Of a stretch of 35,510 nucleotides of DNA, positions 1 through 35,510 are shown in pieces. Below the pieces are notes generated by a model, which saw only the letters and a program-made list of their open reading frames with translations, was not told the DNA's origin and searched no databases. The translations under genes were made by a program, and so were the position numbers. This stretch comes from an uncultured Candidatus Saccharibacteria bacterium (GTDB taxonomy: Bacteria; Patescibacteriota; Saccharimonadia; Saccharimonadales; Saccharimonadaceae). Each line of letters starts with the position of its first letter. Positions within the stretch are counted from its first letter, which is position 1. The stretch is from positions 1 to 35,510 of the forward strand of contig CAMZEB010000009.1 in assembly GCA_947305705.1 (NCBI GenBank), given 5' to 3'.

Positions 1-38
1 CTTAAATTTTTCTCCGGGGGGTTGATTTTTTAATCTCC

Positions 39-177
39 TTTGAGCTTTTTTACAGGAGTGCAGGTTCTTCTTGCCGCTTTTTTGATGTTCCTTCCGTTAC
101 GATTCATCTCCTTTCAAGAATTGTATGACCTCCTCACATACTAAAACAGCACCTGCACTCCTGTAAAAGGGCTCAAG
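39..177. repeat. Long inverted repeat in the leader, arms 39-65 and 151-177
   Basis: The 27-base arms at 39-65 and 151-177 are reverse complements over almost their whole length. The core ACAGGAGTGCAGGT (52-65) is perfectly matched by ACCTGCACTCCTGT (151-164). Only three positions differ, and all three would be G-U wobble pairs in RNA. The 85-base spacer 66-150 has no convincing gene. The repeat lies just upstream of the small terminase-like gene and the HNH gene, where a packaging (cos/pac) region would be expected. It could be an RNA stem, a protein-binding site or the remains of an inverted duplication. The repeat is certain; its role is not. Confidence 0.75.
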
Positions 178-217
178 AATCACACAAAAAGAGTCTAGAA
201 GAGGGGAGGAACACACT

Positions 218-565
218 TTGAGTCGTAGCAAACAGCAGGTAAAGAGCTCAGAAGACCAGAGTTTCCGCTGGGCTAATACAGTGGAGGGTCGAGAGAGGCA
301 GCTTATTAGCCTGGCATATGAGCGAGTTGGGGAGAAGATGTTAAATGGCACAGCTACATCGCAGGAGCTTGTGTTCTTCTTAAAGCTCGGAACTACCAGA
401 GAGCAGATAGAGCGGGAGATCAAGGAGCGAGAGCGTGAATTGATAACCGCAAAGACTGAGGCCATCAAATCTCAAAAGCGAGTTGAGGATCTTTATGCTA
501 ATGCTATAAAGGCATTTACCTCTTACCAGGGGCACGAGGATGAGGATTATGAGGAACTACAGTGA
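218..565 (+). CDS. Small helical protein, probable terminase small subunit-like
   Basis: A 115-residue, highly charged protein. The TTG start at 218 follows a strong SD (GAGGGGAGGA, 201-210). Residues about 28-60 form a helical block (RERQLISLAYERVGEKML, then SQELVFFLKLGTTREQIE), followed by a Glu/Lys/Arg coiled-coil-like helix at about 58-95 and an acidic tail. This pattern is familiar from small proteins placed directly before an HNH gene in Bacillota siphoviruses, which are often considered terminase small subunit-like. Its 3' end overlaps the next gene. No DNA-binding motif is certain, and the large terminase lies 5 kb downstream, so the assignment is inferred from position and character. 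Confidence 0.5.
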   Translation: MSRSKQQVKSSEDQSFRWANTVEGRERQLISLAYERVGEKMLNGTATSQELVFFLKLGTTREQIEREIKERERELITAKTEAIKSQKRVEDLYANAIKAFTSYQGHEDEDYEELQ

Positions 566-968
566 TCTATCTAAGTTGAAAACTTTTAATGACCGATTTG
601 AGTATTTAAAGCTTAACGGGGCTGTCGGCCAGAGTACTTTTGGGTTTGATAGGTATTTAAATCAGACATTCTACCAGTCGGACGCATGGCGATCGGCAAG
701 ACGTAAGACCATCCTTAGAGATAGTGATGGCAATACAGTTTTTGATCTGGGTTGCAAAGATCGTCCGATTAATGGGAAAGTTTATGTTCATCATATGAAT
801 CCAATTGATGCTAAGTCTATAAACGATCGCAACTCAGATATTACTAACTGCGAGTATCTCATTTGTTGCTCTAAAGAGACCCATGATGCTATACATTATG
901 GAGGGGTTGCTCCAAAGGAAGATACTCTTATAATTAGGAAGCCAGGGGATACAATACCATGGAGGTGA
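549..968 (+). CDS. HNH endonuclease, packaging-associated
   Basis: A 139-residue HNH nuclease. ATG 549 is preferred over the in-frame ATG 540 because the SD-like GAGGATGAGG (536-545) is correctly spaced for it. The nuclease core is at residues about 79-116: the HHMNPI segment (His81, His82), Asn100 in the NCEYLI segment, then His112 and His116 of ETHDAIH. The N-terminal half is of the type 'F..RF.YL.L.G.VG..TFGFDRYLNQ.FY.S', seen in this phage subfamily. HNH proteins next to terminase genes are required for cos cleavage in HK97-like phages. Overlap with gene 218-565 suggests translational coupling. The family call is firm; the role in packaging is from precedent. Confidence 0.85.
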   Translation: MRNYSDLSKLKTFNDRFEYLKLNGAVGQSTFGFDRYLNQTFYQSDAWRSARRKTILRDSDGNTVFDLGCKDRPINGKVYVHHMNPIDAKSINDRNSDITNCEYLICCSKETHDAIHYGGVAPKEDTLIIRKPGDTIPWR

Positions 969-974
969 CGCAGT

Positions 975-1307
975 GTGCATAGCATTCTAAATACTATAAA
1001 AAAGATTATTGGTATTGATGAGTCGTATACGCATTTCGATACAGATTTAATAATGCATATTAACTCTGTATTCTTTATATTAAACCAGCTCGGGATTGGA
1101 CCAGAAGAGCCATACAGTATAACTGGCCCAGATGAAGAATGGTCTGACTTTTTTATGGGATCTAAAGAAAGCGAGATAGTTAAAAGCTACATCGCAATGA
1201 AGGTCCGCATGATGTTTGACCCACCGCAGAATAATGCACTTGCGCAAGTAATTAAAGAACAAATTTCAGAATTTGAATGGAGAGCCAATGTCGCTTCCGG
1301 GGTGTGA
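975..1307 (+). CDS. gp6-like head-tail connector protein
   Basis: A 110-residue protein starting at GTG 975 after the SD GGAGGTGA (961-968). It resembles small helical DNA-packaging/connector proteins of the HK97 gp6 type. The N-terminal half is a helix pair with an invariant-looking DTDLIMHINSVF segment (about 22-33) and LNQLGIGP (about 36-43). The C-terminal half has the typical pattern 'VKSYIAMKVRMMFDPP' (about 70-85) and a closing helix EFEWRANV. gp6-like proteins bind under the portal ring and link head to tail. Its position far upstream of the capsid genes is unusual, since the other neck genes lie at 13,682-14,315. The call rests on pattern recognition. Confidence 0.65.
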   Translation: MHSILNTIKKIIGIDESYTHFDTDLIMHINSVFFILNQLGIGPEEPYSITGPDEEWSDFFMGSKESEIVKSYIAMKVRMMFDPPQNNALAQVIKEQISEFEWRANVASGV

Positions 1308-1310
1308 CAT

Positions 1311-1688
1311 ATGGCTTTTATTTTTTATAATGCAAACCCCGAACGGAGATCTACTATCGACTGTACAGTTAGAGCGATCTCCAAAGTGTTAGGCCTTACC
1401 TGGGAGGAGGTATACATAGATCTTTGTATTAGAGGCCTATTTCGTCATGATATGCCAGAAGTAAATAGTGTATGGGGAGGGTACCTCGAAGAATCTGGAT
1501 ATCGAAAAACATTATTACCTAATGTTTGCCCCAACTGTTGCACAGTGGTTGAATTTTGTTACAACCATCCAGTTGGGTCGTTTCTTGTAAATACTGATAG
1601 ACACGTCGTTGCTATTGTCGACGGAAACTACTATGACACCTGGGATTCAGGTGACCAAATAGTAAATTATTATTGGGAAAAGGAGTAA
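1311..1688 (+). CDS. C39/papain-like cysteine protease-like phage protein
   Basis: A 125-residue protein whose ATG 1311 lies 3 bases after the previous stop. A papain-like triad can be proposed: Cys18 in STIDCTVRAIS, His98 in DRHVVAIVDG and Asp109 or Asp112 in YYDTWDSGD. The order Cys-helix, then His followed by V-V-A-I-V, then Asp on the next strand is that of the C39/papain-like fold. Four further Cys (73, 76, 77, 83) could bind a metal or form disulfides. Similar small proteins occur in structural regions of Bacillota phages, with unknown substrate. Possible roles are virion protein processing or action on a host peptide. The fold is moderately supported and activity is not shown. Confidence 0.6.
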   Translation: MAFIFYNANPERRSTIDCTVRAISKVLGLTWEEVYIDLCIRGLFRHDMPEVNSVWGGYLEESGYRKTLLPNVCPNCCTVVEFCYNHPVGSFLVNTDRHVVAIVDGNYYDTWDSGDQIVNYYWEKE

Positions 1689-1694
1689 ATTAAA

Positions 1695-2141
1695 ATGTCA
1701 ACCAGTCAGTATTACCCGCAGCCGGTCGCAACAGGATTGCAGTATCCGGCACCAATGAGTTACACATCTCAGCCTCGAATGCCATATGGAGGTAGTGCAC
1801 CGTACGATACAGCATATGGTGCATCTTATGGCAATTCCTCGTACTCTGATTTTCGTTGGGTTCAGGGCGAGGCCGGGGCTAAAGCATTTACTATGCCTCC
1901 AAATTCGCGGGCTTTACTGCTGGACTCCGAGTCCCCAGTATTTTACATTAAGGTCACTGACATGAGTGGAATGCCGCAGCCACTTCGTATCTTCGATTAT
2001 ACGGAGCGAGTTGCTACGGCATCTCTCCCAGCAGTGGACGAGAGTAATTATGTAACAAGAAACGAGTTTAACGATCTTCGCAAGATGATCGATGACTTAA
2101 CTGCTCCAAACCCCTCCTCTAACACAGAAAGGAGGGCCTAA
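1695..2141 (+). CDS. Conserved phage structural-region protein, Tyr/Pro/Gly-rich N terminus
   Basis: A 148-residue protein in three parts. The N-terminal 50 residues are a low-complexity Y/P/Q/G/S segment, likely disordered. Residues about 53-105 form a compact beta-rich domain with the pattern FRWVQGEAGAKAF...PNSRALLLDSESPVFYIKVTD...PLRIFDYTER. A short C-terminal helix (NEFNDLRKMIDDL) follows. I recognise the central domain as one recurring in gut Bacillota phages, always without an assigned function. It heads a run of five uncharacterised genes (to 4203) that appear to form a cotranscribed unit. A virion or head-decoration role is possible but unproven. Confidence 0.6.
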   Translation: MSTSQYYPQPVATGLQYPAPMSYTSQPRMPYGGSAPYDTAYGASYGNSSYSDFRWVQGEAGAKAFTMPPNSRALLLDSESPVFYIKVTDMSGMPQPLRIFDYTERVATASLPAVDESNYVTRNEFNDLRKMIDDLTAPNPSSNTERRA

Positions 2142-2143
2142 TC

Positions 2144-2392
2144 ATGGCGAACCCATTATTTAAAGCCTTTGGAAATAGCCAGCCAATTCAAAATGCTGGC
2201 AGTCCGTTCGACATGTTTGGAGGACCCCAGCAATTCCAGCAAACTCTTAATAACTATGCTCAGAACTTTATGTCTAAGATGACGTGCACTCCTGAGCAGA
2301 AAGTTAGAGAGCTTTTGGATTCTGGGCGGATGACCCAAGAGCAGTTCAATCAATTGAGTTCTCTTGCAAATAGGTTAACCGGTAGAAACTAA
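2144..2392 (+). CDS. Small conserved phage protein, Gln/Asn-rich then helical
   Basis: An 82-residue protein; the SD AAAGGAGGG (2128-2136) overlaps the end of the previous gene and is well spaced for ATG 2144. Residues 1-45 are rich in Gln, Asn, Phe and Gly. Residues about 48-80 form a helix pair with the pattern TPEQKVRELLDSGRMTQEQF, which looks like a small helical bundle. It is normally found between the proteins flanking it here. No function can be assigned from sequence; a small virion or scaffold-related protein is possible. Confidence 0.6.
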   Translation: MANPLFKAFGNSQPIQNAGSPFDMFGGPQQFQQTLNNYAQNFMSKMTCTPEQKVRELLDSGRMTQEQFNQLSSLANRLTGRN

Positions 2393-2456
2393 GTATACAA
2401 ACCACTGGCCAGGGTTTAGTATAAATATTTTTAAATCGAAAGGAAACAATAGCATT
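2393..2456 (+). other. Intergenic leader with imperfect dyad before gene 2457
   Basis: A 64-base gap holding a near-palindrome, AAACCACTGGCCAGGGTTT (about 2399-2417), with one offset base. It is followed by a very AT-rich stretch containing TATAAAT (2420-2426) and then the SD AAAGGAAA before ATG 2457. The next gene has the codon bias of a highly expressed gene, so a promoter or operator here is reasonable. No good -35 box can be matched, so this is only a candidate. Confidence 0.25.
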
Positions 2457-3278
2457 ATGTCTTTAGTTGATGGTGGTGTGGGCATGTCCCCTGCCGATAT
2501 TGCGGCAGTCACTCGTAACAATGGTTCTGGCTTTGGCTGGGGCGGCGACGGTTCTTGGGCTTGGTGGCTTATTATTCTTCTGCTGTTTGGTTTTAATGGC
2601 GGCTGGGGTAATAATGGCTTTGGCAACAACGGCGCTATCCCGTATATGATGAGTAATACTACTCAGACTGATGTGCAGCGAGGTTTTGACCAGTCTGCTA
2701 TCATGAATGGTCTGAACGGTATTACTAGTGCAATCTCTACCGGTTTCTCCAATGCCGAGATTTCTCGGTGCAATTCGCAGGCTAACATCCTGCAGACGTT
2801 AAACGCAAATCAAAATGGCTTACTGGCTGGGATGAATTCTCTGGCTATGGGTCTGCAGAACTGCTGCTGCGATAATCGTGCAGGCTTAGCTGACTTAAAG
2901 TATACAGTGGCGACTGAGAACTGCGCCGATCGTAATGCTTTAAGCGAAGGTCTCACCAGCATGATGATGGCAAACAACGCCAATACCCAGAGCATCGTTA
3001 ATGCTACGAATGCCGGCATTCAGTCCATTATGGGTAAGATCTGCCAGCTTGAGCTTGACGGTAAGAATGAGCGTATTGCCGATCTGCAGCTCCAGCTCAA
3101 CGAGGCCAATCGTCGTGCATCCCAGACCGATCAGACTGCTCAGATTCTGGCGTCCCAGTCTGCTCAGACCGCAATCCTTGAGAACTATCTGCGGCCGTCT
3201 CCCATCCCCGCTTATGTGGTGCAGAATCCTAATTGCTGCAATCAGAATTACTACTCCGGCTGCGGTTGCGGTATGTAA
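2457..3278 (+). CDS. Cys-rich membrane-anchored phage protein, probably abundant
   Basis: A 273-residue protein. Residues about 33-46 (WAWWLIILLLFGFN) form one hydrophobic segment, flanked by Gly/Asn-rich linkers. Residues about 65-235 are mostly helical with many Asn, Gln, Ala and Ser. Cys clusters occur in QNCCCDNRAG, TENCADRNAL and KICQLELDGKNER, and the tail ends NCCNQNYYSGCGCGM. The family recurs in Bacillota phages and prophages without a function. Codon choice (many CTG, CGT, CAG, TCC) resembles the capsid and tail-tube genes rather than its neighbours, suggesting high expression. A virion or injected membrane-contacting protein is possible. Presence of the gene is certain; its role is unknown. 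Confidence 0.7.
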   Translation: MSLVDGGVGMSPADIAAVTRNNGSGFGWGGDGSWAWWLIILLLFGFNGGWGNNGFGNNGAIPYMMSNTTQTDVQRGFDQSAIMNGLNGITSAISTGFSNAEISRCNSQANILQTLNANQNGLLAGMNSLAMGLQNCCCDNRAGLADLKYTVATENCADRNALSEGLTSMMMANNANTQSIVNATNAGIQSIMGKICQLELDGKNERIADLQLQLNEANRRASQTDQTAQILASQSAQTAILENYLRPSPIPAYVVQNPNCCNQNYYSGCGCGM

Positions 3279-3290
3279 GGAGGATTAGTG

Positions 3291-3764
3291 ATGGCTGAAT
3301 GGACTAACACCGTAGAGCAGATTGTTAATCCTGGAGAGTCCGTCATCTTCACTATTAATAGCGTTACCTGCACTAGAGGATTTGTACGTAATCGTGCTGG
3401 CGATGGCAATTTTGTACTGAGCGGTTGGGTTCCTAACTCTCGGTGCGGTTGCTGCTGCCATAGGGCAGATAGCTCAGCAATCTACTTCGTTGACTTTGGT
3501 GCAAATATTGCCATACCTACTGGCGGTGAAGTTGGCGAAATTTCTCTGGCTTTCGCTATAGACGGAAGCACCATACCTTCAACTAGCATGCTTGTTACTC
3601 CTGCTGCTGTGGAAGAATATTCTAATGTTAGTAGAGCTACGAACATTCCTATCTGGCGCAATTGCTGCCAGTCTTTAAGTGTTCGTAATACTTCTGACCA
3701 GCCTATACTGGTTAGAAATGCTAACATTGATTTTTCCAGACCAGACTTAGAGATTTCTATGTAA
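3291..3764 (+). CDS. Beta-rich conserved phage protein with Cys cluster
   Basis: A 157-residue protein. ATG 3291 is chosen over the in-frame GTG 3288 because GGAGG (3279-3283) lies seven bases upstream. It begins WTNTVEQIVNPGESVIFT, then alternating strands with RCGCCCHRAD (about 51-60), a central FGANIAIPTGGEVGEISLAFAIDG segment, VTPAAVEEYSNVS, and a C-terminal QSLSVRNTSDQPILVRNANI. This layout resembles jelly-roll (BclA/TNF-like) trimer domains and matches a family found beside the 2457-type gene in gut phages. It may be a surface decoration or spike protein. The structural idea is inferred from pattern only. Confidence 0.6.
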   Translation: MAEWTNTVEQIVNPGESVIFTINSVTCTRGFVRNRAGDGNFVLSGWVPNSRCGCCCHRADSSAIYFVDFGANIAIPTGGEVGEISLAFAIDGSTIPSTSMLVTPAAVEEYSNVSRATNIPIWRNCCQSLSVRNTSDQPILVRNANIDFSRPDLEISM

Positions 3765-3780
3765 AAAAGGGGGTGCAGTA

Positions 3781-4203
3781 ATGGCTGATTGCAAGGTTTA
3801 TTCCGACCTCATTGATATTGTTGAGGCCGAGCTGAAGAAGCTTGTTAAAAAGGGCGAGTTAAACGCCAGCGAAACTAGTGCTGCTAAGGATGCTGTTTCT
3901 TGCATTCTTAAGTCTATGGAGCTTAAGGATAGAAAAGAAATGGAGGAAGAGTTAGCGCAGCGAGGATATTCCTATGGCGATGACCCATATCGTAAGTGGG
4001 AGATTCTGAGCTATGGCGGGCGTAACATGCCTCGTATGTCGATGGCCAGTCGTCGAGATGATATGTCTAGAGGATATAGCCATCATAGTATCAAAGATCG
4101 AGCCATTAGCCGCTTAGAGACCATGATGGATGAAGCGGGTAGTGAGTACGAGCGCGAGAAGGTTCGCGAGTTTATTCGTAGATTAGAAATGATCTCCGAG
4201 TAA
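3781..4203 (+). CDS. Charged helical phage protein
   Basis: A 140-residue protein starting at ATG 3781 after an AAGGGGGTG SD. Residues about 1-60 are helical and charged (DLIDIVEAELKKLVKKGELN, then ETSAAKDAVSCILKSMELK). Residues about 65-100 form an Arg/Tyr/Gly/Ser/Met-rich linker, followed by a C-terminal helix pair (RAISRLETMMDEA, EREKVREFIRRLEMI). It closes the first gene block: its stop lies seven bases before a strong terminator. Related proteins accompany the 2457- and 3291-type genes in other phages. A structural or scaffolding role fits, but nothing identifies it. Confidence 0.55.
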   Translation: MADCKVYSDLIDIVEAELKKLVKKGELNASETSAAKDAVSCILKSMELKDRKEMEEELAQRGYSYGDDPYRKWEILSYGGRNMPRMSMASRRDDMSRGYSHHSIKDRAISRLETMMDEAGSEYEREKVREFIRRLEMISE

Positions 4204-4210
4204 TATTTTT

Positions 4211-4243
4211 AGGAGGGTGTCTTCGGATGCCCTCCTATTTTTT
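4211..4243 (+). terminator. Rho-independent terminator with cUUCGg tetraloop
   Basis: AGGAGGGTGTC (4211-4221) pairs with GATGCCCTCCT (4226-4236) through 11 base pairs, including two G-U pairs, closed by the very stable TTCG loop (4222-4225). A T-run follows (4238-4243). It begins seven bases after the stop of gene 3781-4203. Only 14 bases separate the T-run from the next ATG, so downstream genes need read-through, antitermination or an unseen promoter. Confidence 0.9.
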
Positions 4244-4252
4244 ATAGGAGGG
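4230..4252 (+). promoter_or_regulatory. Alternative hairpin that would hide the ribosome site of gene 4258
   Basis: CCCTCCTAT (4230-4238) is the 3' arm of the terminator and is also perfectly complementary to ATAGGAGGG (4244-4252), which holds the SD for ATG 4258. The resulting hairpin has nine pairs and a TTTTT loop. It cannot coexist with the terminator stem. Pairing is read directly from the sequence; a regulatory effect is inferred. Confidence 0.5.
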
Positions 4253-4257
4253 ATTCG

Positions 4258-4908
4258 ATGAGTAACACTATATATTTACAGCATTATGGAATCTTAGGTC
4301 AAAAGTGGGGAGTGCGAAGATTCCAGAACCCCGATGGGACATATACATCGGAAGGAAAGAGAAGAAGGAATTCTGATGGCAATTCCGATAATTCAGAAAC
4401 TAGTTCTTCTAGAGATAGAAAAAAAAATAGAAAAATTGCAGCGGCAGGAGCTATCGGAGCTGCTGCGGCAGTTGGCGGCATTGCTGCGTATAATGCAAGT
4501 AAGAACAAAAACATTGGCCAAGCAGACAAGAGAGCCAGTTTAAACGACTGGTTCGAGCCTAAAATTAAAAGCGGCAAAGATAAGCCTCCGATGTCGAAGG
4601 CCGAGAAGGTTTCAAAAGAATCTGAAAAGTCTTTTGGAGGCGTTGAGAAACTTGTTTCGTTTACTGAAAAACTCAGAAAAGTTGACGAAATTAATAAACG
4701 AAACAAAGAAATAGAGAAAATGACCGACGATGATCTTCGAAAAAAGACAAATCGTTTGAATTTAGAAACCGGCTACATTGATGCAATAAACCGGAGAGAA
4801 ACGGCTAGCGGAAAAATTGCAGCTACCGATATCATTAATGCAGTTGGTGGGTCACTTGCAATTATTGGAGGCGTAGTCGGAATAGCCACCGCTATAAAAA
4901 CTAAATAA
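4258..4908 (+). CDS. KWG-tag protein 1, two hydrophobic segments
   Basis: A 216-residue basic protein. Residues about 6-30 carry the shared N-terminal tag (LQHYGILGQKWGVRRFQNP, then DGTYTSEGKRR). A Ser/Asn/Lys-rich linker follows. Residues about 60-80 (IAAAGAIGAAAAVGGIAAY) and 193-213 (NAVGGSLAIIGGVVGIATAI) are hydrophobic and Gly/Ala-rich, like membrane-inserting segments. The middle is a charged helix (EKLRKVDEINKRNKEIEKM). It is the first of six genes sharing this tag around the terminase and portal genes. I suggest a virion cargo protein that might insert in the host membrane on injection; this is inference. Translation may be limited by the structure over its SD. Confidence 0.65.
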   Translation: MSNTIYLQHYGILGQKWGVRRFQNPDGTYTSEGKRRRNSDGNSDNSETSSSRDRKKNRKIAAAGAIGAAAAVGGIAAYNASKNKNIGQADKRASLNDWFEPKIKSGKDKPPMSKAEKVSKESEKSFGGVEKLVSFTEKLRKVDEINKRNKEIEKMTDDDLRKKTNRLNLETGYIDAINRRETASGKIAATDIINAVGGSLAIIGGVVGIATAIKTK

Positions 4909-5006
4909 TATGCCGTAGTAGGCAATGCTGTTTAATTTATGTGCTTTTTCATATAAATTTCATTGCATAAATTATTTGGCCAACATATTAATAGAGGAAA
5001 ATCAAA
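4909..5006 (+). other. Intergenic stem-loop before KWG-tag protein 2
   Basis: The gap holds a two-part stem-loop. ATTTATGTG (4935-4943) pairs with CATATAAAT (4950-4958) around a CTTTTT loop with one G-U pair. An outer GCAATG (4922-4927) pairs with CATTGC (4961-4966). It has no T-run directly after it, so it is not a classical terminator. It may be an RNA processing or stability element. The SD of the next gene (AGAGGAAA) lies outside it. Confidence 0.35.
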
Positions 5007-5594
5007 ATGGAATATTGTTTACAGCATTATGGAATCTTAGGCCAAAAGTGGGGAGTACGACGCTACCAGAACGAGGACGGAAGCTTAACTCCTGCTGGAA
5101 AGAAGAGATATTCTAATGGTGATCTTGCTTATAAAGATTTTAAAAAAGCCATTAGACGCCAAAGAGGAGAAAAGCTTGGCCAATCAAATAGATGGATGTC
5201 TGGACATGGAATAGGTGAAAAATCAGATCGTCTTTTTCAAGAAGCAGATAAGAAAAGGCAGGAGTATGAAAATTCCCATCAGTATAAGCAATGGTTAAAG
5301 AAATATGACAATTATTATAAGGTTTCCGAGAGAAAATTGCAAAATGGTCAAATAACTGTAGAAGAATTTGACCGAGGCGGGGATGAGATATGGAAGCAAC
5401 GCCCAAAGAAAAATTTTAACGATCCAAGAGAAGCGGTTTATGTTGTTGGAAAAGGATATGTCAATAATTATATTGAACGAGGCGGAAAAGATCTATCTAT
5501 AGCTTATATCGAAGATATCGGGTTCAACAAAGAGACAGCAGAAAAAATAGTTGAGTCGATTATAAAACGTAATAAGACCTTAGGTGGAGTCTAA
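5007..5594 (+). CDS. KWG-tag protein 2, charged helical body
   Basis: A 195-residue soluble, strongly basic protein. Residues about 5-35 are the shared tag (HYGILGQKWGVRRYQNEDGS, then LTPAGKKRYS). The body is helical and rich in Lys, Arg, Tyr and Gln, with no hydrophobic segment. It ends in a helix-turn-helix-like block (YIEDIGFNKETAEKIVESII) at about 167-187. The sequence GAGGAAAATCAAAATGGAATATT across its start is identical to that of the gene at 7384, so homology between these paralogues begins before the start codon. No enzyme motif is seen. It lies 16 bases before the large terminase gene. Cargo or packaging-accessory roles are both possible. Confidence 0.65.
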   Translation: MEYCLQHYGILGQKWGVRRYQNEDGSLTPAGKKRYSNGDLAYKDFKKAIRRQRGEKLGQSNRWMSGHGIGEKSDRLFQEADKKRQEYENSHQYKQWLKKYDNYYKVSERKLQNGQITVEEFDRGGDEIWKQRPKKNFNDPREAVYVVGKGYVNNYIERGGKDLSIAYIEDIGFNKETAEKIVESIIKRNKTLGGV

Positions 5595-5610
5595 TAAGGA
5601 GTAATTCAAC

Positions 5611-7356
5611 ATGGCCTTATCGAATACTGCTGTACCTATTTATTACGGCCAGTTTCGAGAGGCCGTTTTAAATTTGGAGATTCCAATCAATCGAGAGATT
5701 GAAATGGAAATGAATCGGATTGACGCACTCATTGCCGACCCGAATATTTATTATGACCCAGCCCCTTTAGAAGGATACATTCGTTTTTGCGAGAATGAGC
5801 TAACACTGACCGATGGATCCGATCTAGTATTACTAGACACATTCAAACTGTGGGCAGAACAATTATTCTGTTGGTACTATTTTGTTGAAAGATCTGTATA
5901 TGAACCAAATAAGAATGGTCATGGCGGACATTATGTGACTAAAAAGATTAAGAAGCGTTTGATTAATAAACAGTATTTGATTATTACAAGAAATGCTGCA
6001 AAATCTATGTATCTTTCAACTATACACGCTTATTATCTTACGGTTGACGGAACAACTACTGATCAAATTGTTACCGCCCCTACAGTTCGACAGTCGGAAG
6101 AGACTTTATCTCCTATAAGAACCGCTATAACTAGGTCACGAGGTCCACTGTTTAAATTTATGACAGATGGTTCTTTGCAAAATACTACAGGATCTAAAGC
6201 GAATCGTGTTAAGCTCGCATCCACCAAAAAGGGTATTGAGAATTTTTTAACTAATTCTATTATTGAGACTCGCCCTATGAGCATTGACAAACTTCAGGGT
6301 TTGCGATGCAAGGTCGCTACGGTCGACGAATGGCTCTCTGGCGACACACGAGAAGACGTTATAGGTCCTTTGGAGCAAGGCGCATCCAAGCTTGATGATT
6401 ACTTGATCATTGCTGCTAGCTCTGAAGGCACGGTTAGAAACGGTCCTGGCGATACAATCAAAATGGAACTTATGAGTATACTTAAGGGTGAGTATATTGC
6501 TCCTAATGTTTCTATTTGGTACTATAAGTTAGATGATATTAAGGAAGTATCTGACCCCTCGATGTGGCTTAAAGCAAACCCTAATCTTGGGAAAACAGTA
6601 ACTTATGATGTGTATCAGAGGGATGTGGAGAGAGCTGAGAAAGTTCCATCGACAAAGAATGATATTTTAGCAAAACGTTTTAATCTTCCAATGGAAGGTT
6701 ATACATACTTTTTCACATATGAAGCCACTCTACCTCATAGGCCAAGATCTTTTCGTGGAATGCCATGCGCTCTTGGAATGGACCTTTCTCGTGGCGATGA
6801 CTTTTGCGCATTTACATTTTTGTTTCCGGTATCCGGAGATGCATTCGGCGTTAAAGCTTTAAGCTTTATTTCTGAGAAGACATTACAGCAGCTTCCTCTT
6901 GCAATGCGCAATGCTTATGAAGAGTTTATTAAAGAAGGAACATTAATTGTTATGGATGGTGTTACTCTTGATCTTGATAGAGTATATGACATGCTTGACT
7001 CGCACATCATTAATAACAATTACGATGTTCGTTCTGTTGGCTATGACCCTTATAACGCGGACAAGTTCATTACCAGATGGGAACTTGAGAATGGCCCATT
7101 TGGCATTGAAAAAGTAATACAGGGTTCAAAAACAGAATCCGTTCCGCTTGGGGAGCTTCGCAAGCTTGCAGAGGAGAGGCTACTGTTGTTCGATGAGAGT
7201 ATTATGACATTCTGCATGGGAAACTGTATTACTTTAGAAGACACGAATGGCAATAGGAAGCTTCTTAAAGAGCGTCGAGATAAGAAGATTGACAATGTGT
7301 CGGCTATGATGGACGCGTATATAAGCTATAAGAATAATCGGGACGCATTCGAATAA
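5611..7356 (+). CDS. terL: Terminase large subunit, HK97/Terminase_1 type
   Basis: A 581-residue packaging motor that pumps DNA into the prohead and cuts concatemers. The ATPase half has a degenerate Walker A at residues 126-132 (TRNAAKS, Lys131) and Walker B VATVDE at 235-240 (Asp239, Glu240). The RNase H-like nuclease half starts at about 385 with Asp391 in LGMDLSRGDD, continues with GYDPYNADKF at about 477, and ends with Asp568 in the VSAMMDAY helix. Length and motif order fit the family. ATG 5611 follows a TAAGGAG SD. Unusually, it is separated from the small terminase-like gene by about 5 kb and is embedded among the tag-protein genes. Confidence 0.95.
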   Translation: MALSNTAVPIYYGQFREAVLNLEIPINREIEMEMNRIDALIADPNIYYDPAPLEGYIRFCENELTLTDGSDLVLLDTFKLWAEQLFCWYYFVERSVYEPNKNGHGGHYVTKKIKKRLINKQYLIITRNAAKSMYLSTIHAYYLTVDGTTTDQIVTAPTVRQSEETLSPIRTAITRSRGPLFKFMTDGSLQNTTGSKANRVKLASTKKGIENFLTNSIIETRPMSIDKLQGLRCKVATVDEWLSGDTREDVIGPLEQGASKLDDYLIIAASSEGTVRNGPGDTIKMELMSILKGEYIAPNVSIWYYKLDDIKEVSDPSMWLKANPNLGKTVTYDVYQRDVERAEKVPSTKNDILAKRFNLPMEGYTYFFTYEATLPHRPRSFRGMPCALGMDLSRGDDFCAFTFLFPVSGDAFGVKALSFISEKTLQQLPLAMRNAYEEFIKEGTLIVMDGVTLDLDRVYDMLDSHIINNNYDVRSVGYDPYNADKFITRWELENGPFGIEKVIQGSKTESVPLGELRKLAEERLLLFDESIMTFCMGNCITLEDTNGNRKLLKERRDKKIDNVSAMMDAYISYKNNRDAFE

Positions 7357-7383
7357 TTCGGCTCATACGGGAGGAAAATCAAA

Positions 7384-7941
7384 ATGGAATATTATTTACA
7401 GCACCATGGAATTAAAGGCCAAAAGTGGGGAGTACGACGTTACCAGAATGAGGACGGGACTTTAACTGAGGCCGGAAAGAAGAGATACGGTTTTTGGGAC
7501 CGTCGAAAACATGGGCGAGAGATATCAAGAGATTACAACAAAGCATATTACGATACTTTAGAGAAACTTCAATCTGAATCTAAAGAGTATCAGGAAGCAT
7601 CCAGGAAACAGAATAAAATCGCAGACCGATATGGTCTTGATGAAGATGGTAGACCCACTAAAAAGCTTGATGAGGCGACCGGGCTTGATTCGCTTGCAGA
7701 TGCATGGGATCAGCGCCAGGCGGCTAAACGCTATAAAGAGCAAGAGGATATTATTCTTGATCTAAATGAGGATTTTTATAAAAAAGCAGAAGCGTATGCC
7801 GAAAAAACTGTAATATCTAAATACGGAGATACTGCATTATCCGATATGAACCGATATAGAGGGCAAAATGCAGCCGCATTAGTCACAGCAATATTACTTG
7901 CCGGAGGAACAATGCTGATTGCAAATTCCATTAATAGGTAG
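7384..7941 (+). CDS. KWG-tag protein 3, C-terminal membrane segment
   Basis: A 185-residue protein preceded by GGGAGGAAAA. The tag occupies residues about 5-35 (HHGIKGQKWGVRRYQNEDGT, then LTEAGKKRYG). The middle 120 residues are helical and charged. Residues about 160-180 (AALVTAILLAGGTMLIANSI) form one hydrophobic segment right at the C terminus, as in tail-anchored proteins. A 34-base stretch in the tag (7444-7477) is identical to 8949-8982 in tag protein 5, suggesting recent exchange or duplication of the tag region. The body has no recognisable domain. The tag family is clear; function is unknown. Confidence 0.65.
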   Translation: MEYYLQHHGIKGQKWGVRRYQNEDGTLTEAGKKRYGFWDRRKHGREISRDYNKAYYDTLEKLQSESKEYQEASRKQNKIADRYGLDEDGRPTKKLDEATGLDSLADAWDQRQAAKRYKEQEDIILDLNEDFYKKAEAYAEKTVISKYGDTALSDMNRYRGQNAAALVTAILLAGGTMLIANSINR

Positions 7942-7950
7942 GAGTAAATG

Positions 7951-8838
7951 ATGGAACTCTATTTACAGCATCATGGCATTTTTGGCCAAAAGTGGGGAAA
8001 AAGACATGGCCCTCCATATCCACTCGGTGGCGGTAAATATTTTAAAGAATACAGAAAGAAGCTTAAAAGAAAAGAGCGTAAAGATAATAGCTTATACAAC
8101 AAAAAACATTATGATAAGACTATTACTAAAGGAACCGTTCTATCGACATTAAGCTACGACAAAGATCGCACAAAAGATGTCGATATGTTTTATGCGGCGT
8201 ACAAGCCGTTAGATAAACATCAGTACAATGCTCTTTTTAATAAAAAAGTTCAGCAGGATGTATATGACGAAAATGGAAATCGAATTGGCCATGACACATT
8301 TTATAAGTTTCGTATAAATAATGTGGCTAACAAGGATATTAAAGTTGCTAGCGAAGATTCAGGAGCTGATACATTTAAGGAGCTTTGGTCTAAAGATAGA
8401 GACTTTTATAACTTTGTTATAGACCCGTCAAGAATGCAAAGTCATTTTGTTGACAGTAAGTATCGTTTTAAAGGCTATAGAGAAGCTCGATCTGCTCTTG
8501 AAAAAATGAGGAACGATAACTATGTGCCAACAGAAAAAGAAGTGCATACAATTTATAGAATGTTTAATTATGTAATACCATCCGATGGCGGCGGAAACGC
8601 AAGAATGGCGAAAGATGTAGCAACACAAAGAGCAAAGCTTTTTAAGGCACTGAACAATAAAGGGTATGGCGCAATGCTGGACACTAATGACGCTATATAT
8701 GGTGGGTTTAAAGCCACTGCCCCAGTAATAGTATTTGATATGTCCTCCATAGTTTTGCAAGATGCTAATAGAGTTACAACAAAATCAAAAAGATTTTCAA
8801 ATGCTGCTTTTCTTGGGCGTAAGGTTCTTGGAATTTGA
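7951..8838 (+). CDS. KWG-tag protein 4, enzyme-like body, possibly ART-fold
   Basis: A 295-residue protein. ATG 7951 is preferred over ATG 7948 for SD spacing and for alignment with MEYYLQHHGI. The tag is shortened: HHGIFGQKWG, then KRHGPPYPL instead of VRRYQNEDG. The body begins at about 50 with TITKGTVLSTLSYDKDRTK and later DMFYAAY, and ends with NKGYGAMLDTNDAIYGGF and APVIVFD (about 232-262). A 'KGT' strand early and a 'GY.A..D.ND...PVIVF' ending is reminiscent of ADP-ribosyltransferase-fold proteins encoded beside phage heads. The ExE motif is not evident, so activity is doubtful. It is the best candidate for an effector among the six. The family assignment is tentative. Confidence 0.55.
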   Translation: MELYLQHHGIFGQKWGKRHGPPYPLGGGKYFKEYRKKLKRKERKDNSLYNKKHYDKTITKGTVLSTLSYDKDRTKDVDMFYAAYKPLDKHQYNALFNKKVQQDVYDENGNRIGHDTFYKFRINNVANKDIKVASEDSGADTFKELWSKDRDFYNFVIDPSRMQSHFVDSKYRFKGYREARSALEKMRNDNYVPTEKEVHTIYRMFNYVIPSDGGGNARMAKDVATQRAKLFKALNNKGYGAMLDTNDAIYGGFKATAPVIVFDMSSIVLQDANRVTTKSKRFSNAAFLGRKVLGI

Positions 8839-8873
8839 TATTTTAAAAAGTTAATTAAGGACGGTGAGGTTTA

Positions 8874-9539
8874 GTGCCTATAGTATATTCTCAAGATTAT
8901 TTGGTCCACTATGGTATTAAAGGTCAAAAGTGGGGAGTACGCCGTTATCAGAATGAGGACGGGACTTTAACTGAGGCCGGAAGAAAACGTTATGGAGTGG
9001 ACTTAGACATTAATGATAAGAGCCGCACAAACATTGCAAGGATTAGAAAAGGCGAAGCTTATCGCCGGCTTGACTATGCTATGAAAAATAATCCTACAAA
9101 TACATATAGAATCGGTCAATTACAAGCTAATGTCCGAAATGCGGAAAGAAGTGAAAAGCTAGCAAAACGAATTGATAGGGGTTCTATCCTGGCAGCAAGG
9201 GGTGATACGATTACTAGAAATAAGCAAAAAAAACTTATGGCATATGGAGCCAGCGTTGTTGCTTCAATGGCTACTACGGCTATTTTAGCCAAGGGAATCG
9301 GCAATCTTATGAGCACCGGTCAATATACTGCCGGCCATTTGGCGACTGCTCAGATTTTTAATAAATATGCCAATGCTGCTTTTACCGCCGCATTTGTTGG
9401 ATACGCAATTAAGAAGAACGCTGATAATGCGGCTCTAAGAGCTTATAATGCTTCCAAATATAATGGAACCGGTACTATTAAAAACATTGGTGGGCAGGAG
9501 TATAAGGATGTCGTCGATAGAAGAAAGCGGGAGGGATAA
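8874..9539 (+). CDS. KWG-tag protein 5, two hydrophobic segments
   Basis: A 221-residue protein with a GTG start at 8874 after GGTGAGG. A short extra N terminus (MPIVYSQDYL) precedes the tag at about 11-41 (VHYGIKGQKWGVRRYQNEDG, then TLTEAGRKRYG). A basic helical region (about 45-120) follows. Residues about 123-146 (AYGASVVASMATTAILAKGI) and 153-178 (LATAQIFNKYANAAFTAAFV) are hydrophobic, then a basic tail. Tag plus hydrophobic pair resembles tag protein 1, although the bodies do not align by eye. A membrane-active virion cargo is a reasonable guess and no more than that. Confidence 0.65.
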   Translation: MPIVYSQDYLVHYGIKGQKWGVRRYQNEDGTLTEAGRKRYGVDLDINDKSRTNIARIRKGEAYRRLDYAMKNNPTNTYRIGQLQANVRNAERSEKLAKRIDRGSILAARGDTITRNKQKKLMAYGASVVASMATTAILAKGIGNLMSTGQYTAGHLATAQIFNKYANAAFTAAFVGYAIKKNADNAALRAYNASKYNGTGTIKNIGGQEYKDVVDRRKREG

Positions 9540-9541
9540 TA

Positions 9542-10240
9542 ATGTACGCGTATGATGAAAGTCAATTGATAGTTCATTATGGCATTAAAGGCCAAAAGTG
9601 GGGAGTAAGGCGCTGGCAAAATGAAGACGGAACATTTAATGAAGCCGGAAAAAGAAAATACTTTGGGCAAGGATACTATAATAGTAAATCTAATAGATGG
9701 AATAACAAAGCGGATAAAGCTCAACGTATGGCCGACATGAACCGACGGGCTTCGGAGACTGGCCCAAAAATTTTATCTGGAATCTATAAAAGCAACGAGC
9801 GATATTATCAAGCCGAAGCTGATAAATTTCGCAATAGATCTAATAGAGCAAAACAGAAGGCCAATGCAATCATTGCTAGGAATTCTAATAAAGAATTATC
9901 AAAAATTAGATACAATGAACAGATCAAAGAGGCGGTAAAGAAATACCAAGCGGCATATGATCGTGCAAGCGAGGCTTCCGATCGAGCAGACGCGATGGCC
10001 GACGCTGCAAGATTAATGCGGAAGGGTCTTGGTAAAAATAATTTAACTAGAACTATTAGAGCTGCTCGAAATAAGACTTCGGAAGCTAAGGCTTACAATA
10101 AAGCTATGGACGAGGCTACAGATGCTTTGGATCGCGCTGATGAATTATGGGTAGAGGCCAATAGACTCCGGAAGGACACTGGTAGAAATCGAATTTCTAG
10201 AACTATTAATAATATTAAATATGATTCAAATCGCCGTTAA
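9542..10240 (+). CDS. KWG-tag protein 6, basic helical repeats
   Basis: A 232-residue, very basic helical protein starting two bases after the previous stop. The tag lies at about 11-41 (VHYGIKGQKWGVRRWQNEDG, then TFNEAGKRKY). The rest is Lys/Arg/Ala/Asn-rich coiled helix without hydrophobic segments. The C-terminal part contains two related units of about 50 residues: DRASEASDRADAMADAARL with NLTRTIRAARNK, and DEATDALDRADELWVEANRL with RISRTINNIK. The same TCTAGAACTATTA word encodes the closing part of each unit. It is the kind of protein that could condense or coat DNA, like T4 internal proteins. The gene directly precedes the portal gene. Function is inferred. Confidence 0.65.
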   Translation: MYAYDESQLIVHYGIKGQKWGVRRWQNEDGTFNEAGKRKYFGQGYYNSKSNRWNNKADKAQRMADMNRRASETGPKILSGIYKSNERYYQAEADKFRNRSNRAKQKANAIIARNSNKELSKIRYNEQIKEAVKKYQAAYDRASEASDRADAMADAARLMRKGLGKNNLTRTIRAARNKTSEAKAYNKAMDEATDALDRADELWVEANRLRKDTGRNRISRTINNIKYDSNRR

Positions 10241-10252
10241 AAGGAGCTTATA

Positions 10253-11515
10253 ATGCCAACACTAATTGAGCGTTTCAAAAGCGGATGGGACGCTTTTATA
10301 AACAATAAAGACCCTACCTATTCGCAAGTGCAATACGGGTCTAGTAGCTATTATAGACCGGATAGAGCTCGTTTAACTCGCGGAAACGAACGATCGATAG
10401 TGACTGCTATTTACAATAAGATAGCAATCGACGTAGCGCAAGTTCGTATTCAGCATGTTATGGTTGACGAGAATGGACGATATGTAGAAACCATTGACTC
10501 CGACCTTAACTATGCCCTTTCCACAGAAGCAAATATTGACCAAACGGCCCGTTCTTTTATTCAGGATGCCGTCATGTCTATGTTTGATGAAGGGGTTGTC
10601 GCAATCGTTCCAGTTAGAACCGATGTCGATCCCACACTTGGGGGCGGATTTAAAATTGGCCAATTACGTACTGGTAAGATAGTTCAATGGTATCCGCAGC
10701 ATATTAGGGTTAGTCTTTATAACGATCAAAATGGAAGACGAGAAGAACTAATTTTCCCAAAGTCAATGTGTGCTATTATCGAGAATCCATTCTATTCTAT
10801 CATGAATGAACCAAACTCTACTCTACAGCGTCTTATTCGTAAGCTTGCATTACTCGATGGAATCGACGAACAAACTAGTTCTGGAAAATTAGATTTAATT
10901 ATTCAGTTACCGTATATAATTAAAACTGAAGCTCGTCGTCAGCAGGCCGAACTTAGACGGAAAGACATCGAAATGCAGTTATCTGGGTCTAAGTATGGTA
11001 TTGCTTATACTGATGGAACTGAGCGTATTACTCAGCTTAATAGACCTCTTGAGAATAACTTGCTTAAGCAGATAGAATACTTAACAAATGTGCTGTATAG
11101 CCAGCTCGGTTTTTCAGAAGAGATCCTTAAAGGAATAGCCGATGATAAAACTATGCTGAACTATAATAACCATATTATAGAGCCAATTCTATCTGCGTTT
11201 ATAGATGAAATGGGACGAAAGTTCTTAACTAAAAATGCAAGGACTAGAGGCCAACGGTTAATGTTCTTCCAAGATCCATTCAAGCTCATCCCAGTTACTA
11301 GTATTGCGGAGCTTTCTGATAAGCTTACTCGTAACGAGATAATGTCCTCGAATGAGGTTCGTTCGCTTCTTGGCTTAAAGCCTTCTAAGAATCCAAAGGC
11401 TGATGAGCTTAGAAATAAAAATATGCCAGATCAGAAGACGGGGCCTTCCGAGATTGTTCCATCTGATGATACGGCAGAAAATACTACAGAAGGAGAAATT
11501 CAAAATGGGACGTAA
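10253..11515 (+). CDS. Portal protein, HK97 type
   Basis: A 420-residue portal, forming the dodecameric ring at the head vertex through which DNA passes and to which the neck binds. It starts at ATG 10253 after AAAGGAG. Diagnostic features are the N-terminal RSIVTAIYNKIAIDVAQVRI region (about 46-65), KIVQWYPQHIRVSL, the long helical LIRKLALLDG stretch, the stem/clip part with EYLTNVLYSQLGFSEEILKG and DDKTMLNYNNHII, and the C-terminal TRNEIMSSNEVRSLLGLKPS motif typical of Phage_portal proteins. Length is normal. It overlaps the next gene by 11 bases, implying coupled translation of portal and protease-capsid. Confidence 0.93.
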   Translation: MPTLIERFKSGWDAFINNKDPTYSQVQYGSSSYYRPDRARLTRGNERSIVTAIYNKIAIDVAQVRIQHVMVDENGRYVETIDSDLNYALSTEANIDQTARSFIQDAVMSMFDEGVVAIVPVRTDVDPTLGGGFKIGQLRTGKIVQWYPQHIRVSLYNDQNGRREELIFPKSMCAIIENPFYSIMNEPNSTLQRLIRKLALLDGIDEQTSSGKLDLIIQLPYIIKTEARRQQAELRRKDIEMQLSGSKYGIAYTDGTERITQLNRPLENNLLKQIEYLTNVLYSQLGFSEEILKGIADDKTMLNYNNHIIEPILSAFIDEMGRKFLTKNARTRGQRLMFFQDPFKLIPVTSIAELSDKLTRNEIMSSNEVRSLLGLKPSKNPKADELRNKNMPDQKTGPSEIVPSDDTAENTTEGEIQNGT

Positions 11516-13340
11516 ATACGATTTTGGCGGTTATGCTACCAAGAACGATATTAGATGTTCCGATGGACGTACTATTCGTAGAGATGCTTTTAAGGAGCAG
11601 GATGGTGCAAAGGTGCCGCTGGTATGGCAGCATCTGCACGATGACCCGAGTAACGTGCTTGGACATGCCATTCTTGAAAATCGTAATGATGGCGTATATG
11701 CATACTGCACATTCAATAACTCCCCAAAAGGCACGACGACGAAGTCGTTAGTGGAACATGGTGATGTAGTAGCATTATCCATTTATGCCAATCAGCTTAA
11801 GCAGCAGGGCGGTAATGTGCTGCATGGATGCATTCGAGAAGTAAGCGTTGTTCTTGCTGGCGCTAATCCGGGGGCACTTATCGATACTCCAGTTTTAGAG
11901 CATGGCGATACATACGTAGAGCTGGAAGATGAGGCCACGATTTACACCGACTCGGCTATTGAACTTTATCATGCTGACAAGGATGATGAAGACGCTGATG
12001 AAACTAAAGAGAAGAAGGAAGAGGGTAATGAGCCCGCTCCTAATACTGTAAATAATAATTCCAATAAGGAGGAAAAAGAAATGAAGGAAAAGACCGTTAA
12101 GGATGTTTGGGAAACTTTAACTGAAGAGCAGAAGCAGGTCGTCTATTTCATGATTGGCCAGGCAGTTGAGGATGCTCAGGGAAATGATGATGACGATGAT
12201 GATGCTAAGCACTATGATTTTGGAGGCGATGCTATGAAGCACAATGTTTTTGACAACAGCATTGATACCAGTTTCACCCCTATCACCACTGAGGAGTTTA
12301 CTCAGATTATGAATGACGCCAAGCGGCTTGGCAGTATGTCTGATGCTGTTATGCAGCATATGGATGGCGGCGTATTGGCTCATGCCGACACTCAGCCTCA
12401 GTATGGCATTGAGAATATTGACTACCTGTTCCCCGAAGCCCGCACCCTTGGTGGAACTCCTACCTTTATTCGTAGAGATAACGGCTGGGTTACTAAGGTT
12501 ATGAACGGTGTTCATCGTAGTCCCTTCTCTCGGATTAAGTCGGTGTTTGCTAATATTTCCGAAGATGAGGCTCGGGCTAAGGGTTATATTAAGGGCAATA
12601 TGAAGCGCGATGAGGTGTTCACTCTGCTGAAGCGTACTACTTCCGCTACCACTGTGTATAAGAAGCAGAAGATGGATCGCGATGATGTTGTGGATATTAC
12701 CGATTTCGATGTGGTCGCATGGCTGAAGACCGAGATGCGCAGCATGCTGGATGAGGAGATCGCTCGCGCTATCCTGATTAGTGATGGCCGTAGTGCTTCT
12801 GATGATGATAAGATCAACGAGGTGAACATTCGTCCTATCTGGAAGGATGAGGATCTGTACACTATCAAGCAGGCGGTCACCGTTGCTGCTAACGCTGATG
12901 ATGACGATGTCGCCAAGGCTATGATTAAGGCCGCCGTCAAGGGCCGCAAGAACTATAAGGGCTCCGGCAATCCTACTTTATTCACCACTGAGGATGAGCT
13001 GACCAATATGCTGCTCCTGGAAGATAATCAGGGTCATCGGTTATATGATTCTCTGGAGAAGCTGGCTACTGCTATGCGTGTTCGCGAGATCGTGACCGTT
13101 CCTTCTATGGAGAATCAGACTCGCACTGATGCTGCCGGCACTACTCGTACTCTGCTGGGTATCATTGTCAATCTTGATGACTATAATGTTGGTGCGGACA
13201 AGGGCGGTGCCGTCAATATGTTCGACGACTTCGACATCGACTACAATCAGCAGAAGTACCTGATCGAGACTCGTTGCTCTGGCGCTCTTGTTAAGCCTTA
13301 CTCCGCTATTGCTCTGGAGAAGGTTGTTGGTAATAACTAA
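11505..13340 (+). CDS. Fused prohead protease and major capsid protein
   Basis: A 611-residue polyprotein. ATG 11505, after AGGAG, is chosen because the upstream frame lies inside the portal gene. Residues about 1-150 are an HK97-like (S78-type) protease: His43 in VWQHLHDDP and Ser92 in VVALSIYANQ. A Glu/Asp/Lys-rich linker (about 155-200) and a delta-like helix (KTVKDVWETLTEEQK) follow, then an Asp run and, from about 240, an HK97-fold capsid protein (TLGGTPTFIRRDNGW, RIKSVFANISEDEARAKG, C-terminal KYLIETRCSGALVKPYSAI). Codon use becomes strongly biased in the capsid part. An internal start at 12081 could yield capsid protein alone. The acidic YDFGGDAMKHNVF region is a plausible maturation site. 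Confidence 0.92.
   Translation: MGRKYDFGGYATKNDIRCSDGRTIRRDAFKEQDGAKVPLVWQHLHDDPSNVLGHAILENRNDGVYAYCTFNNSPKGTTTKSLVEHGDVVALSIYANQLKQQGGNVLHGCIREVSVVLAGANPGALIDTPVLEHGDTYVELEDEATIYTDSAIELYHADKDDEDADETKEKKEEGNEPAPNTVNNNSNKEEKEMKEKTVKDVWETLTEEQKQVVYFMIGQAVEDAQGNDDDDDDAKHYDFGGDAMKHNVFDNSIDTSFTPITTEEFTQIMNDAKRLGSMSDAVMQHMDGGVLAHADTQPQYGIENIDYLFPEARTLGGTPTFIRRDNGWVTKVMNGVHRSPFSRIKSVFANISEDEARAKGYIKGNMKRDEVFTLLKRTTSATTVYKKQKMDRDDVVDITDFDVVAWLKTEMRSMLDEEIARAILISDGRSASDDDKINEVNIRPIWKDEDLYTIKQAVTVAANADDDDVAKAMIKAAVKGRKNYKGSGNPTLFTTEDELTNMLLLEDNQGHRLYDSLEKLATAMRVREIVTVPSMENQTRTDAAGTTRTLLGIIVNLDDYNVGADKGGAVNMFDDFDIDYNQQKYLIETRCSGALVKPYSAIALEKVVGNN
12065..12083 (+). promoter_or_regulatory. Internal ribosome site and start for a free capsid protein
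   Basis: TAAGGAGG (12065-12072) is a near-perfect SD, eight bases before an in-frame ATG at 12081 inside the protease-capsid gene. Initiation there gives a 419-residue product beginning MKEKTVKDVWE, which is delta-region plus capsid without the protease. It sits exactly in the linker between the two domains. The signal is directly visible; its use is inferred. Confidence 0.75.
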
Positions 13341-13369
13341 CTATTTGATGTAAAAGGAGGACCATAAGA

Positions 13370-13672
13370 ATGTTTACTTTATTTGCTAAGGCTTGGGAAA
13401 AGTTTGCCAAGAGTGTTATTCTGTTCTACAAGGCCTCTGACGGGATTCTGTATTATGGTAAGACCGGTACCACTTATACTAACCCCGTTTCTAAGGCTGA
13501 GCTCGGCAACTTGTTTAAGAAGGGTATGGTCGTTATTGACACTGGCGACGATTTCGTTCGTCCTACGTTCTTTGGCGAGGATACCAATTACGCCTATGTG
13601 GGCAGCGTTCGCGCTGATAGCTCCGATAAGGCTGTTGAGACCTTGTATTATTCTGACGGTTACGAGGGCTAA
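13370..13672 (+). CDS. Small head protein following the capsid gene
   Basis: A 100-residue protein starting at ATG 13370 after an AAAAGGAGG SD. The N-terminal 25 residues look like an amphipathic helix (LFAKAWEKFAKSVILFYKA). The rest is beta-rich with Gly and Tyr (GILYYGKTGTTYTN, TYAYVGSVRADSS-like strands). Its codon use resembles that of the capsid gene, which suggests a high copy number. Position and size suit a head decoration or head-completion protein, but no family is recognised with certainty. No DNA-binding or enzyme motif is seen. Confidence 0.6.
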   Translation: MFTLFAKAWEKFAKSVILFYKASDGILYYGKTGTTYTNPVSKAELGNLFKKGMVVIDTGDDFVRPTFFGEDTNYAYVGSVRADSSDKAVETLYYSDGYEG

Positions 13673-13681
13673 CTAGAACTT

Positions 13682-13996
13682 ATGAAATATTATGGAAATG
13701 TTGGGTACAGAAACACTAAAGAAATTCGCCCTGGAGTATGGGACACCGAGAATGTAGTAGAGCGCCCTTATTATGGGGATGTTTTAGAACCTTCTAGACG
13801 GTTTTCATCTTCCGACAAAGTGAATGATGATATTTCCGTCGAGAATAGGGTCAGCATTATCTCGGACCCATTCGCGATAGAGAATTTCCATAATATTCTT
13901 TATATTTCCTGGATGGGCTCTAACTGGAAAGTTACGAAAGTTGATGTGCAGTTCCCAAGGTTGATATTAACGCTTGGAGGTGTTTATAGTGTCTAG
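13682..13996 (+). CDS. Head-closure (stopper)-like protein
   Basis: A 104-residue beta-rich protein: KYYGNVGY, then RPGVWDTENVVERPYYGDVL, DKVNDDISVENRVSIISDPF, ISWMGSNWKVTKVDVQFPRL and ILTLGGVY. The 'pGVW......RpYyGD' start and 'NRVSII.DPFA.ENFHNI.Y..WMG..WKVT.V....PRLIL..GGVY' pattern is a recurring neck protein of Bacillota siphoviruses, in the place of head-closure proteins that seal the portal after packaging. No strong SD precedes ATG 13682. Its stop overlaps the next start by eight bases. The function is inferred from gene order plus family resemblance. Confidence 0.65.
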   Translation: MKYYGNVGYRNTKEIRPGVWDTENVVERPYYGDVLEPSRRFSSSDKVNDDISVENRVSIISDPFAIENFHNILYISWMGSNWKVTKVDVQFPRLILTLGGVYSV

Positions 13997-14315
13997 CAAC
14001 TTTGAAACTAGTCGCTTAAATTTTGATGCCAAGCTTAGATCAATCCTTGGGAACTCTAATACTTACTTTCAGCCACCAGAAAATTTAAAAATAAAGTACC
14101 CAGCAATCATTTACTCTTTAGACGGTCTTGACACAGATCATGCTGATAATTTGTGGTATCGATTCGGATATAGGTTTGAGGTTCAACATATTCATAGCGA
14201 TCCGGATGTTGAAATTATGGATTCTATGAGAACCAAATTTATATATTCTCGATTCGATAGACGTTTTGTTTCAGATAATTTGTATCATGATGTTTATACA
14301 ATTTACTATAAATAG
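13989..14315 (+). CDS. Tail terminator / tail-completion-like protein
   Basis: A 108-residue protein. GTG 13989 is chosen because GGAGG (13976-13980) lies eight bases upstream. The pattern is N-terminal helix, then KIKYPAIIYSLDGLDTDHAD, YRFGYRFEVQHIHSDPDVE, IMDSMRTKFIYSRFDRRF and DNLYHDVYTIYYK. The alpha-beta layout, with a strand-rich Y.V...D.DPD stretch and an FDR.F..DNL.HDV..IYY ending, matches tail-completion proteins that sit between head closure and major tail protein. These cap the growing tail tube and join it to the head. Position is exactly as expected. Confidence 0.68.
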   Translation: MSSNFETSRLNFDAKLRSILGNSNTYFQPPENLKIKYPAIIYSLDGLDTDHADNLWYRFGYRFEVQHIHSDPDVEIMDSMRTKFIYSRFDRRFVSDNLYHDVYTIYYK

Positions 14316-14326
14316 GAGGTTTATCT

Positions 14327-15220
14327 ATGCCTGAATTAGTGTGGGATGCTGTTGGTGAGCGCTCGTATGAAAACGGTGTGGACCATGGCGTTTTATATGT
14401 TCAGAATACTAATGGCACGTACCAGAATGGTGTTGTGTGGAACGGCTTAACTAGTGTCAGTGAGAATCCAGAAGGTGCCGATGCTAATGACTTGTGGGCT
14501 GACAATATTAAGTATGGCTCCCTTCGTAGCGCTGAGACTTTTGGTGCAACCATTGAAGCCTATGTTTATCCGGATGAGTTCGGCATTTGCGATGGCTCTA
14601 TTGACATTGCCCCGGGCGTACGAATTGGCCAGCAGAAGCGCCGCGCCTTCGGTTTCTCTTATCGTACTAAGATCGGAAACGATACTGACGACGAAGCCGG
14701 CTACAAATTACACATTGTGTATAATGCTACGGCGTCTCCGTCTTCCAAGGACTTCGAGACCATTAACGACTCTCCCGATGCTATTACTTTCTCTTGGGAA
14801 GTTGACACCATTCCGGTGCCCGTTCCTGGTTTTAAGCCTACGTCGACCATTGAGATTGATTCTCGTAAGACAAATGCTACTAAGCTTGCGGCATTAGAGG
14901 CTATTCTTTATGGTAGTGATTCTAGCAATGCTCGTCTTCCAAGTCCTAGTGAGATTATGGCGTTAATGAGCGGCACTGCAAATAACTATGCTGTTCAGAA
15001 CAATCTCATTAATGTTACTTCTGACAATTCTGATACCGTTGTGGCAGCTTCTAGCAGCTATAGTGCGCATTTGACTGCCGCTTCCGGTTATAGCATTGCG
15101 AATGTGATTGTTGTTATGGGCGGCGTTGACATTACGTCCAGCGCTTACTCTAGTGGCACCGTTACTATTTCTTCCGTAACCGGCCCAATTACCATTATGG
15201 CCGTGGCGAACGAGACTTAA
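14327..15220 (+). CDS. Major tail (tube) protein with C-terminal Ig-like domain
   Basis: A 297-residue protein after AGGAGG. Residues 1-205 match tail-tube proteins of Bacillota siphoviruses: WDAVGERSYENGVDHGVLYV, VWNGLTSVSENPEGAD, DNIKYGSLRSAETFGATIEA and YVYPDEFGICDGS, GVRIGQQKRRAFGFSYRTKI, HIVYNATASPSSKDF, FSWEVDTIPV. Residues about 222-297 form a separate Thr/Ser/Val-rich beta domain (LINVTSDNSDTVVAASSSY, SGYSIANVIVVMGGVDITSS) like Ig-like decorations on the tail surface. Codon bias fits an abundant protein. It is followed by a terminator, which would raise its mRNA level over downstream genes. Confidence 0.88.
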   Translation: MPELVWDAVGERSYENGVDHGVLYVQNTNGTYQNGVVWNGLTSVSENPEGADANDLWADNIKYGSLRSAETFGATIEAYVYPDEFGICDGSIDIAPGVRIGQQKRRAFGFSYRTKIGNDTDDEAGYKLHIVYNATASPSSKDFETINDSPDAITFSWEVDTIPVPVPGFKPTSTIEIDSRKTNATKLAALEAILYGSDSSNARLPSPSEIMALMSGTANNYAVQNNLINVTSDNSDTVVAASSSYSAHLTAASGYSIANVIVVMGGVDITSSAYSSGTVTISSVTGPITIMAVANET

Positions 15221-15236
15221 AATCAAAATGGAATCT

Positions 15237-15270
15237 GAGCGGTATTCAGTTCGGCTGGCCGCTCTTTTTT
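15237..15270 (+). terminator. Rho-independent terminator after the tail-tube gene
   Basis: GAGCGG (15237-15242) pairs with CCGCTC (15259-15264), and an inner CAG/CTG pairing around TTCGG extends it. Six T follow immediately (15265-15270). It lies 16 bases after the tail-tube stop and 24 before the next ATG. Partial termination here would give more tail-tube than chaperone mRNA. Confidence 0.8.
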
Positions 15271-15294
15271 AAATCTTGAAAGGAGATACATTTA

Positions 15295-15726
15295 ATGCTT
15301 AGAAAAGTTGTAACTTATAAGGACTTTGATGATATTGAGCGTCAGGATGAGTTGTGGTTCAATTTGACCAGAACTGAGGTAACTGAACTTCAGCATTCTG
15401 AGGTTGGCGGTTTAGATAAGGTCATGGCTAAGATTGCTAAGACCAAGGATAAGAAGCGTATTCTTGAGCTTATCGAGCTTATAGTTCTTAAGGCATACGG
15501 CGAGAAGAGCCCTGATGGCCGCAGGTTCATTAAGAGGATGGGCGATCGTATTCTTGCGGATGAATTCCGTGAAACTATGGCGTTTGACGAGATTATGTTC
15601 GAATTCTTTACTCAGCCAGATCACCTGGCTAGCTTTATTGAAGGGATTCTTCCTGAGCTTCCGGAGGAGGCTAAGACTAAGATTGAAGAAATTAAGAAGA
15701 ACCCCGATCTTATTAATGAAATCTAA
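15295..15726 (+). CDS. Tail assembly chaperone
   Basis: A 143-residue helical protein after GAAAGGAGA. It begins KVVTYKDFDDIERQDELWFN, where a 'TY.DFD......LWFNLT..E' opening is characteristic of siphovirus tail assembly chaperones. The chain continues with DKVMAKIAKTKDKKRILELI, a PDGRRFIKRMGDRILADEF helix, AFDEIMFEFFTQPDHLASFI and an EELPEEAKTK-like acidic end. It keeps the tape measure soluble during tube assembly and lies between tail tube and tape measure genes as expected. It has its own stop, with no visible slippery site into the next gene. The family call is well supported by position and opening motif. Confidence 0.8.
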   Translation: MLRKVVTYKDFDDIERQDELWFNLTRTEVTELQHSEVGGLDKVMAKIAKTKDKKRILELIELIVLKAYGEKSPDGRRFIKRMGDRILADEFRETMAFDEIMFEFFTQPDHLASFIEGILPELPEEAKTKIEEIKKNPDLINEI

Positions 15727-15743
15727 ATAGGAGTTGGTGAGAT

Positions 15744-16286
15744 ATGCTCCCAATTAAAATCCCAGATAAAGAATTGTATATTGAAGAACAGAACGAGTTC
15801 ATTACAATTAAAGGATGCACCTTACAGTTGGAGCACTCACTAGCCTCTATTTCAAAATGGGAAGCGAAATGGGAAAAACCATTTCTTAGTACCGATAATA
15901 AGACCACGGAGCAGCTTATCGACTATGTTCGGTGCATGACGATTACAGAAAATGTAGACCCGAATGTTTACTATATACTCACTCCATCTCAATTTTCAGA
16001 GATTAATGAGTATATTAACGCCAAGATGAGCGCTACATGGTTTTCAAAAGATTCAAAAGGGCCATCCAGTAGAAAGATTATTACGTCCGAAGTGATCTAC
16101 TATTGGATGGTCGCTTTTAATATACCTTTTGAATGCGAGAATTGGCACCTTAATAGGCTTATTACTTTAATCCGTATATGCGGAGAAGAAAACAAGCCAA
16201 AGAAGAAGCTAAGTAAAAAAGAAATTTTAAGTAGAAATAAATCGCTTAATGCCGCTAGACGTGCGGCTCTTAATACTAAGGGGTAA
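15744..16286 (+). CDS. Second tail-assembly protein (gpT-like position)
   Basis: A 180-residue protein: LQLEHSLASISKWEAKWEKP at about 28-47, YVRCMTITENVDPNVYYILT, a central SATWFSKDSKGPSSRKIITS and EVIYYWMVAFNIPFECENWH, LNRLITLIRIC, and a basic C-terminal tail KKKLSKKEILSRNKSLNAAR. The layout is that of a protein regularly found after the chaperone in Bacillota siphoviruses; the basic tail ending in a Lys/Arg/Asn-rich stretch is typical. A stop at 15738-15740 in its frame rules out a simple frameshift fusion with the previous gene. It has its own SD (GGAG). Its exact role is uncertain, probably tape-measure recruitment or chaperoning. Confidence 0.6.
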   Translation: MLPIKIPDKELYIEEQNEFITIKGCTLQLEHSLASISKWEAKWEKPFLSTDNKTTEQLIDYVRCMTITENVDPNVYYILTPSQFSEINEYINAKMSATWFSKDSKGPSSRKIITSEVIYYWMVAFNIPFECENWHLNRLITLIRICGEENKPKKKLSKKEILSRNKSLNAARRAALNTKG

Positions 16287-16291
16287 CCGCA

Positions 16292-16675
16292 ATGTCAATG
16301 GTTAAGCTTTCACAGTCTGGTAACTTCAAGCACACTGAGAAGCTACTTGACAATATATTTCAATTGAATATTAGAAAAGAGTTAGATAGGTTCGGAAAAA
16401 AAGGAGTCGAGGCATTGCGAGATGCTACTCCAAAAGACACAGGAAAAACTTCAGAATCTTGGGGATATAAGATTTTTGTGTCTAAAGGCAGCGCGTCTAT
16501 AACTTGGACCAACTCTAATTCAAACGATGGCGTCCCCATCGCGTTAGTTATACAATATGGCCACGGAACTCGAAACGGCGGGTATGTCCATGGCATTGAC
16601 TATATTAATCCCGCATTGCAACCTATATTTAAAGAAATAGCCGATGAAATTTGGGAGAAGGTGACTAAAGATTGA
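16292..16675 (+). CDS. HK97 gp10-like tail/neck protein
   Basis: A 127-residue protein. Residues about 15-45 are helical (KLLDNIFQLNIRKELDRFGK). RDATPKDTGKTSESWGYKI at about 44-62 matches the 'a.vPvDTG.Lr.Sw' motif of the HK97 gp10 family. A strand pair follows (SKGSASITWTNSN), then VIQYGHGTRNGGYVHG and a helix INPALQPIFKEIADEIWEKV. Such proteins are usually tail-completion or neck components. Here it lies between the assembly proteins and the tape measure instead of between the connector genes, so it may have an altered role. Its stop TGA overlaps the next start (TTGA). Confidence 0.7.
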   Translation: MSMVKLSQSGNFKHTEKLLDNIFQLNIRKELDRFGKKGVEALRDATPKDTGKTSESWGYKIFVSKGSASITWTNSNSNDGVPIALVIQYGHGTRNGGYVHGIDYINPALQPIFKEIADEIWEKVTKD

Positions 16676-19600
16676 GCATCGATAATCGAATAGTTAACAT
16701 GGAGTTTAATAACTCTAAATTCGAAGCTAATGCCAAGACCTCAATGAACACTTTAGAGCGTTTGAAGCAGGCTCTGAATTTTGCAGGTGCTGAAAAAAGT
16801 CTTAACTCTCTTGATTCGGCTGGGAGAAAATTTAATCTTGCAGGTGTTGGGAATGCATTAGAAACGGTCACCGGTAAATTCTCAGCATTTGAGATAATGG
16901 CAGTAACTGCATTATCTAATATTACTAATAGAGCTGTTAATGCCGGTATTGCGATGGCCAAGTCTATGTCGGTTGACCAAATTGCTGCCGGTTGGAACAA
17001 GTATGCAGAAAAGACTACTGCCGTTCAGACTATTATGGCGGCCACTGCCGATACTTGGGAGGCTTCTGCTAGAGCTGCCGGATTTGATGGCAGCCAAATG
17101 GAATATGTCAATGCCCAAATGGAGAAGCTCAACTGGTTTACTGATGAAACCTCATACAACTTTGTTGATATGGTGTCAAACATTGGTAAATTTACAGCAA
17201 ATAACATTCCATTGCAAGATGCTGTTACATCAATGCAGGGTATTGCTAACTGGGCCGCTATTTCTGGACAAAATGCGGGGGCAGCTTCCAGAGCAATGTA
17301 TAATTTATCGCAAGCTCTTGGTGTTGGAAGTGTTAAACTTATGGATTGGCGTTCTATTGAGAATGCCAATATGGCTACTTCTGAATTTAAGAAAAAAGTT
17401 CTTGAGGTTGCGGCTGCTAATGGAAAATTATCTCAGGACGCTAATGGCGTTTACAAAACGCTTGAAGGAACTGAAGTTACAGTTGAAAGTTTTAGTCAGA
17501 CTCTGTCTGAAGGTTGGTTTGATAAGAAAACACTGATTGGTGTTCTCGATTTATACGGCGGTTTTACAAATGAATTATATACATTCGCTGAAGCTACAGG
17601 TTTAACTGCCACCCAGATTTTACAGCTTATTGACGCTAACAACGAAGGAACGTTGTCGACGGAAACTCTTCGAAAGACTTCTAGAGATACTGGGGTTAGT
17701 GTCGCCGAACTTAAAAAAGGTATTGATAAATTAGGATCTAGCCAATATGACTTTGGTAGAAAAGCATTTAAAGCCGCTCAGGAAGCAAAAACTTTTGAAG
17801 ATGCTATTAATGCTACAAAGGATGCTGCTTCTACTGGATGGATGAATATTTTCGAGACCATCTTTGGCGATTATGAGAAAGCTAAAGTTTTATGGACTGA
17901 TTTTGCAAACTTTTTATATGACTCTCTAGTTTCTCCATTAGAGAAAGTTCAAGAACTACTTGATGGGTGGGCTGATACTAAAGGTCTGCTATTCGACATA
18001 GTCAATCTTGATGAAAATGCCAATCCGATCAATTATAATTTGGACACGGCTATTGGCCAGTATCTTAATACGGCCAACGAGCAAATTAAGAGTGGCGTAT
18101 CTGAGGCAGAGACTCTTAGACAATTATTTAATCGGCTTAACGATGTCGGCCTTGACACCAAGGAAGTTCGTCAAAAGATTTTAGATTATGCAAAGGTTCG
18201 AGGTATTTTAAAAGAAATTGCCAATGATACCTATATCAATCTTTTGACCGGAGAGCAGTTCACTGCAAATGCTGATAATTTAGATACCGTTATTACAAAA
18301 ATAGGAATTCCTTTAGAGCAGTTATTATCAGTAATTTCTAAATTTGAGGTTGCTGGTCGTGACTATATTTTTGGGAATGAAGAGTACGGTATAATAGGTG
18401 CATTTACGTATTTGAAAGCCGCTATATGGGGGCTTGATGATCTTGGCACCGAAGGCATATTAGGTGCTATAAAACGCGCGGCCGATGAGGCGTTTGACAA
18501 ATTTGATTATAGTAATCTTATAAATGCCTCTATTGCTTTTAATAAGTTTACTAAACGGCTAATTTTAGGGGAAGGCCCATTAGAAGACATTAAGAACGCA
18601 TTTACTGGCTTATTTACTATTTTACAGCATGTTGAGCATTTTATTTCTCAAGTATGGAGTGCGACCGAACCAGTTCGTAAGTCTCTTGTGAATTTAGCCG
18701 GTGCATTCCTTAATTTATTTGGTAAGATTGGACTTGCTTTATCTCAAAGTAAAGCATTTTCCGATGTTTACCATGGTTTTTTAGATGCGGTTCAATATGT
18801 TTCGGACGCAATTGCTAATTTTATAAATTATATTGCCGAAAAAATATCGAACTCTGAACTTCCAGATCTTTCTGATATTCTTAGCATTATTACTCAACCT
18901 ATAGTCAAATTGTTTGAAACTATTGGTAAACTCGATTTTAATAAACTTGGTGAAAATTTATCATTCGTTCTTGATAAAATTGGAGAAGCATTTTCGAAAC
19001 TTAAAGAAGCTACTGGAAATATTAATCTCCAAAAGATAATTGAGTTTTTTGACACAATCGTTAATGATATATTTGAAAAACTTAAGCGCTTTAAGGAGTT
19101 CTTAAAGGAATTTTTTGGAGATGCGGATATTTATACGTTCTTAAAAGACTTTATTAAATTTAGTGGGCTTGTCGGAGCAAATGCACAGTTTGTTAAGATT
19201 CTGTCTAATTTAGCAGCAGTCCCAGAAAAATTTGGTGGTCTTATTGATAATATTTCCCAAAACATTACAAATCTTGGCGGAATTAAGGATATTTTTGAGT
19301 CAATTTCTAAAATATTCAGCGGCGGAAACGAGAAAAAGATCGATTCTTCAAAGATTCTTGATTTTGCCAAAGCAGTTGGTATCCTTGCCGTATCCCTATT
19401 TGTTTTAAGCCTCGTTGATGGCAATAAGCTTCTCGGCGCAGTTGGCGCGCTTGGTAGTATGGTTGGCATATTAGTTTTAGTAATTAATACTATTAATACG
19501 CTTAAGCTTAATAAAAAAGAAGTATTAACTGCGACCGCAGCCATTGCGGGTCTTGCTGTTTCTATGCTGATAATGGCGGCTTCTCTGGCAGTATTCACGT

Positions 19601-21774
19601 TGATCGCTAAGTCCGCCGATAATGCGATTGCGGGCGTTTTGACTATGGCGGTAGTACTTGGAATGTCAATTGCAGCAATGGACATGCTAGGAAAGGTAGC
19701 TAAGAGCATAGGCAAGAAGAATATTTTAACGGCAGTTGGAGCGCTTCTTATTATGGCGACCGCAATAACCATGCTTGCTATTGCCATGACGATATTCGTA
19801 GTCGCGGCTAAAAGCGACAGTCTTGCTGAGGGAATAGTTTTAATGGCCGCGTCATTACTTATTATTTCGGCCGCGTTTTCATCCCTTGGGAAAGCAACTA
19901 GTAAACTAGGAAAAAAGAATATTTTAACTGCTGCTGGGTCACTTCTCATTATGGCAACGGCTATGATCGCCATTGGCGCTGCAGTCGCTATATTCGTTGC
20001 TGTTGCTGGAAATAAGAATGTTTGGACCGGGTTTGCCCTTATGGTTGGAACCATACTGGTTATGGCCGCGGCATTTTCATCCTTTGGAAGTGCTACGGAT
20101 AAAATTGGAAAAAAGAATATTTTAACTGCTGCTGGGTCACTTCTCATTATGGCAACGGCTATGATCGCCATTGGCGCTGCAGTCGCTATATTCGTTGCTG
20201 TTGCTGGAAATAAGAATGTTTGGACCGGGTTTGCCCTTATGGTTGGAACAATGGTCATTGCTATTGCCGCTATTGCGTTACTTGGCGTGATTACCAAAAA
20301 GCTTGAAGCTAAGAATATTCTTGCTGCGGCGGGCGCGCTTTTGATAGTCTCTATTGCGGTGACTATATTTGCTGTCGCTATGGCAGCGTTTACGTTGGTT
20401 GCAAGTAGTGATAATGCCGTGTCTTCTATATTTTTATTAGCCGGTGCTTTGGTCGTAATGACGGCTGCTTGCTATGGACTATCGTTTATTGCGGTCCCGG
20501 TATTAACTGGCGCTGGCGTATTAATTGTTATGGCGCTGGCAATTGGTGTGCTGTCGGTGGCAATCTTTGCTCTTAATATGGTTCTTCCAGAATTCTCAAA
20601 TGCTCTTGTTATATTCGCCGAAGCTATTGGCAAGATCGCAGACATAATAATAGCGAAAACGATAATGGTTGGCAACGCAATAGGTATTGTTATTTACACT
20701 ATTTTAGAAAAAGTTGGCTACGGTGTTGGCAAGCTTATCGAAAAGATTGGCGAAGGAATTGGCTTAGGTTTCGAGAAGATTGGTGCTGGTATTAGTAAAA
20801 TCGGTGATGGCATCGGTGATATCGGTGACGGCATTGGTGATATTGGCGATGGCCTTATTAGGTTTAGCATTGGGGCTAAGAGTCTTCAAGACGTTAAGTG
20901 GCTAAGTATAGGCGCTAGCGTTGCTGGGTTTGCGACAGATCTTGGAAAGCTTAAGAAGAACTCCCCAGATTTTAGCTATTTAGATATTGATAAGTTCGTT
21001 GCGTCGATTGCGTTGTTGATTGGTGGACTTGAAAACTTATTGCCGAATCTCGAAACCATGGGCGAGAAATGGGACAAGGCCATATCCGATGGGCTTAGAC
21101 ACGGTCTTCCAAGTTTAAAACTAGAGTTTAGCGCAATCCAAACGGCTCTTATTAACACTGCACGAGGATACTATAATTCTTGGTATTCTATTGGCCAAGA
21201 TGCAATGTCTGGGTATGCAGATGGCATAAAGGGCTCTTCTAAAAATGTTAATTCTTCCGTGTCGACAGTTATTAAGGGCGGAATTAATTCGGCTAAAGCA
21301 GCGCAACAATCCAAGTCTCCATCAAAGATTTACGCAGAGCTCGGAGGTTTCGGTGGCCAGGGCTATGCGAATGGCTGGCTTAGCAAAGCTGGTGTCGTTG
21401 AGGATGCGGTTTCCGAAGTGGTGTCTAGTCCATTTGCTATCGCTGAGTATACCGCAAATGCGATTCAGGCCATCCTTAGTTCCGACTTTACGCCGACCAT
21501 TAGACCGGTTCTCGACTTTGAGTCTATCCGTCAGCAAGCCGGTGCGATTAATGGCCTTATTCCAGAGACCTCAATTAGTGGTGTTCGCCAAGTAAGCAGC
21601 CAGTATCGTTCAATGAATACAAATCAAAATGGAAGCGATATGGTGACTGGTTCTCCAATTAATAACTACTTCACGATTTACGCATCGGAAGGTCAGGATG
21701 CTAACGATTTGGCCAATGCTATTTCTAGAAAAATTAATGCCAGTGTCGAAAGGAGAAAGAGCGTATGGAAGTAA
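16672..21774 (+). CDS. Tape measure protein
   Basis: A 1700-residue protein, which sets tail length and may be ejected with DNA. The TTG 16672 start overlaps the previous stop, with GGGAGAAGGTG upstream. The N-terminal region has the typical FEIMAVTALSNITNRAVNAG and AAGWNKYAEKTTAVQTIMAA blocks (about 74-125). The middle is helical and amphipathic. Residues about 900-1320 are long Ala/Ile/Met-rich hydrophobic repeats of 66 residues, and GIGDIGDGIGDIGDG follows at about 1384. The C terminus has a VKWLSIGASVAGFATDL segment and NYFTIYASEGQDANDLANAI, usual for this family. At about 1.5 angstrom per residue this suggests a tail near 250 nm. The identity is clear. Confidence 0.95.
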   Translation: MSIDNRIVNMEFNNSKFEANAKTSMNTLERLKQALNFAGAEKSLNSLDSAGRKFNLAGVGNALETVTGKFSAFEIMAVTALSNITNRAVNAGIAMAKSMSVDQIAAGWNKYAEKTTAVQTIMAATADTWEASARAAGFDGSQMEYVNAQMEKLNWFTDETSYNFVDMVSNIGKFTANNIPLQDAVTSMQGIANWAAISGQNAGAASRAMYNLSQALGVGSVKLMDWRSIENANMATSEFKKKVLEVAAANGKLSQDANGVYKTLEGTEVTVESFSQTLSEGWFDKKTLIGVLDLYGGFTNELYTFAEATGLTATQILQLIDANNEGTLSTETLRKTSRDTGVSVAELKKGIDKLGSSQYDFGRKAFKAAQEAKTFEDAINATKDAASTGWMNIFETIFGDYEKAKVLWTDFANFLYDSLVSPLEKVQELLDGWADTKGLLFDIVNLDENANPINYNLDTAIGQYLNTANEQIKSGVSEAETLRQLFNRLNDVGLDTKEVRQKILDYAKVRGILKEIANDTYINLLTGEQFTANADNLDTVITKIGIPLEQLLSVISKFEVAGRDYIFGNEEYGIIGAFTYLKAAIWGLDDLGTEGILGAIKRAADEAFDKFDYSNLINASIAFNKFTKRLILGEGPLEDIKNAFTGLFTILQHVEHFISQVWSATEPVRKSLVNLAGAFLNLFGKIGLALSQSKAFSDVYHGFLDAVQYVSDAIANFINYIAEKISNSELPDLSDILSIITQPIVKLFETIGKLDFNKLGENLSFVLDKIGEAFSKLKEATGNINLQKIIEFFDTIVNDIFEKLKRFKEFLKEFFGDADIYTFLKDFIKFSGLVGANAQFVKILSNLAAVPEKFGGLIDNISQNITNLGGIKDIFESISKIFSGGNEKKIDSSKILDFAKAVGILAVSLFVLSLVDGNKLLGAVGALGSMVGILVLVINTINTLKLNKKEVLTATAAIAGLAVSMLIMAASLAVFTLIAKSADNAIAGVLTMAVVLGMSIAAMDMLGKVAKSIGKKNILTAVGALLIMATAITMLAIAMTIFVVAAKSDSLAEGIVLMAASLLIISAAFSSLGKATSKLGKKNILTAAGSLLIMATAMIAIGAAVAIFVAVAGNKNVWTGFALMVGTILVMAAAFSSFGSATDKIGKKNILTAAGSLLIMATAMIAIGAAVAIFVAVAGNKNVWTGFALMVGTMVIAIAAIALLGVITKKLEAKNILAAAGALLIVSIAVTIFAVAMAAFTLVASSDNAVSSIFLLAGALVVMTAACYGLSFIAVPVLTGAGVLIVMALAIGVLSVAIFALNMVLPEFSNALVIFAEAIGKIADIIIAKTIMVGNAIGIVIYTILEKVGYGVGKLIEKIGEGIGLGFEKIGAGISKIGDGIGDIGDGIGDIGDGLIRFSIGAKSLQDVKWLSIGASVAGFATDLGKLKKNSPDFSYLDIDKFVASIALLIGGLENLLPNLETMGEKWDKAISDGLRHGLPSLKLEFSAIQTALINTARGYYNSWYSIGQDAMSGYADGIKGSSKNVNSSVSTVIKGGINSAKAAQQSKSPSKIYAELGGFGGQGYANGWLSKAGVVEDAVSEVVSSPFAIAEYTANAIQAILSSDFTPTIRPVLDFESIRQQAGAINGLIPETSISGVRQVSSQYRSMNTNQNGSDMVTGSPINNYFTIYASEGQDANDLANAISRKINASVERRKSVWK
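19909..20249 (+). repeat. Perfect 143-bp direct repeat inside the tape measure gene
   Basis: 19909-20051 and 20107-20249 read identically by eye over 143 bases, with a 198-base offset (66 codons, in frame). Both copies encode the same ILTAAGSLLIMATAMIAIGA-type segment. The 55 bases between them are similar to, but not identical with, those before the first copy. Neighbouring 66-residue units are related only at protein level, so this is a recent tandem duplication. Confidence 0.92.
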
Positions 21775-22526
21775 ATTCGTTTACATTTAATGGCGTTAAC
21801 TCCCTCGATATGGGTATTTATGTTTCTAGTCGAGGCGAGTATAAAGAGCCAGAGAAAGATTATGAGGTGGTCTCCGTTCCTGGTAGGAGTGGGGACCTCC
21901 TCTTCTCCAATAATAGACTTAAGAACATTGAAGTATCCTATACTGTTCTTATTCCGCCAAATGGTTGGAATGAGGATAAGGATCAATACCTAGCCAAAGT
22001 TAGGGCAATTAAGAATTGGCTTTATACATCGGATGGCTATTGTAAGTTGACGGATACCTATAATCCAGATGAATATCGAATGGCTGCATATATTGGCCCA
22101 TATGATCTTGACAGCTATTTCTCAACGGCAGGCTCTGTTGAGCTAGTCTTCAACTGCATGCCGCATCGTTTTTTAACTAGTGGCGATGAATTTGTTTCGT
22201 ACACTAGTGGAAGCATAGTTAATCCCACGATGTTCGATGCTAAGCCAATCCTATCCCTTAATTGTGAGGCGTCAACTGCCGGGTCTATAACAATTAACGG
22301 TAGGACTCTATATATTAGTGCCGATAATACTTACACTATGATGGACGCCGATTCTGTACTAGAAAGTGCATTTCTAAATGTCTACGAGCTTGGCGTCGGC
22401 CGGAAGTATGTAGATTTAAATGCTTATGTGTCTGGAAAATACCCGATATTAAAGCCAGGTTCAAATGCAGTTTCTGTTTCTGGTGGGGTTACTTTACGTG
22501 GATACACTCCGAGGTGGCATCGGTGA
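21765..22526 (+). CDS. Distal tail protein (Dit)
   Basis: A 253-residue protein, overlapping the tape measure stop by ten bases and preceded by GAAAGGAGA. It opens with FTFNGVNSLDMGIYVSSRGE and a VVSVPGRSGDLLFSNNRLKN block at about 36-55, the hallmark of siphovirus Dit N-terminal domains. A Y.V..P....E..RAIKNWLYTSDGYCKLTDTY segment and YMAAYIGPYDLDSYF-like strands complete the belt domain. The C-terminal half (about 135-253) is the galectin-like part, with SITINGRTLYISADN and YPILKPGSNAVSVSG. Dit forms the ring joining tail tube and tip. Length is usual for the compact type. Confidence 0.9.
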   Translation: MEVNSFTFNGVNSLDMGIYVSSRGEYKEPEKDYEVVSVPGRSGDLLFSNNRLKNIEVSYTVLIPPNGWNEDKDQYLAKVRAIKNWLYTSDGYCKLTDTYNPDEYRMAAYIGPYDLDSYFSTAGSVELVFNCMPHRFLTSGDEFVSYTSGSIVNPTMFDAKPILSLNCEASTAGSITINGRTLYISADNTYTMMDADSVLESAFLNVYELGVGRKYVDLNAYVSGKYPILKPGSNAVSVSGGVTLRGYTPRWHR

Positions 22527-22555
22527 TTTATTAGTAATTTGGAGATGCTAAAAAT

Positions 22556-25500
22556 ATGGCATATACTATAATACATATTCCAGCGATAATCGAAAAATTA
22601 TATTTTTTTTACGACTATTCTGGCAATTCTGCGCGTGTAATAACCAATAATGATGGTGGCGTTGTTAGAACTACGTTTAATGAGTATTTTTATTTTGGTA
22701 GTTGGCGTAAAGAAGTAGCAGACTTTAAGGATGAGGCCAATAACTGGACTGGTGCAATTTCATATTCAATATACCAGGGCGCTAGTAAACTTTCATCTGG
22801 CGAAATTATGACAGTTATTGATGGCCAAAAAAAGCAGACTGCTGTTCGTGGGTATAGATTTTACGCAGGCTCTTCTCGTGATTATGATGTGTATTTTAGA
22901 GCAATTGAAATGTCAACGCTTAGCGTATCTGCTCCGGAACAAATTAGTAAAATTACATTTAGTAATGGAAGAACTTATGATTCATCGAATCCATCCCCAG
23001 TGCTTTTCAATTCTAAAATAACGGTTAGCTCACTTACATTGCCGAGTGATTATAGTGACGAGTACGGTGCTGTGGTTGCAAAGCAAGGCGAACGGCCACT
23101 TGGTTTAGTTGCGGAAATTAAGAATGGTGAAGTTCACATTTCGGATTATGAAATAGAATACGATGGCTCGGATTCCTCAGTTGAATTTTATTATGGCACT
23201 AAGTTAATTAAGTTCCATGAAGATGGCCAACTTGCATTAATCGAAGTAATTTCTACTGATGAGTATGTGCTTCCTGAGTGGACGAGTTCCGGCAAGTCGT
23301 TATTAGGCTATTCCTATAATGGGAATATTTATAATCCTGGAGATACTATACACATTGATGACGTTGCTGATATAACCGTAGTTCTTATTCCCAACAACGA
23401 TCAAGATACAGATGACGGGGTAGTAAGCCCGATTTTATTTGGTCCTAATGGGGAACCATACGCAACATATATTTGGAAAAAATACTCATATCCAAAAGCG
23501 AATTCATCTTCCAAATTATATATTTCCACTAGCGAGTATCCATCTTCGGTATTTGTATCTTATTATGAATCATATCCGAATTATTCTGGCGGAATAGTAA
23601 CCCCAAAGAAGGCACTGTCCTTTCAAGTAACGCCATATGTATCTGATGAGCGGCTTGAGGAGCTATTTACCTCTCTGGCCGACAAGTACATATCAAAGTC
23701 TAATAGCATATACCAGATTGATCAGCCGCTTAATTGGGGTCGTGATGATTCAGGTGTATATGTAATGTCCAAACAGTTAGAGAACGCTGCGGGTGACTAC
23801 ATTGCAGATGTCTATGCCAGCGTTGGAATGTACCCTGATAATGGGAATTCTGGTGGATATTGGTACATTAAGCAATCCGGAGGGCAAAACTTATTTTCTG
23901 GCTCCGGATATGGCCGAATGATCGACGCTACAGAGTGGCATGTTGAAGAGGAACTAAATGGCCAATATGAGCTTAATATGGTGTATCCATCGTCCGGGCC
24001 ATTGTTTGAGCATATTAACCGCAGAGCCATAATTCGTGCGAAAGTAAGCCCATTTGATAATAAGACTCAGGACTTTAGAATCTATGACATAACCAAGCCA
24101 ATTAACGGTCTTATTGAGATACGTGCGCACCATATTTCGTACGACTTATCGGGTGTTATTGTTAAGGGCTTTACTGCAAATAATCCATCTTCAGCTATGA
24201 CTGCAATCGCCAACAACCAGGTCGGCTCCTCTGGGTTTACGTTTACCACCACTGTAAGCGCAACAAAGGAGTTGGCAATTACTGCCCCGACATCTGTTCG
24301 CGCTGCTCTTGGCGATGGTGGAGAATCTATTCTTGGCTGCTATGGTGGCGAGTTTGAGTGGGATAATAAAACTGTTAAGCACTCTCTAAATCGTGGGCAG
24401 AAGCGGCCAGTTAGGATTGCGTATGGCATTAATATGATCGACTTCCAGCAGGAAGAAAACATCGCAAATTGCGCCACATCTGTAATTGGATATGTTCGGC
24501 ATGAAGGCTCGTTTATTTATGGCAATCTTATTCGAGCTGATGGATTTGATTACGATAATTCGATTGCTGTCGACTTCACTTCAAAATGGAATAGTGACGC
24601 TGCTCCTAGTACTTCTCAAATCGATTCTATGACCAGAGAGTACATGTCTTTAGAGTCAAGTAATATTGGCAAGCCTGAAATTTCCATTGAAGTATCTTAT
24701 GCTCAGCTTTCAAAGGCATTAAATTCTATAGCAAACCCTCCATCTGAATATGATGCTTTGGATGTGGGCGATACTATTACTATTTACTTTGAAAAGCTTG
24801 GTATTGATGCAGAGGCTGAAGTTATTAGTAAAAACTACAATGGCAAGCTTGATAGATATGACTCTATTGGCGTTGGCGATAGAGCTAAAAATTTAAGTGA
24901 CACAATCCTTGCTCAGAGCACCATTCTTGAGAAAACAGTTACTAATGACTTTATGGTGAATGCGATCGCTGACGCAACTAGACTTATAACTGGAAATAAG
25001 GGCGGAAATGTTATCCTACATGATTCGGATAATGACGATAAGCCGGATGAGATTCTAATTATTAACACCGATAAGATAGAAGACGCTACCGAAGTTTGGC
25101 GATGGAATAAAAGCGGTCTAGGTTATGCAAGCGGCCCAAATGCTTATGCTGGTCCGTACGCATTAGCAATAACAAATGATGGCCATATTGTTGGAAGCCG
25201 GATAGACGTAACTGGAATGACTGTTGGGTCTGCAAATATTGCTGATGCGGCAATAACCAATGCTAAAATCGATACTTTAACTGCAAACAAGATTAATGGC
25301 GGAACATTCAATACCAATAATGCTGGTATAAGTGGCTACATAACAGTTCCAAAAGAGTTCTCCGTCATCGGCTCTGCAGAAAGTAAGGTCACAGGTGCTC
25401 AATGCCTTAACTTCGAGGCAACTGGTACTCTATCATCTCCGGGGAATACTCATTTGGGAAGCGAGTATCGCATATGGGTAACTCCATACGGTGGTAGTCC

Positions 25501-25558
25501 AACTGCGCTTGCGACCTATGTTCGCGATAAAGCAGCGACCGCGGCAGTATTTGGATAA
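22556..25558 (+). CDS. Tal-like tail-tip protein with long N-terminal extension
   Basis: A 1000-residue protein. Residues about 455-790 match the prophage tail endopeptidase/Tal core: TEWHVEEELNGQYELNMVYP, YDITKPINGLIEIRAHHISY, VGSSGFTFTTTV, ILGCYGGEFEWDN and GDTITIYFEKLGIDAEAEVI with RYDSIGVGDRAKNLSD. The first 450 residues are an extra beta-rich region that includes an InlB/Flg_new-like repeat (WTSSGKSLLGYSYNG, YNPGDTIHID) at about 242-262. The C terminus (GLGYASGPNAYAGPYALAIT, NIADAAITNAKIDTLTANKI) is fibre-like. Tal proteins form the baseplate hub and can degrade peptidoglycan; no lytic motif is evident here. The SD is weak (GGAGATG). Confidence 0.85.
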   Translation: MAYTIIHIPAIIEKLYFFYDYSGNSARVITNNDGGVVRTTFNEYFYFGSWRKEVADFKDEANNWTGAISYSIYQGASKLSSGEIMTVIDGQKKQTAVRGYRFYAGSSRDYDVYFRAIEMSTLSVSAPEQISKITFSNGRTYDSSNPSPVLFNSKITVSSLTLPSDYSDEYGAVVAKQGERPLGLVAEIKNGEVHISDYEIEYDGSDSSVEFYYGTKLIKFHEDGQLALIEVISTDEYVLPEWTSSGKSLLGYSYNGNIYNPGDTIHIDDVADITVVLIPNNDQDTDDGVVSPILFGPNGEPYATYIWKKYSYPKANSSSKLYISTSEYPSSVFVSYYESYPNYSGGIVTPKKALSFQVTPYVSDERLEELFTSLADKYISKSNSIYQIDQPLNWGRDDSGVYVMSKQLENAAGDYIADVYASVGMYPDNGNSGGYWYIKQSGGQNLFSGSGYGRMIDATEWHVEEELNGQYELNMVYPSSGPLFEHINRRAIIRAKVSPFDNKTQDFRIYDITKPINGLIEIRAHHISYDLSGVIVKGFTANNPSSAMTAIANNQVGSSGFTFTTTVSATKELAITAPTSVRAALGDGGESILGCYGGEFEWDNKTVKHSLNRGQKRPVRIAYGINMIDFQQEENIANCATSVIGYVRHEGSFIYGNLIRADGFDYDNSIAVDFTSKWNSDAAPSTSQIDSMTREYMSLESSNIGKPEISIEVSYAQLSKALNSIANPPSEYDALDVGDTITIYFEKLGIDAEAEVISKNYNGKLDRYDSIGVGDRAKNLSDTILAQSTILEKTVTNDFMVNAIADATRLITGNKGGNVILHDSDNDDKPDEILIINTDKIEDATEVWRWNKSGLGYASGPNAYAGPYALAITNDGHIVGSRIDVTGMTVGSANIADAAITNAKIDTLTANKINGGTFNTNNAGISGYITVPKEFSVIGSAESKVTGAQCLNFEATGTLSSPGNTHLGSEYRIWVTPYGGSPTALATYVRDKAATAAVFG

Positions 25559-25574
25559 AATGGTGGTGAATTAA

Positions 25575-27359
25575 ATGGCTACTCTTACAGTTAATATGCC
25601 ATCGGTTGTTAACTCAATAACGTTTACCAATGGCAATACTGCGACTAATCAAAGTGGAACCGGTTATATTTCATACAGCAGCGCTGTAAAAATTAGTTCT
25701 GTATTTATTACTGGTAGATATTCTTCTTGGTCTGGAACTCTATACTGGAGTAATGGAACGAATACATTTGCTTTCGCGACTGTGAACAACGGCAGCGTAT
25801 CCGTCTACAGTACTAGCTCACAAGAAAGTATCGACTATACTGGTAATCGAACTATTACAGTAACCGCAGTTCAATCTAGTGCTACTCTTACCGTTAACAT
25901 GCCTTCGGTTGTTAACTCGATAACGTTTACTAATGGAAATACGGCAACTAACCGAAGTGGAACTGGTTATATTTCCTATAGCAGCGCAGTAAAGATAAGG
26001 TCCGTATCTATTGCTGGTGGATATTCTTCTTGGTCTGGAACTTTGTACTGGAGTAACGGCACGAATACGTTTGCCTTTGCAACCGTTAATAACGGTAGTG
26101 TGTCCGTCTATAGTACCAGCTCGCAAGAAAGTATCGACTATACTGGTAATCGAACTATCATAGTAACTGCAGTTCAGTCTAGTACCACAATTTATTATAA
26201 GTATCGGTATATTGTAGAGTCAACCGGGGCAACTTTAGAAGATAGTAGCGTTTATAGTGTACCCACCGAACTAAGCCCTGCTGTAGCATATGTCACGTTA
26301 TCTAATATTCCGCAGCCAACCAATACTGATTACGTTAAAACCGGTAGCTATATAGTCGTCGCTCATTGCTCCATTAATCGGGAAGACGGATATGCGTCAT
26401 GCAGCGGTACCAGCGCATCTGACCCATCGATTATTGGCGTAAAAGTCCAGTTTAATAAAAAGATATTTTACTATCAGTATCAGTACATTAAACCGGATGG
26501 AAGTGTACTAGAAACATCAAACATTTACGCAAAAGGTGCAACTCTACAGACTACTTCTATAACTGTAAAATTATCTGATATTCCGCAGCCATCGTCGTCC
26601 GGCTATACAAAAACTGGAAGCTATACAGTCGTCGCTCATTGCTCTATTAATTTAGAAGACGGGTACGCCTCCTGTTCTAGTACAAGTACTTCAGATCCAT
26701 CGATTATTGGTGTAAAAGTAAGGCCGGCTATAAAGATATTTTACTATCAGTACCGGTATTTAACGCCAAATAGAAGAACGATAAAGAACTCTAATATTTA
26801 CGCGCAGGACGCCACTTATTTTGATTCGCGAATTAGCGTTCGACTTGCTGATATTCCAGGTCCTAATGTTGGTCGATGGGAAAAGTCCGGTGAGTATTCT
26901 AATGTAGCTCATTGCTCTATTGATATGGAAGGCGGGTATGCATTGTGTTCTAGCACAAGTACTGCAGATCCTTCCATAATCGGAGTCTATTGCGAACAAG
27001 AGCCAATTAGTCGCTTCACATGGCTTGGCAGCGACCCCCAAGATAATGCTGCATTTGCTAGCGGAAAGTACATAAGCGATGCCATAACCGCCAGCGGATG
27101 GAATGCAATGTATGCAAAAATTAAAGAGCTCGCGGAAGCAACTGGCGGCCAATTTGACTATGACGCAGTTTCAAAGGGCGACCAAATAACCGCTACCGAG
27201 TTCAACTACATGCGTTTGGGTATTATAAATCTACCGTGGCATGGGTCTCTTCCGAACGCAGTTGCCGCTGATATGCCGATATTTGCCGACTACTTTAATG
27301 GCTCTGTAAGCCTGAAAAGCGCATTAAACGCTGCGATAGATGGATTCAATAATCAATGA
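25575..27359 (+). CDS. Repeat-built baseplate/fibre protein, A-A-B-B-B-tail layout
   Basis: A 594-residue mosaic. Two beta-rich A modules of 101 residues (coding 25578-25880 and 25881-26183) share most bases: MPSVVNSITFTNGNTATN, GTLYWSNGTNTFAFATVNNG and SQESIDYTGNRTI. Three B modules of 91 residues are offset by exactly 273 bases (starting at about 26190, 26463 and 26736), each with YYxYxY, SNIYAxxAT, VAHCSINxEDGYASCSxTS and DPSIIGV. Each B module carries two conserved Cys. The last 115 residues form a helical domain (SDAITASGWNAMYAKIKELA, GDQITATEFNYMRLGI) common near phage tail tips. It is likely a receptor-contacting tail-tip protein that grows by module duplication. Confidence 0.75.
   Translation: MATLTVNMPSVVNSITFTNGNTATNQSGTGYISYSSAVKISSVFITGRYSSWSGTLYWSNGTNTFAFATVNNGSVSVYSTSSQESIDYTGNRTITVTAVQSSATLTVNMPSVVNSITFTNGNTATNRSGTGYISYSSAVKIRSVSIAGGYSSWSGTLYWSNGTNTFAFATVNNGSVSVYSTSSQESIDYTGNRTIIVTAVQSSTTIYYKYRYIVESTGATLEDSSVYSVPTELSPAVAYVTLSNIPQPTNTDYVKTGSYIVVAHCSINREDGYASCSGTSASDPSIIGVKVQFNKKIFYYQYQYIKPDGSVLETSNIYAKGATLQTTSITVKLSDIPQPSSSGYTKTGSYTVVAHCSINLEDGYASCSSTSTSDPSIIGVKVRPAIKIFYYQYRYLTPNRRTIKNSNIYAQDATYFDSRISVRLADIPGPNVGRWEKSGEYSNVAHCSIDMEGGYALCSSTSTADPSIIGVYCEQEPISRFTWLGSDPQDNAAFASGKYISDAITASGWNAMYAKIKELAEATGGQFDYDAVSKGDQITATEFNYMRLGIINLPWHGSLPNAVAADMPIFADYFNGSVSLKSALNAAIDGFNNQ
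25578..27008 (+). repeat. Two 303-bp and three 273-bp in-frame tandem repeats
   Basis: The A units (25578-25880, 25881-26183) and B units (26190-26462, 26463-26735, 26736-27008) are consecutive and keep the frame. The A units are much more alike at DNA level than the B units, and B3 is the most diverged. The arrangement points to stepwise unequal exchange, with the A duplication most recent. Confidence 0.85.
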
Positions 27360-27859
27360 AGCTGACTCAATTAATTTTGCATAGAGAATATGACTATCTT
27401 GGTAAGTTATTAGCAAGACGCCATAATCTCGGTAGGCCATTGCTACAGATTGACTCTGTTAGCGATAAAAACTGCGCCATGATTAGCTTGGCGTATATAT
27501 ACGGAGCGGAGCGTTATCCCGAAATTTCCAGATTATCTGGGCGAAATGGGGTTAGCGCTCTACTCCTTCGTCATATGATGAAAAAGTTAGGGTCTAAAAA
27601 TCCTCATTGCAGGTATTTAAAAGGCATTGGCTGGTCATTTAAATCAATTAAAAACTTATGTGATATGGGTTTCCCAGTCATATTGACGGCGCTTCATGAT
27701 GGACGTGGATATTACAAAAACCACAGCGTCATAGTAACTGGGTATGAAGTGTATGAGTCCGGAAAGAAGTTCCTAATCGTATACGATAACTTAAATGACG
27801 AGCCATGCTTAATCGACTACAAGAAACTTAGTATTATATCAGCTATATATTGGGCTTAA
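27356..27859 (+). CDS. C39-like cysteine protease in the tail-tip module
   Basis: A 167-residue protein whose ATG overlaps the previous stop (ATGA), implying coupled translation. A C39/papain-like triad is visible: Cys40 in SDKNCAMISLAYIYG, His123 in YKNHSVIVTGYEV and Asp144 in LIVYDNLND. GIGWSFKSIKNLCDMGFPVI lies between, with the 'l..G.PvI....' pattern usual for C39_2 domains before the active His. No signal peptide or wall-binding domain is present. It might process the adjacent tail-tip protein, act on host surface peptides, or be inactive in cleavage. It is distinct from the smaller protease-like protein at 1311. Confidence 0.72.
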   Translation: MKLTQLILHREYDYLGKLLARRHNLGRPLLQIDSVSDKNCAMISLAYIYGAERYPEISRLSGRNGVSALLLRHMMKKLGSKNPHCRYLKGIGWSFKSIKNLCDMGFPVILTALHDGRGYYKNHSVIVTGYEVYESGKKFLIVYDNLNDEPCLIDYKKLSIISAIYWA

Positions 27860-27879
27860 TTTAGAAAAGAGGTGACTAT

Positions 27880-28197
27880 ATGGGGTTTCCAAGAGGAACA
27901 ACGCCAACGCTTAAACTGAAGCTTCCCGAAAGATTTGACTTAGAGTTGGCAAAGTCTGTATATGCCACGTTTACTTTAGTTAATGGTGAAGCAATTATTA
28001 AAGACTCCATTGACGGGAGCGTTACGGTTGAGAAAAATATTGCCAAAGTAACATTAACTCAAGAAGAAACATTCAAAATGGTATTGGGAAAGATCAAGGT
28101 GCAACTTAACTGGATGTACGATGATGGCAAGCGTTGTGCAACAAAAGTTAAAACCGTTGAGGTCACCGAGCAGTTATTAAAGGAGATACTTGACTAA
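27880..28197 (+). CDS. Small beta-rich tail-tip protein
   Basis: A 105-residue protein after AGAGGTGA. It opens PRGTTPTLKLKLPERFDLEL and continues AKSVYATFTLVNGEAIIKDS, VTVEKNIAKVTLTQEETFKM, GKIKVQLNWMYDDGKRCATK and a closing helix. This is a familiar small protein of Bacillota siphovirus tail-tip regions ('RGTTPTl.l..p..D......v.vt......i.K'). It looks like a single Ig-like beta sandwich of the BppU N-terminal type that links baseplate and receptor-binding proteins. The start codon of the next gene overlaps its stop by one base (TAATG). Confidence 0.62.
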   Translation: MGFPRGTTPTLKLKLPERFDLELAKSVYATFTLVNGEAIIKDSIDGSVTVEKNIAKVTLTQEETFKMVLGKIKVQLNWMYDDGKRCATKVKTVEVTEQLLKEILD

Positions 28198-28565
28198 TGG
28201 ATGAGACGTTAGTAATACCTCTTGAGGTAGAAATCGATGAGGAAGTAGACCTTGATATCGAGGGCTACGTCGACCCTCAGCTTAATCGTAATTACGAAAT
28301 TTTAGAAAACAAGCCGTCCATTAATGGAGTAACTCTTATTGACAATAAAACTTCTAAAGATTTGGGGATTGACCAGACATATATCTTCTACCAAGAGTCA
28401 GCCTCTAGCATCTGGACAATTCCCCATAACCTTGATAAGTTCCCTTCAGTTACCATTGTTGATAGCGGAGGAACCGTGTGTGAAGGGCTTATAACATACC
28501 CCGATAGAAACACGGTAATCTGTGAATTTAATGGCGCATTTAGTGGGCGCGCATATCTTAATTAA
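28197..28565 (+). CDS. Small fibre-linker protein
   Basis: A 122-residue protein translated from TAATG. The N-terminal 35 residues are acidic. ILENKPSINGVTLIDNKTSK at about 36-55 is the 'ye.LeNKPsINgv.L.gnkts.dLgi' element found in many phage fibre and collar proteins. Residues about 75-122 (WTIPHNLDKFPSVTIVDSGG, EFNGAFSGRAYLN) match the C-terminal fibre domain 'H.Lnk.PsV.vvds.g..v......y.....v...f...FsG.aylN', common in fibre tips. It is probably a short fibre or tip component. The assignment rests on these two motifs. Confidence 0.65.
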   Translation: MDETLVIPLEVEIDEEVDLDIEGYVDPQLNRNYEILENKPSINGVTLIDNKTSKDLGIDQTYIFYQESASSIWTIPHNLDKFPSVTIVDSGGTVCEGLITYPDRNTVICEFNGAFSGRAYLN

Positions 28566-28579
28566 AAGGAGTAACTAAT

Positions 28580-29653
28580 ATGCCAACTAAAAATATACTG
28601 GCTAATATTAACCTTAATGGTAACGAAGTCCAGAACTTTGTACCCCATCCACTTGCTACTGCGCCATCTAACCCAGCGCCGTGGCTTATGTATACTAATA
28701 CTTTTGATGGGTTAATATATCAAAACCATGGGACATCCGCGAACCCTAATTGGGTGGCAATCGGCTCCGTCTTATCAGTTAATGGCAAAACTGGAGTTGT
28801 AGTGTTAGTTAAGGGCGATATCGGCCTTGGCAATGTTGATAACACTTCTGATGCTACTAAGAAGACTAATTTTACAGGCTTAATCGCTGATGGCAATACT
28901 GGATTCGTTACTGGCGACCAGGCATTTGAAGCTTTAGCGCTTAAGCTTGATCTTGCCGGCGGTACCCTCACTGGCGCTATTGCGATGAGCAGCAATAAGA
29001 TTACTGGACTTGCAACCGGTACGGCTGACACAGATGCTGTGAACGTTGGCCAGCTTAATGAGGCAATCAATCAGGCGAGTGCAAGTTACAAGGGAAGCTT
29101 TGCAAGTAAGGCAGCGCTGGATGCAGTTGCTTGGCAGGATACTAACCCATCCGCCGCGAACTTCGTAACGAATAACGATTATGCTTATGTCGCGGATGAC
29201 GAGACGCATAGTCATGAGGCGTGGCGTTATATTTATTCAAAGCCTGGAGCTGCAACCGGTAGCTGGAGCGCTGCTTATCGTATCAATGAAGCTCCGTTAA
29301 CTGAGGCTCAGATGGCAGCCATTAACTCTGGCATTACAGCCGCGTTGGTTTCCCAGATTACTTCGAATCAGAATGCTATTGCTGCTATTCGTAATGGTAC
29401 AAGCATTAATAGCTTTGCGGAAGTTGAGTCTGCACTGGCTGGTAAAGCAGATAGTGTTACTAAAGTGACTGGCACTATTGGAACGACTGAGACGTCCGTT
29501 AGTGTTAACTATAGTGGCACTTTACTGAACGCCTATGCTACAATGAACGGAGCAGAAGTTATTGTTGATATTGCCATCGGAGTATCGTCTGTCACTTTTA
29601 CCACGGCACAGGCCCCGTCTGCGGAGGTGACTTGCGTGGTTATGTACTCGTGA
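28580..29653 (+). CDS. Tail fibre protein
   Basis: A 357-residue protein after AAAGGAG. It opens MPTKNILANINLNGNEVQNF and PAPWLMYTNTFDGLIYQNHG. VNGKTGVVVLVKGDIGLGNV at about 70-89, followed by DNTSDATKK, is the standard fibre motif. Shaft-like sequence (LKLDLAGGTLTGAIAMSSNK, TDAVNVGQLNEAINQA) follows, then a YVADDE...HEAWRYIY domain at about 207-227 and a C-terminal beta segment. It is the last gene with the AT-leaning composition of the main phage block. It probably forms a trimeric fibre for host binding. Confidence 0.8.
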   Translation: MPTKNILANINLNGNEVQNFVPHPLATAPSNPAPWLMYTNTFDGLIYQNHGTSANPNWVAIGSVLSVNGKTGVVVLVKGDIGLGNVDNTSDATKKTNFTGLIADGNTGFVTGDQAFEALALKLDLAGGTLTGAIAMSSNKITGLATGTADTDAVNVGQLNEAINQASASYKGSFASKAALDAVAWQDTNPSAANFVTNNDYAYVADDETHSHEAWRYIYSKPGAATGSWSAAYRINEAPLTEAQMAAINSGITAALVSQITSNQNAIAAIRNGTSINSFAEVESALAGKADSVTKVTGTIGTTETSVSVNYSGTLLNAYATMNGAEVIVDIAIGVSSVTFTTAQAPSAEVTCVVMYS

Positions 29654-29667
29654 GGCGGTGATTTGGG

Positions 29668-30951
29668 ATGAAGTATCTTGGCCCGATTACTGACGGAAAA
29701 GATGTCACTACCAAGGAGTATGTGGACGGCGGTATAGAAGCAGCCAATCGTGTGGTCTACGGCATCTGCGACACGGCGGCGGATGACCCGGATAAAGAGG
29801 TCATTCTGGCTTGCCGTGATCTGGATAATTTGGGCAAAGGGGTGCTGCTGTCCGTATATTTTACCTACGGCAACACGGCCTCCAACCCCGCGCTTTTCCT
29901 CTATAACTCCGATGAAACAGATGATAAGCCGCCGGATGACATCGTGCTGTGGGCGGATGAATCTACCCACATCACCTATTTGGCGGGGCCCGGCGCCTGG
30001 CGCAACGGCGAGCAGGTCCTGTTCACGATGCTGTCCTCCGGGGAATGGCAAATCGTAGGTCGTCAGCCCGCGCTGAGCGACCGCTACGGCGTCGTCGAGC
30101 TGAGTGATGCTGTCGACTCCGAGTCCGGCGCAGACTCGGCCAAAGGTCTGTTCCCCGGCCCCGCCCTCGCCGCCACGCCGAAGGCCGTAAAACAGGCCTA
30201 CGATCTGGCGGCGTCCAAGCAGGACCCGATAATCGGCGGCAACGGCGTGGAGATTACGGGCGGCACCAATGTGGGGCTGACGGATAAGTTTTACAACTAT
30301 CTGGTGAGGGAGACCTTTGAAAAGCCAGAGCTAACGCTGACGATGAACGGCGTTGGTGTAGACAGGGAGATCGGAACGCCACTGTCTATTACGAGCATTA
30401 AACACCGTGAGACCAATATTGATAGCATTAAAAGTGAAACACTGGCTTTTTACCGGGATAACGTGCTCGTTGAATACATTAACCCGTCGGATACGGAAGC
30501 TACTGTGACGCTGGGAACAGAAATAACGGAAAACCCGACAGCAGACGCACAGCACGCTTACGTCCTTAAATGCACCGACACAATGCCGGGCGCCCCAACC
30601 CCTCGCTCGTCCAACACGGTAACGGCAAAGTGGTATAGATACGCATACTCTGCGTTGAACAATGACACCACCAACCCCCCGGTCAGCGGAAATACGAAGC
30701 AGACCCCTATCAGCACGTTTGCTTCCGACGGTGCGTCATTTAACTACGCTGTTGGTCAATGCTTGTGGCTATTTACCACGAAAGCAGACGCGAAGATACA
30801 GACCAATGTGCTGGGACAGTGGGCAGACGTGACATTTTACAATGCCGGTCCGGTGCAGCTCGTGCAGGCAAACGATGCAACGCATACCTATTACGCTTAT
30901 CGTACAGCCGTTTTTGACGGCGCAGGTACGGCGAAATACCGCGTTTCGTAA
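29668..30951 (+). CDS. Tail fibre protein, first gene of the GC-rich block
   Basis: A 427-residue protein from ATG 29668 after GAGGCGGTG. MKYLGPITDGKDVTTKEYVD at the N terminus is a common fibre attachment module. SDRYGVVELSDAVDSESGAD and AATPKAVKQAYDLAASKQDP at about 147-188 form the classical 'G.v.lSda......a..g.AaTp.AVk.ay..a..kq' fibre repeat. Residues about 220-427 are beta-rich (ITSIKHRETNIDSIKSETLA and a C-terminal YYAYRTAVFDGAGTAKYRVS). The gene is clearly GC-richer than everything before it, with GCG/GGC/CTG codons, suggesting acquisition from a different phage or host background. Confidence 0.8.
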   Translation: MKYLGPITDGKDVTTKEYVDGGIEAANRVVYGICDTAADDPDKEVILACRDLDNLGKGVLLSVYFTYGNTASNPALFLYNSDETDDKPPDDIVLWADESTHITYLAGPGAWRNGEQVLFTMLSSGEWQIVGRQPALSDRYGVVELSDAVDSESGADSAKGLFPGPALAATPKAVKQAYDLAASKQDPIIGGNGVEITGGTNVGLTDKFYNYLVRETFEKPELTLTMNGVGVDREIGTPLSITSIKHRETNIDSIKSETLAFYRDNVLVEYINPSDTEATVTLGTEITENPTADAQHAYVLKCTDTMPGAPTPRSSNTVTAKWYRYAYSALNNDTTNPPVSGNTKQTPISTFASDGASFNYAVGQCLWLFTTKADAKIQTNVLGQWADVTFYNAGPVQLVQANDATHTYYAYRTAVFDGAGTAKYRVS

Positions 30952-30966
30952 CAGGAGGTACGATCA

Positions 30967-31437
30967 ATGGCGTTAACAATTAACACGAATATCGTGAACG
31001 ACGTAGGCGGGTATCTTCTGGACACACGAAACGTGAAGGCCAGGGAGAATGGCGGTGAAATGGTCATGCTGGACGAATACCTCCGGGAGGCGGAGACTGT
31101 CGTAGCATCAAAGGAGGACATCCCCGAACGGACTGGTACGCTTCCTGTCGCCGGGCCGCTGGTGAAAAACACCATGTACTATCTCGGTGTGATCGAGGAG
31201 GGAATCTCTATCGCTTTCCCCGATAACAGCAGCGGGGATTTGCGTTTTGGCGACTGGCTTTATTTCAACTACAGCACGCCATCTGACCCCGTGCCTAACG
31301 TGACCGTGAACCCCAATAACAGCATCGGTCTGGATACGGTGCCATCATGGACGATGGAGAGTTGCTCCTACACGGCGATGGCAATGTGGGACGGAGCAGA
31401 GTGGGTATTCGCCTATCGTACCATTGATATAAGCTAG
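30967..31437 (+). CDS. Small tail-associated protein in the GC-rich block
   Basis: A 156-residue protein starting at ATG 30967 after ACAGGAGG. It begins ALTINTNIVNDVGGYLLDTR, followed by a charged region, KNTMYYLGVIEEGISIAFPD, LRFGDWLYFNYSTPSDPVPN, and a C-terminal SYTAMAMWDGAEWVFAYRTI. The second half has the look of a compact beta domain of the type seen in phage fibre-accessory proteins. I do not recognise a defined family. Its position between a fibre gene and the repeat protein suggests a tip or fibre-assembly role. Confidence 0.5.
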   Translation: MALTINTNIVNDVGGYLLDTRNVKARENGGEMVMLDEYLREAETVVASKEDIPERTGTLPVAGPLVKNTMYYLGVIEEGISIAFPDNSSGDLRFGDWLYFNYSTPSDPVPNVTVNPNNSIGLDTVPSWTMESCSYTAMAMWDGAEWVFAYRTIDIS

Positions 31438-31452
31438 TAAGGGGGGATAGGC

Positions 31453-33321
31453 ATGATAGAGCGCCTATATTATCTCCTGCTGATGTCCGGCGGGAAGATG
31501 ATACGCAGAATCCGCGCAGCCCCTTCCTCCCTCATTTCTGCAGTTGGCACGTTGTTTTCTGACGGCTCACAAAGAGGCAACGCATCTACGCTGGCCTCCG
31601 CCGTGGGCAGGCTCACAAGCGGAGCAGTATCGGCGGCGGAAAGCATTACGCAGACACGGGTGAGCGCCGATGGAACGCTTTTGTCGCAGGAGTACCGCTA
31701 CACCGCCGTTGCAAAGATGCAAATCCACGCTGCGGCGATTGCTAAAACGGCAGTGGAAACGCTGAACGGCGCTGTGAAGACGGTATTGACCGCCACGGCG
31801 ATTCCCACGGCGGCGAAAACGCTGGAAGGTGCAGCAAAGACAGTGTTGAAAGCTACGGCTACAGCAATACGGGCAGAGCTGCAGGCTATCTACGGGCAGA
31901 GCGGCGATGGTTTCCGTGGCATAGGAAACGCAACCTGGATGCAAATTAAAAACCTGGAGTCCGTTACTGCCTCCACGTTTCGTGCCGTGGGCATCGCCAG
32001 CACAGAGGCGTTTGCGCCTGTTGCCGGGGGAAGCGGTGCTGCCTTTGCCGCCAATGCTGCCGCAAAGCTGTTCTCTGTGTTTACGGTATCCGGCTACCCC
32101 CAAATGGCGGCGGCAGCCATAGGCAACCTCGCCCAGGTAAACGCTCCGGCATCGGCGGCGGCAGCTATGGCTACGGCGGCTATCGGTGTACTTTACAACC
32201 GCCCTGTAACGGCTTTGACCGGGCGGGCAGACAATGCAATTTCGGCGCATGGGCAGCTATTTAACAGCACAAATACCCCTCATGGGGACGGCAGCACCAG
32301 AGCCGCCGCAAACGGTCAAGCTCTCTTGCTGACCGGGCGCAGCGCCGTTTCCCGGACAAGCACCACCGTGTCGGCGCAGGGGGCGGCAGGTGCCCACGCC
32401 ACCAAACGAGGACGGACAGACACGGAAGTATCCATAACAGGGCAGGCCGTTGTCGACGACACCAAACAAGGATTGGTGAGGACTTTTGTATCTGCTATCG
32501 CCGCCGTCGTGAGGACAGAGACCAGCCAGAGCCGCCCGGAGACCGTGGTATCGGCTGCGGCGAACGCAACCATAGCGCAAAACTCAGCATCGGATACGAA
32601 AACAGCGGTAAGGGCGCAGGGCAGTATTACCACCGCTATCCTTCGCTATGTCTCCGCCACGGTGAGTATGACGTCGAAGGCTGTGGGTAACGCCACGGCA
32701 GCCGTTGTGTCTCTGGTAGGACGCGGGGCTACCGCCGTATTGAGCGTGGGAGAACTGATGCTGCAAAACTTCCGCGGTCAGGCAAGCACCGCGGTATCGG
32801 CAGCAGGGCAGATTACCCCGTATCAAGGCCAATGGGTTGACGGAAAAACAGAAACCAAAGCATCCGCTGTCGGCGCACTGACCACAGTGGAGGCGAGATC
32901 GCTGAAAGGCAGAGCGAAATCCCTTGTCGCCGCCATTGCAAGCGCAGTCGCCAGCGGTACGCAAAGGGCATTTACTGGCACTATGTTGTCGGCGCAGGGC
33001 ATAGGTACGGTCCTTTCTGGGGCGATCCAAGGAACGGAAGGCACTATGCTATCATCGCATGGTGTAGGTACTGTCCTTTCCGGGTCGATCCAAGGAACGG
33101 AAGGCACCGGCGTCACCGCCACAGCTACGGCGACCTATCAGGTTCTGCTTTTACATGGCAGCACATCCACGGCGGGGAGCGCCACTGGAAGCGCCTCCGT
33201 TAACGCATGGTTCATCTATAACCGCGAGACCGAAGATTTGTATATCAGACAGACCGTCTCTGCCAATCAGAACGGCAGCAGACTCACTGTGCTTAATCAC
33301 TATCCGCACACAAACAACTGA
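31453..33321 (+). CDS. Large Ala/Thr/Ser-rich repeat protein, about 20-residue period
   Basis: A 622-residue protein after AAGGGGGGA. From about residue 25 to 575 it is built of repeats near 20 residues. A clear run is at about 300-385: TTVSAQGAAG, TEVSITGQAV, TFVSAIAAVV, TVVSAAANAT and TAVRAQGSIT, each 20 residues after the last. The 3' part has two nearly identical 63-base units (from 32977 and 33040) encoding GTMLSAQGIGTVLSGAIQGT-like sequence. A non-repeat C terminus (AWFIYNRETEDLYIRQTVSA) closes it. No family is recognised. A long fibrous shaft, perhaps a beta-solenoid, is plausible. Codon periodicity and the SD support a real gene; opposite-strand open frames are by-products of composition. 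Confidence 0.65.
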   Translation: MIERLYYLLLMSGGKMIRRIRAAPSSLISAVGTLFSDGSQRGNASTLASAVGRLTSGAVSAAESITQTRVSADGTLLSQEYRYTAVAKMQIHAAAIAKTAVETLNGAVKTVLTATAIPTAAKTLEGAAKTVLKATATAIRAELQAIYGQSGDGFRGIGNATWMQIKNLESVTASTFRAVGIASTEAFAPVAGGSGAAFAANAAAKLFSVFTVSGYPQMAAAAIGNLAQVNAPASAAAAMATAAIGVLYNRPVTALTGRADNAISAHGQLFNSTNTPHGDGSTRAAANGQALLLTGRSAVSRTSTTVSAQGAAGAHATKRGRTDTEVSITGQAVVDDTKQGLVRTFVSAIAAVVRTETSQSRPETVVSAAANATIAQNSASDTKTAVRAQGSITTAILRYVSATVSMTSKAVGNATAAVVSLVGRGATAVLSVGELMLQNFRGQASTAVSAAGQITPYQGQWVDGKTETKASAVGALTTVEARSLKGRAKSLVAAIASAVASGTQRAFTGTMLSAQGIGTVLSGAIQGTEGTMLSSHGVGTVLSGSIQGTEGTGVTATATATYQVLLLHGSTSTAGSATGSASVNAWFIYNRETEDLYIRQTVSANQNGSRLTVLNHYPHTNN

Positions 33322-33340
33322 AAAGAAAGGAAGTAATGAA

Positions 33341-33850
33341 ATGATTAGCAAGACTTATGAAGTCAGCATCCTCAACGCCATCGCGCAGCGCTTCAACAAT
33401 GACACCGTCACCACCACCGTCAACTTCCCCGCCAATGGCCACCTAGCCCTCTTTACCGGGACTCCAGTCCGCAACGCCAGCACCGGCGAGCTCGAGATTA
33501 CCAACGGCACGGAGGTGTCCGGCGGCGGCTATGCACGGGTCAATCTGAAGGGCACTCCCTTAAGCGGCGGCCACTATTTCAGCAACACTGCCGACTGGTC
33601 TACCAACCACATGGCGATCGCCAACAGCGTGGCCATCCAGTTTCCAATGGCCACCGCCAACTGGGGCGACGTGGTCGCGTTTGGCATCTACGACGCTGCT
33701 ACCAGCGGCAACCTCACCATGGCGGGCTACCTGGTCGACTCGAACGGCAAGAAGGCGACCGTGACTGTGAATAAAGACAACGCCGTGGCTTTCGCCGCCG
33801 GTCAGCTTCAGATCAGTCTCACTGATACCATTCCCGCCGACCCGGCCTGA
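33341..33850 (+). CDS. Tail fibre-associated protein
   Basis: A 169-residue protein. ATG 33341 (SD AAAGGAAG) is preferred; the longer open frame starts inside the previous gene. It begins KTYEVSILNAIAQRFNND, then GHLALFTGTPVRNASTG, EVSGGGYARVNLKGTPLSGG, and IQFPMATANWGDVVAFGIYD with AATSGNLTMAGYLVDS. The 'LaLfT..P......E..ggGYaRv......W.......N...I.FP.AtanWG.v..fgiyDa.tgGnl...g.l' pattern is a well-known family in phage tail regions, annotated as tail fibre or tip protein. It is probably a small beta-sandwich attached near the fibre. Confidence 0.75.
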   Translation: MISKTYEVSILNAIAQRFNNDTVTTTVNFPANGHLALFTGTPVRNASTGELEITNGTEVSGGGYARVNLKGTPLSGGHYFSNTADWSTNHMAIANSVAIQFPMATANWGDVVAFGIYDAATSGNLTMAGYLVDSNGKKATVTVNKDNAVAFAAGQLQISLTDTIPADPA

Positions 33851-33874
33851 CGCGACCAGATATGAGGTAGTACA

Positions 33875-35510
33875 ATGGCAAATGTTATGCTGGTGGACGG
33901 CGCTAACGTCCCACATACCTATAATAATGTCAGCTCCATCACGCTGCCAACGCCGGATAGCGGCACGGTGACTTTTTATGCCAGCGCTTCTGCCTCTATT
34001 GACTTCGGCGTGGAAACGGGCAGTAGCCTGAATGCTGTCTATTTCAATACCAGGCATGACACCACGGCTCTGGACGACTATCTGGAGGGTGCAAACTATC
34101 CCTACACAGGCGAATTTCAGGACGTCGGGTTGCTTTTTAACATCCTTATTTCAGACAGCAACAACATCCCGCTGGTATATATCGCCTCGCTGCCCGAAGT
34201 GCTGAACAGCGCTTACATCATCTACACCATAATGGAGCAGACACCGGTGATATTCTATTCCACCGCAGCCGTTCCAGGCTTCGCGGTTCCGCAGGGCTGG
34301 CAGATGGACTATGCCTCGTTGGGCGCTACCGTAACTATTGGCGAAATAGAGAACAATTTCGTCGCCATCAAAGACAATTACATCGCCAGAAGCGCTGAAG
34401 CCTACGGAGAATGGACAAGCGGCGCACTGCTGACAGGGGCAAGCATCAGCCCGGATTTCGCCAACGGCGACGACACATACAGCGCCCCGGATGGAAAGGT
34501 TGTGCGAGAGCTGACTGTAACCAAGCCAGCTACACTTATCCCGGAAAACATTGTCAAGGACGTGGTAATCGCCGGAGTGACGGGGAGCTTTACAGCCGCT
34601 GGAAAACCGTATAGTTTCGGCGCTCCTACTGTCAAGAAAAACCCCATGTACAATGGCGGGGTACAGTCCCCTACGCTTAATGGCTTTTTTGCCGATTATA
34701 TGACCATGGGTGGGACTACTTCGGCAACGGCGGTAGGCAGTTATACCATGACCTTCTCGCTGAAAGACACGGAAAACAGCCAATGGAGCGACGGTAGTAC
34801 AACGCCTAAAAGCGTAACATGGCAAGTGACCGTCAAGCCCGCCGCCGTGCCGTATATTGTGTTTTCCAGCGAGGGGCCGTTTTCAGTTAGTTTCTCCGGC
34901 GGTAAAACGTGGGATGGGACTATGCAATGGTCTCTTGACAATAGCGTCTGGACAACCTGGAATGGCGAGAGCATTCGGGCGTCACTTCAGAATGATACTT
35001 ACCGACTGTTTTTCCGAGGAAGCAACACCCATTTTAACGGAAGCACCACAGCCCATTTTGCATTAAGCGGCAACAGTATATACTGTGATGGAGCGATCGA
35101 ATCCCTTATCAGCTACTCTGCCGTGGCAATGGGCAGAATGCCAGGTCTACGTGGTAATTCGCTCCAGTATCTATTTTACAACTGCGCCAATCTTGTTTCC
35201 GCGCCACAGTTCTATTTGACTAGTCTAATGGATGGGGCCACTCCAGCTACTTACTGCTATCAGTATATGTTCTCCGGCTGTAGGTCACTGACCTCTGCTC
35301 CGGCACTTCCAGCAACTACTCTGGTTTCTTACTGCTATGCGTATATGTTCTCCGGCTGCACGTCGCTTACCTCTGCTCCTGCACTTCTAGCAACTGCGAC
35401 GCAACAATACTGCTGTTATTATATGTTCCAGAATTGCACGTCGCTTACCTCTGCCCCGGCACTTCCAGCAACTACTCTGGCTTCTTACTGCTATGAGTAT
35501 ATGTTCTCCG
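33875..35510 (+). CDS. BspA-like leucine-rich-repeat tail protein, cut by window end
   Basis: An open frame from ATG 33875 (upstream GAGGTAG) with no stop before the window end, at least 545 residues. The N-terminal 200 residues are beta-rich with no recognised family. APDGKVVRELTVTKPATLIP and KDVVIAGVTGSF at about 206-235 form a common fibre element. An Ig-like region (about 240-325) follows. From about 430 to the end come BspA/LRR_5-type repeats: CYQYMFSGCRSLTSAPALPA, CYAYMFSGCTSLTSAPALLA and CCYYMFQNCTSLTSAPALPA. BspA-like LRRs are usually adhesins of gut bacteria. Here, next to tail fibre genes, they suggest a receptor-binding or adhesive tail protein. Confidence 0.8.
   Translation, partial: MANVMLVDGANVPHTYNNVSSITLPTPDSGTVTFYASASASIDFGVETGSSLNAVYFNTRHDTTALDDYLEGANYPYTGEFQDVGLLFNILISDSNNIPLVYIASLPEVLNSAYIIYTIMEQTPVIFYSTAAVPGFAVPQGWQMDYASLGATVTIGEIENNFVAIKDNYIARSAEAYGEWTSGALLTGASISPDFANGDDTYSAPDGKVVRELTVTKPATLIPENIVKDVVIAGVTGSFTAAGKPYSFGAPTVKKNPMYNGGVQSPTLNGFFADYMTMGGTTSATAVGSYTMTFSLKDTENSQWSDGSTTPKSVTWQVTVKPAAVPYIVFSSEGPFSVSFSGGKTWDGTMQWSLDNSVWTTWNGESIRASLQNDTYRLFFRGSNTHFNGSTTAHFALSGNSIYCDGAIESLISYSAVAMGRMPGLRGNSLQYLFYNCANLVSAPQFYLTSLMDGATPATYCYQYMFSGCRSLTSAPALPATTLVSYCYAYMFSGCTSLTSAPALLATATQQYCCYYMFQNCTSLTSAPALPATTLASYCYEYMFS
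35252..35510 (+). repeat. 78-bp tandem LRR-coding repeats
   Basis: The codon run TAC TGC TAT/TGT begins units at 35252, 35330, 35408 and 35486, exactly 78 bases (26 residues) apart, and the array continues past the window end. Several stretches are nearly identical between units, such as the one encoding TSLTSAPALPATTL. Such arrays change length readily by slippage or recombination. Confidence 0.88.

Follow-up and report, generated by a model that had tools for sequence, protein, structure and literature searches.

How can a phage assemble a head when its protease and its capsid protein are parts of the same polypeptide? The question is raised by a gene in a stretch of 35,510 nucleotides from an uncultured Candidatus Saccharibacteria bacterium (hereafter the window), in which a single open reading frame runs from a prohead protease through a linker into a capsid protein. 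With the protease fused one-to-one with each capsid subunit there is a problem both of packing and of stoichiometry, free capsid protein being required in hundreds of copies. A preliminary description of the sequence proposed that free capsid protein is generated from an internal start at codon 193. Our comparative analysis strongly supports a protease-free capsid protein initiated within the gene, but the start that is present in every relative is at Met244, while that at Met193 is secondary and variable.

The fusion matches the phrog_3270 profile from end to end (residues 3-608, E = 9.9e-222). Its N-terminal section matches Peptidase_S78 (PF04586) over residues 9-127 with 21.8 bits against a cut-off of 21, and TIGR01543 below the family cut-off, and is thus a prohead protease of the S78 type found among HK97-type head genes. 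The matches of the C-terminal section to Phage_capsid (PF05065) and TIGR01554 are weak, lying just under the cut-off, and a sequence search of the PDB returned no close solved relative. In an AlphaFold model built on an alignment of 64 sequences the protease occupies residues 1-118, and is followed by a disordered stretch (158-195), a helix module (198-224), further disorder (227-258), two helices (262-275 and 278-287) and, from about residue 315, the HK97-fold capsid part. Foldseek searches with this model found the capsids of HK97, GTA and SaPIbov5 together with other HK97-fold shells, confirming the fold. The borders of the domains agree with the positions of the internal starts (Table 1).

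Table 1. Features of the protease-capsid fusion gene, in window coordinates. SD, Shine-Dalgarno sequence.
Feature	Position	Strand	Basis or remark
Start of full-length fusion: SD AAGGAG and ATG (Met1 = 11505)	11490..11507	+	Sequence
Fusion gene: prohead protease, linker/helix module, delta-like helices, HK97-fold capsid	11505..13340	+	611 aa
Prohead protease domain, residues 1-118	11505..11858	+	PF04586, weak TIGR01543, AlphaFold high-confidence region
Site 2: SD TAAGGAGG 12065-12072, ATG 12081-12083 (Met193)	12065..12083	+	Exact sequence
Linker helix module, residues 198-224, VKDVWETLTEEQKQVVYFMIGQAVEDA; scaffold-like	12096..12176	+	AlphaFold helices
Site 3: SD GGAGG 12222-12226, ATG 12234-12236 (Met244, N-terminus MKHNVFD)	12222..12236	+	Conserved start
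Predicted separate capsid precursor, 368 aa	12234..13340	+	Weak PF05065/TIGR01554, pooled codon step at 244
Delta-like helices in Met244 product, residues 262-287	12288..12365	+	AlphaFold; L-x-H columns 262, 285
LAHAD, residues 291-295, ahead of the mature capsid arm: candidate site of cleavage by the protease	12375..12389	+	L-x-H enrichment

The preliminary description placed a strong SD sequence and a correctly spaced ATG in the linker between the two domains, and both statements are borne out. A spacing of 8 nt separates TAAGGAGG from the ATG of Met193, which is in frame with the fusion, and codon 193 falls within the disordered stretch between the protease and the helix module. The window contains four matches to the pattern AAGGAGG-N4-10-ATG where 0.45 would be expected, and the other three are the starts of separate open reading frames.

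How general are such internal starts? The fusion is present in 244 phage records, the majority from phages of Arthrobacter, Gordonia and Streptomyces, and it is also found in phages of Lactococcus, Rhodococcus, Curtobacterium and Microbacterium and in faecal phages. At 80% coverage the records containing a relative of the capsid part are as numerous as those containing the whole fusion (244 in each case), and a search of the phage collection for relatives in which protease and capsid are split gave none above distant Streptococcus capsids at 21% identity. Among the relatives of the host that were searched only two have a phage bearing a related gene. Two further fusions from genomes of the host genus contain both the Met193-type and the Met244 sites. 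The host bin (G000) is itself very small, with 884,992 bases in 18 contigs at about 99.5% completeness; the listed genomes of the genus range from 0.7 to 1.3 Mb.

Loci were collected from IMG/VR, genome contigs and 19 annotated phage regions. Nearly all have a single open fusion frame, the exceptions being cut at contig ends or having a short frame (L114, L131, L133). A set non-redundant at <90% identity comprised 113 representatives, extending from Clostridia to Lactococcus and actinobacterial phages; these are related, and the counts drawn from them are not independent events. All in-frame ATG, GTG and TTG codons were scored for SD pairing across the relatives, and the results compared with synonymous shuffles in which the protein and the codon usage were kept. 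Two of the seed peptides used in the search overlap the internal sites, and the test was rerun on the 92 representatives obtained without those peptides.

Of the 113 representatives, 59 have a site of the Met193 type, consisting of an SD of six or more bases and an in-frame start in the linker ahead of the helix module (22.6 in shuffles, maximum 32); of the 92, 49 have one (19.8, maximum 28). The full range for a comparable SD and start in the linker is 59-70 of the 113, compared with 22.6-41 in the shuffles. The site shifts in position among the relatives, and is missing in about half. Thus the conservation of the internal SD that the preliminary description had proposed to look for in relatives exists for the Met193 type in about half to 60% of them and fails in the rest, while for the Met244 type it extends to nearly all.

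The position identified by SD scoring as common to all the IMG/VR relatives is equivalent to codon 244 of the window gene, not 193. It lies 51 codons beyond Met193, and its SD and ATG (12222-12236) had gone unremarked in the preliminary description. The equivalent codon is an NTG start in all 113 representatives (ATG in 97, GTG in 14 and TTG in 2), and in 92/92 of the smaller set. GTG makes up about 14% of the valine codons of the fusion genes, yet where valine is encoded at 244 the codon is GTG in 14 out of 14 cases. An SD of at least five nucleotides precedes the start in 102 of the 113, against a mean of 45 and a maximum of 53 in shuffles; for the smaller set the corresponding figures are 82 of 92 against 34 (maximum 41). 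In about ten of the 113 the match is of only four bases. The codon frame in which the SD is read differs between relatives (GGA GGC, GAG GAG, AAG GAG or GAA GGA), so that it encodes Gly-Gly, Glu-Glu, Lys-Glu or Glu-Gly; it is therefore conserved as nucleotides. The combination holds in high-GC actinophages and in Lactococcus phages found by plain tblastn, and where the start is displaced by one or two codons in some actinophages an SD-like stretch and an NTG codon are retained. Met1-equivalent starts are likewise preceded by an SD in the relatives, while at other places in the gene pairs of SD (six or more bases) and start are depleted, with 19 observed against 46 in shuffles. Thus an internal start together with its SD is conserved beyond amino acid constraint, the signature of a gene with a nested in-frame start. 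On this comparison Met244 is probably the universally conserved start of the capsid protein, the product being a capsid with only short delta-like helices.

Codon usage also changes along the gene. The preliminary description stated that codon bias rises in the capsid part, and in the window gene alone there is indeed such a rise, although a shallow one, its change point falling at 193-209. When 91 low-GC relatives are pooled, with the segments 126-243 and 244-290 kept outside the training sets, the change moves to 244. Usage is protease-like up to 243 (-0.126 for 227-243) and capsid-like from 244 (+0.017 for 244-290), reaching +0.05 to +0.08 further into the capsid (+0.074 for 351-450). The strongest SD in the gene is that of Met193 (-12.2); a 16S gene, and with it the host's own anti-SD, was not detected in the host bin. 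Predicted RNA folding in the window gives no clear ranking of strength for the three starts except that the region of Met193 is the most open. That the region of Met244 is more paired than that of Met193, and that the codon step of the window alone is nearer to 193, are points against a capsid start at Met244, as is the single CDS given in public annotations. An alternative is that Met193 is the sole internal start: the gene would then yield the fusion plus one capsid form, beginning at Met193, with Met244 an ordinary codon. Its strong SD, its openness and the local change point all favor this, but it is improbable given the presence of a start codon at 244 in every relative and of an SD in nearly all, the shifting and frequent absence of the Met193-type site, and the codon step at 244 in the family as a whole. 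Met193 appears rather to be a secondary site of variable position, and its product would comprise the helix module and the capsid. Given the strength of its SD, the openness of its start region and the codon change point of the window at 193-209, it may nevertheless contribute notably in the window's own phage.

The linkers contain a further recurrent element. In the linker and delta regions of the 113 proteins there are 517 instances of the motif L-x-H with a small or polar residue after it, compared with 64 after shuffling, an 8-fold excess, with columns recurring at window positions 133, 156, 262 and 285/293 among others. It is also above expectation in the remainder of the protein (389 versus 112), and for this reason we regard it only as a candidate cleavage signal; the excess outside the linkers probably reflects conserved structural histidines. 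In two relatives (L054 and L067) the helix module, with consensus TVxDVFxxLTEEQKxVVYAMIGxAL, is duplicated, and in phage Qui (L141) there are at least three copies; the repeated modules are separated by L-x-H motifs.

The location of SD-like sequences at domain borders and the abundance of candidate cleavage motifs in the linkers could also suit a scheme in which these sequences are pause signals for co-translational folding, with just one full-length protein made and then cut. We consider this unlikely too, because pausing requires neither a correctly spaced ATG, GTG or TTG in 113 of 113 representatives nor exchange among exactly those three codons, and it leaves the step in codon usage unexplained. 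Least credible of all is that the region of 244 is conserved at the level of the protein, as a processing or recognition motif (MKHNVFD), with the SD a by-product of Gly/Glu/Lys-rich linkers: the motif [M/V/L][K/S]xNVF[D/E] is indeed conserved, and codons for E, K and G do give SD-like strings, but more than half of the SDs are lost in shuffles that keep the protein, GGAGG stays while the residues upstream vary, and valine at 244 is invariably GTG.

We conclude, with a probability of about 0.82, that the gene is a nested in-frame set encoding the fusion, a capsid precursor starting at Met244 and, in about half of the relatives, a form of the Met193 type. Initiation at Met1 would provide the protease-scaffold-capsid fusion at low copy, and this would enter the prohead through its capsid domain, carrying the protease along. 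Initiation at Met244 on the same mRNA would yield the bulk of the capsid precursor, which has short delta-like helices of its own. In the window's phage and roughly half of the relatives a start in the linker, here Met193, would add a capsid form that also bears the helix module. The protease would then trim every form to one mature capsid protein, probably at the L-x-H motifs. The synthesis of these products, their ratio and the sites of cleavage are what we infer from the sequences. Because trimming would leave the same subunit whichever form it began with, the start used could not be read from the N-termini in mature virions. A broader proposal, that there is a widespread class of head genes in which three nested co-terminal proteins (protease-scaffold-capsid, scaffold-capsid and capsid) have their stoichiometry set by three ribosome-binding sites and cleavage at repeated L-x-H sites resolves the polyprotein, has in our estimate an even chance of being correct.

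A second, distant family of protease-capsid fusions was also encountered (L155 and L157-L168), with 27% identity in the capsid. About 8 of the 13 members have an SD and start before a scaffold-like helix at about residue 203-232, which suggests that nested starts may be common in protease-capsid fusions. An SD and ATG at the capsid junction is confined to three members (L155, L157 and L158) and is not general, so by sequence comparison a start at that junction characterizes the family of the window gene and not the distant one. In Microbacterium phage Pondwater no more than a weak candidate start was seen. In L155 (1483-3393, minus strand) a strong SD (-12.1) and an in-frame TTG lie within the protease domain at residue 106, and are not found in relatives.

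Elsewhere in the window, five genes, positioned around the terminase and ahead of the portal (5007-5594, 7384-7941, 7948-8838, 8874-9539 and 9542-10240), share the short N-terminal motif DUF7211 of about 20 amino acids and are otherwise dissimilar, as if a common N-terminal tag had been placed on different small proteins.

Conserved internal starts would provide a simple answer to the packing and stoichiometry of a fused protease, and the gene concerned occurs in no fewer than 244 sequenced phages as well as several hundred that are uncultivated. In the openly accessible literature there are papers that name the fusion (e.g. the discussion of EpicDab, PMC9671378), and none describing an internal start for the family. 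All 19 annotated phage records examined show a single CDS with the internal starts unannotated, and the capsid start is probably missing from annotation throughout the family. The idea can be tested in cultured phages of Arthrobacter, Gordonia, Streptomyces or Lactococcus.

How does this arrangement compare with known systems? The phrog_3270 protease-capsid fusions belong to the same family from end to end, and in the 19 records examined are annotated as a single product without internal starts. HK97 gp4 (protease) and gp5 (capsid with a delta domain) share the S78-type protease, the HK97 fold and a short helical segment ahead of the mature arm, but in HK97 these are two separate genes. In herpesviruses UL26 and UL26.5 give the protease-scaffold and the scaffold from one frame. 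The result is similar, with few protease-bearing and many protease-free forms having a common C-terminus, yet the herpesviruses rely on a separate transcript for this, and what their two products have in common is the scaffold, not the capsid protein. In phage lambda the protease gene C contains the in-frame internal start for the scaffold Nu3, and the capsid protein is encoded by a separate gene. There too an internal start in one frame gives an abundant assembly partner without protease; the difference is that the nested product of lambda is a scaffold beside a separate capsid gene, whereas here it would be the capsid itself. Nested in-frame head genes of the lambda C/Nu3 type are thus known in kind, and by this analogy the gene studied here would extend the principle to the capsid protein.
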